Below are positions 1 through 64,000 of a stretch of 64,000 nt of DNA, piece after piece. The notes under the pieces are model-generated. The model saw nothing but the letters and a program-made list of their open reading frames with translations, did not search any database and was not told where the DNA came from. Position numbers and translations under genes: made by a program. The DNA is from Caballeronia temeraria (GTDB lineage: Bacteria; Pseudomonadota; Gammaproteobacteria; Burkholderiales; Burkholderiaceae), in assembly GCF_001544795.2 (NCBI RefSeq), contig NZ_FCOI02000003.1:124001-188000 (forward strand), given 5' to 3'. How positions within the stretch are numbered: position 1 is the stretch's first letter; each line of letters begins with the position of its first letter.

Positions 1-1075
1 CTCCACTCACGACATCCATCGATGTCAAGCCAAGCGCATCCGCACTTTCGCGCACGGCAGTAACCAGCGACGCTTCAAACGGTTGCGGCGCAAAGTAGAC
101 AACTTCGTCTACCTTGACCGGCAAGCTCGCTTGCGCACACGTTTCGCGTAACGCGCGGTCCATGATGAGGAGCGTGGCATCGTCGGCGGCGCGCAGATCG
201 ACGGTCAGCTTCACACGTCCGGGAATCACGTTGCGCGAGTTCGGATGCACGTCGACCCAGCCAACCGTGCCGCGTCCATGCGGCGCGTGTTCCAGCGCGA
301 TGCGGTTGACCGCCCGAATCAGATCGGCCGCGACGAGCAAGGCATCGCGGCGCAGCTCCATCGGCGTGGGGCCCGCATGCGCTTCCATGCCTTCGATCGT
401 CACGTCATACCAGCGCTGACCCAGCGCGGCCTGCACGACGCCGATCACCTTGTCGTTCGCCTCCAGCACCGGCCCCTGTTCGATATGCGCTTCGAAATAG
501 GCGCCGACGTCATGCGCCGCGACGCGCTCGCCGGCATAGCCGATAGACGCAAGCGCATCGCGCACGGACACGCCTTCACGGTCTTTCTGCTCGAGCGCAT
601 GGTCGAGCGTGAACGCGCCCGCAAATACGCCCGAGCCCATCATCACCGGCACGAACCGCGAGCCTTCCTCGTTGGTCCATACCGCGACTTCGAGCGGCGC
701 CGCCGTGCGCACGTGGTTATCGTTCAGCGTGCGCAATACTTCGAGACCGGCCAGCACGCCATAGTTGCCGTCGAACTTGCCGCCGGTTGGCTGTGTATCG
801 ATGTGACTGCCCGTCATGACGGGCGGCAGATGGCCACGCGTGCCCGCACGGCGCGCGAAGATATTGCCGATCGCATCCACACGCACCGTGCAGCCGATAT
901 CCTTTGCCCATGCGATGAAAAGATCGCGGCCCTGCTTGTCGAGTTCCGTGAGCGCGAGACGGCACACACCGCCCTTCTCCGTCGCACCGATGCGCGCGAG
1001 GTCCATCAGACTGTTCCAGAGACGCGCACCGTCGATGCGCAAGCCGGCCTGCGCCGGCATATCGTGAACTTGCAT
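1..1075 (-). CDS. N-carbamoyl-L-amino-acid hydrolase / allantoate amidohydrolase family (M20), 3' end off the window
   Basis: Zn-dependent amidase that cleaves an N-carbamoyl or ureido group from an amino acid (hydantoin, pyrimidine or ureide breakdown). The reading frame stays open to base 1, giving 358 residues of an expected 410-430, so the C-terminus lies outside. Visible motifs are the metal-binding stretch around His91 and Asp102 (GSHIDTQPTGGKFDG) and the catalytic Glu pair at 136-137 (TNEEGSRF). The ATG at 1075 has AGGA seven bases upstream. It starts 37 bases after the livF stop, so it is most likely the last gene of the importer operon and acts on what the importer brings in. Exact substrate (carbamoyl amino acid, allantoate or ureidoglycine) cannot be told from sequence. 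Confidence 0.85.
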   Translation of the reverse strand, partial: MQVHDMPAQAGLRIDGARLWNSLMDLARIGATEKGGVCRLALTELDKQGRDLFIAWAKDIGCTVRVDAIGNIFARRAGTRGHLPPVMTGSHIDTQPTGGKFDGNYGVLAGLEVLRTLNDNHVRTAAPLEVAVWTNEEGSRFVPVMMGSGVFAGAFTLDHALEQKDREGVSVRDALASIGYAGERVAAHDVGAYFEAHIEQGPVLEANDKVIGVVQAALGQRWYDVTIEGMEAHAGPTPMELRRDALLVAADLIRAVNRIALEHAPHGRGTVGWVDVHPNSRNVIPGRVKLTVDLRAADDATLLIMDRALRETCAQASLPVKVDEVVYFAPQPFEASLVTAVRESADALGLTSMDVVSG

Positions 1076-1111
1076 TCGAGCTTCCTGAGCTGAGTGTTGC
1101 TGATATGACAT

Positions 1112-1813
1112 TCAGACGACGCCGACGCCGAGATAGCGATCCTTGATCGATTCATCGGCGATAAACGCATCGTTCGCGCCTTCGTACACGATACGCCCTT
1201 GCTCGATGATGTAATGGCGATCGGCGAGTTGCGTGCACACTTCGAGATTCTGTTCGACGAGCAGAATCGCGACGCCCGCCTGCCGAATGAGCTTCAATTG
1301 CGCAACGATTTCCTCGACAATAACCGGCGCAAGCCCTTCCACCGGTTCATCGAGCATCAGCAAACGCGGATGATTCATCAACGCGCGGCCGATCGCGAGC
1401 ATCTGCTGTTCGCCACCGGAAAGTTGTCCGCCACCGTTCGTGCGCCGCTCCTTGAGCCGCGGAAAGATGCGATAGATATCCGCGAGCTGCCACGGCGAAT
1501 CCTTGCGCGCACCGAGTCGCAAGTTCTCTTCGACGGACAGGAGCTTGAATATCCCGCGATGCTCCGGCACGAAGCACACGCCGCGCGAAGCAATCTTATG
1601 CGGCGGCATTTTTGCGAGCTCGACGCCCTTGAACTTCACGCTGCCGCGCCGAGGCGTAACCACACCCGCAATACTTTTGAGCGTGGTCGATTTACCCGCG
1701 CCGTTGCGACCGAGCAGCGTGATCGTCTCGCTCTCGCCTATCTTGAGCGACACGCCCTGAAGAATATGACTCTTTCCGTAATAACCGTGAATGTTATCGA
1801 CATCGAGCATCAT
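1112..1813 (-). CDS. livF: Branched-chain-type ABC transporter ATP-binding protein (LivF-like)
   Basis: 233-residue ATPase of a hydrophobic/amide amino-acid import system (HAAT family). Walker A GRNGAGKST is at residues 35-43, the ABC signature LSGGEQQM near 130, and Walker B LLMLDEP just after. Its ATG overlaps the livG stop as ATGA, showing translational coupling. A second ATG follows immediately and could be the true start. Length and order match LivF. The attached hydrolase suggests a carbamoylated or amide substrate rather than leucine. Confidence 0.9.
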   Translation of the reverse strand: MMLDVDNIHGYYGKSHILQGVSLKIGESETITLLGRNGAGKSTTLKSIAGVVTPRRGSVKFKGVELAKMPPHKIASRGVCFVPEHRGIFKLLSVEENLRLGARKDSPWQLADIYRIFPRLKERRTNGGGQLSGGEQQMLAIGRALMNHPRLLMLDEPVEGLAPVIVEEIVAQLKLIRQAGVAILLVEQNLEVCTQLADRHYIIEQGRIVYEGANDAFIADESIKDRYLGVGVV

Positions 1814-2577
1814 GCGCGTCCTCCGGTGATCATGTTGCCGAGATAGGCGCTGCGAACGCGCTCGTCACCGCGAATATCGGCAGGCTTGCCTTCGACGAGC
1901 ACACGGCCTTGCTGCATGACCGTGATCGTGTCGGAGATGTCCATCACGATATCCATGTTGTGCTCGATCAGCACGACCGTGTAGTCATCGCGCAAGCTGC
2001 GGATCAGATGCTTCATGTCGTCGAGATCGTCGATGCCCATGCCCGAGGTCGGCTCGTCGAGAAAGATCGCCTTGGGCCGCGCGGCCAGCGCCATGCCCAC
2101 TTCAAGCCGCCGCTGCTGACCATGCGATAACGCGCTCGCCTGCGCTGACGCCAGGCGTTGCAGCGCAAGACGTTCGAGAATGCCATCGACGGTATCGCGA
2201 TGTTCGAGCGCGCCACGCGGCGGCGTCCATGCGTTGAGGGCGCGCTTCGAATCCACGCCTTGCGCAGCGAGCCGAAGGTTCTCGCGCACCGATAGATTCG
2301 CGAAGAGGCTCGTCACCTGAAACGAACGCGCGATACCGCGCTTCACGCGACGATGATCCGGCTCTTGCGTAACGTCATGACCGTCGAACACGATATTGCC
2401 CGCGGTGATCGGCACCGTCCCTGTCAGCACGTGAAAGAGCGTGGTCTTGCCTGCGCCGTTCGGCCCGATCACGGAATGCACCGTGTTCCTGGCGATGCGC
2501 AGATTTACATCGGTTAGTGCCGCGAACTTGCCGTAGCGCTTCGCGACGCCCTTCGCTTCCAGTATCGGCGCGCTCAT
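1810..2577 (-). CDS. livG: Branched-chain-type ABC transporter ATP-binding protein (LivG-like)
   Basis: 255-residue ABC ATPase, the second nucleotide-binding subunit of the importer. Walker A GPNGAGKTT lies at residues 38-46. The signature is the LivG-type LSHGQQRRLE, and Walker B/D-loop is IFLDEPTSGM. The C-terminal region carries the LivG-type end (VLVEGKPADI). It overlaps livM upstream and livF downstream by ATGA junctions, so the four transport genes form one translationally coupled unit. Confidence 0.9.
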   Translation of the reverse strand: MSAPILEAKGVAKRYGKFAALTDVNLRIARNTVHSVIGPNGAGKTTLFHVLTGTVPITAGNIVFDGHDVTQEPDHRRVKRGIARSFQVTSLFANLSVRENLRLAAQGVDSKRALNAWTPPRGALEHRDTVDGILERLALQRLASAQASALSHGQQRRLEVGMALAARPKAIFLDEPTSGMGIDDLDDMKHLIRSLRDDYTVVLIEHNMDIVMDISDTITVMQQGRVLVEGKPADIRGDERVRSAYLGNMITGGRA

Positions 2578-3596
2578 GCCGGCTCTCCTCGGTCGCGCTT
2601 CATCGCGCGCCAGATGCGTTCACCCAGTCCCCACAAACCGCGCTGCATAAAGAGGCTCACCGCGATCAGCACGAGGCCCAGCAACAGAAGCCAGCGCGGC
2701 CAGAGCGTCGAAAGCCAGTCGGCGAAGAGCACATAGAACGCCGCACCGAGCACCGACGAAAAGAGATTGCCCGTGCCGCCGATGACCGTCATGACGAGGA
2801 TCATCTCGCTCGTGTGATAGTCGATGTTCGATAGCGGCGCGATACCCGTCATCATCGCGTGCAATGCGCCGGCAAGGCCCGTGACCGCACCCGATACGAC
2901 GAATGCCGCGAGCTTGAAACGCTTGACGTCGTAGCCGACGGCAGCGGCGCGTGCTTCGTTGTCGCGAATCGCGAGCAGTGTGCGGCCGAAGACCGAATGC
3001 GAGACCCGCAGCATGAGCCAGAACGCGATCAGGAACAACACCGCGACGAACGCGTAATACTGCCAGGGCGATGCGATCGTGACGAGCGAGCGCCCGAAGA
3101 TCGACAACGCCGGCCGCGGGATATCGAGCAGGCCGTTATCGCCGCCCGTGAGATCGGGCGTGGTGTAGGCGAGAAAGTAGAACATCTGCCCGAACGCGAG
3201 CGTGAGCATCACAAAGTACGCACCGCGCTGACGGATCGAGAACCATCCGACGACGGCCGCCGCGATCGCGCCCGCGATGATCGCACCCAGCAATGCAGCA
3301 GGCACCTGAAGCCCCGACTTCGTGAGGATCAAACCCGCGCTATAACTTCCGAGGCCAAAGAAGATGCCTTGCCCGAAGGACAGCAGTCCGGTATGCCCGA
3401 GCAACAGATTGCAGCCGAGTGCGGCGAGCGCATAGACAAGCACTTCGGTTGCAAGGGAGCCGGAACGTATCGTCATCGGCAGAATGCAGACGACGACGAC
3501 CGCCAGCAGCAAAAAGCGATAACGATGCAGCGAATGCCTGAGGGATCGTCTTGGCAGGCCCATGTCCAATGTCTTCGAATCCAGTTTGGAATTCAT
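2574..3596 (-). CDS. livM: Branched-chain-type ABC transporter permease (LivM-like)
   Basis: 340-residue inner-membrane permease with about nine hydrophobic segments. The family hallmark GFSIRQRGAYFVMLTLAFGQ-like loop and the EAA-type loop (NEARAAAVGYDVKRFKLAAF) are visible. I chose the ATG at 3596 because it overlaps the livH stop as ATGA. A longer open frame reaching 3683 would run deep into livH and is unlikely. Forms the channel with LivH. Confidence 0.88.
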   Translation of the reverse strand: MNSKLDSKTLDMGLPRRSLRHSLHRYRFLLLAVVVVCILPMTIRSGSLATEVLVYALAALGCNLLLGHTGLLSFGQGIFFGLGSYSAGLILTKSGLQVPAALLGAIIAGAIAAAVVGWFSIRQRGAYFVMLTLAFGQMFYFLAYTTPDLTGGDNGLLDIPRPALSIFGRSLVTIASPWQYYAFVAVLFLIAFWLMLRVSHSVFGRTLLAIRDNEARAAAVGYDVKRFKLAAFVVSGAVTGLAGALHAMMTGIAPLSNIDYHTSEMILVMTVIGGTGNLFSSVLGAAFYVLFADWLSTLWPRWLLLLGLVLIAVSLFMQRGLWGLGERIWRAMKRDRGEPA

Positions 3597-4453
3597 GCGG
3601 TCCTCCCGAGCAATCCATTCGGACGCAGCAGCAAAACCGCAGCCATCGCCACATAAATCATCAGACGCGCGCCTTCGGGCCACAACGTGCTCATCACGCT
3701 CTGCACGATGCCGACGAGCAATCCACCGACGAGCGCGCCGAGAAAATTCCCCATGCCGCCCACGACCACGACGACGAACGCAACGCCGAGCGCTTCGATG
3801 CCCATGAACGGATCCACCCCACGTATCGGCGCGGCAAGCACGCCAGCAAGCGCCGCCGTACCCGCACCGAGCGCAAAAACGAGACTGAAGATGCGCGTGA
3901 CGTTGATGCCGAGAAGCGACACCATCTCGCTCGATTCACTGCCCGCACGCACCGCGCTGCCGAGCCGCGTGCCTTCGAGAATCCACCAGAGAATTCCTGC
4001 AAGCACTGCCGTGAATGCGATCACGAAAAGACGGTATTTCGGGTAGATGAAACTGCCCCACATTACGACGCCATTGAGCACGTCGGGCACCGGAACGTTA
4101 TCGCCGAGCGGTCCCCACGCGATGATCGCGCATTCCTGAATCACGAGTGCGAGACCGACCGTCGCGAGAATATGAAACTCGTGCTGCTGGGCATAGACAT
4201 GTCGCAACACGATCTTCTCGACGATCCATGCGACGACGCCGACAACAATCGGCACGACGACGAGCGCGCTCCAAAAGCTCATCGACCATTGCATCGCCTG
4301 GTAGCAGAAATACGCCCCCAGCAGATAGAATGCGCCGTGCGCGAAGTTCACGAAGCGAAGCAATCCGAACACGATGGACAAGCCGACCGCGAGCAGAAAA
4401 TACAGCATGCCCACGCCGATGCCGTTCACGACCTGCAACAGATAAACGTTCAT
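3593..4453 (-). CDS. livH: Branched-chain-type ABC transporter permease (LivH-like)
   Basis: 286-residue polytopic membrane protein starting MNVYLLQVVNGIGVGMLYFLL, the usual LivH N-terminus, with the FVNFAHGAFYLLGAY motif near residues 33-47 and several Gly-rich transmembrane helices. Partner of LivM in the translocation pore. AAGG lies two bases before the ATG, a tight spacing. It is separated from the binding-protein gene by 84 bases that hold a hairpin, and the binding protein is probably made in excess. Confidence 0.9.
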   Translation of the reverse strand: MNVYLLQVVNGIGVGMLYFLLAVGLSIVFGLLRFVNFAHGAFYLLGAYFCYQAMQWSMSFWSALVVVPIVVGVVAWIVEKIVLRHVYAQQHEFHILATVGLALVIQECAIIAWGPLGDNVPVPDVLNGVVMWGSFIYPKYRLFVIAFTAVLAGILWWILEGTRLGSAVRAGSESSEMVSLLGINVTRIFSLVFALGAGTAALAGVLAAPIRGVDPFMGIEALGVAFVVVVVGGMGNFLGALVGGLLVGIVQSVMSTLWPEGARLMIYVAMAAVLLLRPNGLLGRTA

Positions 4454-4480
4454 GGCCTTGCATCAGAAAGGTGGCGCCGT

Positions 4481-4503
4481 GAATGCGGGATTCGCCCGCA
4501 TTC
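4481..4503 (-). promoter_or_regulatory. Hairpin between binding-protein and permease genes
   Basis: GAATGCGGG (4481-4489) and CCCGCATTC (4495-4503) are exact reverse complements around a 5-base loop. There is no U-tract, so it is not a clear terminator. In this position it probably stabilises the binding-protein message or lowers read-through into livH. The role is inferred from location only. Confidence 0.5.
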
Positions 4504-4537
4504 GCATGAGAACAACGTGAGTCAGAGCTTCACGCGA

Positions 4538-5746
4538 TCAGGCGAGTTTGCACTGCGTCTTATCGAGCGGCAGGAACGATTGGCCCGAACTCACGATGTC
4601 GGCGTAATCGTCCTTGTCCTTCATCTTGCTCTTGGGCTTACCCTTGAGAAGATAGTAGTTTTTCAATACCTGATGATCGCCCGCGCGAATTTCCTCGGGT
4701 CCGGTGAGGCCCGAGTACTTCATGCCTTGCAGCGCCGCGACAACTTTATTCGGATCGGCCGTGCCGGCTTTTACGATGCCATCGAGCAGAATCTTCGTGC
4801 AGATGTAAGATCCCGCAAGGCTATAGTTCGGGTTCGCCTTATAAACTGCGTTCACGCGTTTGACGAGATCGTGATTGAGCGGCGTATCGATTGCATGCCA
4901 GTATTGCGCGCCGAAATACACGCCCTCGCAGATATCCGGTCCGAGTGCTTCGAATTGCTCAAGACCCGACGCCCACGCCATCAGAATCGTGCAGTTGTTC
5001 TTCATACCGAAGCTCACGGCCTGACGCAGCGTATCCGACGATTGCGAGCCGAAGTTGAGGATGAGAAGAACGTCCGGCTTCGCGGCAACCGCATTCGTCA
5101 GATAACCGCTGAATTCCTTTTCATTGAGCGAGTGATAGCTATTGCCCACATGCTCGATACCTTTCTCTTTGAAGATGTTCTTCGCCGCGGATAACAATCC
5201 GTCACCGAAGACGTATTGCGGCGTGATCGTGTACCAGCGCTTCGCATTGGGCATCGATTGAATCAGCGGTCGAACCGTTTGCTCGATCGCGCCAAAAGTC
5301 GGCACCGACCAGCGAAACGTCGCGCTGTTGCAGTCCTTGCCGGTGAGTTCGTCGGCGCCTGCCGTCGTGATGAAGATGCCGCCGGCCTTCTCGGCCTCCT
5401 TGCCCATCGCGAGCGCTTCAGAAGAAAGAATGCCGCCGGCGAAATAGCGCGCATTCTTCTGTTGTGCGATTTCCTGCACGCGCCGCACGGCGGTTGCGGG
5501 TTTTCCCTCGGTATCGAGCGTCGTATAGGCGAGTGGTTGGCCGAGCACCTTTCCGTATTGATCGATCGCCAGCTTCATGCCGAGATCGGCGTACTTGCCA
5601 TTGGCCGCGAACGGACCGGACATCGGCACCGGACACGCGAACTGGATCGGCGAGCCCTGCGCGAAGGCGCTTCTAGTAACGAGCGCTTCGAACGATCCGG
5701 GAATGGCCGACAGCGCGGCCAGCTTCAACATGTTTCGGCGATTCAA
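4538..5746 (-). CDS. Periplasmic substrate-binding protein of the LIV-type importer
   Basis: 402-residue type I periplasmic binding protein (LivK/Peripla_BP_6 family). Start is the TTG at 5746: AAGGAG sits nine bases upstream, and the product begins MNRRNMLKLAAL, a signal peptide with a twin-arginine-like start and a cleavage site after SAFAQ. The mature protein opens IQFACPVPMSGPFAANGKYADLG, the usual ligand-binding loop. An open frame extends to 5974 without good start signals and would cross the palindromic operator, so I reject it. First gene of the operon. Ligand unknown; the downstream carbamoylase hints at an amide, ureide or carbamoyl amino acid. Confidence 0.88.
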   Translation of the reverse strand: MNRRNMLKLAALSAIPGSFEALVTRSAFAQGSPIQFACPVPMSGPFAANGKYADLGMKLAIDQYGKVLGQPLAYTTLDTEGKPATAVRRVQEIAQQKNARYFAGGILSSEALAMGKEAEKAGGIFITTAGADELTGKDCNSATFRWSVPTFGAIEQTVRPLIQSMPNAKRWYTITPQYVFGDGLLSAAKNIFKEKGIEHVGNSYHSLNEKEFSGYLTNAVAAKPDVLLILNFGSQSSDTLRQAVSFGMKNNCTILMAWASGLEQFEALGPDICEGVYFGAQYWHAIDTPLNHDLVKRVNAVYKANPNYSLAGSYICTKILLDGIVKAGTADPNKVVAALQGMKYSGLTGPEEIRAGDHQVLKNYYLLKGKPKSKMKDKDDYADIVSSGQSFLPLDKTQCKLA

Positions 5747-5820
5747 AATTGACGCTCCTTGAGAAGATGACCTGCGCAGCCGCACCGCATTTTTTTCGTG
5801 GTAGGTTCGAGCCTCGGCTC

Positions 5821-5856
5821 GGTTCATTCTATTTATCATGATAAATAGAATGAACC
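5821..5856. promoter_or_regulatory. Perfect 36-bp palindromic operator in a divergent promoter region
   Basis: GGTTCATTCTATTTATCA (5821-5838) is followed directly by its exact reverse complement (5839-5856), with no spacer or mismatch. It is AT-rich against a GC-rich background, lies about 75 bases upstream of the binding-protein start and about 105 bases upstream of the divergent FadR/GntR gene, and there is no U-tract. The simplest reading is the operator of that regulator, controlling both directions. Confidence 0.75.
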
Positions 5857-5959
5857 TGATGCTAGGAACAATAAATTCGGGTGTCAATAAGGCAATATTC
5901 CAGTCTGCGATTTCGCGTTGCACGCGCGTACAAAGTGGACAAAGACAGGGAGCATCGAC

Positions 5960-6796
5960 ATGGTGATGGAGCACGCAAAGCGCGCCGGGCCGGCGATCGA
6001 GATCGCGCAGCAGGCGATCAAGCAGCCGAAGCGCGCAGACCTGGTGGCGGAAGAGATCAAGCGGCTGATCACGGAAAAGAATTTGAAGCCCGGAGACAAA
6101 CTGCCGCGCGAAGTCGAATTGCAGCAGCTCTTTTCAGTGAGCAAGAGCACGATACGCGAGGCGCTCAAGTCGCTCGAAGTGCAAGGCCTCATCAAGGTGA
6201 CGACGGGACCGTCGGGCGGCGGCACGATCGTCGAAGTGCCACTCGATCGGACCTTGCAGCTCTTGCAGAACTATCTGTTCTTCAAGGATGTGACCATCGA
6301 CGATATCTATACCGTGCGTCAGTTGCTGGAGCCCGAACTCGCGGCGGGCGCGGTGCCGCATCTCACCGATGAAGACTTCACGGCACTCGAAGCGAACATT
6401 GCGTGTTGCGACGAAACCGCCGCGACGCACGCGAATCGCGATATCGTGCGGCAACGACAGGAAGACGTGAACTTCCACGATATTCTCGCCGCGGCGAACC
6501 CCAATCCGTTTCTGCGCTTCACGTGCGAGTTGATCAACGAGATGATCCGGCAACTGATCGAGTTCAGGAACGATACGCCGCAAGCAGAGCATGAGCGCTT
6601 CGGACGCGCGAATGTGAAGATTCACAAGGCGATCACCGAAGCGGCACGGGCCCGGGACGCGGGCAGGGTACGTGAACTGATGGTCGTTCACATGACCGAG
6701 GCGCCGCGCTATGTGAAGCGCATGAAGGGCAAGTTGCGCGGGCGGCTCATTCTCGATTCGGAGATCCGTAAGCGCATGGGCTCGCGTGGCGCTTGA
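5960..6796 (+). CDS. FadR/GntR-family transcriptional regulator (FCD domain)
   Basis: 278-residue regulator. Residues about 25-100 form the GntR winged helix (LVAEEIKRLITEKNLKPGDK, then FSVSKSTIREALKSLEVQGLI). The rest is an all-helical FCD ligand-binding domain with metal-type histidines (DVNFHDILAAANPNP and later HKAI, VVHM). The ATG at 5960 has AGGGAG seven bases upstream; an in-frame ATG at 5918 lacks this. It diverges from the importer operon across the 36-bp palindrome, so it probably represses the importer and itself until an effector derived from the transported compound binds. Confidence 0.88.
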   Translation: MVMEHAKRAGPAIEIAQQAIKQPKRADLVAEEIKRLITEKNLKPGDKLPREVELQQLFSVSKSTIREALKSLEVQGLIKVTTGPSGGGTIVEVPLDRTLQLLQNYLFFKDVTIDDIYTVRQLLEPELAAGAVPHLTDEDFTALEANIACCDETAATHANRDIVRQRQEDVNFHDILAAANPNPFLRFTCELINEMIRQLIEFRNDTPQAEHERFGRANVKIHKAITEAARARDAGRVRELMVVHMTEAPRYVKRMKGKLRGRLILDSEIRKRMGSRGA

Positions 6797-6967
6797 TTCG
6801 CTAACGCCCGTGCGAAACCGCTGCCGCGCGAGCGACTACAATCGAAGCGAATGAACGCGCAGAACCATGCATCGAATGCACGTCAGAGACAGATCAACCC
6901 ATAGAACATGGAGTTTCCCGACGCAATGCGTGTCGCGCCTCAGGGCCGCGTCACGCGGAGAACGTGA

Positions 6968-8548
6968 ATGCCCGCCAGCCTGAAGGCCGTTCGCAAGACC
7001 GGGCGCATTGTCAGCCGCCGCCTGATACGACGCAACAGCACCGCCGCGATGCGCTTCGCCGAAGCGTTTTCACGCTTTCCGGCGCTCGCCGGATTTATCG
7101 GCACCGCCATTGCCATCGCCATGGCGGTGTTGTCGTTCGCGGCGCTGTGGCAAGGGCGCGCCCAGGCGCTGCAAAACGCGCATCAGGCAGCGGACAATCT
7201 CGTCGCGACCTTGAGCGCCGATATCGCGCGCAATATCGAATCGAGCGATCTGTCATTGCGCACTATCGTCAGCGGCGTGCAAAACCCCGCGGTCATGGCG
7301 CTTTCACCCGATCTGCGCAAGCTCGTGCTCTTCGACGGCGCCACCAGTATGAACTCCGTCGGTGGCGCGTTCGTGATGAATCGAGATGGACGCATCATCG
7401 TCGAACGCGATCCTTCCGAGCATACCGAGTTGCTCTTCAACGATCGCAATTACTTCAAGGTCCACGCTGAACATCCCGACGCCGGACTCTATATCTCCGG
7501 ACCTTATCTGTCGCGACTGCGCAATGGCACGGCCTCGCTCGCGATGAGCCGGCGCATTGATGCACCGGACGGCTCGTTTGCCGGCGTCGCGGTGATCGCG
7601 TTGAACATCTCGTACTTCAAGGATCTGATTTCGCGCGTGAAGGTCGGGCGGTCGGGGTCCGTGTTCATCGTGCAGCAGGACGGTGCCGTGATCGCGCGCA
7701 AGCCCGCGTTGCCTTCGGATGGAGCGGGCTACGTCGCGAAGTCGCCGACCTTCTCGGCGATGAAGGGCGCGCCCTCGGGTTCATACATCTCGCGATCTCC
7801 GCTCGACGGCGTCCGGCGTCTCTATACCTTCCAGCACGTGCCGGGCACGCAACTGATCGCGGCGGTCGCTCCCGCGGAGGATGACGTGCTCGCCGCATGG
7901 CGCGAGCGCAGCGTCGTGATCGGCACATTGACGATGGCATTCGGCGGCGGCTTCATCGTTGTCTCCTGGCTGCTCGCGATCTCGCTACGTTCGCGGGCGA
8001 TCGCACAAGAAAAGCTGCAACGGCTTGCGGGTACGGATTCGCTCACCGGCCTGTGCAACCGCCGCGCACTGGACCGCCGGCTCGACGAAGAATGGCGGCG
8101 TGCCCGTCGCGCCGATCAGCCGCTGTCCGCACTGTTCGTCGACGTCGATCACTTCAAGCTCTATAACGATACCTATGGTCACGTCATGGGCGACGATGCG
8201 CTCATCGCGGTGGCCGACTGCATACAGAATGCCGCGAAACGTCCCGGCGATATCGTCGCGCGTTACGGCGGCGAAGAATTCGTGGTGGTCCTGCCGGGCG
8301 CCGCCGCGAACGGCGCACTCACCTTCGCCGAGCGTCTGCGCGCGAACGTGGAAGGACTCGCCATCCCTCACAGTGCGTCGCATAAGGGCGTGTTGACGAT
8401 CAGCATCGGCATCGCCACCGCCGCGCCGCGTCATAGCGAGGACGCGCTCAAGCTTCTCAACAACGCCGACGCCGCACTCTATCTCGCCAAACGCACGGGA
8501 CGTAATCGCGCGATACACGAAGACAGCGTGACCGGCGGCGGAGCCTGA
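6968..8548 (+). CDS. Membrane-bound diguanylate cyclase with periplasmic Cache-type sensor
   Basis: 526-residue signalling enzyme that makes c-di-GMP. One transmembrane helix near residues 38-60 and a second near 315-340 bracket a periplasmic dCache/PDC-like sensor (FVMNRDGRIIVERDPSE, SLAMSRRIDAPDGSFAGV). The cytoplasmic GGDEF domain has an intact active site, GGEEF at 434-438, and an inhibitory I-site RPGD at 425-428, exactly five residues before it, so product feedback is expected. GGAG lies seven bases before the ATG. The ligand is unknown. Not obviously operonic with its neighbours. Confidence 0.9.
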   Translation: MPASLKAVRKTGRIVSRRLIRRNSTAAMRFAEAFSRFPALAGFIGTAIAIAMAVLSFAALWQGRAQALQNAHQAADNLVATLSADIARNIESSDLSLRTIVSGVQNPAVMALSPDLRKLVLFDGATSMNSVGGAFVMNRDGRIIVERDPSEHTELLFNDRNYFKVHAEHPDAGLYISGPYLSRLRNGTASLAMSRRIDAPDGSFAGVAVIALNISYFKDLISRVKVGRSGSVFIVQQDGAVIARKPALPSDGAGYVAKSPTFSAMKGAPSGSYISRSPLDGVRRLYTFQHVPGTQLIAAVAPAEDDVLAAWRERSVVIGTLTMAFGGGFIVVSWLLAISLRSRAIAQEKLQRLAGTDSLTGLCNRRALDRRLDEEWRRARRADQPLSALFVDVDHFKLYNDTYGHVMGDDALIAVADCIQNAAKRPGDIVARYGGEEFVVVLPGAAANGALTFAERLRANVEGLAIPHSASHKGVLTISIGIATAAPRHSEDALKLLNNADAALYLAKRTGRNRAIHEDSVTGGGA

Positions 8549-8626
8549 CGCGCGTATCATGCATCTTGAATGCAATCTGGCCTTATTCATGCCGCATTCA
8601 AGCTGCATATCCGACGGAGAAACCCG

Positions 8627-9271
8627 ATGAGCGCATCGACCGCCGTACTCGCGATCCTGTTCTCCCTGCTGCTCGGCGCGATGATTCCGGGGCCGAGCTT
8701 CGTGATCGTGGCTCGAAATGCAATCGGCATATCGCGCGCCGATGGTCTCGCGACCGCGCTCGGCATGGGCGTGGGTGGCATCTTCTTCGGCGGCGTCGCA
8801 CTCGCGGGACTCTATACGCTGCTCGTCGCGGTCGAGTGGCTCTATGTCGCGCTGAAGGTCGCGGGCGGCGTGTATCTGATCTATGTCGCATCGAAGATCT
8901 GGCGGGGCGCTACGCAGCCGATGCAGATGCCGGCCCGGGACGATGCGCCCGCACTGGCCGGTAGCGCGCGCAAGTCTTTCTGGCTCGGCCTCTCGACGCA
9001 GTTGAGCAATCCGAAGACCGCGATCTGGTACGGCAGTATCTTCGCCGCGCTCCTGCCGCAACATCCTCCGCTATGGTGCTACTTCGTGTTGCCCCCGATG
9101 GTCTTCATCATCGAGACGGGCTGGTACACCATCGTCGCGCTGGGCTTCTTCAGCAGGCGTCCGCGCGAGATGTACCTGCGCGCGCGGAAGTGGATCGACC
9201 GCATCGCGGCCAGCGTGATCGCGATGCTCGGCCTGCGTCTCGTTCTCGCGGCCGGCAAGACAGGACTTTGA
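8627..9271 (+). CDS. LysE-family amino-acid/metabolite exporter
   Basis: 214-residue inner-membrane protein with about six hydrophobic helices and the RhtB/LysE signature near the start (LLLGAMIPGPSFVIVARNAI), then GLATALGMGVGG. These proteins export amino acids or related small molecules. The ATG at 8627 has GGAG seven bases upstream; an in-frame ATG at 8570 lies in a palindrome-rich leader and is less likely. Followed by a bidirectional terminator. Confidence 0.85.
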   Translation: MSASTAVLAILFSLLLGAMIPGPSFVIVARNAIGISRADGLATALGMGVGGIFFGGVALAGLYTLLVAVEWLYVALKVAGGVYLIYVASKIWRGATQPMQMPARDDAPALAGSARKSFWLGLSTQLSNPKTAIWYGSIFAALLPQHPPLWCYFVLPPMVFIIETGWYTIVALGFFSRRPREMYLRARKWIDRIAASVIAMLGLRLVLAAGKTGL

Positions 9272-9303
9272 TTTCGCATGCAAAACGCATAACGCAAAAC
9301 ACC
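9272..9303. repeat. Intergenic GCATGCA/CATAACGCA box, copy 1
   Basis: A 32-base stretch beginning TTTCGCATGCAAAACGCATA matches 41439-41470 at all but six positions when aligned by eye. Related words (TGCATG, GCATAACGCA, AATGCATT) recur in other intergenic gaps of this window. Function unknown; it could be a protein-binding site or a short dispersed repeat. Confidence 0.5.
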
Positions 9304-9333
9304 AATGCACATCTTGCATGCAGAAAACAAAAT

Positions 9334-9368
9334 GCCGGACGCGCCTTGAAGGACGTCCGGCCTTCTTT
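9334..9368. terminator. Bidirectional intrinsic terminator between lysE-like gene and peptide gene
   Basis: GCCGGACG (9334-9341) pairs with CGTCCGGC (9354-9361), and CCTT/AAGG in the loop can extend the stem. On the plus strand it is followed by CTTCTTT; on the minus strand by ATTTTGTTTT. It separates two convergent genes. Confidence 0.75.
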
Positions 9369-9391
9369 CAGGCAGGCTCAACGCGTCCGGA

Positions 9392-9586
9392 TCACAGCGG
9401 ATGCAGTTTGCCGTCAAGTTCCATCGTCCACTTCGAGCCGTCCTTGAACGTCAGCACGCCGTTCTGAGCATCGATATGAATGGGCTTGCCGGCCGGCTCG
9501 TTCTTGTCGCCTCCGACGATACGAGACATCTCGGAAGAGGAAAGCTCCTGGGCATGTTGAAGGTCGTCGAGCTTCAGGTTCGTCAT
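9392..9586 (-). CDS. Small peptide with double-glycine (bacteriocin/RiPP-type) leader
   Basis: 64-residue peptide. Residues 15-26 (LSSSEMSRIVGG) fit the classic double-glycine leader: Leu -12, Ser -11, Glu -8, Met -7, Ile -4, Gly -2/-1. Cleavage after Gly26 would release a 38-residue core rich in charged and small residues (FKDGSKWTMELDGK). The core has no Cys, so lanthionine or disulfide formation is excluded. AAGGAG lies seven bases before the ATG and a terminator follows, so it is a stand-alone, well-translated gene. No C39 peptidase/ABC exporter or modifying enzyme is in the window. I do not recognise the core; exported signal, toxin or short adaptor protein are all possible. Confidence 0.72.
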   Translation of the reverse strand: MTNLKLDDLQHAQELSSSEMSRIVGGDKNEPAGKPIHIDAQNGVLTFKDGSKWTMELDGKLHPL

Positions 9587-9935
9587 GGCATTTCTCCTTG
9601 CGGTGCGTGAGCGAGAATTTCATCTGATTCGAATCGAGCGTATGTCGGCGCTCGCCCGGTCTTTTGCATTGGATATGCCAACGTGCTGCCCTTCACGCTT
9701 CGACGCCCGCAGCGCCTTGCTCCGCTTGCCTGAAGCCTTCAGAGACACGCGATCCATCTACGCCCCTAGTCAGACCTAGGCCAACACACTCGCGCTTGCG
9801 TGTCGGCGCGGCGATGACACAGGAAACCTTTCGTTTAGCCGACGCGATCGATGGACGCGCTGATTGGCTCAGGACTTGCTTTTACCTGCGCTCAAACATC
9901 CGGCGATACGACCGGACTTGCACAAGGAGGAGACG
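9587..9935. other. Gene-free divergent intergenic region
   Basis: About 350 bases between the double-glycine peptide gene and the sigma-54 activator. I see no convincing gene. It contains a short inverted repeat CCTAG (9765-9769)/CTAGG (9776-9780) and must hold the promoters of both divergent genes. Confidence 0.5.
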
Positions 9936-11879
9936 ATGCAAGACGATAACCGCGCGATCGCGGCTACCCACGATGAACGAGAAAGCGCCTGGCTGATTCC
10001 GGCGATCCGCAAGGCACACGAACGCTCGGAGACGTTCGGCCTGAACGCGTCGACGCGGCCCGACTATGACGTGCTGACCGAAGGCGAGTTACTGCTCAAG
10101 CTCGAACAGAACCGCGTGCTGTGCGCGCACGCGACGCCAGTGATGGAGACACTGCGCGAGCAGATCGTCAACACGCAAAGCATGATCGTGCTGACCGATG
10201 CGCAAGGGCTCATTCTCCATTCCACCGGCGATGACGACTTCCTCGCACGCGCCGAAAAAGTCGCGCTGAGGGCCGGCGCGAACTGGGCCGAGGAACGGCA
10301 AGGGACCAACGCCATCGGCACGGCGATCGCGGAACGGTCTCCGACCGTCGTGCACGGCGATCAGCACTATCTCGCCGCGAATCGTTTTCTCACCTGTTCC
10401 AGTGTGCCGATTCTCGATCCCTACGGCGATCTGATCGGCGTGCTCGACGTCACGGGCGATCATCGCAGCTATCATCGCCATACGATGGCGCTCGCGCGCA
10501 TGTCCGTGCAGATGATCGAAAACCATCTGTTTTCCAGCGCTTTTCAGGGCATGCTTCAAATCGCATTTCACAGCCGCCCCGAATTTCTCGGCACGCTGAT
10601 GGAAGGCATCATGGCGTTCACCTGCGATGGGCGCTTTCTCTCCGCCAATCGCAGCGCGCAATTTCAGTTCGGCCTGCCGCTTTCGGCGCTGCGCGCGCAT
10701 ACGCTGTCGTCGCTCTTCGGACTCACGAGCGCGCAACTGATCGATCGTTCGCATGCGAGCCGCGCGCCGCATATTCCACTCGATCTCAACAACGGCGCCG
10801 TCGTGTGCGCCCGCGTGCGCCTGAACCGCGCTCCGTTCGCCGAAGTGGCATCCACGTCCGTCGCCATAAAGTCCGCGCCGCGCACATCGGCTGCGATGAA
10901 CGCTTCGTCGAAACTCGCATCGCTGGACACGGGCGATCCGCGCGTGGCTGCGGTCATCGGCAAGGTACGAAAGGTCATCGGCAAAGACATACCGATACTC
11001 ATCACGGGCGAAACGGGCACCGGCAAGGAACTGCTTGCGCAGGCCATACACAGCGATTCGCCGCGTCGCGCCGGGCCATTCGTCGCAGTGAACTGTGCAT
11101 CGATACCGGAGAACCTGATCGAATCGGAACTTTTCGGTTATGAAGAAGGCGCGTTCACGGGCGCGAGACGCAAGGGCGCGGCGGGCAAGCTGCTGCAGGC
11201 CAACGGCGGCACGCTCTTTCTCGACGAAATCGGCGACATGCCCTATCCGCTGCAAGTGCGCCTCTTGCGCGTACTGCAGGAACGCGTCGTCGATCCGCTC
11301 GGCTCCAGCAAGTCGATACCGGTCGATGTAGCCATCATCTGCGCGACGCATCGCAACTTGCGCGAGATGATCGAGCAGAACCGCTTTCGCGAGGACTTGT
11401 ACTATCGCCTGAACGGGCTCGTCGTCAAGCTGCCGCCTTTACGCGAGCGCACCGACCTTGCCGCGGTGATCACGAAGATGCTGCACGCGGTGAGCGCCGA
11501 TGAAGCATGCGGCATGCGCCTGTCCATCGATGATGAAGTCATGACGCTCTTCGAGCATTACGCGTGGCCCGGCAACTTCCGTCAACTGTGCAATCTGCTG
11601 CGTACCGCCGCGGCAATGGTGGACGACGATGGCTGCATTCGTCGGGAGCATTTACCGGACGACTTCTTCGATGAACCTCGCGTTGCTAAGCAAGGCATGT
11701 CTGAAGCATGCGCTTCATCGGCGCTCGCTTCGGGGCGCTTGCAGGAAGTCACGGCATCCGTGATCGCGGCGGCGCTCGCGCGGCATCGCGGCAATGTTTC
11801 CGCTGCGGCGCGTGCGCTGGGCGTTTCTCGCAACACGATCTATCGCAAGATGCCCGCTTGTTCACCGATGGAGCAATGA
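9936..11879 (+). CDS. Sigma-54-dependent activator, AcoR-like (GAF / AAA+ / Fis HTH)
   Basis: 647-residue enhancer-binding protein. The N-terminal half has a GAF-type sensor resembling AcoR (QSMIVLTDAQGLILHSTGDD, then NAIGTAIAERSP). The central AAA+ ATPase carries Walker A GETGTGKE at 358-365, the sigma-54 contact loop GAFTGA at 405-410, and Walker B LFLDEIGDMP. The C-terminus is a Fis-type helix-turn-helix (NVSAAARALGVSRNTIYRKM). AAGGAGG precedes the ATG at 9936. It stands directly upstream of pqqA and the quinoprotein dehydrogenase, both of which have sigma-54 promoter matches, so it very likely activates them in response to an alcohol or aldehyde-derived signal. Confidence 0.9.
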   Translation: MQDDNRAIAATHDERESAWLIPAIRKAHERSETFGLNASTRPDYDVLTEGELLLKLEQNRVLCAHATPVMETLREQIVNTQSMIVLTDAQGLILHSTGDDDFLARAEKVALRAGANWAEERQGTNAIGTAIAERSPTVVHGDQHYLAANRFLTCSSVPILDPYGDLIGVLDVTGDHRSYHRHTMALARMSVQMIENHLFSSAFQGMLQIAFHSRPEFLGTLMEGIMAFTCDGRFLSANRSAQFQFGLPLSALRAHTLSSLFGLTSAQLIDRSHASRAPHIPLDLNNGAVVCARVRLNRAPFAEVASTSVAIKSAPRTSAAMNASSKLASLDTGDPRVAAVIGKVRKVIGKDIPILITGETGTGKELLAQAIHSDSPRRAGPFVAVNCASIPENLIESELFGYEEGAFTGARRKGAAGKLLQANGGTLFLDEIGDMPYPLQVRLLRVLQERVVDPLGSSKSIPVDVAIICATHRNLREMIEQNRFREDLYYRLNGLVVKLPPLRERTDLAAVITKMLHAVSADEACGMRLSIDDEVMTLFEHYAWPGNFRQLCNLLRTAAAMVDDDGCIRREHLPDDFFDEPRVAKQGMSEACASSALASGRLQEVTASVIAAALARHRGNVSAAARALGVSRNTIYRKMPACSPMEQ

Positions 11880-11891
11880 GTTGTTCAATGC

Positions 11892-11912
11892 GGTGTTCCA
11901 CTTCGAAACACC
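11892..11912. promoter_or_regulatory. Candidate activator-binding site upstream of pqqA
   Basis: GGTGTT (11892-11897) and AACACC (11907-11912) form an interrupted inverted repeat. The inner GTTCCACT at 11895-11902 reappears upstream of the dehydrogenase promoter. It lies 114 bases before the -24 GG of the pqqA promoter, a normal distance for an enhancer site. Confidence 0.5.
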
Positions 11913-12006
11913 CCTGTCACGAAGAAGAACAGCGCGGTCACGATGACGCGCGTCATCGAAATGGAACTGAAAGCCGCGCAGCGTGCACATGCACTGTCTT
12001 TCATCG

Positions 12007-12023
12007 AAGGCATGGTCTTTGCA
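12007..12023 (+). promoter_or_regulatory. Sigma-54 (-24/-12) promoter of pqqA
   Basis: AAGGCATGGTCTTTGCA has the -24 GG and -12 GC at the correct spacing, GGCA and TTGCA intact, with one mismatch in the -24 box (T for C). Transcription should start near 12034, about 50 bases before pqqA. A sigma-54 activator gene ends 127 bases upstream. Confidence 0.65.
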
Positions 12024-12085
12024 TTTTCGACGTCCGATTGCGAAACGGTTCGCGATCCAACTCGAACATCATCAAGGAGATGAAC

Positions 12086-12160
12086 ATGCAATGGACGACG
12101 CCTGCCTTCACCGATCTGCGCTTCGGCTTCGAGATCACGATGTATATCGCAACGCGCTGA
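12086..12160 (+). CDS. pqqA: PQQ precursor peptide PqqA
   Basis: 24-residue ribosomal precursor of pyrroloquinoline quinone. The sequence MQWTTPAFTDLRFGFEITMY is the canonical PqqA, with Glu16 and Tyr20 in the E-x-x-x-Y arrangement that the radical-SAM enzyme PqqE cross-links. AAGGAG lies at 12074-12079. It is followed not by pqqB but by a hairpin and pqqD. Because the peptide is a stoichiometric substrate, a strong dedicated sigma-54 promoter makes sense: it would raise cofactor supply when the dehydrogenase is induced. Confidence 0.95.
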   Translation: MQWTTPAFTDLRFGFEITMYIATR

Positions 12161-12178
12161 TGCTTCGATGATCGCAAC

Positions 12179-12202
12179 GCCCGGGTTGCTTCCAACCCGG
12201 GC
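12179..12202 (+). terminator. Attenuator/terminator hairpin between pqqA and pqqD
   Basis: GCCCGGGTTG (12179-12188) and CAACCCGGGC (12193-12202) form a perfect 10-bp stem with a CTTC tetraloop, followed by a pyrimidine-rich tail (CTTCTCTTT). It should stop or stabilise most transcripts after pqqA, giving much more pqqA than pqqD message. Confidence 0.7.
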
Positions 12203-12223
12203 CTGCGCCCTTCTCTTTCGCAC

Positions 12224-12505
12224 ATGAATTCTACGACCGCGCATGCGGGCGCATCCACGCGCCCGCGCTTGCGTGCGCCATTGAAGCTGCACTGGCATGC
12301 GGACATGCGCTCTTGCGAGATCGAGCATGCGCACGGCAGCGTCGAACTGAACCGAAGCGCAGGCGAGATACTCGCGCGCTGCGATGGCACGCGCGAGCTC
12401 GACGACATCATCGGCGAACTCGAAACGTCGTTCGACATTCGAGGTCTCGCTGCGGACGTCTATCGCTTCATCGACAAAGCACGCCGTCTCGGCTGGCTCG
12501 ACTGA
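12224..12505 (+). CDS. pqqD: PQQ biosynthesis peptide chaperone PqqD
   Basis: 93-residue RiPP recognition element that binds PqqA and presents it to PqqE. The PqqD fold is clear from RPRLRAPLKLHWHADMR, then VELNRSAGEILARCDGTREL and the C-terminal AADVYRFIDKARRLGWLD. Length is normal for a free-standing PqqD. It directly follows pqqA; pqqB, pqqC and pqqE are absent from the window, so this is a partial, probably secondary, pqq locus that must rely on enzymes encoded elsewhere. Confidence 0.92.
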   Translation: MNSTTAHAGASTRPRLRAPLKLHWHADMRSCEIEHAHGSVELNRSAGEILARCDGTRELDDIIGELETSFDIRGLAADVYRFIDKARRLGWLD

Positions 12506-12537
12506 TTCGCGTTGTCACATCAGGCAACACGTCGAAC

Positions 12538-12564
12538 GTTCCACTGCTCCACGATGCAACACCC
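12538..12564. promoter_or_regulatory. Candidate activator-binding site upstream of the quinoprotein dehydrogenase
   Basis: GTTCCACT (12538-12545) and ACACCC (12559-12564) repeat the two words of the site upstream of pqqA, though with a longer gap between them. The GTTCCACT starts 115 bases before the -24 GG of the dehydrogenase promoter, against 114 for pqqA. Confidence 0.4.
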
Positions 12565-12650
12565 ATGCATGAGCGCCTCATCGCACTTGCATGCAGGCCC
12601 TCACGCTCGATAGCCGCATGCAGCAAGCCATTCGCGCGCATCGGACATCA

Positions 12651-12667
12651 ATGGCACATGACTTGCC
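12651..12667 (+). promoter_or_regulatory. Sigma-54 (-24/-12) promoter of the quinoprotein dehydrogenase
   Basis: ATGGCACATGACTTGCC matches TGGCAC-N5-TTGC exactly in both boxes with correct spacing. Transcription should start near 12678, leaving a leader of about 67 bases before the ATG at 12745. Confidence 0.78.
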
Positions 12668-12744
12668 TTGATGACGCTGCAACCGTTTCGCACCGCTATC
12701 GAGATTCAAAAGGACGTTGCACCGACAATACCCAGGAGACAACG

Positions 12745-14484
12745 ATGAAGATTCGCTTCAGTCCGGCCATGCGCATCGCCGCCCTTGCAGCAGGCGCCGT
12801 TGCTGCATTCAACGTAGCGCAGCATCAGGCCATCGCAGCAAGCGGCACGCCGGCGCAGTATCCGGATGTCAGCTATGAACGTCTCGCGAGCGCGCAAGAC
12901 GATCCGGGCTGGCTCACGTATTACCGCACGTACAACGGTCACGGGCACTCGCCGCTCAAGCAGATCGACACGAACAACGTGAAGAACCTGAAGCAGGCAT
13001 GGAGCTATAAGTTTCCGAAGGACTTGCAGCAAGGCTTCGAGGCGACGCCCATCGTCAACGGACGCTTTCTCTTCGTGACGACGCCGAAGGACAACGTCTA
13101 TGCATTCGATGCAGCCACGGGCAAGCAGCTCTGGAAATACGAACCGAATCTCGATGCTCGTTCGTTCAAGACCGCGTGTTGCGATGTCGTCAATCGCGGC
13201 GTCGCGCTGTACGGCAAGAACGTCTATGTCGCGATGCTGAGCGGCGAAGTGGCCGCGCTCGATGCGCAAACGGGCGCGCTCGTGTGGAAGAAGGCCATGT
13301 TCGATCCGGGCGTCGGCTACGCATTCTCGCTTGCGCCACTCGCGCTCGATGGTGCGCTCGTCGTCGGCAGTTCGGGCGGCGAATACGGCGCGCGCGGCTT
13401 CATCGCGGCACTCGATCCCAACGATGGCAACGTGCTGTGGAAACGCTATACAGTGCCCGGCGCGAAGGAACCCGGCGGCAACACATGGCCCGACGGCATG
13501 CAGGAACACGGCGGCGCGCCCGCATGGCTCACGGGCACGTATGACGCGGCCAGCAAGACACTCTATTGGGGCGTCGGCAATCCGGGACCGTGGCTCGCCG
13601 ATCTTCGCCCGGGCGACAATCTCTATTCCGACTCGCTGCTCGCGCTCGATCCGAAGACCGGCGATCTCAAGTGGCACTATCAATACACGACGCATGACAC
13701 GTGGGACTACGACGGCGTCAACACGCCGGTGCTCGCGAACATCAAGTATCAGGGCAAGGACTACGACGCCATCATTCATGCGGACCGCAATGGCTTTTTC
13801 CATGCGATCGACCGCAGCAACGGCAAGCTGATCTATGCGCGGCCCTTCGTCACTGCCACCTCGGTCACGGGCTATTCCGACGATGGCAAGCCCATCCAGG
13901 ACGCAGCCAAGTATCCGAAGACAGGCACGACCATCGAAACATGTCCGAGCTTCCTCGGCGGCAAGAACTGGTGGTCCGTGTCATACGATCCGCAGACGCA
14001 TCTCGCGATCGTGCCCGCTCTGCATGCGTGCATGTCTCTCTCGGGCAAGTCGGTGAACTACATGGAAGGTCTGCCGTATCTCGGCGAAGGCTTCGAGATC
14101 AAGCCGGAACCGAACAGCAAGGGCTATGGCGAATTGCAGGCCATCGATGTCGATACCGGCAAGAAAGTATGGAGCCACTGGAGCAAGCTGCCCTGGAATG
14201 GCGGCGTCGCGACGACGGCGGGCGGACTCGCATTCAGCGGCTCGCTCGATGGTCATCTCTACGCGTTCGACGAAAAGACCGGCAAGGTCTTGTGGCAGAG
14301 CCCGAAACTCGCGAGCGGCATCATCGCGCAGCCCTCGGTGTATGAGATCGACGGCAAGGAATATGTTGCCATTCTCGCGGGCTATGGCGGAGCGAATCCG
14401 ATCTGGGGCGGACCGATGGCGAAGGCCGCGGACAAGGTGCCGCGCGGCGGCACGCTCTATGTCTTCGCGCTCAATCGCACCTGA
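12745..14484 (+). CDS. PQQ-dependent alcohol dehydrogenase with lanthanide-type signature
   Basis: 579-residue periplasmic eight-bladed quinoprotein. A Sec signal peptide covers about residues 1-32. Vicinal Cys145-Cys146 (TACCDVVNRG) form the disulfide ring that stacks on PQQ. The active-site stretch HDTWDYDGVN has catalytic Asp321 and a second acid, Asp323, two residues later. That second Asp is the hallmark of lanthanide-dependent XoxF/PedH/ExaF-type enzymes; calcium enzymes have Ala, Ser or similar there. The W-motif repeats (GKQLWKYE, GNVLWKRY, GKVLWQSP) mark the blades. AGGAG precedes the ATG. Electrons probably go to the cytochrome fusion encoded next. Substrate (methanol, ethanol or larger alcohol) cannot be assigned. 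Confidence 0.9.
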   Translation: MKIRFSPAMRIAALAAGAVAAFNVAQHQAIAASGTPAQYPDVSYERLASAQDDPGWLTYYRTYNGHGHSPLKQIDTNNVKNLKQAWSYKFPKDLQQGFEATPIVNGRFLFVTTPKDNVYAFDAATGKQLWKYEPNLDARSFKTACCDVVNRGVALYGKNVYVAMLSGEVAALDAQTGALVWKKAMFDPGVGYAFSLAPLALDGALVVGSSGGEYGARGFIAALDPNDGNVLWKRYTVPGAKEPGGNTWPDGMQEHGGAPAWLTGTYDAASKTLYWGVGNPGPWLADLRPGDNLYSDSLLALDPKTGDLKWHYQYTTHDTWDYDGVNTPVLANIKYQGKDYDAIIHADRNGFFHAIDRSNGKLIYARPFVTATSVTGYSDDGKPIQDAAKYPKTGTTIETCPSFLGGKNWWSVSYDPQTHLAIVPALHACMSLSGKSVNYMEGLPYLGEGFEIKPEPNSKGYGELQAIDVDTGKKVWSHWSKLPWNGGVATTAGGLAFSGSLDGHLYAFDEKTGKVLWQSPKLASGIIAQPSVYEIDGKEYVAILAGYGGANPIWGGPMAKAADKVPRGGTLYVFALNRT

Positions 14485-14497
14485 CCCATCTGACCGA

Positions 14498-14527
14498 ACC
14501 GCAAGCGTGCATCGCCGCGCTTGCGGT
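14498..14527 (+). promoter_or_regulatory. Hairpin between dehydrogenase and cytochrome-fusion genes
   Basis: ACCGCAAGCG (14498-14507) and CGCTTGCGGT (14518-14527) are exact reverse complements around a 10-base loop, 13 bases after the dehydrogenase stop. No U-tract. Probably a partial attenuator or mRNA-stabilising element that skews expression toward the dehydrogenase. Confidence 0.5.
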
Positions 14528-14555
14528 CTTCATCGACATCACCGGACGCTTCGAC

Positions 14556-15740
14556 ATGAATCATTCCTTCAACTTCATTCGGGCAGCGGGCATGCTGGCC
14601 GCATGCATCGCACTCGCACCCTCCGCTTCCGATGCGGCCGTGAAGATCTGCACGTTTCCCGGCAGCCCGTCGGCGGCGCTGGATCGCAGCGTCGCACAAG
14701 CCGCGTTCACGCGCGCCAATATCGCGGCGACAGTCGTATCGCACGGTATCGGCGAAGGCGATGACGACGGCGTGTCGCTTCACGAGCTCGACAAGACCCT
14801 CGCACGCGATTGCGATGTGATCGCGGGCTTTCCGCGCTCCACCGTCGCCGATGCATCCGGCGGCAAGATGCAGTTCTCGCGCGGTTATCTGCGCGCGGGC
14901 TATGTCAGCATCGAAGCACCCGGCGCCGAACTGAACGATGCCGCGAAGCGCACGGTCGCCGCAACATACGCGAGTCCCGCGCAACTGATCGCCGTGCAAC
15001 AGCACGACGTGACGCTCGATCTGGAGAACACATCGGCATCGACGGTCGATGCCGTGGCGAACGGACGCGCACAACGCGCAATCGTGTGGTATCCCGCTGT
15101 CGTCGCTTATCGCATGGCGCATCCGGAACGCAGATTCTCGATCGCGACCGCGGATTCCCCCTACGCGGACTGGCATCTCGCAATCGCGTTCGGCGAAAGA
15201 AGTGCCGCGTTGCGGCCACGCATCGACGACGCGCTCACGTCGATGAACAACGACGGCCGTCTGCAAGCACTGACGAAGCAATGGGCATTGCCCGCGCAGC
15301 GCGTATCGTCGTCGATGCACTCGGGCATCATGCTCGCGGATATGAACGCAACGCGCATGGGCCGCGTCATCAAGGTCGCGAATGAAGAAGGCGTCGAGCC
15401 TCCAACCTTCGAGCAAGCACAAACGACGCATGGCAAGACGCTTTATTCGAGCTCGTGCGCGAAGTGCCACGGCGCGCAGTTGCAAGGTGTGACGGCACCC
15501 GCGTTGCAAGGTCCTGCGTTCGCGCCGCCGTCGAATTCGCATCTCACGGTCGGCGGCATCTTCACCTACATGGCGACGAACATGCCCGCCGATCGTCCCG
15601 GCAAGATGAAAGATCAGGACTATGCGGACATCATGGCCTTTCTGCTCATGTCGAACGGCTACAAGCCAGGCGGCGCGAAGATGACCGCCGACAGCGCGCG
15701 CGCATCGAAACTTCCGCTCAACGCCGGGCCTGCCCGATAA
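14556..15740 (+). CDS. Fusion of XoxJ/MxaJ-like periplasmic binding protein with c-type cytochrome
   Basis: 394-residue exported protein. After a signal peptide (cleavage near SDAA) residues about 28-255 resemble the solute-binding-like XoxJ/MxaJ proteins (CDVIAGFPRS, RGYLRAGYVSIE, DSPYADWHLAIAFGERS). Residues about 285-370 are a class I cytochrome c: haem motif C301-A-K-C304-H305 and a likely axial Met in the TNMPADRPGKM stretch. In known lanthanide alcohol-dehydrogenase systems these two functions are separate proteins, XoxJ and XoxG. Here they are one chain immediately downstream of the dehydrogenase. The protein is inferred to activate the dehydrogenase and carry electrons from it. No clear Shine-Dalgarno is visible, so translation may be modest. 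Confidence 0.85.
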   Translation: MNHSFNFIRAAGMLAACIALAPSASDAAVKICTFPGSPSAALDRSVAQAAFTRANIAATVVSHGIGEGDDDGVSLHELDKTLARDCDVIAGFPRSTVADASGGKMQFSRGYLRAGYVSIEAPGAELNDAAKRTVAATYASPAQLIAVQQHDVTLDLENTSASTVDAVANGRAQRAIVWYPAVVAYRMAHPERRFSIATADSPYADWHLAIAFGERSAALRPRIDDALTSMNNDGRLQALTKQWALPAQRVSSSMHSGIMLADMNATRMGRVIKVANEEGVEPPTFEQAQTTHGKTLYSSSCAKCHGAQLQGVTAPALQGPAFAPPSNSHLTVGGIFTYMATNMPADRPGKMKDQDYADIMAFLLMSNGYKPGGAKMTADSARASKLPLNAGPAR

Positions 15741-15873
15741 GCTCACCATGCAAACGCCGGCCGCGCGTCTTTCAATACATCACACTGTGACATATAATTG
15801 AATTGTCGCGCGAGCGGATCGAGCGGCGCAATGTGCAAGTTAGCCGGTTCCGAGCCGGCGGGAGGCCAGCGTC

Positions 15874-16059
15874 GTGCTTATCAATAACGATTTCGAAATC
15901 GGCTATCTTGTCGTGGTTTTCGCTTTGCTCGGCGTCATCCTGGTTGGCGCGCTGCTCACGGCGCTGCATCTGGATCGCTGGCATCCGAAGCTCATCAGCG
16001 CAGCCATCGGGGCGCTACTCGGGCTTGCGCTGATCGAAGCGGTGCCGATACTGACCTGA
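15874..16059 (+). CDS. Small two-helix membrane protein
   Basis: 61-residue protein started by GTG, with GGAGG eight bases upstream. Two hydrophobic segments (about 10-30 and 41-60) flank a short basic/His loop (HLDRWHPK). I do not recognise a family. Clear ribosome site and codon bias support a real gene. It stands alone between the cytochrome fusion and the FUSC gene. Confidence 0.6.
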   Translation: MLINNDFEIGYLVVVFALLGVILVGALLTALHLDRWHPKLISAAIGALLGLALIEAVPILT

Positions 16060-16263
16060 CGACACACCCTGACGTTTCGTCGAGACTTCGGTTCGTCGCG
16101 ACGCAAGGGCGGCAGCATGCTTGGCAATCGGGCATGTTTGCCGCCTTGTTTCCTTTCTCCCCTCTTTCCGCTGCGCGCCGTGCGCATTGGCATAATGCAG
16201 CACGGGGCGCGTGCGTGCGTCCTCTCTTCGCGCCTGTTCCGTTTCGCCACCGACCGAGACCGC

Positions 16264-17313
16264 ATGACTGCGATTGCCCGCACTTCATACCGTGTGCGCG
16301 CCTTCTTCGGCGCGCCTGAAGCACGCCGCCTCCTTCGCACGCTGATGAGCTGCGCGATCAGCTACGCCGCCGCTCGACTCGCCGCGCTGCCCGAAGGATA
16401 TTGGGCGCTCATCACGACCCTCGTCATCGTGACGCAACCGAGCCTTACGCAGGCCGTCGATATCGCACGCGATCAGATCATCGGCGCATTCATCGGCGCA
16501 GTGGCGGGCGTGCTCGGCATCGTCGCGATGGAGCGCGGCGCGCCGCCGCTCGCCGTCTTCTCGGTCGCGCTCGTGCCGCTTGCCGCGTTGAGCGCAAAGC
16601 GGCCCGCGTTCAGGCTCGCATGCGTGACGCTCGTCATCGTCGTGCTGATACCCGCTGGACCGGGCTCCCCTTTCGAGCGGCCCATGCATCGCGTGCTGGA
16701 GATCCTGATCGGCGCGGCATCGTCGTTTGTCGTGTCGGCGCTTTGGCCCAATCGCGCGCTCACGTCGGCACATCGCTGCGTCGCCGATTCCTTGACGAGT
16801 CTGGGTCAGTTGATTGGTTTGTATCTGTCGGGAGAAAAGGACGAAGCCCTCGCGACGCGCCTGGAAACGCAAAGCACCGATGCGCAAAAAGCCTTCGACG
16901 ACGCTTTGAAGGAAGCCGAACGTGAACACATCATCGTGCTCGTGCAGAATCATCGCTCGGATGCCATCGACAAGGCCGCGCCTTTTCTGCGGCGCTTGCA
17001 TAGCGATGCGCTTTTTCTCGCGAAAGCGGTGTCACGCCTCGATCGCGAAACCTGCGCGGCGCGGCTGGGCACGACGGGTCGCGAACTACAGGCATTGTTC
17101 GAGACCCTCGCGAGCGTGCTCGCATCGAATCGTCAGGACGATGCGAAACTCGCGCGCGCACGCTCTGCGATGAACGAACTCAAGAGCATGCTCGCAACAC
17201 AGGAAGCGACGCACGGCGCGCAGGAAGTGGCGCAATTCGTGATCGGTCTGATCGTCGCGGATCTCGATGCGTTGATCGGCACGATCTATCCGTCGAAGGA
17301 ACAATCGGTCTAG
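16264..17313 (+). CDS. FUSC-family membrane protein (aromatic acid exporter-like)
   Basis: 349-residue protein. The N-terminal half has about five to six membrane helices with the FUSC/ArAE-type start (LMSCAISYAAARLAALPEGYWALIT, then LTQAVDIARDQIIGAFIGA). The C-terminal half is soluble and helical. Such proteins resemble the AaeB efflux pump and may expel aromatic acids. The start at 16264 gives the usual family length. Its stop codon overlaps the convergent aldolase stop by three bases. Confidence 0.75.
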   Translation: MTAIARTSYRVRAFFGAPEARRLLRTLMSCAISYAAARLAALPEGYWALITTLVIVTQPSLTQAVDIARDQIIGAFIGAVAGVLGIVAMERGAPPLAVFSVALVPLAALSAKRPAFRLACVTLVIVVLIPAGPGSPFERPMHRVLEILIGAASSFVVSALWPNRALTSAHRCVADSLTSLGQLIGLYLSGEKDEALATRLETQSTDAQKAFDDALKEAEREHIIVLVQNHRSDAIDKAAPFLRRLHSDALFLAKAVSRLDRETCAARLGTTGRELQALFETLASVLASNRQDDAKLARARSAMNELKSMLATQEATHGAQEVAQFVIGLIVADLDALIGTIYPSKEQSV

Positions 17314-18491
17314 CGTGAGAGACCGCGTGCATCGATCGGCCATATATCGGTCACGCGATCGCCTCGATAGCACACGTATTCGTCGTAGAGATTCACAGTC
17401 GGATCGCAATGGCCCGGCGGCAGTAGCAAACGCTTGCCGACGAGATCTGCAAAGTCGCCTTCGCTATCGCGCTGCGCTTGCAACATGCCGTGCTCGTCGT
17501 TCGCGGAGATATAGGTCAGCGCGGGCCCGGCGCTCGCATCGAGCCAGTTTGCGCAGCGCGGCAAGCCGGAATCCACGGCAAGTCCTTTCAGGCCGACATC
17601 GCATACGGCCATGCCAGGCCGCGTCGCGCTCATGACCGTCGACAGCACGAAAAGGCTGTGACGCCAGCGCATTTCGCCGCCCCAGCCGATGCCGCCATAG
17701 TCTCCATCCATGAACAGATATGAGCCGGGCTGCAGTTCGGTGAACACGCCGCTCGCGGCATCGAACTCGACTGTGCCCGTGCCGCCGCCCGTCACGACGC
17801 CGCAACGAACGCCACGCACATCGAGCGCGCGCACATAGTGTGCGGCGATATCGGCGGCGCGGTGTGCTTCGAGCTTGCGTGCGGTCCAGTCCGCGACGTG
17901 CTGAATGCCGCCGTGATACGCCTGCAGTCCTGCGAAGCGCAGTGCGCTCCGGGCCGCAATACCGTCGACGAGCGCGAGCAGCGCATCTTCGCTCGTTACG
18001 CCGCAGCGATGTTGCCCGGCATCGACTTCCGGCAGCACGTCGATGGTGACGCCCGCACGCGCCGCTGCGTCGCCGAGTGCCTGCACTTGCGGCAACGCAT
18101 CCACGCATACCGAAAGACGCACGTGCGATGCGAGTTCGACGGCCATCGCGAGTTTGTCCGCGCCAACGAATTCGTTGCTGACATGGATGCTCTCGATGCC
18201 CGCCGCCGCGAACGGATAAGCCTCCGACAGCTTCTGACAGCACACGCCGACCGCACCCGCCCCGATCTGACGTTTCGCGATCTCGCTGGACTTGTGCGCC
18301 TTCGCATGCGGGCGCAACGCGACGCCATGACGTGCCGCAAATGCTGCCATCGCGGCGAGGTTGGCGTCGAAAGCGTCGAGATCGATCGTGAGGGATGGCG
18401 TGGCGACCGATGCGAGCGAGTCGCCCACGCGGGCGGCGGGTGGAGGTGCGAGCGTCATGGCGGGCCGTGTCGATAAAGTTGGATCAGGCAT
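17310..18491 (-). CDS. DSD1-family PLP enzyme (D-threonine / 3-hydroxyaspartate aldolase-like)
   Basis: 393-residue fold-type III PLP enzyme. The Schiff-base lysine is in RPHAKAHKS (Lys64). A metal site typical of D-threonine aldolase and beta-hydroxyaspartate aldolase (BhcC) is visible near the C-terminus (LLPPGHCDPTVNLYDEY). Expected reaction is retro-aldol cleavage of a beta-hydroxy amino acid to an aldehyde or glyoxylate plus glycine. It is last in the long minus-strand run headed by a BhcA-like aminotransferase, which supports a glyoxylate/glycine role. D-serine dehydratase activity is the main alternative. The start could be the ATG 33 bases downstream. Confidence 0.78.
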   Translation of the reverse strand: MPDPTLSTRPAMTLAPPPAARVGDSLASVATPSLTIDLDAFDANLAAMAAFAARHGVALRPHAKAHKSSEIAKRQIGAGAVGVCCQKLSEAYPFAAAGIESIHVSNEFVGADKLAMAVELASHVRLSVCVDALPQVQALGDAAARAGVTIDVLPEVDAGQHRCGVTSEDALLALVDGIAARSALRFAGLQAYHGGIQHVADWTARKLEAHRAADIAAHYVRALDVRGVRCGVVTGGGTGTVEFDAASGVFTELQPGSYLFMDGDYGGIGWGGEMRWRHSLFVLSTVMSATRPGMAVCDVGLKGLAVDSGLPRCANWLDASAGPALTYISANDEHGMLQAQRDSEGDFADLVGKRLLLPPGHCDPTVNLYDEYVCYRGDRVTDIWPIDARGLSR

Positions 18492-18551
18492 CGATCATAG
18501 CGCTGCATTCTGCATGATGAATGCATAAAACCATTCGCTCGCGCTTTGCAC

Positions 18552-19796
18552 TCATGCCGGGACGTCCGTTTCCAGAATCGCGCCTTCGTCCTTGAGCGCC
18601 TGGATGCGGGCCTCGTCGAAGCCGTATTCCTCCAGCACTTCGCCGGTGTGCTGCCCGAGCAGCGGCGCAGGACGCGAAGCCTTCGTGCATCCCTCGGAGA
18701 AGTGGATCGGCAAGCCGATGCCGCGCATCGGGCCTGCGAGCGGATGCGCCGTTTCGACGATCATCCCGCGCGCGATCGCCTGTTCATGCGAGGACGCTTC
18801 CGGCACGCTCAGCACCGCGCCGCTCGGCAAGCCGATCCGGTCGAACGAAGCGAGCCATTCGTCTGTCGTGCGTTCGACGAGACGCCTGGTCAGTATCTCG
18901 ACGAGCGCGTCGCGATGCTTCAGGCGACCCGCATTGGTCTGGAAGCGCTCATCATCCGCGAGACCCGGAATGTTCAACACGCCGACGAGACGCTCGTAGT
19001 TGCTCTGATTCGCCGCGCCGATGTTGACCCAGCCATCTTGCGTGCGAAATGCCTGATACGGTGCGCTCGTCGGATTGGCCGAGCCGGCTTTCGGCAACAC
19101 GGTGCCATCCGCGAAGTAATTGGCGAAGGCCCAGTACATTTGCTGCAGGCCGGCTTCGAAGAGCGACGTGTCGACCATCTGCCCGAGTCCCGTTGCCTGC
19201 TTTCTCGCATAGGCCGCGCTGATGCCCAGCGCCGCCAGAATGCCGGCATTGATATCGGTGACGGGCGAGCCCGCCTTGATCGGTGCCTGCCCCGGCTCGC
19301 CGGTCATGCTCATCAGACCGCTCAACCCTTGGGCGATGAGATCGAAGCCGCCCTTGTCGGCCATCGGTCCGCTTCTGCCATAGCCCGATATCGCGCAATA
19401 GATGAGACCCGGGTTCACCGTCTTGAGCGCTTCGTAGCCCATGCCGAGCTTTTCCATCGTGCCGCGCCGATAGTTCTCCGTCACGACATCCGCGCTCGCC
19501 AGCATTTTTCGCAGCACTTCCTTGCCGCCGTCCGTCTTCAGATTGAGCGCGATGCCGCGCTTGTTGCGGTTCACGATCATGAACGACGCGGATTCGCCGC
19601 TCGGCAGAATAGGCGCGAAACGGCGGCAATCGTCGCCATTGGGGATCTTCTCGACCTTGATGACGTCGGCGCCCATGTCCGCGAGCATCATGCCGCAGAT
19701 CGGTCCCGACATGATGTGCGCGAGCTCGATCACGCGCATGCCTTCAAGCGGTCCCGCACCAGCCGTTGCCGCCGCCGCAGCGTTAGTGTCTGACAT
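18552..19796 (-). CDS. Family III CoA-transferase (CaiB/BaiF)
   Basis: 414-residue formyl-CoA-transferase-like enzyme that moves CoA between carboxylic acids. The N-terminus (GMRVIELAHIMSGPICGMMLADMGADVIKVEK) is diagnostic. The catalytic Asp is in SPVTDINAGILAALG. The C-terminal PGQAP and PRPAPLLGQHTGEVLEEYG segments are family-typical. It begins one base after the enoyl-CoA hydratase stop, so the two are translated together and probably activate and then hydrate the same acid. Confidence 0.9.
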   Translation of the reverse strand: MSDTNAAAAATAGAGPLEGMRVIELAHIMSGPICGMMLADMGADVIKVEKIPNGDDCRRFAPILPSGESASFMIVNRNKRGIALNLKTDGGKEVLRKMLASADVVTENYRRGTMEKLGMGYEALKTVNPGLIYCAISGYGRSGPMADKGGFDLIAQGLSGLMSMTGEPGQAPIKAGSPVTDINAGILAALGISAAYARKQATGLGQMVDTSLFEAGLQQMYWAFANYFADGTVLPKAGSANPTSAPYQAFRTQDGWVNIGAANQSNYERLVGVLNIPGLADDERFQTNAGRLKHRDALVEILTRRLVERTTDEWLASFDRIGLPSGAVLSVPEASSHEQAIARGMIVETAHPLAGPMRGIGLPIHFSEGCTKASRPAPLLGQHTGEVLEEYGFDEARIQALKDEGAILETDVPA

Positions 19797-19797
19797 G

Positions 19798-20580
19798 TCA
19801 ACGTCCCTTGAATTGCGGTTTGATCTTGTCGAGGAAGGCCTGATAGCCGGCGCGGAAGTCGTCGGTGCCGAAGCACGCGAAGCCTTCGTCCCGCTCTTCG
19901 GCTGTGAGCGGTGCAGGGTCCATCACACGGCGCACGAACTGCTTGTGCCAGCGTGCGACGAGCGGCGCGCCATCCGCAATGCGCCGCGCGGTTTCGTATG
20001 CATGCGCCGTCACTTCCCCATCTGCGACGACGCGCGTGACCAGCCCTTTCGCCAACGCTTCCTTCGCGTCGAAGATGCGGCCTTCGAGAAGAATCTCGAG
20101 CGCAACGGCGGGCCCCGCCAGACGCACGAGCCCTTCCATTTCCGCATGCGCCATCACGAGGCCGAGATTCTTGATGGGCACGCCGAAGCGGCTCGACTCG
20201 CCGCAAATGCGCAGATCGCACATTGCCGCAATTTCGAGGCCGCCGCCGACGCAGATGCCATGAATCATCGCGACGATCGGATGTCGGCACTCGCGTAATG
20301 CATGCAAAGTGCGATGCATGATCGCGCCATATGCGCGCGCCTGCTCGACATTCGAGCGGTCCGTGCGAAATTCCCCGATGTCGTTGCCCGGCGAGAACGC
20401 CTTGTCGCCCGCGCCGCGCAATACGATGCAGCGCAGCGTGTCGTCGCCGGACAGCGTCTCGATAGTCTCTCCGAGCGAGCGCCACAAGTGTTTCGTCATC
20501 GCGTTGAGCTTCTCGGGCCGGTCGATCACGACCGTCGCGACATCGCCGTCGCGCTCGATCAGGATGGATGGTTCCGCCAC
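19798..20580 (-). CDS. Enoyl-CoA hydratase/isomerase family protein
   Basis: 260-residue crotonase-fold enzyme. Oxyanion-hole segments are visible (GAGDKAFSPGNDIGEF and IHGICVGGGLEIAAMCDLRI). I prefer the GTG at 20580, which has GGAGG four bases upstream; an ATG at 20607 has no such signal. It is coupled to the downstream CoA-transferase. Adds water to, or isomerises, an unsaturated acyl-CoA; the acid is unknown. Confidence 0.85.
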   Translation of the reverse strand: MAEPSILIERDGDVATVVIDRPEKLNAMTKHLWRSLGETIETLSGDDTLRCIVLRGAGDKAFSPGNDIGEFRTDRSNVEQARAYGAIMHRTLHALRECRHPIVAMIHGICVGGGLEIAAMCDLRICGESSRFGVPIKNLGLVMAHAEMEGLVRLAGPAVALEILLEGRIFDAKEALAKGLVTRVVADGEVTAHAYETARRIADGAPLVARWHKQFVRRVMDPAPLTAEERDEGFACFGTDDFRAGYQAFLDKIKPQFKGR

Positions 20581-20627
20581 ATCGCCTCCGTGAATTGAAT
20601 GCTGCATGCTGAATGCGTTATTCGATT

Positions 20628-20658
20628 CGGTTCAATGCATTCAAAATGCATTGAACCG
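20628..20658. promoter_or_regulatory. Perfect 31-base inverted repeat upstream of the enoyl-CoA hydratase gene
   Basis: CGGTTCAATGCATT (20628-20641) and AATGCATTGAACCG (20645-20658) are exact reverse complements around CAA. It lies 14 bases after the MFS stop and 48 before the hydratase start, both on the minus strand. With no U-tract it looks more like an operator for an internal promoter than a terminator. It also contains the AATGCATT word seen in other gaps of the window. Confidence 0.6.
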
Positions 20659-20672
20659 CTGCGTCCGCCGGA

Positions 20673-21962
20673 TCACACGAATTTGCGCGCGTCCGCCGGG
20701 TCTTTCGTTTCCTCGTCGACTTCGAGCGCGCGATCCGGGCGCATCGTGAACGAGAGGATGATGCCGACGGCCATCAGGATCATCGAAACGGTGAACGGCA
20801 GGTTCCAGTTGCCCGTCCGGTCGATCAGCCAGCCGCCGACGACCGGGCTGATGATCGCCGCCAGCGCCGAACCGGAATTCATGATGCCGGCCGCGGTGCC
20901 CGAATGCTTCGGCGCGATATCCATCGGCACGGACCACATCGGACCGATCGTCATCTCGTTGAAGAAGAAGCCGCCTGAGAGACACACAGCCGCGAGCGTG
21001 ATGGAGATGTCGGAAACCAGCATGATCGGCGCGAGCGACAGCAGCGTCAGCAACATGCACACGCCGACCATCACGTTGCGTGCAAGGCGAACGTTGCCGC
21101 TCTTTCTGAGGATGCGGTCAGTAAGCGAACCGCCGAGCCAGTCGCCGAGCACGCCCGCGAAGAACACACCCGACGCGAACAGTGCCGACTTGCCGAGCTG
21201 CATGTGATAGCTATGCAGGAAGTACTGCGGAATCCAGCCGAGAAAGAGCCACAGCACCCAGCCATAGCAGAAGTACACAGCCGTCACGGGCGCCATGCGG
21301 CCGAGCAGCGTGCGCCACGGCACCGGGGTGCGTTGCTTCACGCCCGAATAGGTCGCGAGCGTCGCGCATTCGCTTTCCGTGATGCCCGGATGATCGCGCG
21401 GGTTATCGCGGAAGTAGAAGACCCACGCCAGCGCCCACAGAAAGCTGATGATCCCGGTAATGATGAACGCGCCACGCCAGCTCGTCGCGACCATCAGCCA
21501 GACGATCAGCGGCGGGGCCACTGCATTGCCGATTCGTGATGCTGCATGCGTAATGCCTTGTGCAAAACCGCGCTGATCGGCGGGCATCCAGTTGGACATT
21601 GCGCGCGTCGCGGTCGGGAAGGTCGCGCCTTCGCCGAGGCCGAGCAGCACGCGCGCCACGATCAACGACACGAAGCCGCCTGCGAGACCGGTCAGCACAG
21701 TGGCGCCCGCCCAGATGATGGCGCATAGCGCTAGCGTGCGGCGCGGCCCGAAGCGGTCGCCCACCCATCCGCCGATGATCTGAAACACGAGATACGGATA
21801 CGCGAATGCGGAAAACACGAAGCCGACCTGCGTGTGCGAGAGGCCCAGTTCCGCGCCGAACTGGGCCGCCGCCGTACTGACATTGACCCGGTCGATATAG
21901 GTGATGAAATACATCGCGCATAGCAGCAGCAGAACGCGCGTGGTGGCTCGACGGAACATCAT
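20673..21962 (-). CDS. MFS transporter (anion:cation symporter type)
   Basis: 429-residue, 12-helix permease. It starts with the ACS-family pattern (YFITYIDRVNVSTAAAQFGAELGLS) and has the loop 2-3 motif GWVGDRFGPRR. These carry organic acids such as glucarate, galactonate or tartrate. AAGGAG sits just before the ATG pair. It lies inside the catabolic run, so it probably imports the acid processed by the neighbouring CoA enzymes and dehydrogenase. Confidence 0.88.
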   Translation of the reverse strand: MMFRRATTRVLLLLCAMYFITYIDRVNVSTAAAQFGAELGLSHTQVGFVFSAFAYPYLVFQIIGGWVGDRFGPRRTLALCAIIWAGATVLTGLAGGFVSLIVARVLLGLGEGATFPTATRAMSNWMPADQRGFAQGITHAASRIGNAVAPPLIVWLMVATSWRGAFIITGIISFLWALAWVFYFRDNPRDHPGITESECATLATYSGVKQRTPVPWRTLLGRMAPVTAVYFCYGWVLWLFLGWIPQYFLHSYHMQLGKSALFASGVFFAGVLGDWLGGSLTDRILRKSGNVRLARNVMVGVCMLLTLLSLAPIMLVSDISITLAAVCLSGGFFFNEMTIGPMWSVPMDIAPKHSGTAAGIMNSGSALAAIISPVVGGWLIDRTGNWNLPFTVSMILMAVGIILSFTMRPDRALEVDEETKDPADARKFV

Positions 21963-22227
21963 CGTCTCCTTGTTGGCCGCGTGCGTGCATCGACGCGCCC
22001 GAATGTCGGGCGGCGACCGATATCACGGCATGCGGAACTTCACGTGAATACGTCGGATGAGGATTGCGGCTCGATATGAGCCTGCGTGTTTGAGCCTGTC
22101 TATTGCGTTCTGCGGCGCAGCTTGCGTATGCGTGGTTTGCGCGGTGATGTCATCGTTCGTCTCCTGGTCGCGGCTCGTTCGTGTCCGCTGTTTTGCTTCG
22201 GTGAATGAAACTCTCGTCTTGCTGTCG

Positions 22228-25200
22228 TCAATCCTTTGCGTCGAGGGCCATCGCGAGCACGCGCGCGACATGCAGCGCCTCTCTTTGCGCGCCATCCGCG
22301 ATCTGATGACGGCAACTCGTGCCGTCCGCCACGATCAGCGCATCGCTTGCGGCACGCACTTCAGGGAGCAAGGACATCTCCGCCATCGCCTGCGATGCGT
22401 CGTAATGCTCCGCTTCATAACCGAAGCTGCCCGCCATGCCGCAGCATGACGATTCGATCGTCTTCACATCGAGCCCTGGAATCCAGCCGAGTACCTCTTC
22501 GATGGGACGCACGGCATCGAATGCCTTTTGATGGCAATGGCCATGCAATAGCGCTTTCGGCCGATCCAATGTTTTCAGCTTCAATTGCAATCGCCCCGCC
22601 GCGTCTTCTCGCACGAGAAATTCTTCGAACAAGAACGATGCTTGCGACAGCTTGCGCGCGGCATCGCCATAGCCATAACCGAGGAACTCATCGCGTAACG
22701 AAAGCAGGCACGAAGGTTCGAGACCCAGGATCGCGACGCCGCGCTCGACATACGGCATGAGCGCATCGAGTGCACGGCGCGCTTCGGTCTTCGCTTCATC
22801 GACGAGACCCGCTGATAGAAACGTGCGTCCGCAACACAGCGGTCGTTCGCCCGCCTTCACGTTCAGATGGACCGCGTAGCCCGCCGCTTCGAGTACCCGT
22901 TTTGCAGCGCGCGCATTCTCGGGCTCCATATAGTTGTTGAACGTGTCGACGAACAGCAGAACTTCCTTGGTCGCAGAAGCAATTGGTTGCACCGAAGCAT
23001 CCGCGAGAAACGATCTCGTGAAGCACGGGAATGCTCGTTGCGGTGCGAGGCCGAGCTTGGACTTGAGCCAGCGCGCAACGCGCGGCATATTGGTTTCGAA
23101 TGCGTTCGACAGCGCGGGCATACGGCTCGCATATGGCGCGTAGCGCGGCAGAAACGCGATCAGCCGCTCACGCAAACGCACACCATGACGTTCTGTCCAT
23201 GCGGCACGCGCCTCGATCTTGATGCGCGCCATGTCGACGCCCGTCGGGCAATCGCGCTTGCATCCCTTGCACGACACGCACAGATCGAGCACGTCCTTCA
23301 CATCCTGACTCGCGAGCCCGTCGTCGCCCAACTGTCCCGACAATGCGAGCCGCAATGTATTTGCGCGGCCACGCGTGAGATGCTGCTCGTCCTTCGTGAT
23401 GCGATAGCTCGGGCACATCGTGCCTGCATCGAACTTGCGGCAATGGCCGTTGTTGTTGCACATCTCGACCGCTTTCGCGAGGCCGCCCGACGAATCGCCA
23501 CCCGATCCCGGCGCGCCCTGCTCGCCCGTCAATGGATCACGCGTAACGTTCCAGGCGGACCAGTCGAGATGCGGCGTCAAAGCGCGCTCGCGATAGGAAG
23601 GCGGAAAGCGAAAGTTGCGCGCATCGTCCATCTTCGGCGGAGCCACGATGCGATCGGGGCTCATCCGGTTCTCGGGATCGAAGAGCTGCTTGATCTCGCG
23701 AAACGCCTCGTTGATGCGCGGTCCGTATTGCCATGCGACCCATTCGCCGCGACACAAGCCATCGCCGTGCTCACCCGAAAATGCGCCCTTGTATTCGCGC
23801 ACCATCTCAGCGGCTTCCTCCGCGATCGCGCGCATCTTGACGGCCCCGTCGCGGCGCATATCAAGAATCGGCCTCACATGCAGCGTGCCGACGCTCGCAT
23901 GCGCATACCACGTACCCTCGGTTTCGTGCTTCCTGAAGACCTCCGTCAATCGACTCGTGTACTCCGCGAGATGTTCGAGCGGCACCGCGCAATCTTCGAT
24001 GAAGGACACCGGCTTGCCATCGCCCTTCATGCTCATCATGATGTTGAGGCCGGCCTTACGTACTTCCCACAGTGCCTTTTGCGGACCGGCATCGGGCATC
24101 TGCACGACCGATCCCGGCAAGCCCAGATCGCTCATCAACTCGACGAGTTGCGCAAGCTTTGCCAGTTGCACATCGCGATCCGTGCCCGCGAATTCGACGA
24201 GCAGGATCGCTTCCGGCTCGCCAACCAACGCCTTTTCGATGACGGACCGGAACGCGGGATTCGACATCGCGAGATCGATCATCGTGCGATCGACCAGCTC
24301 CACCGCCACCGGTCCAAGCTTCACGATGTGCTGCGTCATGTCCATCGCATCGTAGAAGCTCGGGAAGTTCACGACGCCGAGCGTCTTGTGCGAAGGCAGC
24401 GGCGCGAGCGTCAATGTCAGTTGACGGCTGAACGCGAGCGTGCCTTCAGAACCGACCAGCAGGTTCGCAAGATTCGGCTCGCCGTCGCTGCTGAAGGCGA
24501 GCGGGCTCTGACAGTCGAAGAGATCGAGGTTATAGCCCGCCACGCGCCGCAGCACCTTCGGGATGCGTTCGCGCATTTCCTGTTGCTCGCGCATCGCAAT
24601 GCCGCGCACGCCGTCGACGAGATCGCGCGTGCGTACATCGGTCGTCATCGACGAGAGCTTGCCGAAACGCGTTTCGTGTCCATCGGCGAGGATCGCGTCG
24701 ATTGCGTCGACGTTATGCACCATGATCCCGTATTCCATCGATCGCGAGCCGCACGAGTTGTTGCCGGCCATCCCGCCGATCGTACACTGCGCGCTCGTCG
24801 ATACGTCGACCGGAAACCAGAGACCATGCGGCTTGAGCCACGCATTCAGATGATCGAGCACGACGCCCGGCTCGACCGTCACCGTGCGCGCCTCCTTGTC
24901 GAAATGAACGATGTTGTTGAGCCACTTCGTCGTGTCGATGACGAGCGCCTCGCCCACCGTCTGCCCGCATTGGCTCGTGCCCGCGCCGCGTGCAAGCACG
25001 CTCGCATGGCTGTCGCGAGCGATCTGCAACGCGAGGCGCAAGTCGTCCTGATCCTTCGGCACGACGACGCCGAGCGGCATGATCTGGTAGATCGATGCAT
25101 CGGTGGCATAGCGCCCGCGCGATGCGCGATCGAACAACACGTCGCCCTTCAACTCGCGTTGCAGTCGCGACTGCAGCGGCGTCGGCGTGGACGCAGCACG

Positions 25201-25260
25201 CGCTGAAGCGGGCATCAGATGGATCGGCTTGACGAGCCGGTCGGTGGGGGAATTGAGCAT
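22228..25260 (-). CDS. FAD-linked 2-hydroxy-acid dehydrogenase with Fe-S and CCG domains (YdiJ-like)
   Basis: 1010-residue membrane-associated oxidoreductase. Residues about 55-190 are a PCMH-type FAD-binding domain (VLARGAGTSQCGQTVG) and 240-540 the FAD-oxidase C-terminal domain. About 620-700 holds ferredoxin-like clusters (CVSCKGCKRDCPTGVDMARIK). The last third is a pair of CCG domains (PLCCGRTFLSAGL and SSCCGMAGSFGYE), as in glycolate and D-lactate dehydrogenases. The size and domain order match E. coli YdiJ, a D-2-hydroxyglutarate dehydrogenase. The true substrate here is unknown; a D-2-hydroxy acid oxidised to a 2-oxo acid is the safe statement. No strong Shine-Dalgarno decides the start. 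Confidence 0.85.
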   Translation of the reverse strand: MLNSPTDRLVKPIHLMPASARAASTPTPLQSRLQRELKGDVLFDRASRGRYATDASIYQIMPLGVVVPKDQDDLRLALQIARDSHASVLARGAGTSQCGQTVGEALVIDTTKWLNNIVHFDKEARTVTVEPGVVLDHLNAWLKPHGLWFPVDVSTSAQCTIGGMAGNNSCGSRSMEYGIMVHNVDAIDAILADGHETRFGKLSSMTTDVRTRDLVDGVRGIAMREQQEMRERIPKVLRRVAGYNLDLFDCQSPLAFSSDGEPNLANLLVGSEGTLAFSRQLTLTLAPLPSHKTLGVVNFPSFYDAMDMTQHIVKLGPVAVELVDRTMIDLAMSNPAFRSVIEKALVGEPEAILLVEFAGTDRDVQLAKLAQLVELMSDLGLPGSVVQMPDAGPQKALWEVRKAGLNIMMSMKGDGKPVSFIEDCAVPLEHLAEYTSRLTEVFRKHETEGTWYAHASVGTLHVRPILDMRRDGAVKMRAIAEEAAEMVREYKGAFSGEHGDGLCRGEWVAWQYGPRINEAFREIKQLFDPENRMSPDRIVAPPKMDDARNFRFPPSYRERALTPHLDWSAWNVTRDPLTGEQGAPGSGGDSSGGLAKAVEMCNNNGHCRKFDAGTMCPSYRITKDEQHLTRGRANTLRLALSGQLGDDGLASQDVKDVLDLCVSCKGCKRDCPTGVDMARIKIEARAAWTERHGVRLRERLIAFLPRYAPYASRMPALSNAFETNMPRVARWLKSKLGLAPQRAFPCFTRSFLADASVQPIASATKEVLLFVDTFNNYMEPENARAAKRVLEAAGYAVHLNVKAGERPLCCGRTFLSAGLVDEAKTEARRALDALMPYVERGVAILGLEPSCLLSLRDEFLGYGYGDAARKLSQASFLFEEFLVREDAAGRLQLKLKTLDRPKALLHGHCHQKAFDAVRPIEEVLGWIPGLDVKTIESSCCGMAGSFGYEAEHYDASQAMAEMSLLPEVRAASDALIVADGTSCRHQIADGAQREALHVARVLAMALDAKD

Positions 25261-25314
25261 CGTCGCTGTCGGTGAGTGCCAGGTCCGTGTGCGGTATCTG
25301 ACCTTATGAATGCG

Positions 25315-26079
25315 TTATGCGAAATGCATTTCGACGGCAGGCAAGCCTTCGATGGTGCCCACCGCCGTGCCCAATGCAGCAGGAAAGGCGATGCCGGTGT
25401 ATGAACCCGCCGTCAGCACGGTCCCGCGTTCGACCGCGAGCCCGCGTGACACGCTGTGATTCACCGTCCATGCGAGCAGCCTCCGTGGATCGCCCGCCGG
25501 ATTCGCCGGAACGCCCTCGAAGAGCGGCGCACCATCGAAGGTGAACGTCATCGCGGGCGATACGAACGGAAACGCCGTGTCGTAAGGCACGCCCTCGCCC
25601 ACGATCAACGCGCCGTGATTCTGCAAGTCGGCGAGCTGCCACGGCTTCTCGACGTCGGGCCACGCGGCGAAGCGGCTCGCCACCACTTCGATGGCCGCAT
25701 GCACCGACTCGATTGCGGCGATCACGTCTTCATCGCTGTATGGCCCGCTGTTCGCGTCGAAGCGCCGGCCGAGCCGGAACGCTACTTCGAGTTCGAGACC
25801 GGCCTTGCCGAACGACTGCATCGAAAGACGCGCGCCGGTTTTATGCATGCCATCGGCGGGAAGAGGTGCGCCGTGGATCGGGCCGACGTGCGTCTTGGCG
25901 CCCACCTTCCATCCGCCGATATCCGCGTTCAGCGCGCGTAGCGTCGCTTCCTGCGCGGCGTAGGCATCGTCGGCATCTGCCGGGCGCGTGTCTTCGGGCA
26001 ATACGTCGAGCTTCGCGCGATGCCCGCGCGCCTCGACGAACAACAGTGCGAGCGCGTCGACGTCGAAACCGGCGCTCAT
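25315..26079 (-). CDS. 2-keto-4-pentenoate hydratase / fumarylacetoacetase-fold hydratase
   Basis: 254-residue enzyme resembling MhpD/HpcG hydratases. Visible family segments are GGWKVGAKT near residue 54, GLELEVAFRLGRRF near 90, and the C-terminal GTVLTAGSYTGIAFPAALGTAV. It adds water to a 2-oxo-4-enoic acid or acts as a decarboxylase-type relative. Its ATG overlaps the aminotransferase stop as ATGA, so the two are coupled. The open frame extends upstream through the aminotransferase, but the overlap start gives the normal family length. Confidence 0.8.
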   Translation of the reverse strand: MSAGFDVDALALLFVEARGHRAKLDVLPEDTRPADADDAYAAQEATLRALNADIGGWKVGAKTHVGPIHGAPLPADGMHKTGARLSMQSFGKAGLELEVAFRLGRRFDANSGPYSDEDVIAAIESVHAAIEVVASRFAAWPDVEKPWQLADLQNHGALIVGEGVPYDTAFPFVSPAMTFTFDGAPLFEGVPANPAGDPRRLLAWTVNHSVSRGLAVERGTVLTAGSYTGIAFPAALGTAVGTIEGLPAVEMHFA

Positions 26080-27296
26080 GCGGCCGCCTTCAGCGCGGGC
26101 TTTGCGACGTGGCTCGTGAGATAGTCCATCGCCGCCGCGACACCACTGCCCCGCAACGCGATGCCCGACAGCTTCAGTCCCATCTCGCAACCCGTGAGCG
26201 CGGCCATCAGCGTGAGATCGTTGCAATCGCCGAGATGACCGATGCGGAACATGCGGCCCTTCACCTTGCCGAGGCCCGTGCCGAGCGACATGTCGAAATG
26301 TTCGTAGATGAGCTTGCGCACCGCATCGGCATCGACGCCTTCGGGCGTCATCACGCCCGTCAGTACCGCCGAATACACGGCGGGATCGGCGCATTGAATC
26401 TCGAGTCCCCATGCGGTGACCGCCGCGCGACATGCGGCCGCGAGCCGTTGATGACGCGCGAACACGTTGTCGAGCCCTTCGCCCAGAATCATGTCCAGCG
26501 CCTCCGAGAGACCGTAGAGCAGGTTCGTGTTCGGCGTGTAAGGCCAGTAACCCTGCTTGTTCATCTCGATGATGTCGGTCCAGTCCCAGAATGCGCGCGG
26601 CAGCGTAGCGCGTTTCGATGCCTCGCGCGCCTTCTCCGATACCGCGTTGAAGCTGATCCCCGGCGGCAGCATCAGTCCTTTCTGCGAGCCGGAAACGGTT
26701 ACGTCCACGCCCCATTCGTCGTGGCGATAATCAGCCGACGCGAGGCCCGAAATCGTATCGACCATCAGCAGCGCGGGATGCTTCGCGGCGTCGATCGCGC
26801 GTCGCACGGCGGCGATATCCGAGGTCACGCCTGTCGAAGTCTCGTTATGAACGACGCACACGGCCTTGATCACGTGTTGCGTGTCTTCACGCAGGCGTTT
26901 TTCGATCATGTCGGCCTGCACGCCGCGCCGCCAGCCTTCGATGCCGGGCAACCCGAGAAACTCCGGCTTCAGCCCGAGGCTCTCCGCCATCTTCTTCCAC
27001 AGCGTCGCGAAGTGGCCCGTCTCGTACATCAACACCGTGTCGCCGGGACTCAGCGTGTTGCACAACGCCGCCTCCCACGCACCCGTACCGGACGCCGGAT
27101 AAATGACCACTGGCTGGCTCGTCTTGAAGATTTTCTTGATCCCGTCGAGCACGTTGAGACCCAGCGCGCCGAACTCCGGCCCACGATGATCGATGGTCGG
27201 ATAGCTCATTGCCCGCAGGATGCGATCGGGCACGGGACTCGGCCCCGGGATCTGCAGGAAGTGACGGCCAGCGGGATGGGAATCGAGCTTCAACAT
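26076..27296 (-). CDS. Class V aminotransferase, glyoxylate-dependent (BhcA / serine- or alanine-glyoxylate type)
   Basis: 406-residue PLP aminotransferase. It has IPGPSPVPDRILRAM at the start, MSYPTIDHRGPEF, HNETSTGVTSDIAAVRRAID, and the PLP lysine in VTVSGSQKGLMLPPG. The late GTGLGKVKGRMFRIGHLGD holds the carboxylate-binding Arg. The whole resembles aspartate-glyoxylate aminotransferase BhcA as closely as serine/alanine-glyoxylate enzymes. Makes glycine from glyoxylate with another amino acid as donor. AGAGGA lies nine bases before the ATG at 27296. First gene of the run and divergent from a GntR regulator. Confidence 0.88.
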   Translation of the reverse strand: MLKLDSHPAGRHFLQIPGPSPVPDRILRAMSYPTIDHRGPEFGALGLNVLDGIKKIFKTSQPVVIYPASGTGAWEAALCNTLSPGDTVLMYETGHFATLWKKMAESLGLKPEFLGLPGIEGWRRGVQADMIEKRLREDTQHVIKAVCVVHNETSTGVTSDIAAVRRAIDAAKHPALLMVDTISGLASADYRHDEWGVDVTVSGSQKGLMLPPGISFNAVSEKAREASKRATLPRAFWDWTDIIEMNKQGYWPYTPNTNLLYGLSEALDMILGEGLDNVFARHQRLAAACRAAVTAWGLEIQCADPAVYSAVLTGVMTPEGVDADAVRKLIYEHFDMSLGTGLGKVKGRMFRIGHLGDCNDLTLMAALTGCEMGLKLSGIALRGSGVAAAMDYLTSHVAKPALKAAA

Positions 27297-27320
27297 GGGT
27301 CGGCGTCCTCTGAAAATGTA

Positions 27321-27336
27321 ATTTTGCATGCAAAAT
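27321..27336. promoter_or_regulatory. 16-bp perfect palindrome in the aminotransferase promoter region
   Basis: ATTTTGCATGCAAAAT is self-complementary and starts 25 bases upstream of the aminotransferase ATG. It may be the operator of the divergent GntR regulator or a member of the TGCATGCA box family scattered in this window. Confidence 0.5.
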
Positions 27337-27371
27337 ACAATAACGCAGCGCCCCGGACGCGTAAAGGAATA

Positions 27372-27391
27372 CCTAGGCCAAACGGCCTAGG
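27372..27391. promoter_or_regulatory. Inverted repeat between aminotransferase and GntR gene
   Basis: CCTAGGCC (27372-27379) and GGCCTAGG (27384-27391) flank AAAC. It is the second palindrome in this divergent region, about 70 bases upstream of the GntR start, and a candidate autoregulatory operator. Confidence 0.5.
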
Positions 27392-27461
27392 GATAACCCG
27401 CTGGCGGTTTTTCCCGCTACCGCTGGGTTAAAATTGCCGCAAATGGAATTCGAGGTATTGA

Positions 27462-28217
27462 ATGCAAAATCCCGATCTGCCCGAAATGCACGTTTCGTCC
27501 TCGCTGCCGCGGGTCGAACGCTTGCGCCTGCACGACACGGTCGTCGATCATTTGCGCGGCTTTATCGTCGAGGGACTGCTCGCGCCCGGCGTGAAGCTCA
27601 ATGAGCGCAAACTCTGCGAGACGCTCGGCATTTCGCGCACGCCGCTGCGCGAGGCGTTGAAGGTGCTCGCCGCCGAAGGATTGATCGAGATTTCGCCGAA
27701 CCGGGGCGCATCCGTTTCGCAAATGAGCGAGTTCGAGATCCGCGAGATGTTCGAATTGATGAGCGGGCTTGAGGCTTTTTCGGGCGAACTCGCTTGCGAG
27801 CGGATCACACCGCTGGAGATCGCCGAGATCAAGGCACTGCATTACGCGATGCTCGCGTGCCGCGCGCAGAACGATCTCTCCGGCTACTACAGCCGCAATC
27901 AGGCGATTCACGACAAGATCAACGAAGCAGCGCGCAACACGGCGTTGCGTCAGACCTATGTGTCGATCAACCGGCGTCTGATGGCATTGCGCTTTCGTTC
28001 GAACTTCCAGACGCCGAAGTGGGACAGTGCGATTCGCGATCACGAAGAAATGATCGAGGCGCTCGAAACTCGCGATGGCCGGCGCATGGGCGAGATTCTG
28101 CGCAAGCATCTGTTATCGAAGCGCGACGCGGTGCTGGCCGAGCGTACCCTGACGACGGTAAAACCCACGCCATCGAGAAAGCGCGCGGCAGACAAACCGG
28201 CACCGGATGGGCGCTAG
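27462..28217 (+). CDS. GntR-family transcriptional regulator (FCD)
   Basis: 251-residue regulator. The winged helix is at about residues 22-90 (VVDHLRGFIVEGLLAPGVKL, then LGISRTPLREALKVLAAEGLI), followed by a helical FCD effector domain (YYSRNQAIHDKINEAARNT, MIEALETRDGRRMGEILRKH). It diverges from the aminotransferase-headed catabolic run; two palindromes lie between. It is probably the local regulator of that run. Confidence 0.87.
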   Translation: MQNPDLPEMHVSSSLPRVERLRLHDTVVDHLRGFIVEGLLAPGVKLNERKLCETLGISRTPLREALKVLAAEGLIEISPNRGASVSQMSEFEIREMFELMSGLEAFSGELACERITPLEIAEIKALHYAMLACRAQNDLSGYYSRNQAIHDKINEAARNTALRQTYVSINRRLMALRFRSNFQTPKWDSAIRDHEEMIEALETRDGRRMGEILRKHLLSKRDAVLAERTLTTVKPTPSRKRAADKPAPDGR

Positions 28218-28301
28218 CGAATAGAACGGCCGCGCGATTTCCCGGATGGTGAAGCAGGATTCGGCACCTACGGCCGTCCGGGCTTTCGATCGGAGGAAAC
28301 G

Positions 28302-28664
28302 TTGACCAAGACTCAAGGGGCATGCATCGCGCTCGGGGCGGTGCTCGTCGTCGCGGGCTTCTCCTCCTACCACTCTCCGGACTTCGACACGGCGCAGGCC
28401 GAAATGGACCGCCAGACGGTCGACTGTCTCACGCGCGGACTCACGCACGGCGAGAAAGCCCACATCGCCCAGCTAACCGCGGTGCACGACCGCGAAGGGC
28501 TTCATCCCATCTACAGCGACGTCCTCGCGCGCTGCGTCGTGCGCTCCGATCAATGGGAGCGCCGCCCGCAACTAGTTACGAGCGCGCGCCAGGTCCCGTC
28601 TCAAGATCCCGAATTCAGGCAGATGCTGAACATGCACACGATGGAACTGGCGACGCGCCGCTGA
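28302..28664 (+). CDS. Small exported protein of unknown function
   Basis: 120 residues, started by TTG with GGAGG five bases upstream. The first 22 residues (GACIALGAVLVVAGFSSY) look like a signal peptide or membrane anchor. The rest is soluble with two Cys (near 43 and 74) that could form a disulfide in the periplasm. No family recognised. Confidence 0.6.
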   Translation: MTKTQGACIALGAVLVVAGFSSYHSPDFDTAQAEMDRQTVDCLTRGLTHGEKAHIAQLTAVHDREGLHPIYSDVLARCVVRSDQWERRPQLVTSARQVPSQDPEFRQMLNMHTMELATRR

Positions 28665-28679
28665 TCCGGCGCGCGTCGA

Positions 28680-28847
28680 TCAGGTCGTTAGTCCGCTGCC
28701 CGCGCCGAGTTGAACTTCGGCGCGCGTGTTCGCGGGACGCGCGCTCAACACGGCGATTTCATGTTGCGTGTAGTGCTTGACCGGCGCGATAGCCGCGAGC
28801 GCAGCGGTGATGACGATGGCGACGATGCTGATCGAGATGGCGTTCAT
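28680..28847 (-). CDS. Small single-helix membrane peptide
   Basis: 55 residues with one N-terminal hydrophobic helix (ISISIVAIVITAALAAIAPV) and a polar tail. AAGGAG lies six bases upstream of the ATG, which is the main support. It converges with the preceding exported-protein gene. Unknown function. Confidence 0.5.
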   Translation of the reverse strand: MNAISISIVAIVITAALAAIAPVKHYTQHEIAVLSARPANTRAEVQLGAGSGLTT

Positions 28848-28973
28848 GTTCGGCTCCTTGGGCTTTTCGAGGTCGATTCGTTGCTTCGATGTGAAGCATT
28901 GTCGTCGGAGAGAGTTAGCGACGAATGAGCATCGCCGCGCGGCGGTGAGGCGGGCTGCCAGAGTAAGATCGGC

Positions 28974-29930
28974 ATGCATTCCACCATCGCGCATACGGCA
29001 TTCAAAATGCATTCGACCATCGACACATCGACCGCCATGCTGGAACTGCCCTTCAAGCGGCCCTTCGACTGGACACGCATGCTGAAATTCATCGGCGGTC
29101 GCGCGTCGGCGGGCGTCGAGTCGGTCGAGGGCGGCGTGTATCGGCGGGCGATCGAATGGCAAGGCGCCGACGGCACCGTTGAAGTCAAGCCGCATGAACG
29201 CAGGCATCGGCTCGTCGTGACTGTCGGGGGCGCGGTGGCGCGGCACGCCGAAGATCTCGCCACGCCCCTCGCGCGCATGTTCGATCTGCATGCCGATCCG
29301 CTCAAGATCGCCCGCTGCCTCGGCGGCGATCCGGTGCTCGCGCCGCTCGTCGAGGCCGCGCCCGGACTGCGTGTGCCGGGCGCGTGGTCCGGCTTCGAGC
29401 TCGTGGTGCGGACCATCGTCGGGCAACAGGTGAGCGTCAAGGGCGCGTCGACGATCATGAATCGCATCGTGCAGCGCGCGGGCAGGCGGATCGAAGGTCA
29501 TCCGCACGAAGGCACCGCGTGGCGCTTTCCCACGCCCGCCGAACTCGCCGCCGCCGATCTCGACAAGATCGGCATGCCGACCAAGCGTATCGAGACCGTG
29601 CAGCGCTTTGCGCACGCCGTCGCAACCGGTGCGCTTCCCCTCGACGAACCGGGCGCCGACCTCGAACGCCTGAAACGCGACATGCTCGCCATGCCGGGCA
29701 TTGGACCGTGGACGGTCGGCTACGTCGCGATGCGCGCACTACGCGATCCCGACGCGTGGCCCGATGCCGATCTCGTCCTGATGCAAGCGATCGCGCGTCG
29801 CGACCCATCGCTTGCGAAGCCTGCCCAGCAGCGCGCGCGCACGGAGCGCTGGCGTCCGTGGCGCGCCTATGCGGCGATGCATCTGTGGAACGGTGTGGCG
29901 ATGGAAACGGGACTCGCGCGCGGCGGCTGA
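28974..29930 (+). CDS. alkA: DNA-3-methyladenine glycosylase II (AlkA-type)
   Basis: Up to 318 residues. It carries the AlkA N-terminal domain and then the HhH-GPD glycosylase core: ELVVRTIVGQQVSVKGASTIMNRIV, the helix-hairpin-helix MPGIGPWTVGYVAMRAL, and the catalytic Asp in AWPDADLVLMQAI. Excises alkylated purines from DNA. Start is uncertain: the first ATG sits inside a palindromic GCATTCAAAATGC stretch, and ATGs at 29007 and 29037 are in frame. The last gives the more usual N-terminus. Confidence 0.85.
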   Translation: MHSTIAHTAFKMHSTIDTSTAMLELPFKRPFDWTRMLKFIGGRASAGVESVEGGVYRRAIEWQGADGTVEVKPHERRHRLVVTVGGAVARHAEDLATPLARMFDLHADPLKIARCLGGDPVLAPLVEAAPGLRVPGAWSGFELVVRTIVGQQVSVKGASTIMNRIVQRAGRRIEGHPHEGTAWRFPTPAELAAADLDKIGMPTKRIETVQRFAHAVATGALPLDEPGADLERLKRDMLAMPGIGPWTVGYVAMRALRDPDAWPDADLVLMQAIARRDPSLAKPAQQRARTERWRPWRAYAAMHLWNGVAMETGLARGG

Positions 29931-30166
29931 GATCGCACGCATTGTTGTTGCGATCCGTCATCGCATCTTGCATGCAACATCACGCATGCAAAATGCCGGC
30001 TGCACGGCGGCCGTTCAGAGAACCGCGCCAATCATTTCGTTCTATTGTCTAAAAAATGGACTAATCTGCTTCGAACGGCCGGGCGCCGCCGGAGCCGCGC
30101 ATCCGCATGCGCGGCGCACGGAGAGAAAGCGAAGAAGCGCTGACGAATCACCATCGGGAGACGCTC

Positions 30167-32137
30167 ATGAGTGCAACATCGCAGACGACCGCCTCGCCCG
30201 ATGTGTCTATCGCCCCGCGCGTACAGAAAATCGTCGTCGCGATACACGGCATCGGCAATCAGTTGCACAGCGACACGGTACGCTCCGTCGCGAGTCAGTT
30301 CGGCGCGCGCTATGACCCGCCGCTGCCCGTCATGCCGCTCGGCTACTTCGATATCGCCGGCGTCGGTGAAGTGGACGTGCGTCAGCTCGATCTGCCTCCC
30401 GGCGGCCCCTATACGGCCGAGCAGCGCGATTTCTATTCCGCACTGGGCTTCGCGGAAGTGTATTGGGCCGACATTCCGCGCGAAGTCGTGAAGCAGGACG
30501 ACACGCTCGAAGAGAGCAAGGCGTGGGGACTCTCGATAGTAAGCCGCGCGCAGGCGACCTATATGCTCAACGTCGATGAGCGCAAGCTCGAGCCCGCCGA
30601 TTTCTCGCTGGCATCGGGCGTCGTCGAGGAGGTCGTCGAAACGGTGGCCGTGATGCAAAGCCTGCTCGCGGTGACAGAGAAGGCCGGCATCTTCAAGTTC
30701 GATCTCGCGCCGATGCTGCGCGATTACGTCGGCGACGTGCAGCTCGTCGCGGATTTCAGGCATCATCGCGAGACCATTGTCTTTCGTTTCCATCGCGTGA
30801 TGGAGCGGTTGGTCGCGCTCGCCACCGCGCGTTGTCAGTGCGCGCCCGAGGTGTATATCGTCGCGCATAGCGAAGGAACCGTAATCAGCTTTCTCGGCAT
30901 CCTGCAGGCATTATCGACGCCGACCGTCAGCGATCCGAAGGACGGCAAGCAGATCATCAGCACCGACTGGGTGCAAAGCCTGCGCGGCTTCATGACCATC
31001 GGCTCGCCGATCGACAAGCACATCCTCTTATGGCCAAAGCTATGGGAAGGCATGGCGCTGAAGAGCGAATTGCAGGGCAATGCTGTGACGCAGATCGAGC
31101 GCCCCGGTGGCCCGATCACGTTGCCTTCGCGCATCAGATGGCGCAACTATTACGACTTCGGTGATCCTGTCGGTTTCGCATTGGATACTGCGCGCGCCTA
31201 TCTCGACCGTCATGGTTGTCTGGCGTTCGAATTCGAGCGCGGGCATGACATCGGCTTCTCGCGTTATTGGTTACCGGGCAAAGCGCATACCGACTACTGG
31301 ACCGATGGCGATGTCTTCGGCCACTTCATCGAGAACGTCGTGCTCGATAAGAACAACGCGAAAGCCCCGCAAAATAGGCGTTTTCGCGGCGTCGTGAGCG
31401 CGGCGATTCCTTATCTGTTGAGTTTCGCGCTGCATCTGCTCGCGGTGTTCTTCATCTACAAAGCGGTCACGGCGTCGTCTGATTCTGGCGCGGGCGGCAC
31501 AAGCAGCGCGCCCGAGTTCATCTATCTCACGCGATCGGTGTTCGCACTCGCTTGCCTGTTGATGGGAACCACCGTCGCCGCACGCCTGCCGCGGCTCGTC
31601 AAGGCGCGCGGCTCGAAACGGACGGCCGCATGGCTACGCTGGCGCATCGTCGCGCTTCTCGCATTCGTCGCCGGCGCGCTGATCTTCTGGTTCGTACTAT
31701 TGAGCGGCGTGGCTGCTTTTCTCGCGAGTCCGTTTGCGGATATGCTGCATCGGGATAGTGCCGATCCCGTGGTCGGCAAGGCCGTATTCGTGCTTGCGGG
31801 ACTCGTCTGCGCGTTGAGCGGCTGGCTCGCGCCACGCAAACCGCATTGGGCAAGGCGTATTCTCGTCGCGCTCGGTACGCTGATGATGGTGCTGATCGTC
31901 GGCGTGAGACTATGGGGCGATCTTGCGGGCAAGCCTTTATGGCCCGTCGTGCTCGGCGGTGCGTTCTTTCTCTATGCCTGGTGGCTCGCGATTCTGATCT
32001 TCGATCTCGCGTTCGTGTGGCATCGCTATGTACGCAACTCAGTGGCTCTCGATACATTGCGCGCATGGCGAGAGAACGGATGCGATGCGCAGCCGAAACC
32101 CATCATGTCAATGCACACGAAGCCTTCGAACAAGTGA
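30167..32137 (+). CDS. Alpha/beta-hydrolase-like protein with six-helix membrane domain
   Basis: 656 residues. The N-terminal part has a lipase-type oxyanion segment (VVAIHGIGNQLHSD) near residue 24 and a nucleophile elbow AHSEGTV, so it is probably a serine hydrolase acting on a lipid or ester. The C-terminal 260 residues hold about six membrane helices (SAAIPYLLSFALHLLAVFFIY through FFLYAWWLAILIFDLAFVWHRY). GGGAG precedes the ATG at 30167. I do not know a named family with this layout. No operon partners; it converges with the NHL gene with seven bases between. Confidence 0.65.
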   Translation: MSATSQTTASPDVSIAPRVQKIVVAIHGIGNQLHSDTVRSVASQFGARYDPPLPVMPLGYFDIAGVGEVDVRQLDLPPGGPYTAEQRDFYSALGFAEVYWADIPREVVKQDDTLEESKAWGLSIVSRAQATYMLNVDERKLEPADFSLASGVVEEVVETVAVMQSLLAVTEKAGIFKFDLAPMLRDYVGDVQLVADFRHHRETIVFRFHRVMERLVALATARCQCAPEVYIVAHSEGTVISFLGILQALSTPTVSDPKDGKQIISTDWVQSLRGFMTIGSPIDKHILLWPKLWEGMALKSELQGNAVTQIERPGGPITLPSRIRWRNYYDFGDPVGFALDTARAYLDRHGCLAFEFERGHDIGFSRYWLPGKAHTDYWTDGDVFGHFIENVVLDKNNAKAPQNRRFRGVVSAAIPYLLSFALHLLAVFFIYKAVTASSDSGAGGTSSAPEFIYLTRSVFALACLLMGTTVAARLPRLVKARGSKRTAAWLRWRIVALLAFVAGALIFWFVLLSGVAAFLASPFADMLHRDSADPVVGKAVFVLAGLVCALSGWLAPRKPHWARRILVALGTLMMVLIVGVRLWGDLAGKPLWPVVLGGAFFLYAWWLAILIFDLAFVWHRYVRNSVALDTLRAWRENGCDAQPKPIMSMHTKPSNK

Positions 32138-32144
32138 TGCAAGT

Positions 32145-33293
32145 TCATTCATGCAACACGAGCTTCTGCACTCGCCAATTGAGCAACTCCGCGACGAACA
32201 ACGTACCTTCCGCCGGACAGGCCATTTCATGAATCCAGCCGAACTGCTTCAATTGCTTGCCCGCTCGTCCGAGCACGCCAAGCAATTTTCCATCGAGCGA
32301 TAACTTGTAGATTCTGCCGGGAAAGGCATCGGCGGAATACAACACCTGATTCGGCCCGGGCGAAATGCAAATCGCCCACGGCGATCCCGGCGCGAATGTG
32401 CCCGCTGCTATCGCCGCTTCATCAGGCATATTGCCGATAGCCGGACGCGCATCGGATGGCACGGGTACGTCGATCGTGAATTGGCGCTGGAAGTTTCCTT
32501 CGCCATCGAATACCTGAATGCGCCGGTTGCTGCGATCGGCGACATAGACCATGCCGTTCCTGTCCACGGCAATGCTATGCGGCGTATGGAATTGCCCCGG
32601 CTCCTTTCCGCGCTCGCCCCACGACTTGAGCCAGTTGCCGTCCTTGTCCACTTTCGCGACACGCGAGTTGATGTAGCCGTCGCTGATATAGGTATTGCCC
32701 GCAGCATCCCAAGCGACGTCCGTCACTTGCCGGAAACGCCCCGGCTCCGAAGGCAACGGCGGATTCGGATGCTTGAGCGGCGCGGTCTCTTCGTCCGATG
32801 CTTCCTGCTTGCGCCCGAACACCATCGCGACGCGGCCTTCAGGCGTGAACTTGATGATCATGTCCGAGCCTTTGTCCGTCACCCAGACATTGTCCTGCCG
32901 GTCCACTTTCACCGTATGCGCGAACGACCACGCATAAAGGTTATGGCCGATCTCACGCACGAAGCGTCCATTGCGATCGAATTCCAGTAATTGCGCCGCC
33001 GCTGCGCCGTATGCGGGACCGATGCTATTGCCACGCGATAGCACGAAGATATGCCCCGCCGAATTCAGCGCGACACCGGAACATTCGCCGAAGTACACAT
33101 CGCGCGGCAAACGTACAGGATCGGGAACGGAATCGTAGGCAATCGACGGTACGTCGTTATCGGCGTAGGCCAGATGCGGAAAGAGTGCGAGCGCAGCGGC
33201 GCCTTGGCCCGCGAGCGCCAGAAAGCGGCGCCGGCTTGCGCCGCCGGGCGCCGTGTCGCAACATGGGCAATACATCGAGTGTCGAAGACTCAC
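32145..33293 (-). CDS. Tat-exported NHL-repeat beta-propeller protein
   Basis: 382 residues, started by GTG with GAGGAGG six bases upstream. The Tat signal SRRRFLALAGQGAAALAL is near residue 21. The rest is an NHL-type six-bladed propeller: repeated D-x-x-G-N/D-x-hydrophobic blocks such as VKVDRQDNVWVTDKGSD, VAWDAAGNTYISDGY and IAVDRNGMVYVADRSNRRI. Such proteins bind ligands or act as lactonase-like or peptidyl-glycine lyase-like enzymes; none can be chosen. A run of Cys (MYCPCCD) before the Tat motif is unusual. Confidence 0.75.
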   Translation of the reverse strand: MSLRHSMYCPCCDTAPGGASRRRFLALAGQGAAALALFPHLAYADNDVPSIAYDSVPDPVRLPRDVYFGECSGVALNSAGHIFVLSRGNSIGPAYGAAAAQLLEFDRNGRFVREIGHNLYAWSFAHTVKVDRQDNVWVTDKGSDMIIKFTPEGRVAMVFGRKQEASDEETAPLKHPNPPLPSEPGRFRQVTDVAWDAAGNTYISDGYINSRVAKVDKDGNWLKSWGERGKEPGQFHTPHSIAVDRNGMVYVADRSNRRIQVFDGEGNFQRQFTIDVPVPSDARPAIGNMPDEAAIAAGTFAPGSPWAICISPGPNQVLYSADAFPGRIYKLSLDGKLLGVLGRAGKQLKQFGWIHEMACPAEGTLFVAELLNWRVQKLVLHE

Positions 33294-33433
33294 TGTTACC
33301 CTCCTCTTGTTCGTCGAGTGCAATGATGAACGTCGATGGCCGGCTTGCTTCGCGATGCGAGGGAAAGTGTAGTGCATGAACTGCATTATTCACATGCGAG
33401 TCTTTGTACAGCTTTCAATATCGAAAGGACATC

Positions 33434-33859
33434 ATGGCTGACTCTGTGCAATACCAGGTTCGAATCCGGCTCGCGCCCGACTACGCGGCAATCGCGCGTC
33501 ACGATCCCGCACACGAAAAGCTCGCGCCGATCAACGCGCTTCTGATCGAGCACGACGCTCAATTGAAATGCCAGTACGACGCCTTTGCCGACTACGTCGC
33601 GCAAGCGGAACGCGATGGCATCGAGCACTATCCGCTCTATCGATGGACGCGCGAAACCATCGAGAATCCCGCGAAAAAGGAAAGATATCTCGAAGCATTC
33701 ACGCTCTATGTGAATGGCGATGAAGTCTATGACAAGGCACTCGCCGACTCCCTTGAAGCCGATCTTCATGCGCTCGCAAGCGATGCGATTACCGATATCC
33801 GCAAGTTCGATACGAATCCCGCGCACAATCCTCAACCGCCCTCTTATGACAACTCGTGA
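33434..33859 (+). CDS. Conserved-looking hypothetical protein
   Basis: 141-residue soluble, acidic protein without signal peptide or membrane helix. AAAGGA lies about six bases before the ATG at 33434. It has an even hydrophobic pattern and helical segments (AFADYVAQAERDGIEHYPLYRW). I do not recognise the family. It precedes a TetR gene but is separated by an operator-like repeat. Confidence 0.6.
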   Translation: MADSVQYQVRIRLAPDYAAIARHDPAHEKLAPINALLIEHDAQLKCQYDAFADYVAQAERDGIEHYPLYRWTRETIENPAKKERYLEAFTLYVNGDEVYDKALADSLEADLHALASDAITDIRKFDTNPAHNPQPPSYDNS

Positions 33860-33888
33860 GGTTGACGCCGCGCAGCGCTCACGCTAAG

Positions 33889-33908
33889 GTTTGGTAAATA
33901 AACCAAAC
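33889..33908. promoter_or_regulatory. TetR-type operator
   Basis: GTTTGGT (33889-33895) and ACCAAAC (33902-33908) are reverse complements around AAATAA. It lies 14 bases upstream of the TetR start, a normal autoregulatory position. Confidence 0.65.
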
Positions 33909-33922
33909 TCGGAACGCACGCC

Positions 33923-34477
33923 GTGCAGGATCGTCGACAAATCATTCTCGAGGCCGCCCTCGCCACCTTGCGTGAAGAGGGCTATTCGGGTTTCACGCAA
34001 CCGCGCGTTGCTGCGCGCGCGGGCGTGCGACAAAGTCATCTGACTTATTATTTCCCGACACGTCTCGCCTTGATCGAAGCCGTTGCGCGTGCCGCAATCG
34101 ACGGTCAACTCGCCGCCGTCGATTCCTTCGCGGGCGAAACATCGCTCAAGATCACCGCTGCATCCATTGCCAATGTTGCGATACGCCACGAGAACACACG
34201 TGTCTTGATGGCGCTCGCGCAAGCCGCCGACGAAGAGCCGACCATACGCAGCCTTTTTCGCGAACTCGCGGAAGGCGTCGCGGTGCGCATCACGAGCATG
34301 CTCGAAGCAATGGGCCTCGCTGTCACGAAAGAACATGTGTCGATGGTGCACGCGCTCGTCGTCGGGCTCGCGGTGATCGACCTCGCAGTCGGGCGCGCGG
34401 ACGGCAAGCGCCGCGCAACCACTGCGATCGAAAACTTGTTTTCGCTCTTGCCGCCTGGCGAATCGAAAGCGTCTTGA
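33923..34477 (+). CDS. TetR-family transcriptional regulator
   Basis: 184-residue repressor started by GTG. The N-terminal TetR helix-turn-helix is clear (IILEAALATLREEGYSGFTQPRVAARAGVRQSHLTYYFPTR). The C-terminal half is a helical ligand domain. A TTTGGT/ACCAAA operator overlaps its promoter. It converges with a hydroxyacid dehydrogenase gene, leaving one base between stops; what else it controls is not obvious. Confidence 0.88.
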   Translation: MQDRRQIILEAALATLREEGYSGFTQPRVAARAGVRQSHLTYYFPTRLALIEAVARAAIDGQLAAVDSFAGETSLKITAASIANVAIRHENTRVLMALAQAADEEPTIRSLFRELAEGVAVRITSMLEAMGLAVTKEHVSMVHALVVGLAVIDLAVGRADGKRRATTAIENLFSLLPPGESKAS

Positions 34478-34478
34478 T

Positions 34479-35432
34479 TCAGGCTTGACGCGTATCGAGC
34501 CATTCGACGATATTACGCACCGTATCGCCATAAAACGTGCGATACAGTTCCTCCGATACATAGCCGATATGCGGCGTCGCCAGCACATTCGGCAGCGAGC
34601 GTAACGGGTCGTTCAAGGAGAGCGGCTCTTCATCGTAGACGTCGATGGCAGCGCCCGCGAGCCTGCCCGATTTCAAAGCATCGACGAGCGCCGCGCTATC
34701 GATGATCGGTCCGCGCGACGTGTTCACGATGCGACTCGTCGGCTTCATCTGTGCGAACTCCTGCGCGCCGACGAGATGATGCGTGCGTTCGCTCAGGCGC
34801 ACATGAACGGAGAGCACGTCCGAAGTCTTGAAGAGCGTGTCCTTGTCGACGAGTTGCACGCCCTTTTCCTCGGCACGCTCGCGCGTGAGATTCTGGCTCC
34901 ACGCGATCACATTCATGCGAAACGCGCGGCCGATCACACCGACCGCCGAACCCACGCGCCCGAGTCCGAGCAGTCCGAGCGTCTTGCCCGCCAATTCATT
35001 GCCCAATGCCGTCTGCCAGCCGCCTTCCTTCAACGAACGATTCTCCTCGGGTATATTGCGCATCATCGCGAGAATCAGCGCCCAGGTAAATTCGATCGTC
35101 GGCGTCGAGACGTAGCCCGTATGGCGCACTTCGACGCCACGCTCGCCCGCGGCATTCAGATCGATCGATGCGTTGGCCGCGCCCGTCGACGCGATCAGCT
35201 TCAGGTTCGGCAGGCTTTCGATCAGTTCGCGAGGGAACGGTGTGCGCTCGCGCATCGCGCAGACGACATCGAACGGACGCAGACGCTCGAGCAATGCGTC
35301 ACGCTCGGCGATGTGATCGTTGAACACGGTGATAGCCGCGCGCCCTTCGAGTGGCGACCAGTCAGCCATGGAAAGCGCGACGTTTTGATAGTCGTCGAGA
35401 ACGGCGACTTTGATTGGATTAGATGTGGCCAT
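34479..35432 (-). CDS. D-2-hydroxyacid dehydrogenase family protein
   Basis: 317-residue NAD-dependent dehydrogenase of the phosphoglycerate dehydrogenase/formate dehydrogenase superfamily. The Rossmann motif GLLGLGRVGSAVG is near residue 150. Catalytic Arg (VNTSRGPIID), Glu and His (LATPHIGYVSEE) are in place. Interconverts a 2-oxo acid and its D-2-hydroxy acid. The ATG at 35432 gives the standard start (IKVAVLDDYQNVA); an upstream extension to 35549 is not supported by a ribosome site. Confidence 0.85.
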   Translation of the reverse strand: MATSNPIKVAVLDDYQNVALSMADWSPLEGRAAITVFNDHIAERDALLERLRPFDVVCAMRERTPFPRELIESLPNLKLIASTGAANASIDLNAAGERGVEVRHTGYVSTPTIEFTWALILAMMRNIPEENRSLKEGGWQTALGNELAGKTLGLLGLGRVGSAVGVIGRAFRMNVIAWSQNLTRERAEEKGVQLVDKDTLFKTSDVLSVHVRLSERTHHLVGAQEFAQMKPTSRIVNTSRGPIIDSAALVDALKSGRLAGAAIDVYDEEPLSLNDPLRSLPNVLATPHIGYVSEELYRTFYGDTVRNIVEWLDTRQA

Positions 35433-35588
35433 AATGAATTTGATTGTTGTGACGAATAAATCGGACAGCAGCAGCAAGTGTGACGCAATGCGCGAATTCA
35501 TGCCGCGCACGATGTCGAAGCAGTGCAGTTCAAAGCCGACGCGTAGCATCTGATAATCTTTAGCGCTCCACGCCCGAACTTCGCAAAC

Positions 35589-36416
35589 ATGACCGATTCA
35601 GCAGCAAGCATCGACACCACGCTCACCGTCGAATTGAACTTCGCCGCTTATCCGGTGCGCGTCGAATATCAGTGGTTGTATCCCGAACGCGCCGATGCGC
35701 CCATTGCATTGTTCCTGCACGAAGGCTTGGGTTCGATCGCACTATGGAAAGACTGGCCGCGCACGCTTTGCGATCGCCTGGGTTGTCGGGGTCTCCTTTA
35801 TTCGAGGCCCGGCTATGGTCGCTCGACGCCGCGCCCATCTGGAGAAAAATGGTCGGTCGAGTTTCTGCATACGCAAGCGCACGAAGTATTGCCCGCGTTG
35901 CTCGATGCGCTGCGCATCGGCTCGGAGGAACGAGCGCGCATGTGGATCATCGGGCATAGTGACGGCGGCACGATCGCCCTGCTCTATGCAAGCGGATTTC
36001 CGGAAGCGCTTGCCGGCCTTGCCGTTCTGGCGCCGCATGTATTCGTCGAGCCGATGACAGTGGAAGGCATCGAAAAGGCCCGCGTCACGTATGAAACGAC
36101 AGCCTTCAAAGATACGCTGAAGGCTTATCACGACGATGTGGATTCAGCCTTTTACGGATGGAACGATGCATGGCTCAACCCCGCATTCCTGCATTGGGAT
36201 ATTACCGCGGAGATATCGTCCATCAAAAGGCCTTTACTCGCCATTCAGGGCTATGACGATGAATATGCATCGATGTTGCAACTCGACAAGATCAAGGCGG
36301 CCGTCGATCATGCGCAACTCGTGAAGCTGACCGGGTGCCGCCACTCGCCGCATCGCGATGCAACGGATGCCGTGAACGATGCGATCGCCGCTTTCGTGCA
36401 AACGCATCGGAGTTGA
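35589..36416 (+). CDS. Alpha/beta hydrolase
   Basis: 275-residue hydrolase. It has oxyanion segment FLHEGLGSIALWKDWP, nucleophile Ser124 in GHSDGG, an acid near LLAIQGYDDEYAS and the catalytic His in GCRHSPHRD. Divergent from the hydroxyacid dehydrogenase and convergent with the polysaccharide deacetylase, with one base between stops. Could be an esterase or C-C hydrolase; the substrate is unknown. Confidence 0.82.
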   Translation: MTDSAASIDTTLTVELNFAAYPVRVEYQWLYPERADAPIALFLHEGLGSIALWKDWPRTLCDRLGCRGLLYSRPGYGRSTPRPSGEKWSVEFLHTQAHEVLPALLDALRIGSEERARMWIIGHSDGGTIALLYASGFPEALAGLAVLAPHVFVEPMTVEGIEKARVTYETTAFKDTLKAYHDDVDSAFYGWNDAWLNPAFLHWDITAEISSIKRPLLAIQGYDDEYASMLQLDKIKAAVDHAQLVKLTGCRHSPHRDATDAVNDAIAAFVQTHRS

Positions 36417-36417
36417 A

Positions 36418-37272
36418 TCAGCGCTTGATCGCCAGATAAGCGCGGCTGATTGCCGGCCGCGTATGCACCCACAGGCGCGATGCCAGCCACGACGCCGGGC
36501 GGTCGCGTACTTCGAGTCGTTTGATCGTGCGCTCGGCATCGTCAGATGCATTGCGATCCAGCGGATTCGCCGCGACGTTCGTACCCGTGTGGCACGTATA
36601 GAAGTGCCTGAAGCCCGCGTTTAACGCGACTTCCCGATAGTCGTCGTCGTAATAGCCTTGCGGCCAGCACAAATGATCCGATGCTTCGCCGAGACGCGTG
36701 CGCAATACGGCTCGCGCGGCACTCAGATCGTGCTGCAGAGCCTTGCGCTTTTCATCGGTCGATACCGAGACCCGATCCCATCGCACATGCGAATGCGTAT
36801 GGCTATGAAATTCGAACGTACCCGCTTCGCGCATCGCCTCGATTTCGGACCACCGAAGGATCACGTCGTCGGCCTTTCCATTTTCGATTGCGCGCTCACC
36901 CGCATGATGATCGAGCAAGTGCGGAAGCTTCGATGATGCGTCTGCAGCATTCGGACGCACAGCGCCCTCGCCGGGCCAACTGCTCACGAGAAAGCACAAG
37001 GCCGTGAAGTGGTGGCGTTCCAATACCGGATGCGCATGCACCCAGTTGTCGAGATAACCATCGTCGAACGTGATGACGATCGATTTCGCGGGCACGTCCT
37101 CGCCGCCGAGAAAGGCCGCGAGTTGCGCCGCGCCGATCGTGCGATAACCCGCGCTCGCGAGATAGTCCATTTGCGCGGCGAAGTTATCCGGCGTCACCGT
37201 GATCATGCCGGGTGACGTGCTGACGTGGTGATACATCAGCACGGGAACGGCGCGTGCACGTTTCGCGTTCAT
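36418..37272 (-). CDS. Polysaccharide deacetylase (NodB domain)
   Basis: 284-residue carbohydrate esterase family 4 protein. It opens with PVLMYHHVS and has the metal/catalytic motif ITFDDGYLDN, followed by FHSHTHSHVRW, which supplies the metal-binding His pair. Deacetylates N-acetyl sugars in a cell-surface glycan. Its ATG overlaps the stop of the upstream glycosyltransferase as ATGA, so both act on the same polymer, probably lipopolysaccharide or an exopolysaccharide. Confidence 0.87.
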   Translation of the reverse strand: MNAKRARAVPVLMYHHVSTSPGMITVTPDNFAAQMDYLASAGYRTIGAAQLAAFLGGEDVPAKSIVITFDDGYLDNWVHAHPVLERHHFTALCFLVSSWPGEGAVRPNAADASSKLPHLLDHHAGERAIENGKADDVILRWSEIEAMREAGTFEFHSHTHSHVRWDRVSVSTDEKRKALQHDLSAARAVLRTRLGEASDHLCWPQGYYDDDYREVALNAGFRHFYTCHTGTNVAANPLDRNASDDAERTIKRLEVRDRPASWLASRLWVHTRPAISRAYLAIKR

Positions 37273-38384
37273 CCGCGATGACCTCGTTCGTGCAATGCGC
37301 GTTGATAGAAATTCGCCGTTTCGTGCGCCATGTCGCGCACGGTGAAGCCACGTTCGGTAATGCGCAGACTTTCGTCGCGAAGACGATTGCGCAACAGTGG
37401 ATCGTCGATCATGCGTGTGATCGCAGCACGCAACGCGACCGGATCATGCGGCGGCACGAGCAACCCGTTCACATTGTCTTCGATGAGTTCGGGCACGCCA
37501 TCGACATGGGTGCCGATAACGGGCAAGCCTGCGGCCATCGCCTCGATGAACGCCTGGCCGAGCGCTTCCTGATGCGTCGGCAAAACAAACAGATCGGAGC
37601 CACGAAAGATGTTCGGGATATCGGTGCGAAAGCCCAGCAGATGAATGCGATTGGCGAGCCCGAGGCTATCAACGATACCCTTGATGCTGTCGAAGCGAGG
37701 ACCATCGCCCGCCATCACGACATGCAGATTGGGATGCGTGTCCATGAGCGGGCGCACTGCGGCGATCAGATCTTCATGGCCTTTCTTGTCGCGCATGATC
37801 GCGACCATGCACGCAACGAACGCGTCGGGTCCGAGACCGAGTTCGCTGCGCAAGGTCGAATGCGCAACGTGCTGCGGCTTCGGGATGCCGTCGTAGATCG
37901 TCTGCACGCGCTTCTCCGCGACCCCGGCGGAAATCAGATAGCGACGCACGTAATGGCTCACGGCGATCACGCGATGAGGAAGCCACGTATAAGTCGCAAG
38001 CGACGAGATCGGCAGCGCCAGATGCCGCGTGCGCACGATAAGCGGCGTGCCCGCCAGCCGCCCGGCCGTGCCGGCGACGAGGCTGTCGTGACCGCTATGA
38101 GTATTGAGCACGTCGAATGCGCGGCGGCGCAATAGCGCCTTGACACGCAGCATCGATTGCATATCGCCGCCGCTGCGCATCGGCGCATGATGAACGGCGA
38201 AACCGAGTTCAGTGCAATGTTGCCCGAGGCGCGCGTCGCTCGGACAAATCAGCTCGACGGTATGGCCGCTTTCCCGTAATGCGACCATCTCCTTCAAGGT
38301 CCGTATCTCCTGCCCGCCCCATCCCTTCGAGGACTCGCTATGTAAGATCTTCAAACTCTGGTTCTCCACGGCTCCCGACACCAT
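37269..38384 (-). CDS. Glycosyltransferase family 4 (GT-B)
   Basis: 371-residue glycosyltransferase. The N-terminal domain has KGWGGQEIRTLKEM, the acceptor-side Gly-rich loop. The C-terminal donor domain has VMAGDGPRFD, then RGSDLFVLPTHQEALGQAFIEAMAAGLPVIGT, the EX7E motif of GT4. Chosen start is the ATG at 38384; the frame is open to 38489 but that part looks noncoding. Coupled to the deacetylase. Confidence 0.87.
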   Translation of the reverse strand: MVSGAVENQSLKILHSESSKGWGGQEIRTLKEMVALRESGHTVELICPSDARLGQHCTELGFAVHHAPMRSGGDMQSMLRVKALLRRRAFDVLNTHSGHDSLVAGTAGRLAGTPLIVRTRHLALPISSLATYTWLPHRVIAVSHYVRRYLISAGVAEKRVQTIYDGIPKPQHVAHSTLRSELGLGPDAFVACMVAIMRDKKGHEDLIAAVRPLMDTHPNLHVVMAGDGPRFDSIKGIVDSLGLANRIHLLGFRTDIPNIFRGSDLFVLPTHQEALGQAFIEAMAAGLPVIGTHVDGVPELIEDNVNGLLVPPHDPVALRAAITRMIDDPLLRNRLRDESLRITERGFTVRDMAHETANFYQRALHERGHRG

Positions 38385-38943
38385 GACTGTCGGAAATATT
38401 TCGTAATATTTAGATCGGCTTTCGGATTTAGCGGCGATTAAGTTAAATGCAAGGAAATGGGTCGAGCCTCGAACGAGGTTTATCGGCAAAGAGACAGCGC
38501 TTGCACGCGAGATGACCTCACGATGCGGAGACGCTCTATATAGCCACGCGATGGACCTTTAGCGCTAACGCTTGACGCACGCGTTTCGTTGACGCGAAGC
38601 TGGCAATTTCGTCAGTTTGGGCCTTTGACAGCTTACCGCGAAATAGGCGCACTTTCGCATTAAGCCGATGACTATCAAGCCCTTAAGCGCGCGATAAGAA
38701 TTGAATAGAAGCAGCAAACGTTTGTTTTTCGTTTGCCTAAGCAAAACGTCATTGGACGTTATCTCGACAGGACATTCCACCGATTTCAGCGTTCTCTGAA
38801 ATAAGAGCTTCGCGCGGCCTGCATGTGCTTTTGCCGTCCTTAAACCATGTTCGAACGATCGATACGACTGATCGGTCAATCCTTCCGGACCGGCAAGCAA
38901 CGCGCTAACGTGATAGTTTCGACTGCTATCTCTGGAGAAACTT
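38385..38943. other. Gene-poor, relatively AT-rich intergenic region
   Basis: About 560 bases with no gene I can support. Several 60-base lines are 38-47% GC by count, clearly lower than the flanking genes. A hairpin GCAAACG (38714-38720)/CGTTTGC (38730-38736) with a T-rich loop is present. It must contain the promoters of the divergent glycosyltransferase operon and the downstream small gene. It could be the scar of a lost gene or a transferred segment. Confidence 0.45.
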
Positions 38944-39354
38944 ATGCTGCTCTCCGATGAAGAACTGGCTCGTCTGCAATCTGTCGCGCCATTCCTGCGA
39001 AGCGAAGCCCATGCGGCGCTCGAACTCGAAGCCAACTACGAAGTGACGATGGAGCTCGAATCGCATCTGCAACCCGGCTTGCGCATTCGCGCACCTGAGT
39101 CGACGCAAACAAGCGCGGCTACCGACGCGCCACCTTACGCGCTCGATCTGTTCGTCGGTTTGCCCTTGAACGAGTTACGCGCGCTCTCGCATGCCGACGA
39201 TGCCGCACGCGACGCCGAGATCGCGCGTTTCGGCGCGCGCTTCTCGCCGCGTCTTCTACGTGCGATCGCGAAGATGACGCCGCACGAGATCGACCTGGAT
39301 GCGGGCGTTCAAAGCGAAGCGGGCACGTTATCAGTCATGCTCGACGAAGAATAG
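38944..39354 (+). CDS. Hypothetical protein, soluble
   Basis: 136-residue acidic protein, beginning MLLSDEELARLQSVAPFLRS. TGGAGAAACTT before the ATG gives a good ribosome site. No motif recognised; mostly helical by residue pattern, with an Ala/Thr/Ser-rich linker near residues 50-62. It converges with a GntR gene. Confidence 0.55.
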   Translation: MLLSDEELARLQSVAPFLRSEAHAALELEANYEVTMELESHLQPGLRIRAPESTQTSAATDAPPYALDLFVGLPLNELRALSHADDAARDAEIARFGARFSPRLLRAIAKMTPHEIDLDAGVQSEAGTLSVMLDEE

Positions 39355-39370
39355 CGAACGACGCGCGCCC

Positions 39371-40126
39371 TCAACCCGCGTCCTGCGTCTTCGACGACGC
39401 TTCATGCGCGCGCCGCAGCCGCTCGCGACTGTTCGACAGATGCATGCGCATGGCCGCGCGCGCCGCTTCGGGGTCGCGGCGCTCGATCGCATCATAGATG
39501 TCTTCGTGCTCGCGATTCACGCGATCGAGATAGCCCGCCGGATCGTTATGCGCGAGCGCCGCTGAATTCACGCGCGTGCGCGGAATGATCGTATTGCCCA
39601 GCTGGCTCAGAATGCTGTGGAAGTAACGGTTACCGGTTGCCTTTGCGAGTTCAAGGTGAAATGCCACATCGGCGGCAACGGCATTGCCCTCGCCCGCTTC
39701 GATGAGCCGTTCGAAGTCATCGAGCGCGCGGCGCATCTGGGCGAGGTTTTCATCGGTGCGGCGCATTGCGGCGAGACCGGCTGCCTCCGCTTCCAGGCTG
39801 ATGCGCAATTCAAGGATCGCCATCACGTCGCGCACGGTGAGATCGCCGACGGCCTCGATCTGGAAACGGTCCTGATCGCCAGCTTCGAGCACGAAAGTAC
39901 CGATGCCATGTCGCGTGTGCACGAGACGCGCCGCCTGCAACCGTGAGATGGATTCACGCACCACGGTGCGGCTCACGCCGAGCTGCGCCATGATTTCCGA
40001 TTCCGTCGGCAGCTTGTCGCCCGGTTGCAGTGCGCCGCTGCGGATCCGCTCGGACAACTCGGCGACAACTTCTTCGGTGAGATTGCGGGAGCGGCGAAGC
40101 GCGCCGGACGCGAGTGCTTGGGACAT
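39371..40126 (-). CDS. FadR-type GntR regulator (FCD)
   Basis: 251 residues. The winged helix spans about residues 15-80 (LTEEVVAELSERIRSGALQPGDKLPTE, LGVSRTVVRESISRLQAARLV). The FCD domain has DVMAILELRISLEAEAAGLAA and VAFHLELAKATGNRYF. The ATG at 40126 places the helix-turn-helix at the usual position. No catabolic operon is adjacent, so its targets are probably elsewhere or lost. Confidence 0.85.
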   Translation of the reverse strand: MSQALASGALRRSRNLTEEVVAELSERIRSGALQPGDKLPTESEIMAQLGVSRTVVRESISRLQAARLVHTRHGIGTFVLEAGDQDRFQIEAVGDLTVRDVMAILELRISLEAEAAGLAAMRRTDENLAQMRRALDDFERLIEAGEGNAVAADVAFHLELAKATGNRYFHSILSQLGNTIIPRTRVNSAALAHNDPAGYLDRVNREHEDIYDAIERRDPEAARAAMRMHLSNSRERLRRAHEASSKTQDAG

Positions 40127-40711
40127 GGAAAGGCCGATCGTTGTGTGCTCGATGGAGCAATTATAGGGCGCGGGACAGCTTGTACGATGTCTGTCGATTT
40201 CACATTGAAACGTACTCGCGGTGAGCCGCAACTTCTAGACGCAATATTCGCTTTAATGCACTTCCGCGCATCATGTCGGACGCCGCTTTGTCCTTCATGA
40301 AAAACTCATCGTAATCATACGATTAGGGACAAAACAAAGCGTTGATAAACCGTTTGTTGCGGCGTAAAGTTCAAGTACCGCATGAAGTGAAACCAAACCG
40401 GCCAGACGGCATTCGCAGCACGCGGGCGCTCGCCGCTCATCTTGGCGGCAATCGGTTGCCTTCATCGTCCGGCTCGCGAGTCAATGCCGCATCCGTTGGA
40501 TTCGCCATCATCTCGCGCCATCGCGAGCTGAACACAGCGGTACACCGGTTTATCGCCGCGCGTGTCTATGCGCTTCACCACACGCCTTGCGCCGCTCGCG
40601 CGCCTCGCTCATCGATCAGGCGAAACCCGGTGGACATCCGTATTCACATTCGCGGTTTTCACGGCGATACTGAGGCGCAGCATCGAAGGTGGCAGGCAAG
40701 GAGACGAGCAA
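40127..40711. other. Gene-free region upstream of the GntR gene
   Basis: About 585 bases without a gene I can support; open frames across it have low-complexity Arg-rich products. It contains a short palindrome TCGTA-ATCA-TACGA (40309-40322), similar in form to FadR-type operators, about 185 bases upstream of the GntR start. A divergent structural gene may once have been here. Confidence 0.45.
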
Positions 40712-41134
40712 ATGATGCGTGAAGTGACCGGAGCGTTCCACGGCTCCCGTAAGCTGGATGAAGCATTGGAGGATCTGCGCGCGGAAGGCATCGCGGCCGA
40801 CCGGGTGCGCGTGGCGACCATGAGCGGCTTTGCCGACTTCCATACTGCGCAGACGCAGAGCAACAACGCGCAGACGCAATGGATCGCGGCGGAATACGCG
40901 GGGCACGGAGAACACTTGGGCGTCGTCGATACGCACGACTACCCTTTCGGACTCGACATATCGAGCGACGACATCCTTCCCTCGTTCGGCGCGGACGGCG
41001 GCGACGCGGACCTGGCGTGCGGGATCACGCGCGTCATCGTCAGCATTCGCGACGAAGCGGAAATGCGCGCGGTATGCGATATCTTCTCCCGCCTCGGCAC
41101 CGACGATATCGACATCGAAAGCGCCGTGGCCTGA
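40712..41134 (+). CDS. Hypothetical protein, general-stress-protein-like N-terminus
   Basis: 140-residue acidic soluble protein with AAGGAG eight bases upstream. The first 35 residues (GAFHGSRKLDEALEDLRAEGIAADRVRVAT) resemble the ferredoxin-like domain of YflT/GsiB-type stress proteins. The C-terminus (RVIVSIRDEAEMRAVCDIFSRLGTDDIDIES) fits a second beta-alpha-beta unit. Function unknown. Confidence 0.6.
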   Translation: MMREVTGAFHGSRKLDEALEDLRAEGIAADRVRVATMSGFADFHTAQTQSNNAQTQWIAAEYAGHGEHLGVVDTHDYPFGLDISSDDILPSFGADGGDADLACGITRVIVSIRDEAEMRAVCDIFSRLGTDDIDIESAVA

Positions 41135-41149
41135 TTCGCAACGCCCCGA

Positions 41150-41401
41150 TCACTGGGGCGTCGTTGTCGCGGGCTTCGCCTTCTTCTTGTGCTTGAAGTG
41201 AGAGCCGCCCCGGCGCGCGCTGCCGGGCGCGGACGTGTTGTCGCCTCCAACGGTCGGTCCGGCAGTCGCCGCGCCATGCGCATTGCCGCCGCCCGAACCA
41301 CCGTTGCCGTTCCCGCCTGACTGCGCCATCGCGACGCCCGACACGCCCAGCGTCACGCCCGCCGTCAGCGCGATCAACCTCCGCAATCCATGTTTCCTCA
41401 T
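41150..41401 (-). CDS. Small secreted Gly/Ser/Asn-rich protein
   Basis: 83 residues: a signal peptide (LIALTAGVTLGVSGVAMAQ) followed by a Gly/Asn/Ser-rich stretch and a basic tail (FKHKKKAKP). AGGA is close to the ATG. Low-complexity exported proteins like this are common in the group; function unknown. Confidence 0.6.
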   Translation of the reverse strand: MRKHGLRRLIALTAGVTLGVSGVAMAQSGGNGNGGSGGGNAHGAATAGPTVGGDNTSAPGSARRGGSHFKHKKKAKPATTTPQ

Positions 41402-41438
41402 TTTTCCTCGTCGATCAGGTTCGTCACTGGCCTGTGCA

Positions 41439-41470
41439 TTTCGCATGCAAGATGCATAACGCAAAATGCC
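41439..41470. repeat. Intergenic GCATGCA/CATAACGCA box, copy 2
   Basis: A 32-base stretch beginning TTTCGCATGCAAGATGCATA, near-identical to 9272-9303. It lies in the divergent region between the small secreted protein and the UvrA-like gene. Further TGCATG words follow to 41490. Confidence 0.5.
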
Positions 41471-41543
41471 ATCTGGTATATGGCATGCTGCATGCTCCTT
41501 TCTAAGATTCCATCGCCGCATCGGTCAGAAATCCCGCCTACTC

Positions 41544-44213
41544 ATGGATGTCCGCAAAACCCAACGCGAAAGAGCCGAACACGACGATGCCGCGTCTGCA
41601 TCGCGGGCAGGTTTCGTGCGCGTTCGCGGCGCACGCGAGCACAACCTGAAAAATGCCGATGTCGACGTGCCGCGCGACGCCCTCGTCGTCTTTACCGGCG
41701 TGTCCGGCTCGGGCAAATCGTCGCTGGCATTCGGCACGCTCTACGCCGAGGCGCAGCGGCGCTATTTCGAATCGGTCGCGCCCTACGCGCGGCGGCTGAT
41801 CGAGCAGGTCGGCGTGCCGCAGGTCGATTCGATCGAAGGCTTGCCGCCCGCCGTCGCGCTTCAGCAGCAGCGCGGCGCGCCGAACGCGCGCTCGTCGGTC
41901 GGCAGCGTGACGACGCTATCGAGCCTCGTGCGCATGCTCTATTCGCGCACCGGCAGTTACCCGCCGAAGCAGCCCATGCTCTACGCGGAGGATTTTTCGC
42001 CGAACACGGTTCAGGGCGCGTGCCCCGTGTGTCACGGCCTCGGCCGCGTCTACGAAGTCACCGAAAAGTCGATGGTGCCCGACGACTCGCTCACCATCCG
42101 CGAACGCGCCGTTGCAGCGTGGCCGCCCGCCTGGCACGGGCAAAACCTGCGCGACATCCTCGTGACGCTCGGCTACGACGTCGATAAGCCGTGGCGCGAT
42201 CTGCCGAAGAAAGATCGCGACTGGATCCTCTTCACCGACGAGCAGCCAACGGTGCCGGTGTACGCCGGCCTCACACCCAAAGAGACGCAAGCCGCGTTGA
42301 AGCGCCGCGCCGAGCCGAGCTATCAGGGCACGTTCACCGGCGCGCGCCGCTACGTGCTGCATACCTTCGCGCACACGCAGAGCGCGCTCATGAAAAAGCG
42401 CGTGTCGCGCTTCATGATCGGCAGCGATTGCCATGCGTGCCACGGCAAGCGGCTCAAGAAGGAAGCGTTGTCGGTGACGTTCGCGGGGCTCGACATCGCC
42501 GAGTTCGCGCGTCTGCCGATGAGCCGCCTCGCCGATCTGCTCGCGCCCATCGCGCGCGGCGACTGGCCTGCTGCCGACGAAGCGCCGACAGCCCCGCTCG
42601 CGAAGAAAGACCGCGTCGCTGCGACGGCGAAGCGTGTGGCGGCAGGCGGCTCCGCGCACAAGGCCGCGCCCGACGTGCGCCGCACGGCCAATCTCTCCGA
42701 CGAGAAGCGCGCCGCGGCAGAACGCATCGCCGCGGATTTGGTGGAGCGGCTCGGCACGCTGATCGATCTCGGCCTGGGCTATCTGTCGCTGGATCGCGCG
42801 ACGCCAACGCTCTCGTCCGGCGAGTTGCAAAGGTTGCGGCTCGCGACGCAGCTCGCATCGCAACTCTTCGGCGTCGTGTACGTGCTCGACGAACCGTCCG
42901 CGGGCCTGCATCCCGCCGACAGCGAAGCGCTCTTCGCCGCATTGCAGCGCCTGAAGGCCGCGGGCAATTCGCTCTTCATCATCGAGCACGATGTGAATAC
43001 GATGCGGCGCGCGGACTGGCTCGTCGATGTCGGTCCGGCAGCCGGTGAACGCGGCGGACATGTGCTCTATAGCGGGCCGCCCGAAGGTCTCGCATCGGTC
43101 GAGGAATCGCAGACGCGCAAGCATCTGTTCGCGCCGAAGCAGACCGTCGAACGCATCGCACGCGAACCGCGCGGCTGGCTTCGCATCGAGGGCATCACGC
43201 GCAACAACCTGCATGGCATCGACGCCGCGTTTCCGCTCGGCGCGTTCACGACCGTCACCGGTATCTCGGGCTCGGGCAAGTCGAGTCTCGTCAGTCAGGC
43301 CTTGCCGGAGCTCGTCGCGGAGCGGCTCGGACGCGCGCTCGACGATACGGACGAAGACGAGCAGGACCCGCTCTTCGCGCAAGCCGATGCGTCGGCCGGC
43401 GGGCGCATCGTCGAAGGCATGGAGACGATACGGCGTCTCGTGCGCGTCGATCAGAAGCCGATCGGCCGCACGCCGCGCTCAAATCTCGCGACTTACACCG
43501 GTCTCTTCGATCACGTACGCAAGCTCTTCGCCGACACGCCCGCCGCGCGCAAGCGCCGCTACGGCGCGGGACGCTTTTCGTTCAACGTCGCGCAGGGACG
43601 CTGCCCGACCTGCGAGGGCGAAGGCTTCGTCAGCGTCGAACTGCTGTTCCTGCCGAGCGTCTACACTTCGTGCGCGACTTGCCACGGCTCGCGCTACAAC
43701 CCGCAGACGCTGGAGATCGAATGGCAGGGCAAGAATATCGCCGATGTGCTCGGCATGACCGTCGATACCGCATGCGAGTTCTTCGCTGGTGAACCCAACG
43801 TGATGCGCGCGCTGGCCGTACTGCGCGACATCGGCCTCGGTTATCTGCGGCTCGGGCAGCCCGCGACGGAACTCTCGGGCGGTGAAGCGCAGCGCATCAA
43901 GCTCGCGACGGAACTGCAGCGTGCGCATCGCGGCGACACGCTCTATATCCTCGACGAACCCACGACAGGCCTTCATCCCGCCGATGTGGATCGCCTGATG
44001 GCGCAACTTCAAGGGCTCGTCGATGCGGGCAATACGGTGGTCGTCGTGGAGCACGACATGCGCGTCGCCTCGCTCTCCGACTGGGTCATCGATATCGGTC
44101 CCGGCGCGGGCGAGGATGGCGGACGGATCGTCGTGACAGGCGCGCCTGAGAGCGTCGCGAGATTCGTGGACAGTAGAACGTCGTCTTATTTGAGAATGAC
44201 TCTAGGCGATTGA
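41544..44213 (+). CDS. UvrA-family excinuclease ATPase (UvrA2-like)
   Basis: 889-residue protein with two ABC ATPase units. The first has Walker [12 protein letters not shown], zinc-type Cys pairs ([19 protein letters not shown]), signature [15 protein letters not shown] and Walker [16 protein letters not shown]. The second has [20 protein letters not shown]...[24 protein letters not shown] and [15 protein letters not shown]. It is shorter than canonical UvrA and its first half matches the UvrA2 type, which often acts in drug tolerance rather than core repair. The ATG at 41544 is within the N-terminal extension. Confidence 0.87.
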
Positions 44214-44284
44214 TCTAGATTCGTGCTCTTAGCATCCGTTATTTGTTGAAAAGTTGACGTGCTCAAACGCCGAACTCTAAGACC

Positions 44285-44316
44285 AAGTTGACGGAGGCCG
44301 GCCCCTCCGTCAACTT
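44285..44316. terminator. Bidirectional hairpin between uvrA2-like and ydcF-like genes
   Basis: AAGTTGACGGAGG (44285-44297) and CCTCCGTCAACTT (44304-44316) form a perfect 13-bp stem with a CCGGCC loop between two convergent genes. U-tracts are weak, but the position fits a shared terminator. Confidence 0.65.
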
Positions 44317-44340
44317 CCGAACCCACTCCACGCTGACGCC

Positions 44341-45057
44341 CTAATACAACCCAATCCATCGCCAGACATAAAACCGGACAACGCCAACCAGTTCATGCAA
44401 CGCGCTGTTCGAATCGAACCATCCTTTCGGGTGCGGGCGCCACCATGTGAATTGCGGACGGATATAAGCAACCGTGGGCTGCGGATGCAGACCGAAGGCC
44501 TCGAACGCGAGCATCGCCCGATGCATATGCAGCGACGACGTAATCAGCACCGACGTGTCGTATTGCCGCGACCTGAGTATCCTCTCCGTATTTCGCGCAT
44601 TCTCATAAGTGTCGAGACTCGTGTTCTCGAGAATGAGGTCCGCGCGCTTCACGCCCGCATCGAGAAGCAGAGCGCCATAGACATCCGCTTCGCTTTGCTC
44701 GTGATGTTGGGGATTGCCGCCGCTCACTATGACGAAGCACGCCTTCTCCATTTCGACGCAGCGCTTATAAAGCGACGCCGCGAGATCGATCCGCGTCATC
44801 GAGTCGCCCTTTGGCACCAGACGCCGTTCCCGATCGTATTTGGTCCCGCCGCCAAGCACGATGAGCGCCGTGCGCGATCCGAGCTTAGGATGGTTCATCG
44901 ACGTGTAATGATCGTTTGCGAGCCGCACGAGCGGCCCTGGAAGCCAGCTTCCGAGCACCCAGAAGACCGCAGCAGTGACGAGCAGGACCATCCCGCGTCG
45001 CTTCTTCCAGAACAAAAACAGCGCAACACAAAAAAGCAACAGCGATATCAGTACCAA
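44341..45057 (-). CDS. YdcF/ElyC-like DUF218 membrane protein
   Basis: 238 residues started by TTG with GAGG just upstream. Two N-terminal membrane helices precede the DUF218 domain: ALIVLGGGTKYDRERR, VIVSGGNPQHHEQSEADVY, DTYENARNT, and VLITSSLHMHRAMLAF. These are the usual YdcF/SanA/ElyC motifs. Family members affect cell-envelope integrity and peptidoglycan precursors. Neighbours give no further hint. Confidence 0.85.
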   Translation of the reverse strand: MVLISLLLFCVALFLFWKKRRGMVLLVTAAVFWVLGSWLPGPLVRLANDHYTSMNHPKLGSRTALIVLGGGTKYDRERRLVPKGDSMTRIDLAASLYKRCVEMEKACFVIVSGGNPQHHEQSEADVYGALLLDAGVKRADLILENTSLDTYENARNTERILRSRQYDTSVLITSSLHMHRAMLAFEAFGLHPQPTVAYIRPQFTWWRPHPKGWFDSNSALHELVGVVRFYVWRWIGLY

Positions 45058-45184
45058 TTACCTCACCTCAAAATGATTGTTTCAGGTTGCTTTCATTGCC
45101 GATTCGTTTTTACGAGGCGTGCATTAAGCAACACGCAGGAGTTACCTCTTTAAGGCTCGCGCCTTGCTTATAAGAGTGTGAATC

Positions 45185-45391
45185 ATGGCATCGAAAAGCG
45201 ACGTGCTGGATATCGCACAAAACGCAGGTTCATCATCGAAGCTCTCCGTGCGCCATCGCACGGACGCACAGGGCCGCAAATTCGTTAAATACGATCAAAC
45301 AAAAGCTATAAGAAACAGTGCGTGCGAGGGCTCTCGTGGAACGTCTTCACGGGACAACAACAACACCACTGCCGATTCGCACCGGGGTTAG
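45185..45391 (+). CDS. Doubtful small open reading frame
   Basis: 68 codons. The first half (VRHRTDAQGRKFVKYDQTKA) looks protein-like, the second half (Ser/Asn/Thr run) does not, and there is no ribosome site. It lies in the 410-base gap between the ydcF-like gene and the carrier-protein operon, which otherwise holds only the promoters of both, including a short AAGGC/GCCTT hairpin near 45150. Confidence 0.25.
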   Translation: MASKSDVLDIAQNAGSSSKLSVRHRTDAQGRKFVKYDQTKAIRNSACEGSRGTSSRDNNNTTADSHRG

Positions 45392-45467
45392 CGACATTCG
45401 ATAAGAACTCATCGTCGCAATCCGGATTAGTTGCACCAATGGCCGGGTACAAGGGAAAACACAGACA

Positions 45468-45719
45468 ATGAAAACTGAATTGCGCCGCATCCTCGCCGAG
45501 TCCGCTCGTCTCGACGTGCCCATCGACACGCTCGCCGACGGCGACGATCTCTACGCCGCCGGTCTTTCCTCGCTTGCCACGGTTCACGTGATGCTGGCGA
45601 TCGAAGACGAATTCGGCATCGAGATTCCCGATCACATGCTCACGCGCCGGCTCTTTTCGAGCGTCGATTCGCTCGCCTCGGCCGTCGACGAACTGCGTCG
45701 CACGCAGGCGGCAGCATGA
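45468..45719 (+). CDS. Acyl/aminoacyl carrier protein
   Basis: 83-residue carrier protein. Ser35 in GLSSLATV is the phosphopantetheine site, with the usual acidic recognition helix (VMLAIEDEFGIEIPDHML). First gene of a tight operon; its stop overlaps the next start as ATGA. It is the natural partner of the amino acid:carrier-protein ligase two genes on, rather than of fatty-acid synthesis. No phosphopantetheinyl transferase is in the window. Confidence 0.9.
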   Translation: MKTELRRILAESARLDVPIDTLADGDDLYAAGLSSLATVHVMLAIEDEFGIEIPDHMLTRRLFSSVDSLASAVDELRRTQAAA

Positions 45720-46969
45720 ACGCGCCCGCTCAAGAGCTCGAGATGGCCGAGCTCGCGCAGAGCGCGAGCCCGCGCAGCGAAAGCGAGCTGATCGAAGCCG
45801 CCAGACGCGTGGCCGCGGTCGCAGCAAAGCACGCCGATGCGGTTGACCGCGAAGCGCGCTTTCCGGCCGAAGCCATCGCCGCGATGCGCGAAGAGCGTCT
45901 TTTCTCCGCGATGATCCCGACGATCTACGGCGGCGACGGCCTGACGCTCACCGGCGTCGCGCGCTTGTGCGAAGCAATGGCGCAAGGCTGTGCGTCCTCC
46001 GCGATGATCTATGCGATGCACCAGAGCCAGGTCGTGTGCATCGTCGATCATGGCGTCAATGTGCCTTGGCAGCGCGACTTTCTCGCGCGCATGGTCAACG
46101 AACAGTTGCTGCTCGCATCGGCGACGTCGGAAGAGAACATCGGCGGCAACATGCGCACGAGCGCATGCGCGGTCGATCTTGTCGACAACGCGTTTCGCAT
46201 CGAGAAGCTCGCGCCGACCATTTCGTACGGCAAGTATTCCGACTGCATTCTCGTGACCGCACGCCGTCATCCGGATGCGCCGCCCTCGGATCAGGTGCTG
46301 ATCGTCGCGCCGCGCGACACGTTCACGCTCGAGCAGCGCGGCACGTGGGACACGCTCGGCATGCGCGGCACGTGCAGCGAAGGACATCGCCTGGTTGCAA
46401 GCGGCACCGCCGAGCAGATTCTGCCGACGCCCTTCTCGAAGATCGCCGACGAAAGCATGCTGCCCGTATCGCATACCTTGTGGTCGTCGGTATGGTGCGG
46501 CATCGCGAGCGACGCCGCGAACCGCGCGCATCAGTTCTTCCGCAATCAGGCGCGCGGCAAGCCTGCGTTGCCGCCTTCGGCTGCGCGTCTTTCGCAAGTG
46601 CTGACGCTCATCAAAATGATGCAGGCACGTCTGCGCGAATCGCTCGCGAATGTCGAAGCGGCGCAAGCCGAACGCGCGGTGCGCAAAGCGAGCCAGAGCA
46701 ACGACGACGACGCTCCGCTCGCAGCTTCGATCGGCATCAACGCCGATCTGAACATGCTCAAGCTGGCGGTTTCGCAGTCGGCCGTGCATGTCGTGCAGGA
46801 AACGCTGATGATCTGCGGCATGGCGGGCTACAAGAACGACACGCCGTTCAGCGTGGGGCGCCATCTGCGTGATCTGCATTCGGCGCCGCTCATGATCAGC
46901 AACGATCGCATCGAATTGAACACGGCGAATCTGCTGCTTGCGCAGCGCGCCGCAACGGGGACTCTTTGA
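45716..46969 (+). CDS. Acyl-CoA dehydrogenase-like flavoprotein
   Basis: 417-residue protein with the acyl-CoA dehydrogenase fold: helical N-domain (RFPAEAIAAMREERLFSAMIPTIYGGDGL), the beta-domain FAD stretch (ENIGGNMRTSACAVDL) and a C-terminal helical bundle (GMAGYKNDTPFSVGRHLRDLHSAPLMI). In this setting it probably oxidises an aminoacyl group while it is attached to the carrier protein, as known for prolyl-carrier-protein dehydrogenases, but that is inference. Translationally coupled to the carrier-protein gene, and followed after three bases by the ligase. Confidence 0.85.
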   Translation: MNAPAQELEMAELAQSASPRSESELIEAARRVAAVAAKHADAVDREARFPAEAIAAMREERLFSAMIPTIYGGDGLTLTGVARLCEAMAQGCASSAMIYAMHQSQVVCIVDHGVNVPWQRDFLARMVNEQLLLASATSEENIGGNMRTSACAVDLVDNAFRIEKLAPTISYGKYSDCILVTARRHPDAPPSDQVLIVAPRDTFTLEQRGTWDTLGMRGTCSEGHRLVASGTAEQILPTPFSKIADESMLPVSHTLWSSVWCGIASDAANRAHQFFRNQARGKPALPPSAARLSQVLTLIKMMQARLRESLANVEAAQAERAVRKASQSNDDDAPLAASIGINADLNMLKLAVSQSAVHVVQETLMICGMAGYKNDTPFSVGRHLRDLHSAPLMISNDRIELNTANLLLAQRAATGTL

Positions 46970-46972
46970 AAC

Positions 46973-48040
46973 ATGAACATGCCGACGGAACAGGCCGCCA
47001 TGATGCAGGCCGAAGCACAAGCACAATCACAAGAGACTAAGGCACCGTACGACAAATCGGACCTGACCTTGCGCGATCGCCTGATCGAAGCCGGGATTCT
47101 GCTCGATACGGGTGAAGACGGTCTCTATGGCCGCAGCGAAGTTTTCGAAGATGTCGTCGAGCGGCTCAATCAGGCCATCACGATGCTCGGCGCGGATCAG
47201 AACGCGGAAGTGCTGCGCTTTCCGCCCGCGATGCGCCGCCGCGATTTCGAGGACAGCGAGTATCTGAAGAGCTTCCCGAATCTCGCCGGCACGATCCATT
47301 CGTTCCAGGGGAACGACCGCGGGCATCATCGCCTGCTCGAAGCGCTCGACAAGATCGTGCATATCGGCGAAGAGGAAGAGCGCTCCGATGAATGGATGGA
47401 TCAGCAAAAGCCGACGCGCCTCGTGCTCACGCCGGCTGCCTGCTATCCGATCTATCCGCTCGTCGCGAAGCGCGGCAATCTCGCTGAAGACGGCGCGACC
47501 TTCGATGCCTTCTCGTATTGCTTCCGCCACGAGCCGTCCATCGATCCGGGCCGCATGCAGATGTTCCGGATGCGCGAATACATTCGCGTCGGCAGCCCCG
47601 AGCAAGTCATGGCGTTCCGTCAGAAGTGGATCGAGCGCGGCTCGCTGCTCGTGAATCTGCTCGAACTGCCCTTCGAGATCGATCTCGCCAACGATCCGTT
47701 CTTCGGTCGCGGCGGCATGATCGTCGCGGACAGCCAGCGCGCGCAGCAACTGAAGTTCGAACTGCTCGTGCCGGTCGCAACGCCGGATCGTCCGACCGCT
47801 TGCCTGTCGTTCAACTATCACCAGGATCACTTCGGTGAGCTGTGGCATATCCGTCAGGCCGACGATCAGGTCGCGCATACCGCATGTGTGGGTTTCGGCA
47901 TGGAGCGCACGACGCTCGCGCTCTTCCGTCATCACGGTCTCGATGTCAACGCGTGGCCCGCGAAAGTGCGTCAGTTGCTGTGGGGCGACAAGGCGCCGCT
48001 CATCGAAGAAGGCCTCGCGAACATGGGAAGCCAGGCATGA
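46973..48040 (+). CDS. Amino acid:[carrier protein] ligase (class II aminoacyl-tRNA synthetase homologue)
   Basis: 355 residues. It has class II synthetase motif 2 at Arg185-His186-Glu187 (CFRHEPSIDPGRMQMFRMREY) and motif 3 GFGMERTTLALF at 307-318, but no tRNA-binding domain. This is the layout of the atypical seryl-tRNA-synthetase-like enzymes described from Bradyrhizobium and Agrobacterium, which adenylate a small amino acid and load it on a carrier protein. Cys in PAACYPIYP, Glu187 and a Cys before motif 3 are likely zinc ligands. Its stop overlaps the next start as ATGA. Confidence 0.88.
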   Translation: MNMPTEQAAMMQAEAQAQSQETKAPYDKSDLTLRDRLIEAGILLDTGEDGLYGRSEVFEDVVERLNQAITMLGADQNAEVLRFPPAMRRRDFEDSEYLKSFPNLAGTIHSFQGNDRGHHRLLEALDKIVHIGEEEERSDEWMDQQKPTRLVLTPAACYPIYPLVAKRGNLAEDGATFDAFSYCFRHEPSIDPGRMQMFRMREYIRVGSPEQVMAFRQKWIERGSLLVNLLELPFEIDLANDPFFGRGGMIVADSQRAQQLKFELLVPVATPDRPTACLSFNYHQDHFGELWHIRQADDQVAHTACVGFGMERTTLALFRHHGLDVNAWPAKVRQLLWGDKAPLIEEGLANMGSQA

Positions 48041-49041
48041 ACGCACGCTCGCCGGCAGACGTCGTGACCGACACGCCCTTGCCCGCGGACACCGCTCACA
48101 GCCAGCACGCGCTGCATCGTGAAGAGCGCGTCTGGCTGGAGACGAACTGCTACGTCGATTTGTGGATCGAGCTGCTGCATCACTATGGCTGCGATCCGCA
48201 TGCGGCGCTCGGTTTCACGGTGACGCAGGCATTCGAGGGCGATCAGTTCACGTTCCCGAAGTTCTCGCTCGACGACATCGCGCGGCTCTACGGCCTGCAG
48301 GCACAAGAGCTCGCGATCTACGACACGCTGGAGGCGCACGTGCGCGAGCAGACGCGTCGCGGGCAGATGGTGGTGGTCGAGATGGACTCGTACTATCTGC
48401 CCGATACGCGTGCAACCGCGTACCGGCAGACGCATACGAAGACGACCATCGCGATCGATGCCATCGACACGGACGCGAAGCGCATCACGTACTTCCATAA
48501 CGCGGGCTATTTCGCGTTGTCGGGCGAGGACTACGATGGCGTATTCCGTCTGATGCCCGGTCTCGCAAGCGACGTGCACGCGCTCTTTCCGTACGTCGAA
48601 TTCGTGAAGCGTGCGCGCGCGCCGCTCGCAGGCGAAGCGATGGTGCAACGCTCGGTCGAGTTGCTCAAGTTGCGCCTCGAAGATCGTCCAGCGGCGAACC
48701 CGGTCGCGCAATGGCGTGCGGCGTTTCCCGAGCATTTGCGCGCGATGCTCGAACGCGATCCCGCGTACTATCACCTCTACACGTTCAACGTGATGCGTCA
48801 GCTCGGCTCGAACTTCGAGTTGTTGTCGAAGTATCTCGGCTGGCTGAACCGGCATGGCGTGGACGTGTCGAGCGAGATCCAGACGAGCGCGCAGGCGATC
48901 GCAAGCGAAGCGATGGTCATGCAGTTCCGTCTCGCGCGTGCCCGCATGCGCTCACGCACGGACTTGTGCGAAGACTGCCTCGATTCGATGCAGGCATCGT
49001 ATGACAAGGTCATCGAGCCGCTTGCCGCGCGCTTTCTCTGA
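48037..49041 (+). CDS. DUF1839-type protein, putative aminoacyl transferase
   Basis: 334-residue soluble protein. I associate it with DUF1839 from NCYVDLWIELLHHYGCDPHAALGFTVTQAFEGDQFTF near residue 30 and MVVVEMDSYYLPDTRATAYR near 125. The Cys, His and Asp in these stretches could form a catalytic triad like that of BtrH-type acyl transferases, which move a group from a carrier protein to an acceptor. This role is inferred from the operon; the family is not characterised as far as I know. Coupled to the ligase by ATGA overlap. Confidence 0.7.
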   Translation: MNARSPADVVTDTPLPADTAHSQHALHREERVWLETNCYVDLWIELLHHYGCDPHAALGFTVTQAFEGDQFTFPKFSLDDIARLYGLQAQELAIYDTLEAHVREQTRRGQMVVVEMDSYYLPDTRATAYRQTHTKTTIAIDAIDTDAKRITYFHNAGYFALSGEDYDGVFRLMPGLASDVHALFPYVEFVKRARAPLAGEAMVQRSVELLKLRLEDRPAANPVAQWRAAFPEHLRAMLERDPAYYHLYTFNVMRQLGSNFELLSKYLGWLNRHGVDVSSEIQTSAQAIASEAMVMQFRLARARMRSRTDLCEDCLDSMQASYDKVIEPLAARFL

Positions 49042-49110
49042 ACGCCAAAGCCGTGCGTCACGCGCGCGGCTTTGGCGTCGTTCTTCGAATCCCATCGATG
49101 AGGTCGGTTC

Positions 49111-51576
49111 ATGCACGTCTTGTCCGCGCAGGCGGCGCGGCTTCTATCCGAAGGCTGGCAGTGCGTGAGCACGCCGGCGGGTGCGTGCGCGACGCCCGCA
49201 TCGCTCGATACCTTCACGCAGTGGATCGACGCGCCCGTGCCCGGCACGATCGCTTCCGCCTTGCGTGCACAAGGCGTGAGTGATGAAGCGCTCGCGCAGC
49301 CGTTCGCGCATTCGGATCACTGGTATCGCGTGACGCTCGCGGGCGATGGCAAGCGGCGCTTGCGGTTCAATGGCCTCGCGACTATCGCCGAAGTATGGCT
49401 CGACGATCGCAAGCTGCTCGAAACGGATTCGATGTTCGTCGCACATGATCTCGATGTCGATCTGAACGGCGAGCACACGCTTCATCTGTGCTTTCGTTCG
49501 ATCGCGCCCGCGCTCGCCGCAAAACGCGGACGCGCGCGCTGGCGTCCCAAGCTCGCGCAGCCGGCCACGTTGCGCAACGTGCGCACGACGCTGCTCGGCC
49601 ATATGTCCGGATGGTGTCCGGCGATTCAACCGGCAGGCCCCTGGCGCGCGATCGAATTGATCGGCGAAACGCGTGCGTGCATCGACGACATCGATTTGCG
49701 CACGAGCGTCGATGGCAGCGATGGCGTTATCGATGTCACGGTGCGCTACTTTCATGCACAGGAGCAGATGCCGATCCGCATCGCGTGCGGCGATACGCAC
49801 GCCACGATGCAATGGCAGGACGCACGCACGCTCACAGGCCGCGTCCGTGTGCCCAAGGTACGTCTGTGGTATCCGCATACGCACGGCGAGCCGTCGCGTT
49901 ATGCCGTGAAGCTCGGCGATATCGAACTTGGCGAAGTCGGCTTCCGCACGATCGAGGTCGATCGCGGCGCGGACCACAAGGGCTTTCGGCTCGTCGTCAA
50001 TGGCGTGCCCGTGTTCGCGCGCGGCGCGTGCTGGACATCGGCGGATATCGTCGCGCTCGATGCGCCGCGCGACAAGCTCGACAACATCTTCAAGTTGATC
50101 CGCGACGCCGGCCTGAACATCATTCGCGTGAGCGGCATCACGCTCTACGAATCCGACACGTTCTACGAACTCGCCGACAAACACGGCGTGCTCGTGTGGC
50201 AGGACTTCGCGTTCGCCAACTTCGATTATCCCGACGACGAAGCCTTTCGCGCGAGCGTGCAACGCGAAGCCGATCAGTTCCTCGCACGCACGCGCCGATT
50301 CGCATCGCTTGCCGTGCTGTGTGGCGGAAGCGAAGTGCATCAGCAAGCGGCGATGCTCGGCCTGTCCTTCGATGCGTATCAGCAACGCCTCTTCACCGAA
50401 CTCTTGCCGAATGCGATCGCAGCGCAACGGCCCGATGTCGCGTATGTCGTGAATTCGCCGAGCGCCGCGCCCGGCGACACGGAATCGATGCCCTTCGGCA
50501 CGCGCGGCGGCATCACGCATTACTACGGCGTGCCTGCGTATCAACGTTCGTTCGATGATGTGCGTCGCGCGCAAGTGCGTTTCGCTTCCGAGTGCCTCGC
50601 GTTCGCCAATGTCCCTGATGATGTGGCGTTACGGTCCATACCGAATCCGCGCGCGCACGAACCGCGCTGGAAAACAGGCGTGCCGCGCGATCCCGGCTCC
50701 GCATGGGACTTCGACGATGTGCGCGAGCACTACATGCAATCGCTTTATCGCCTGGACGTGCCGCGTTTGCGTTATGAAAATCCCGAGCGTTATCTGGAAC
50801 TCTCACGCGCGGTTGTCGCGGACGTGATCGGCGCGGTGTTCTCCGAATGGCGTCGCGAAGGATCGACTTGCGCGGGCGGCATCGTGTGGAATCTGCTCGA
50901 TGTGCGTCCGGGCGCGGGCTGGGGCGTCATCGACGTGCTCGGTGCGCCGAAGAGCGCGCTGCATGGACTCGCGCGCGTGTCGCAGCCGGTGCAGGCACTG
51001 ATCCTCGACGAAGGTCTCGACGGTCTCGACGTGCATCTCGTCAACGATACTGCGCGCGTGATTCAAGCGCGCGTCGAACTGACGTGTCTGCGCGAAGGCT
51101 CGGTGAAGGTCGCAGGCGGCTCACGCAATGTCATATTGCAGCCGCGCAGCGTGCAGCGTGTGTCGTCGAATGCGTTGATCGGCGCGTTCTTCGATATCGC
51201 TTATGCATACCGCTTCGGCCCGCGCGCGCATGATGCGACGCATGTCGTGTTGCGCGATGCGGACTCGGGCGAAGTGTTGTCGGAAGCGTTCCACTTCCCC
51301 GATCCGTCGATCGGCGAGCGTCGCGATATCGGCTTGAATGTCAGCGTCGAGAAAGACGATGAAGGCTGGAGTCTCGTCATCGAAACGGCGCAGCTTGCGC
51401 GCTGGGTGCATATCGTCGATCCGAACTACTTCGCGCGCATCGACTGGTTTCATCTCGCGCCGGGAAGCGCGCGTCGTATTCCGCTCGTCGCGCGGCACGC
51501 GAAGGTAAGCGCCGCGCCCGAGGGCGATGTGTCCGCGATCAATGCGATTCGAAGCGCGACGTATCGCGCTTCGTGA
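49111..51576 (+). CDS. Glycoside hydrolase family 2, beta-mannosidase-like
   Basis: 821 residues with no signal peptide, so cytoplasmic. The N-terminal jelly-roll has APVPGTIASALRAQG and DHWYRVTLAGDGKRRLRFNGLATIAEVWLDD. The TIM barrel has the acid/base Glu408 in CGGSEVHQQ (GNNE in most beta-mannosidases) and the nucleophile Glu494 in RFASECLAF. Both catalytic acids are kept, though the GNNE motif is altered. It follows the DUF1839 gene by 69 bases on the same strand, suggesting a glycoconjugate step: hydrolysis or transglycosylation of the operon product. Confidence 0.8.
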   Translation: MHVLSAQAARLLSEGWQCVSTPAGACATPASLDTFTQWIDAPVPGTIASALRAQGVSDEALAQPFAHSDHWYRVTLAGDGKRRLRFNGLATIAEVWLDDRKLLETDSMFVAHDLDVDLNGEHTLHLCFRSIAPALAAKRGRARWRPKLAQPATLRNVRTTLLGHMSGWCPAIQPAGPWRAIELIGETRACIDDIDLRTSVDGSDGVIDVTVRYFHAQEQMPIRIACGDTHATMQWQDARTLTGRVRVPKVRLWYPHTHGEPSRYAVKLGDIELGEVGFRTIEVDRGADHKGFRLVVNGVPVFARGACWTSADIVALDAPRDKLDNIFKLIRDAGLNIIRVSGITLYESDTFYELADKHGVLVWQDFAFANFDYPDDEAFRASVQREADQFLARTRRFASLAVLCGGSEVHQQAAMLGLSFDAYQQRLFTELLPNAIAAQRPDVAYVVNSPSAAPGDTESMPFGTRGGITHYYGVPAYQRSFDDVRRAQVRFASECLAFANVPDDVALRSIPNPRAHEPRWKTGVPRDPGSAWDFDDVREHYMQSLYRLDVPRLRYENPERYLELSRAVVADVIGAVFSEWRREGSTCAGGIVWNLLDVRPGAGWGVIDVLGAPKSALHGLARVSQPVQALILDEGLDGLDVHLVNDTARVIQARVELTCLREGSVKVAGGSRNVILQPRSVQRVSSNALIGAFFDIAYAYRFGPRAHDATHVVLRDADSGEVLSEAFHFPDPSIGERRDIGLNVSVEKDDEGWSLVIETAQLARWVHIVDPNYFARIDWFHLAPGSARRIPLVARHAKVSAAPEGDVSAINAIRSATYRAS

Positions 51577-51588
51577 CACGATCGAAGA

Positions 51589-52557
<969 letters not shown>

Positions 52558-52575
52558 TCAGTGCGTAACGATACC

Positions 52576-53505
52576 CTATCGCCCCCAGCGCAACACCGTC
52601 GCATCCAGTCGCCGCGCAATCGCGATCAACTCATCGCGCGTTTCCTGCCCCATCGCCGGCAACGGATGGCGCGGCGCCTCGCACGCGATCACACCGCCCT
52701 CCTTCATCAACGCCTTCGCCGCGAGCAAGCCCGCCTGCCGGTTCTCGTGATTGATGAGCGGCAGCCAGCGCTGATACAGCTCGAATGCTTCGTCCACGCG
52801 TCCATTGCGATGCGCCTCGATGATCGGACGGATGCCATCGGGGAAGCCGCCGCCCGTCATCGAGCCGGTCGCGCCCGCGTTCAGATCGGCGAGCAGCGTG
52901 ATCGCTTCTTCGCCGTCCCACGGACCTTCGATCGCCTCGCCGCCGAGCCTGATCAGCTCGCGCAGCTTGTTCGCCGCGCCCGGCGTTTCGATCTTGAAGT
53001 ACGACACCTGCTCGATCTCGCGAGCCATGCGCGCGAGGAAAGCCGCCGACAAAGGCGTGCCCGCGGCGGGCGCGTCCTGAATCATGATGGGGATCGTCAA
53101 CGCATCGGAAAGGCGCGCGTAGAACTCATAGATCGATCCCTCGGGCACGCGAAACGTCGCGCCGTGATACGGCGGCATCGCCATGATCATCGCGGCACCG
53201 AGGTCCTGCGCGCGGCGGCTGCGTTCGATGCATACGCGCGTGCCGTAATGCGATGTCGTCACGATCACCGGCACGCGGCCCGCGACGTGTTCGAGGATCG
53301 TGCGCGTGAGCGTGTCGCGTTCATCGTCGGCGAGCGAGAACTGCTCGGAGAAATTCGCGAGAATCGCGAGGCCGTCGGAGCCCGCGTCGATCATGAAATC
53401 GACCGCGCGTTTCTGACTGTCGAGATCGAGTTCGCCCGATTCGGTGAAGGTCGTCGGCACAACCGGGAAGATGCCGCGATAACGTGGATTGGCGAGACTG
53501 GTCAT
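52576..53505 (-). CDS. DHDPS-family 2-keto-3-deoxy-sugar-acid dehydratase (L-KDA type)
   Basis: 309-residue dihydrodipicolinate-synthase-superfamily enzyme. Schiff-base Lys171 is in SYFKIETPG; the PYHGATF segment and GGFPDGIRP are typical of L-2-keto-3-deoxyarabonate dehydratase, which gives 2-oxoglutarate semialdehyde. Its length equals that of the Azospirillum enzyme as I recall it. Placed between a sugar dehydrogenase and an IlvD/Edd dehydratase gene, which strongly supports this role over lysine synthesis. Confidence 0.83.
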   Translation of the reverse strand: MTSLANPRYRGIFPVVPTTFTESGELDLDSQKRAVDFMIDAGSDGLAILANFSEQFSLADDERDTLTRTILEHVAGRVPVIVTTSHYGTRVCIERSRRAQDLGAAMIMAMPPYHGATFRVPEGSIYEFYARLSDALTIPIMIQDAPAAGTPLSAAFLARMAREIEQVSYFKIETPGAANKLRELIRLGGEAIEGPWDGEEAITLLADLNAGATGSMTGGGFPDGIRPIIEAHRNGRVDEAFELYQRWLPLINHENRQAGLLAAKALMKEGGVIACEAPRHPLPAMGQETRDELIAIARRLDATVLRWGR

Positions 53506-53544
53506 GCTGTCGTCCGATATGAAATGAAATGAGAGCGCATGCGT

Positions 53545-54891
53545 TCAGCGCGCGCGCGGCCTGTCGAGCACGGCGCGCACGACGAAGGTGGTGAGCACCG
53601 CGATCAGCAGCGTCGCCGCGAGAAAGTACAGGCCGGCGGCCAGACTGCCCGTGCGATCCTTGATGACGCCGACGCCCGTCGGCCCGAAATAACCGCCGAG
53701 ATTGCCGATGGAATTGATCGTCGCGATGCCGACCGCCGCGCTCGCGCCCGTCAGGAACTGACCCGGCAACGCCCAGACAACCGGCTGGATCGAATAGAGC
53801 GAGAATGCCGCGAGGCAGATGAACGCGAACTGCCACTGAACGCTGCCCGCCCAGGCGCTCGCGGCCAGCATCACCGCGCCGAAGCTCGTCACCGCGACGA
53901 TATGCCAGTAACGCTCGCGCTTGCTGTCCGAATGACGCGGCACGATGCACAGGCCGAGCACCGCGAAAAGATACGGGACGGCGGACAGCAGGCCCGTCAT
54001 CGAATCGGTGACGCCGAAGCCCTTGATGATCGTCGGCAGCCACAGCGACAGGCCGTAGATCGCAAGCGGAAACGGCAGGAACAGCAACGCGAGCAGCAGC
54101 ACGCGCTTGTCCTTCAGCGCGGCCAGCGGATTGCCGTGCGATTTCAGCGCGAACGTCGCGCGATCCCGCGCAAGCTCGCGTTCGATCCACGCGCGATCGG
54201 CCGGTGCGAGCCAGCGCGCCTGCGCGGGCGATTCGGGCAGGATTCGCAATGTAGGCAGCGCGAGCAGTACGGCAGGCAGGCCGCTCACGATGAACAAGGT
54301 CTGCCAGTTCGACATGCCGAAGACGCCGTGTGTCGAAAGAATCCAGCCCGCAAGCGGTCCTGTGACGATGCCGGAGACAGGCTGCGCGAGCACCAGCAAA
54401 CCGATGATGCGCGCCCGCTGACGCAGGGGAAACCACTTCGTCAGGAAGTACAGAATGCCGGGATACAGGCCCGCTTCCGCCGCGCCCAGCAGAAAGCGCA
54501 GCGCGTAGAAGCTCATCGGGCCGCGCGTGAGCGCCATCGCCATCGTGATGACGCCCCACGTCGCGAGAATGCGCGCGAACCATACGCGCGCGCCAAAGCG
54601 TTCCAGCGCGAGATTGCTCGGCACTTCGCACAGGAAATAGCCGATGAAAAAGAGTCCCGCGCCGAGTCCATAAGCCGCATCGCTCAGGCCGACCGCGGCG
54701 TTCATGTGCAGCTTCGCAAAGCCGACGACAGTACGGTCGATATAGGCGACCACATAGATCAGCGCGAGGAACGGCATCAGCTTGCGGATCAGCATACCGA
54801 CGATGCGCCGCTCCGTGCCGCCGTCCTGTGCCGCCATACCATCTGTCGCGGGCGCGGCGCGATCGAGCGCTGCCGCGGTGTCGTATTTCAT
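53545..54891 (-). CDS. MFS transporter of the sugar-acid operon
   Basis: 448-residue, 12-helix permease of the anion:cation symporter group (FLALIYVVAYIDRTVVGFAKLHMN; GWILSTHGVFGMSNWQTLFIVSGLP). GGAG precedes the ATG at 54891, 22 bases after the dehydratase stop. Probably imports an aldonate such as arabinonate or galactonate. Confidence 0.87.
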   Translation of the reverse strand: MKYDTAAALDRAAPATDGMAAQDGGTERRIVGMLIRKLMPFLALIYVVAYIDRTVVGFAKLHMNAAVGLSDAAYGLGAGLFFIGYFLCEVPSNLALERFGARVWFARILATWGVITMAMALTRGPMSFYALRFLLGAAEAGLYPGILYFLTKWFPLRQRARIIGLLVLAQPVSGIVTGPLAGWILSTHGVFGMSNWQTLFIVSGLPAVLLALPTLRILPESPAQARWLAPADRAWIERELARDRATFALKSHGNPLAALKDKRVLLLALLFLPFPLAIYGLSLWLPTIIKGFGVTDSMTGLLSAVPYLFAVLGLCIVPRHSDSKRERYWHIVAVTSFGAVMLAASAWAGSVQWQFAFICLAAFSLYSIQPVVWALPGQFLTGASAAVGIATINSIGNLGGYFGPTGVGVIKDRTGSLAAGLYFLAATLLIAVLTTFVVRAVLDRPRAR

Positions 54892-54913
54892 ACGGTCTCC
54901 TGTGTATTTTATT

Positions 54914-56647
54914 TCAGTGCGAATGTCTCGGCACGGCCGCGCCTCGTTTGCCGACGAGAAAATCGAGGTCGCAACCTTCATCGGCCTGCAGCACGTGATC
55001 GACATACAGGCGTTGATAACCGCCTTCGCCATGCTTGCTCGACGGCTCGCGATCGCTCATGCGCCGCGCGAGTTCTTCATCGCTGATGTCGAGATGCAGC
55101 GTGCCCGCATCGCAATCGAGTTCGATCCAGTCGCCATCGCGCACGGCCGCAAGCGGCCCGCCCGCCGCCGCTTCGGGCGCGACGTGCAGCACGACCGTGC
55201 CGTATGCGGTGCCACTCATGCGCGCATCCGAGATGCGCACCATGTCCTTGACGCCCGCGCGCAGGAGTTTGGGCGGCAAGCCCATATTGCCCACTTCGGC
55301 CATGCCCGGATAACCCTTCGGCCCGCAGTTCTTCAACACGAGCACGGAGTTTTTGTCGACATCGAGCGACTCATCGACGATGCGTTCCTTGTAATGCTCC
55401 AGGTTTTCGAATACGACCGCGCGGCCGCGATGCTTCAGCAGTTCGGGACTCGCCGCCGATGGCTTGAGAACCGCGCCGCGCGGCGCGAGATTGCCGCGCA
55501 GAATGCGAATGCCGCCATCGTCGATCAATGGATTGCTCAGCTTGCGAATCACTTCGTCGTCGGTGATGGGCGCGCTCTTCACGTTCTCCCACAGCGATTT
55601 GCCATTCACCGTCAACGCATCGGGATGCGGAATCAGGTTCGCTTCGCCCAGACGCCGCAACACGGCAGGCAAGCCGCCCGCGTAATAGAACTCCTCCATC
55701 AGGAAGCGGCCCGACGGCATCAGATCGACGATGGTCGGCGTATCGCGGCCGACGCGCGTCCAGTCCTCCAGTTCGAGCGGCACGCCGATGCGCCCCGCGA
55801 TCGCCTTCAGGTGAATCACCGCATTGGTCGAGCCGCCGATCGCCGCATTCGTGCGGATCGCGTTTTCGAAAGCTTCGCGCGTGAGAATCTTCGAGAGCGT
55901 CAGCCCTTCGAGCGCCATCTCCACGATGCGGATGCCCGACATATGCGCGAGCACGTAGCGGCGCGAATCGACGGCGGGAATCGCGGCGTTGTGCGGCAAC
56001 GACGTGCCGAGCGCTTCGGCCATGCAGGCCATCGTCGATGCCGTGCCCATCGTGTTGCAGGTGCCCGCCGAACGCGACATGCCCGCTTCCGCCAACAGAA
56101 ACTGATGCAGATCGATCTCGCCCGCCTTCAGCGACTCATGCAGTTGCCACACGGCCGTGCCCGAGCCGATGTTCTTGCCATCGAGCTTGCCGTTCAACAT
56201 CGGCCCGCCGGTCACGACTATCGCGGGAACATCGCAGCTTGCCGCGCCCATCAGCAGCGCGGGCGTGGTCTTGTCGCAGCCGGTCAGCAGCACGACCGCG
56301 TCGATGGGATTGCCGCGAATCGCTTCCTCGACGTCCATCGCGGCAAGATTGCGCGTGAGCATCGCGGTGGGCCGCAGGTTCGATTCGCCGTTGGAGAACA
56401 CCGGAAACTCGACGGGAAAGCCGCCCGCCTCGTACACGCCGCGCTTCACGTGCTCCGCGATCTTGCGAAAGTGCGCATTGCACGGCGTGAGTTCCGACCA
56501 CGTATTGCAGATGCCGATGATCGGCCTGCCGTCGAACTCGTGATCCGGAATGCCCTGATTCTTCATCCAGCTTCGATACATGAAGCCGTTCTTGTCGTTG
56601 GTGCCGAACCATTGCGTGGAGCGCAGCTTGGGCTTCGATGCGGACAT
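54914..56647 (-). CDS. IlvD/Edd-family dehydratase, L-arabinonate dehydratase type
   Basis: 577-residue Fe-S enzyme. Cys56 (TWSELTPCN), Cys124 (LLTGCDKTT) and Cys197 (SAGTCNTMG) have the same spacing (68 and 73) that I recall for the [2Fe-2S] ligands of Rhizobium L-arabinonate dehydratase. The RMSGTAYG stretch supplies the catalytic Ser. Converts an aldonate to its 2-keto-3-deoxy acid. First gene of the operon; AAGGGA lies eight bases before the ATG at 56647. The promoter region up to the LysR gene has three ATCGAT/ATCGAC-type repeats (near 56668, 56704 and 56730) as possible LysR sites. Confidence 0.87.
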   Translation of the reverse strand: MSASKPKLRSTQWFGTNDKNGFMYRSWMKNQGIPDHEFDGRPIIGICNTWSELTPCNAHFRKIAEHVKRGVYEAGGFPVEFPVFSNGESNLRPTAMLTRNLAAMDVEEAIRGNPIDAVVLLTGCDKTTPALLMGAASCDVPAIVVTGGPMLNGKLDGKNIGSGTAVWQLHESLKAGEIDLHQFLLAEAGMSRSAGTCNTMGTASTMACMAEALGTSLPHNAAIPAVDSRRYVLAHMSGIRIVEMALEGLTLSKILTREAFENAIRTNAAIGGSTNAVIHLKAIAGRIGVPLELEDWTRVGRDTPTIVDLMPSGRFLMEEFYYAGGLPAVLRRLGEANLIPHPDALTVNGKSLWENVKSAPITDDEVIRKLSNPLIDDGGIRILRGNLAPRGAVLKPSAASPELLKHRGRAVVFENLEHYKERIVDESLDVDKNSVLVLKNCGPKGYPGMAEVGNMGLPPKLLRAGVKDMVRISDARMSGTAYGTVVLHVAPEAAAGGPLAAVRDGDWIELDCDAGTLHLDISDEELARRMSDREPSSKHGEGGYQRLYVDHVLQADEGCDLDFLVGKRGAAVPRHSH

Positions 56648-56764
56648 CCGTTCCATCCCTTTCAATAATCGATATTTGGCGAAGTCTAAAAGTCCACGCG
56701 ATAATCGACTAATGAAAAGTTGGACGTTATCGATATTCAAATCTGCATTCGTAAAAACCCTTAG

Positions 56765-57742
56765 ATGCTGAATCCAAGTCCCTGGTACGTGCGCAATCGC
56801 CTGAAAACACGGCAACTCATGCTCGTCGTGGCGCTCGCGGAAGAAGGCAACGTGCATCGCGCGGCGGCTGTGCTGAACATGACGCAACCCGCTGCGTCGA
56901 AACTTTTGCGCGAACTGGAAGAAACGCTCGGTGTCGCGCTGTTTGATCGCGAGCCGCGCGGCGTGCGCCCCACGCTATACGGCGACGCCATCATTCGTCA
57001 TGCGCGCGCCGTGCTCGGCAGTCTCGATCAGGCACAGGAAGAACTCGTCGCGCTCGCGTCGGGGCGGCTCGGGCATGTGGCGATCGGCGCGATCACGTCG
57101 CCGGGCGTGCGGCTCTTGCCTGCCGCCGTCGCCGCCGTGAAGCGCGCGCATGCGGATATCCGCATTTCCGTCGAGATCGATACGAGCAACGTGCTGCTGG
57201 AAAAGCTCGCGCAGGAAAAGCTCGATATCGTGATCGGCCGTCTTTCAGCCGAGCACGACAAGGTGCAATTGCGTTATGAGGCGCTTGCCGGCGAGCCGGT
57301 GCGCGCCGTCGTGCGGGCGGGGCATCCGTTGTTGAAGGAGAAGGCGCTGTCGTTGAGCGATGTGCGCGATGCCGCGTGGCTCGTGCCGCCTGCGGGCAGC
57401 GCGCTGCGGCATCGATTCGACCTGATGTTTCAGCGCGCGAGCCTCGCGCTGCCTGCGAACGTCGTCGAGACCGCGGCGATTCTCTTCGTCACGCAACTGC
57501 TGGAACAGAGCGACATGATCGCAGTGCTCGCCGAAGATGTCGCGCTTTACTACGCGCGTCACGGCATCGTCGCGATGCTGCCGTTGCCGATGGATTGCCG
57601 CATGGACGACTTCGGCATCGTCACGCGGGCGGACCGGCTGCTCTCGCCCGCGACCGAAGTCATGGCCGATGCGTTGCGCACGATCGCCCGCGATGTGTAC
57701 GGCGATCAGGCCGTCGCAGCCATCTCCACCGGCGCACGATAA
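56765..57742 (+). CDS. LysR-type regulator (GbpR-like) of the sugar-acid operon
   Basis: 325 residues. The N-terminal helix-turn-helix is LKTRQLMLVVALAEEGNVHRAAAVLNMTQPAASKLLRELEETLG, followed by the substrate-binding fold. The N-terminus resembles GbpR, the galactose/arabinose-responsive regulator of Agrobacterium and Azospirillum. It is divergent from the dehydratase gene, so it should control that operon. Its last 37 bases overlap the convergent oxidoreductase gene. Confidence 0.87.
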   Translation: MLNPSPWYVRNRLKTRQLMLVVALAEEGNVHRAAAVLNMTQPAASKLLRELEETLGVALFDREPRGVRPTLYGDAIIRHARAVLGSLDQAQEELVALASGRLGHVAIGAITSPGVRLLPAAVAAVKRAHADIRISVEIDTSNVLLEKLAQEKLDIVIGRLSAEHDKVQLRYEALAGEPVRAVVRAGHPLLKEKALSLSDVRDAAWLVPPAGSALRHRFDLMFQRASLALPANVVETAAILFVTQLLEQSDMIAVLAEDVALYYARHGIVAMLPLPMDCRMDDFGIVTRADRLLSPATEVMADALRTIARDVYGDQAVAAISTGAR

Positions 57743-60700
57743 GCCTCGATCAGACGCTCGCGCTTCTTCGCGACAGCCGTCATGTTGCGCTCCTTCACGT
57801 GGCCGAAGCCGCGGATTTCGTCGGGCAGCTTCGCGAGCTTCAGCGCGGCGTCGAAGCGGTCCGCATCGAGCGTCGCGACGAATTCATCGACGAGCGCGAG
57901 GTAGTCCGCAATCATCCGGCGCTCCGTGCGGCGCTCTTCCGTCTTGCCGAAGATATCGAGCGATGTGCCTCGCAGGCGCTTCATCTTCGCGAGCATCCGA
58001 AACGCCGGCAGCATCCACGCGCCGAAGCGCTGCTTCACGAGATGGCCGTGTTCATCGCGCCTGGCGAAAAGCGGCGGCGCGAGATGGAACATCAGCTTGT
58101 AATCGCGGCCCGGTTCGCCTTCGAACTGTTCGCGCAGCTTGTCGAGATACGCGGGATCGGCATAAAGACGCGCGACCTCGTATTCATCCTTGTAGGCCAT
58201 GAGCTTCGCGAGATTCACCGCGACGGCGCGCGTGAGCGGCAGCTTCGCGTTCAGCAGCTTTTCCTTGTCGCGCATGCGCTCGACCACGCTGCGATACGAG
58301 CGCGCATACGCTTCGCTCTGATACGCCGTGAGCAAAGCTTCGCGCGTCGCGATCACGTTTTCCAGCGACTCGGGCATCTTCACGATGACCGCGTGCTGCG
58401 TGGACTTGAGCAGATCGCCCGCGCCGTTCTGCGCGACGAAACGCCCCCAGTTGAACGCGAGCACGTTCTTCTCGACGGCCACGCCGTTCAGTTCGATCGC
58501 GCGCGTGAGGCTCGCGAGCTCGAGCGGCAACCAGCCCTTCTGCCATGCGAAGCCCAATAGCAGCGGATTCGAATAGATCGTGTCGCCGAGCAGTTTCAAT
58601 GCGAGTGCGTTGGCATCGATGAATTCACAGCCCGCGCCGATGCTCTCGTTGAGCGCCTGCTCCGTTTGCGTTGCCGGAAAGGTCCATTGCGCATGGGTGA
58701 CGAACTCGGCGGTCGGCGTCGCGCCGCTGTTGATCGCCGCCTGCGTGATGCCGTGACGCGTGCGCGACAGCACGTCGTTCGATGCCGACACGATCGCATC
58801 GCAACCGATGACGAGCCGCGCTTCGCCCGTCGCGATACGTGTCGCGTGCAACGCCTGCGGCTGCGGCGCGATCTGCACGTGGCTCAGCACCGCGCCGCCC
58901 TTCTGCGCGAGACCGGCCATGTCGAGCACGGTCACGCCCTTGCGTTCGATATGCGCCGCCATGCCGATCAATCCGCCGATCGTCACGACGCCCGTGCCGC
59001 CGACGCCCGTCACGAGAATGCCGTAAGGCTTCGACAACGCGGGCAACGAAGGCATGGGCAGCTTATCGAAATCGGGCTTCACGCCGCCGGCCGCTTTGGG
59101 CTTGCGAACCTGCGCGCCTTCGGCCGTGACGAAACTCGGGCAAAAGCCCTTCACGCACGAGAAATCCTTGTTGCACGACGACTGATTGATCTTGCGCTTG
59201 GTGCCGAGCGGCGTGTCCATCGGCTCGACGGACAGGCAGTTCGATTGCACCGAGCAATCGCCGCAACCTTCGCAAACCGCATCGTTGATGAACGCGCGAC
59301 GCGCCGGATCGGGATACGTGCCGCGCTTGCGGCGGCGGCGCTTTTCCGTCGCGCAGGTCTGATCGTAGATGAGGATGGTCGTGCCTTGCGTATCGCGCAG
59401 CTCGCGCTGAATGCGGTCGAGCTCATCGCGATGATGCACGTTCACGCCCTGCGGCAACGCAACGTTCGCATCGTATTTCTGCGGCTCGTCCGTCACGATG
59501 ACGATGCGCTTCGCCCCTTCCGCGGACACCTGATGCGCGATCTGCGGCACGGTCAGCACGCCGTCGACGGGCTGACCGCCGGTCATCGCGACGGCATCGT
59601 TGTAGAGGATCTTGTACGTGATGTTCGCGTTCGCCGCGATCGCCGCGCGCACCGCAAGCAGGCCCGAATGGAAATACGTGCCGTCGCCGAGATTGACGAA
59701 CACATGCTTGTCGCCCGAGAAGTGCATCTGGCCGATCCACGCGACGCCCTCGCCGCCCATCTGGCTGAAGGTCTCGGTCTTGCGGTCCATCCACATCGAC
59801 ATGTAATGGCAGCCGATACCCGCGAGCGCGCGCGAACCTTCGGGCACGCGTGTCGACGTGTTGTGCGGACAGCCCGAGCAGAACCACGGCTTGCGCTCGA
59901 CATCGACGCGCGGCTTGATCGCCTCGCGCTCTTTCGCTTCGATCGTTTCGACGCGCGACAGCATGCGCGCACGCACGTCTTCGGGAAGATCGGCGCGTGC
60001 GAGACGACGCGCGATAGCCTTCGCGATCAGTGCAGGCGACAGCTCGTAATGCGCGGGCAGCAGCCAGTCGCCGCGCGGCACGGACCATTCGCCGCCTTCG
60101 TTGTCGCGCTCATCGAACTTGCCGTAGATGCGCGGGCGCACGTCCTCGCGCCAGTTGTACAGCTCTTCCTTCAGCGCGTATTCGAGAATCTGCCGCTTCT
60201 CTTCGACGACGAGAATCTCTTCGAGACCCGTCGCAAACGCGCGTGCGTCCTGCGCATCGAGCGGCCAAACGCAGCCCACTTTCAGCACGCGCAGGCCGAT
60301 CTGCGCGCAGGTTTCATCGTCGAGACCGAGATCGACGAGCGCCTGGCGCACATCGAGATAAGCCTTGCCCGCCGTGATGATGCCGAAGCGCGGCTTGTCC
60401 GAATCGATCACGACGCGGTTCAGCTTGTTCGCGCGCACATAGGCCAAGGCCGCGTACCACTTCTCGTCGAGCAGACGCGCTTCCTGCGCGAGCGGCGAAT
60501 CGGGCCAGCGAATATTGAGGCCGCCTTCGGGCATCGCGTAATCGGTTGGCGTGACGATCTCCACGCGGTCCGGATCGAGATCGATCGATGCAGTGGATTC
60601 CACCACATCGGTCACGCATTTCATCGCGACCCATAGACCGGAATAGCGGCTCATCGCCCATCCGTGCAGGCCGTAGTCGAGATATTCCTGCACGTTCGAC

Positions 60701-61242
60701 GGATACAGCACCGGAATGCCCGCCGCGATGAACGCATGATCCGACTGATGCGCGACCGACGACGATTTCGCCGCGTGATCGTCGCCCGCGAGCACGAGCA
60801 CGCCGCCGTGCTTGTCGCTGCCGGCGGAATTCGCGTGCTTGAAGACATCGCCCGTGCGATCGACGCCCGGACCCTTGCCGTACCACATGCCGAACACGCC
60901 ATCGCGCGTCGCGCCCGGCCACAGATTGATCTGCTGCGTGCCCCAGATCGACGTCGCCGCGAGATCCTCGTTCACCCCCGGCTGAAAGACGATGTCGTTG
61001 TCCTTCAGATGCGCCTTCGCCTTCCACAGCGACTGATCGAGCGCGCCGAGCGGCGAGCCGCGATAGCCCGAGATAAAGCCTGCCGTGTTCAGGCCCGCCT
61101 TGCGGTCGCGGGCCTTTTGCAGCATCGGCAGACGCACGAGCGCCTGCGTGCCGCTGATATAGACGCGGCCTTTCTCCAGCGTGTATTTATCGTCGAGGGT
61201 AACGGTTGCGGCGGCTAGCGCGGCGCGGTCGGGTGCATTCAT
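57706..61242 (-). CDS. Indolepyruvate ferredoxin oxidoreductase, fused alpha-beta chain
   Basis: 1178 residues. The N-terminal half is the IorA-like pyrimidine/TPP part (FISGYRGSPLGALDQSLWKAK near residue 50; GDGTYFHSGLLAVRAAIAAN for TPP-Mg). A ferredoxin insert has CEGCGDCSVQSNCLSVEP and SCVKGFCPSF. The IorB-like gamma domain follows (ILVTGVGGTGVVTIGGLIGMAAH). Decarboxylates aryl-pyruvates from aromatic amino acids to acyl-CoA, with ferredoxin. The single-chain form is usual in Burkholderiales. The ATG at 61242 begins MNAPDRAAL; the open frame further upstream is antisense to the LysR gene and rejected. Confidence 0.92.
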   Translation of the reverse strand: MNAPDRAALAAATVTLDDKYTLEKGRVYISGTQALVRLPMLQKARDRKAGLNTAGFISGYRGSPLGALDQSLWKAKAHLKDNDIVFQPGVNEDLAATSIWGTQQINLWPGATRDGVFGMWYGKGPGVDRTGDVFKHANSAGSDKHGGVLVLAGDDHAAKSSSVAHQSDHAFIAAGIPVLYPSNVQEYLDYGLHGWAMSRYSGLWVAMKCVTDVVESTASIDLDPDRVEIVTPTDYAMPEGGLNIRWPDSPLAQEARLLDEKWYAALAYVRANKLNRVVIDSDKPRFGIITAGKAYLDVRQALVDLGLDDETCAQIGLRVLKVGCVWPLDAQDARAFATGLEEILVVEEKRQILEYALKEELYNWREDVRPRIYGKFDERDNEGGEWSVPRGDWLLPAHYELSPALIAKAIARRLARADLPEDVRARMLSRVETIEAKEREAIKPRVDVERKPWFCSGCPHNTSTRVPEGSRALAGIGCHYMSMWMDRKTETFSQMGGEGVAWIGQMHFSGDKHVFVNLGDGTYFHSGLLAVRAAIAANANITYKILYNDAVAMTGGQPVDGVLTVPQIAHQVSAEGAKRIVIVTDEPQKYDANVALPQGVNVHHRDELDRIQRELRDTQGTTILIYDQTCATEKRRRRKRGTYPDPARRAFINDAVCEGCGDCSVQSNCLSVEPMDTPLGTKRKINQSSCNKDFSCVKGFCPSFVTAEGAQVRKPKAAGGVKPDFDKLPMPSLPALSKPYGILVTGVGGTGVVTIGGLIGMAAHIERKGVTVLDMAGLAQKGGAVLSHVQIAPQPQALHATRIATGEARLVIGCDAIVSASNDVLSRTRHGITQAAINSGATPTAEFVTHAQWTFPATQTEQALNESIGAGCEFIDANALALKLLGDTIYSNPLLLGFAWQKGWLPLELASLTRAIELNGVAVEKNVLAFNWGRFVAQNGAGDLLKSTQHAVIVKMPESLENVIATREALLTAYQSEAYARSYRSVVERMRDKEKLLNAKLPLTRAVAVNLAKLMAYKDEYEVARLYADPAYLDKLREQFEGEPGRDYKLMFHLAPPLFARRDEHGHLVKQRFGAWMLPAFRMLAKMKRLRGTSLDIFGKTEERRTERRMIADYLALVDEFVATLDADRFDAALKLAKLPDEIRGFGHVKERNMTAVAKKRERLIEAYRAPVEMAATA

Positions 61243-61347
61243 GTGGGGCGCGTCTCCAGATTCGGGAATTTTGTTTTTTGCCGAGTATAGAAAGCCAATT
61301 TGCGATCGTAAAATCACGAATAAACAACTCTGGTATCTGAAAATCAG

Positions 61348-62253
61348 ATGGCCTTCGATCTCACGCTCAGGCAGTTGCGCTACTTCGTCGCCGCCGCGCA
61401 AACCGGCCAGTTCTCGATGGCGGCGGCCAACGAGCACGTCTCGCAATCGGCGATCACGAATGCCGTGCTGGCGCTCGAAAGCGCGCTCGGCACGAAGCTG
61501 TTCGAGCGATTGCCGCAAGGCGTCGCGCTCACGCCCGATGGCCAGGATTTTCATAATCACGCGCGCCGCGTGCTCGACGCTGCGCGCGACGCGATGCACA
61601 TGCCGCCGTTTCGCGCGCACGACATGCGCGGCGTCGCGCGAATCGCAGCGTCGTATACGGTGCTCGGGTATTTTTTGCCGGAACTGCTCGCGCGCTTTCG
61701 TGCGACGTATCCATTCATCGATTTCGATTTGCGCGACATGGAGCGGCCGCAAATCGAAGAAGCGGTCGCGAACGGCGATGTCGATATCGGCGTCGTGCTG
61801 CTATCGAATCTGCAGCGGGCGAATCGCTTCGACAGTCAGGTGCTGATGCGTTCGCGCCGTCAGTTGTGGGTCGCGCCGTCGCATCCGCTTGCGCGGCAGC
61901 AATCGGTCGCGCTGAAGGATATCGCCGCGCATCCGTATATTCTGATTACCGTCGATGAAGGCGAACAATCGACGATGCGCTACTGGCACAAGAAGCGCCT
62001 CGAACCGAACATCGCGTTTCGCACGAGTTCGATGGAGGCGCTGCGCGGTCTCGTGGCGCACGGCTTCGGCGTCACGGTGCTATCGGATATGGTGTTTCGG
62101 CCGTGGTCGCTGGAAGGCAAGCGCATCGAAGCACGGCCCGTCGACGACACCATTCCTCATATGGAAGCGGGGATGATCTGGCGCAAGGGCGCTACGCTGA
62201 GCGCCCCGTCGACAGCCGTGCAGCAGTTCCTGATTCACGCGTGCGGCGCTTGA
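61348..62253 (+). CDS. LysR-type transcriptional regulator
   Basis: 301 residues. The helix-turn-helix is FVAAAQTGQFSMAAANEHVSQSAITNAVLALESALG, then the effector-binding domain (GVARIAASYTVLGYFLPELLARF). It diverges from the indolepyruvate oxidoreductase gene with 105 bases between, so that gene is the likely target. It converges with an MFS gene. Confidence 0.87.
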   Translation: MAFDLTLRQLRYFVAAAQTGQFSMAAANEHVSQSAITNAVLALESALGTKLFERLPQGVALTPDGQDFHNHARRVLDAARDAMHMPPFRAHDMRGVARIAASYTVLGYFLPELLARFRATYPFIDFDLRDMERPQIEEAVANGDVDIGVVLLSNLQRANRFDSQVLMRSRRQLWVAPSHPLARQQSVALKDIAAHPYILITVDEGEQSTMRYWHKKRLEPNIAFRTSSMEALRGLVAHGFGVTVLSDMVFRPWSLEGKRIEARPVDDTIPHMEAGMIWRKGATLSAPSTAVQQFLIHACGA

Positions 62254-62257
62254 GCCT

Positions 62258-63700
62258 TCAGTGCGAGATGCTTTCGAGCGAGCGCCCGAGCGTGCGCGGT
62301 CCCATCAGGCCGATGGACAGCATCACGAGCAGCATCGCGCCCGCGATGAAGCCGAACACGCCGGTCACACCCGCCTCTTTCAGCACGAACGCGATCACGA
62401 ACGAACTGAATACCGCCGATAGCCGGCTCCACGAATACACGAAGCCCACTGCACGGGCGCGGATCGCCGTCGGGTAAAGCTCCTGCTGATACGTGTGATA
62501 CGTGAACGAGATGATGTTGCCCGCGAGCGTCAGCAACACGCCGAGCGCGACGATCATCACCGCCGCCGACGCCTGGCTGAACAGCAAGCCCGCGACGATG
62601 TTCACGCCCGCCATGAACACGATCACATGCTTGCGCTCGAAACGATCGGCGATCCAGTAGCCGAGCAACGGTCCGATGGGCGCGGCGAGGCCGATGACGG
62701 TCGTATACAGCAGGCTCGACGTGACCGTCACGCCCTGTTTGACGAGCAGAGTCGGCACCCAGTTCGCGAAGCCATAGAAGCCGACCGTCTGGAAGATATG
62801 AAAGACGATCAGCATCAGCGTGCGCTTGCGATATGGCGGCTTCCACATGTCGCCGAAGCCGGCCTTTCTCGCGATCGGATCGGACGGACCAGGCGCGGGC
62901 AGCGGCTTGCCGTATTGAAGCGCGACCTGGTCTTCGAGACGGCGCAGCACTTCATCGGCCTCGTCGATGCGGCCTTTGCTCGCGAGCCAGCGCGGGCTTT
63001 CCGGCAAATTGCGCCGGAAATACCACACGAAAAGCGCGCTCACGCCGCCCGCCAATGCGACCCAGCGCCAGCCATCGAAGCCGAACGGCGCACGCGGCAC
63101 GAGCAGATACGACAGGAACGCGACCACCGGCACGGCGGAGAAGCCGATCGCCTGGCACACGGCGAACGCCCTGCCGCGCAGATGTTTCGGCGCGAGTTCG
63201 GACATGTATGTGCCGATGGTCACAAGCTCCACCCCGATGCCGAGGCCGGAAACGAAGCGCCAAAAGTTGAGCCAGTGCGCCGTGTCCTGAAACGCCATCA
63301 CGGTATTCGCCGCGACGTACCAGAGCAGCGAATACGTGAAGATCGCGCGACGTCCATAGCGGTCGGCGAGAAAGCCGCACGCGATCGTGCCGATGAACAG
63401 CCCGCAGAACAACGCGGCGATGAAGCTCGCAACGCCCGTCGTGCCGAAGAGGCCCGCCGTCGTCGACGTGAGCATGCCGCTCTTCACGAGACCCGGCGCG
63501 ATATAGCCGGTGAAGAGCAGATCGTAGAGCTCGAAGAAGAAGCCGAGGCTCAAAAGAAAGACCAGCTTCCACACCGCGCGCGTCGCGGGAAGGCGGTCGA
63601 GGCGCGCTGAAATGCCCGCCGTATCCGCGATGGCGGGCGCGTCCGTCAACGCGCGGCCGGCGGCGTCGTGCAGACGCGAAGTGCCCTGCATGATGGCCAT
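62258..63700 (-). CDS. MFS metabolite:H+ symporter
   Basis: 480-residue, 12-helix permease with the sugar-porter/AAHS-like pattern: FELYDLLFTGYIAPGLV at helix 1, GFLADRYGRRAIFTYSLL in loop 2-3, and RFVSGLGIGVELVTIGTYMSELAPKHLRGRA. Resembles NiaP-type or aromatic-acid/tricarboxylate symporters. AGGAGACAAGC precedes the start. It follows the LeuC-like gene by 54 bases on the same strand, so it may import that enzyme's substrate, for example a methyl- or tricarboxylate. Confidence 0.85.
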   Translation of the reverse strand: MAIMQGTSRLHDAAGRALTDAPAIADTAGISARLDRLPATRAVWKLVFLLSLGFFFELYDLLFTGYIAPGLVKSGMLTSTTAGLFGTTGVASFIAALFCGLFIGTIACGFLADRYGRRAIFTYSLLWYVAANTVMAFQDTAHWLNFWRFVSGLGIGVELVTIGTYMSELAPKHLRGRAFAVCQAIGFSAVPVVAFLSYLLVPRAPFGFDGWRWVALAGGVSALFVWYFRRNLPESPRWLASKGRIDEADEVLRRLEDQVALQYGKPLPAPGPSDPIARKAGFGDMWKPPYRKRTLMLIVFHIFQTVGFYGFANWVPTLLVKQGVTVTSSLLYTTVIGLAAPIGPLLGYWIADRFERKHVIVFMAGVNIVAGLLFSQASAAVMIVALGVLLTLAGNIISFTYHTYQQELYPTAIRARAVGFVYSWSRLSAVFSSFVIAFVLKEAGVTGVFGFIAGAMLLVMLSIGLMGPRTLGRSLESISH

Positions 63701-63754
63701 TGCTTGTCTCCTGTATGTATTTTGATGCCGGATCGATGGCGGCTGAAATGCTGC

Positions 63755-64000
63755 TTACTTCATGAAGCGCTGCTGCAACTCCGCGAACGATGCGATGCGT
63801 CCGGCGAGCGCGCTCGCGGCAACCGTCGGCGGACTGGCGAGCCATACCTTGCCCGGACCCGAACGGCCCGGAAAATTGCGGTTGATCGCGCTGATGGTGA
63901 CCTGTTGCGCTTGCGTCGATGAACCCGGCCCGCAGTTCGCACACGCACCGCACGATGGCTGCAGCAAGATGGCGCCGACGCGCTCGAACGCATCGACGTA
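63755..64000 (-). CDS. Aconitase/3-isopropylmalate dehydratase large subunit family, C-terminal part
   Basis: The last 81 residues of a gene whose start is beyond the right edge. The sequence has PSCGACANCGPG, with Cys ligands of the [4Fe-4S] cluster, followed by ISAINRNFPGRSGPGKVWLASP, the canonical end of LeuC-type dehydratases. Expected reaction: isomerisation of a hydroxy di- or tricarboxylate by dehydration/rehydration. The small-subunit gene is not in the window. Probably in one operon with the MFS gene. Confidence 0.85.
   Translation of the reverse strand, partial: YVDAFERVGAILLQPSCGACANCGPGSSTQAQQVTISAINRNFPGRSGPGKVWLASPPTVAASALAGRIASFAELQQRFMK

Follow-up and report, generated by a model that had tools for sequence, protein, structure and literature searches.

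Five adjoining genes of Caballeronia temeraria probably constitute a cytoplasmic pathway for attaching an oxidised small amino acid to a sugar, most likely a surface-polysaccharide precursor. All five open reading frames were confirmed on the + strand at 45468-51576 of a 64,000-nucleotide window (the whole stretch of DNA that was analysed), and their positions and family matches agree with the initial annotation, which had described five genes on one strand, the first four joined by ATGA overlaps or a 3-base gap; the overlaps are seen at 45716 and 48037, the gap at 46970-46972, and 69 bases lie ahead of the last gene. The pathway idea is not ours: a note added in proofs in 2010 (Biol Direct 2010;5:48, PMC2922099) pointed to a conserved neighbourhood of the ligase comprising an ACP, a redox enzyme, a conserved uncharacterised protein (Atu2574), a glycosidase and liposaccharide genes, and predicted that an amide bond joins the amino acid to an amino sugar of the surface. 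The gene content and the proposal are the same here, with no essential difference; what is new is the structural support for the key step, drawn from a predicted structure. The additions to the 2010 proposal are the DUF1839 fold match, a tandem-hydrolase partner, the loss of the flavoprotein base, a change in the GH2 motif, phyletic counts, and paired DUF1839 copies differing in their Cys. We found no experimental test of the gene set in the literature.

The DUF1839 protein (48037..49041, + strand; PF08893, 428 bits) is probably the transferase of the pathway, judging from its predicted structure. A fold search matched this structure to carrier-protein-dependent cysteine transferases, and best to CcbD, the enzyme that links an amino acid on its carrier to an amino sugar; the match lends model-based support to the claim, made from the sequence beforehand, that a carrier-bound amino acid is transferred to a sugar-like acceptor. 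With the lincosamide condensing enzymes CcbD and LmbD the protein shares the full-length fold common to CcbD-type transferases, a conserved Cys and a basic C-terminal helix region, and its donor would likewise be expected to be a carrier-bound amino acid. It differs from them in that no sequence similarity was found (profile A3 picks up none of these transferases in a search of PDB sequences up to E 10) and in its triad, which reads C-T/S-H and not C-H-D/E: the Cys-His-Glu/Asp order of CcbD-type enzymes is not followed, DUF1839 having Thr137 and His154, and this swapped C-(T/S)-H order has been reported (PMC10318531). A sequence link to solved structures was also sought and gave no credible match, the link having come from the fold search alone. 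Cys38 opens helix 38-49 of the predicted structure, its likeness to the CcbD Cys being at the level of the fold, and both Cys38 and His154 occur in 18 of the 18 sequences of alignment A3; in an earlier residue count the 24 of 105 rows with a gap were set aside, and the rows repeated the window copy and the second copy of its own genome. Checked again genome by genome, a DUF1839 copy with the Cys is present in 16/16 genomes. Copies with and without the Cys occur in pairs, and in two genomes (G255 and G328) the Cys-less copy is the one that stands between ligase and GH2, which counts against the best explanation. Basic residues near 301-307 possibly form a patch for docking of the carrier. The acyl group would pass, in the third step of the pathway, onto Cys38 and then to a sugar amine or hydroxyl in the manner of CcbD, as the fold and the conserved Cys and His suggest.

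The gene set is widely conserved, being found in Caballeronia, Paraburkholderia, Mycetohabitans, Azospirillum and nodule Rhizobium. C. temeraria itself is a soil bacterium. All five genes occur in the same order and on the same strand in 73 of 80 fetched ligase loci, and DUF1839 and this GH2 clade are found in the same 16 of 398 Pseudomonadota genomes, with the ligase adjacent in all 16; 17 of the 398, these 16 among them, carry a tandem alpha/beta-hydrolase, where the GH2 and tandem-hydrolase searches scored, in each genome, only the top two or three candidates from a first look. Azospirillum brasilense Sp7 has the five genes together with the tandem hydrolase. The initial annotation had proposed a single pathway and had named absence of co-occurrence in other genomes as grounds for giving it up; the 73/80 loci, the 16/398 pattern common to DUF1839 and GH2 and the conserved gene order support the proposal. 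The idea that the genes are chance neighbours without joint function is contradicted by the same counts and retains a negligible probability, the gap ahead of GH2 being all that we found in its favour. As for the incomplete loci among the 80, two (L038, L064) are explained by contig ends and in L045 the sequence stops 0.8 kb past the ligase; in L034, L046, L070 and L074 the sequence runs on and the absent genes are not there. No GH2 match follows DUF1839 in L070, L074 or Rhizobium binae L141 despite continuing sequence, GH2 is fragmented in L137 and L139, and the whole set is degraded in L140. No tandem-type hydrolase is listed directly after GH2 in five annotated plasmid sets, the gene tables of which are incomplete. 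DUF1839 and GH2 are absent from 12 of the 28 genomes with an over-cut-off ligase, and the ligase therefore serves other ends too. At the loci fetched from 11 of these 12 genomes (G335 left out) neither DUF1839 nor GH2 was found, the flavoprotein adjoins the ligase in 11/11 and a carrier match in 9/11, and the wider neighbours gave no functional lead. Because the flavoprotein adjoins the ligase even there, it is suggested to act on a carrier-bound substrate.

The genes that would supply the donor are those of the carrier protein and the ligase. The carrier protein (83 aa, 45468..45719, + strand) matches PF00550 and NF005480 (128.6 bits, cut-off 72), and its phosphopantetheine site Ser35, described as intact from the outset, is kept in 103/103 rows; in this and the following counts, rows are those above the score cut and include repeats of the window copy. 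The ligase (355 aa, 46973..48040, + strand), of the class II Bll0957 type, scores 514.3 bits against the amino acid--[acyl-carrier-protein] ligase equivalog NF005479, with a curated cut-off of 357; its Pfam match, PF00587, falls slightly below cut-off, and phmmer relates it to 4h2w (E 7e-89) and 3mey (E 9e-88). Alignment to these two structures locates the class II core, three putative zinc-ligand positions and motifs 2 and 3, the motifs having already been recognised in the initial annotation. R185, C157, E202 and C305 are each present in 116/116 rows, the last three of which, by their spacing, we take to be the zinc ligands. In the first step the ligase would convert a small amino acid into its aminoacyl-adenylate and charge the carrier phosphopantetheine with it, as membership of these families implies. 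Structures have been solved for amino acid:carrier-protein ligases, and no described product was found for them in the literature searched. A partial parallel is offered by DltABCD, in which an ANL-type ligase, the carrier DltC, the MBOAT protein DltB and DltD D-alanylate teichoic acids. An amino acid on a small carrier is there, too, bound for a surface polymer; the differences are that the ligase here is class II aaRS-like, that the transferase has a Cys-protease fold and is apparently cytoplasmic, and that an oxidation step is added. Against the DltC model (cut-off 68) the carrier reaches 22.8 bits, and none of the five window proteins matches DltB or DltD.

The second step, in which the carrier-bound aminoacyl group would be oxidised, either by a monooxygenase reaction or by dehydrogenation of an unusual kind, would fall to the flavoprotein (417 aa, 45716..46969, + strand), which has the acyl-CoA dehydrogenase fold and domain architecture (PF02771+PF00441) and invariant Cys92, His102 and His253, and lacks the catalytic Glu. 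We take that Glu to lie, in acyl-CoA dehydrogenases, at the position of MCAD-376 or at the alternative MCAD-255/IVD-254 position. Read off the alignments, the usual position is I394 (108 I, 7 V in 115 rows) and the alternative S252 (78 S, 25 T, 10 A, 2 C), with no Glu or Asp at either in 115/115 rows. In the fold search dehydrogenases were tied with FMN monooxygenases (Group D: DszC, KijD3): Foldseek placed TdsC and DszC monooxygenases in rows 1-3, KijD3 in row 4 and, with much the same E-value, a dehydrogenase at rank 6, an MCAD T255E/E376G entry being among the matches, and PF08028 matches 4 of 15 family members. The initial annotation had the enzyme desaturate its substrate, a claim left unsupported because the base is absent from both usual positions and the resemblance to monooxygenases equals that to dehydrogenases; desaturation was accordingly dropped as the default redox step. 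A true dehydrogenase with its base relocated, for instance to His102 or His253, is for this step a serious possibility, short of an even chance, and the absent acids, the leading Foldseek rows and the PF08028 matches all tell against it. Enzymes of the ZmaI/ClbF/RedW type are dehydrogenases of carrier-bound amino acids and, like the flavoprotein, have an acyl-CoA-dehydrogenase fold and adjoin a carrier and an amino-acid-activating enzyme; the flavoprotein differs from them in lacking Glu at both usual base positions, and reaches 28 bits against the RedW model (cut-off 650).

The GH2-like protein (821 aa, 49111..51576, + strand) has long phmmer matches to beta-mannosidases. Its Pfam matches are confined to PF22666, in the N-domain, and a sub-threshold PF17786 (E up to 0.001), the Pfam GH2 catalytic domain being unrecognised. 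Both acids reported earlier are there, E408 (within CGGSE) kept in 95/96 rows and E494 in 94/96, the remainder being gaps, and they align with Glu residues of 2vjx that we take to be the catalytic acid/base and nucleophile, respectively. In clan GH-A an Asn precedes the acid/base; here the preceding residue is Ser in 93 of 96 rows, the window included, Asn in 2 and a gap in 1, so the rule is not followed. In the weakest step, the fourth, GH2 and the tandem hydrolase might trim or proof-read the glycan or clear mis-acylated product. A bolder version would have an N- or alpha-oxygenated amino acid (e.g., N-hydroxy or oximino) made on the carrier and fixed to a surface-polysaccharide amino sugar by a swapped-triad CcbD-like transferase, with GH2 adapted to a 2-amino sugar, a version that we hold to be unlikely; we know of no polymer decorated on an amino sugar in this way. 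The 69-base gap contains a hairpin (49042..49078, + strand; fold z -4.4), which, like the failure of Pfam to recognise the GH2 catalytic domain, had escaped the initial annotation; it shows double changes at 8 of 16 pairs among 17 chosen Caballeronia sequences, a set that omits five Caballeronia loci with 61-91-base gaps, where the longest perfect stems are 11 (L012), 8 (L019) and 4 (L013, L014 and L018). The hairpin is possibly an attenuator or mRNA stabiliser and may uncouple GH2 in this operon.

Some gene sets sit inside exopolysaccharide clusters; only 3 of the 16 genomes have WcaJ-type genes no more than 15 kb away, with 0.35 expected. The same enzymes could instead yield a diffusible small molecule, an aminoacyl glycoside resembling lincosamides or mycothiol, next to polysaccharide genes that are incidental, an outcome that we consider unlikely while granting it some weight. 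CcbD belongs to a small-molecule pathway, CtaG and AziU3/U2 also serve such pathways, transporter and ATP-grasp genes accompany the Priestia set, and the window operon stands apart from polysaccharide genes, with no assembly genes among its five searched neighbours. The GT4 encoded next to the second DUF1839 copy matches BshA (bacillithiol synthesis) below cut-off; however, it matches best, though still below cut-off, a polysaccharide-type glycosyltransferase of the XrtA system, WcaJ, Wzc, flippase-like and GT4 genes adjoin several sets, and the tandem hydrolase halves match exosortase-A-associated hydrolases, again below cut-off. A role in breakdown, in which GH2 and hydrolase would cleave an aminoacylated glycan and the amino acid set free would go to the carrier system, would fit the hydrolase annotations and the - strand neighbours, which resemble sugar-acid catabolism, but is very improbable: an ATP-dependent ligase charging a carrier is usually biosynthetic, none of the five window proteins shows an evident signal peptide, as judged from hydropathy alone, and the sugar-acid neighbours are kept with the operon only in close Caballeronia. 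These and the UvrA-like neighbour, with the same narrow conservation, were rejected as partners. Sigma-54/UAS patterns were also searched in nodule-plasmid sets, where matches occur, none in the stretch preceding the operon.

The downstream steps of amino acid:carrier-protein ligases thereby become testable and DUF1839 gains a concrete, if predicted, mechanism, and the question of the flavoprotein comes down to a mass shift of -2 versus +16. The five groups in which the gene set was found, from Caballeronia to nodule Rhizobium, are bacteria for which surface sugars count in host contact.

The window comes from a Caballeronia-like genome, its best relatives being Caballeronia. The five reading frames at 45468-51576 (+) of the window encode, in order, a carrier protein, a flavoprotein of the acyl-CoA dehydrogenase fold, a class II amino acid:carrier-protein ligase, a DUF1839 protein proposed to be an aminoacyl transferase and a GH2-like protein; their positions and family names in the initial annotation were borne out for all five, on the ORF map and by family searches, respectively. 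ATGA overlaps join the carrier to the flavoprotein gene and the ligase to the DUF1839 gene, three bases separate the flavoprotein and ligase genes, and the 69 bases between DUF1839 and GH2 contain a stable hairpin (z -4.4). This hairpin (window 49042-49078) displays compensatory changes among 17 chosen Caballeronia sequences, with pairing in 95.9% of cells (at most 46.1% in slid controls) and 8 of 16 pairs changed on both sides (at most 4 pairs in slid controls). Five other Caballeronia loci were left out of the alignment, and perfect stems are weaker or absent at their hairpin site; most Azospirillum and Rhizobium loci have a gap below 50 bases, with stems of 3-5. Because the hairpin precedes GH2, this gene may be attenuated or under separate control in the Caballeronia clade.

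All five genes were found in the same order and strand at 73 of 80 loci fetched by ligase similarity, a sample biased to close relatives since it holds the best 80 of 430 matches. A second set of 398 Pseudomonadota genomes was less skewed; in it, the ligase exceeds its cut-off in 28, and DUF1839 and the GH2 clade of the operon (E up to 1e-60) each occur in 16. These are the identical 16 genomes; all carry the ligase, and the complete five-gene set was seen in each, at 15 fetched loci and in the window. At the genus level, DUF1839 and GH2 are each present in 11 of 212 genera (Fisher 1e-18, kinship ignored). This search detected neither in the other 12 ligase genomes, and at all 11 loci fetched from these the flavoprotein adjoins the ligase. 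The same pairing is seen in Bradyrhizobium bll0957/bll0958 (ligase and acyl-CoA dehydrogenase), whose products are reported at 3.0-fold in a phaR mutant (PMC10888616). Divergent ligase homologues gave 17 below-cut-off matches in 16 genomes; no flavoprotein, carrier, DUF1839 or GH2 match lies near them at the 12 loci fetched, and they perhaps serve another function.

The set appears to have a sixth partner, an alpha/beta hydrolase of about 600 residues with two hydrolase domains in tandem, whose halves give below-cut-off matches to exosortase-A-associated hydrolases 1 and 2. It follows the set, on either strand, on annotated plasmids of Azospirillum, Mycetohabitans, Rhizobium rhizoryzae and Phyllobacterium; it is not listed directly after GH2 in the incomplete gene tables of Caballeronia grimmiae, Shinella, R. 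gallicum, R. binae and R. leguminosarum Vaf10. Matches of at least 100 bits occur at 36 of the 80 ligase loci. Among the 398 genomes it was found in 17, namely all 16 with DUF1839 and one (G322) without DUF1839/GH2, and in 11 of those 16 it is no more than 15 kb away from the ligase, versus 0.09 expected. The window's genome has two copies, both on contigs other than the operon's; a WcaJ-type gene lies about 7 kb from one of them. In Rhizobium sp. NLR16a the hydrolase is fused to a polysaccharide-flippase-like domain and flanked by two GT4 genes.

Polysaccharide-assembly genes also adjoin some copies of the set. At L117, a locus from the window's family, it is flanked by a WcaJ-type transferase (TIGR03023) and, on the side of the tandem hydrolase, a polysaccharide tyrosine autokinase (TIGR01007), both over cut-off. 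WcaJ- or Wzc-type matches of at least 100 bits occur at 19 of the 80 loci, including Caballeronia, Paraburkholderia and Pararobbsia, a count made without control. As WcaJ-type genes lie within 15 kb in 3 of the 16 DUF1839 genomes versus 0.35 expected, the link to polysaccharide is present but not general. DUF1839 copies lacking the proposed catalytic Cys were found in the window's own genome (a second DUF1839, L102:9527-10555), near GT4, Crp-like and WcaJ genes, and at L117:7401-8381 and L108; each of these genomes has another copy with the Cys.

Three plasmids of nodule isolates (Rhizobium acidisoli, L137; R. gallicum, L138; Rhizobium sp. C104, L139) carry nif genes and an exopolysaccharide-repressor gene immediately before the set, GH2 being intact in L138 and fragmented in L137 and L139. 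Decaying or shortened sets are seen on plasmids of R. sullae (L140; carrier and fragments) and R. binae (L141; four genes, no GH2 match found). Beside the operon, window 51589-56887 (-) encodes a Gfo/Idh oxidoreductase, a DHDPS-family protein, an MFS transporter and, by reading of the sequence only, an IlvD/Edd-like dehydratase, probably for sugar-acid catabolism unrelated to the operon.

Both GH2 glutamates are conserved and match Glu residues in an alignment with 2vjx, a beta-mannosidase whose structure is solved; hydropathy gave no evident signal peptide. A Ser precedes the acid/base in 93 of 96 rows, and it is tempting to conjecture a glycon altered at C2, e.g., a 2-amino sugar. For ligases of this type, Ala, Gly and Ser are listed as the attributed amino acids in PMC9437257. 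On a Priestia megaterium plasmid (L128), AcpS, ACP, flavoprotein and ligase genes stand beside those for a transporter, an ATP-grasp protein, an alanine permease and an alanine racemase, perhaps for a different product derived from alanine.

The same neighbourhood was already reported in 2010, in a note added in proofs (PMC2922099), which predicts that the Atu2574-type protein links an amino acid to an amino group of a surface sugar. From its location beside the ligase, we infer that Atu2574 is a DUF1839 protein. That note regards the redox enzyme as probably catalyzing monooxygenation. No experimental follow-up was found in the open-licence literature; a transcriptome study (PMC11941606) describes Atu2573 as the hub gene of a module. 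The operon is a real, conserved and uncharacterised pathway of the kind predicted in 2010; the present analysis newly supports its transferase step and amends the desaturation that the initial annotation had proposed as the redox step.
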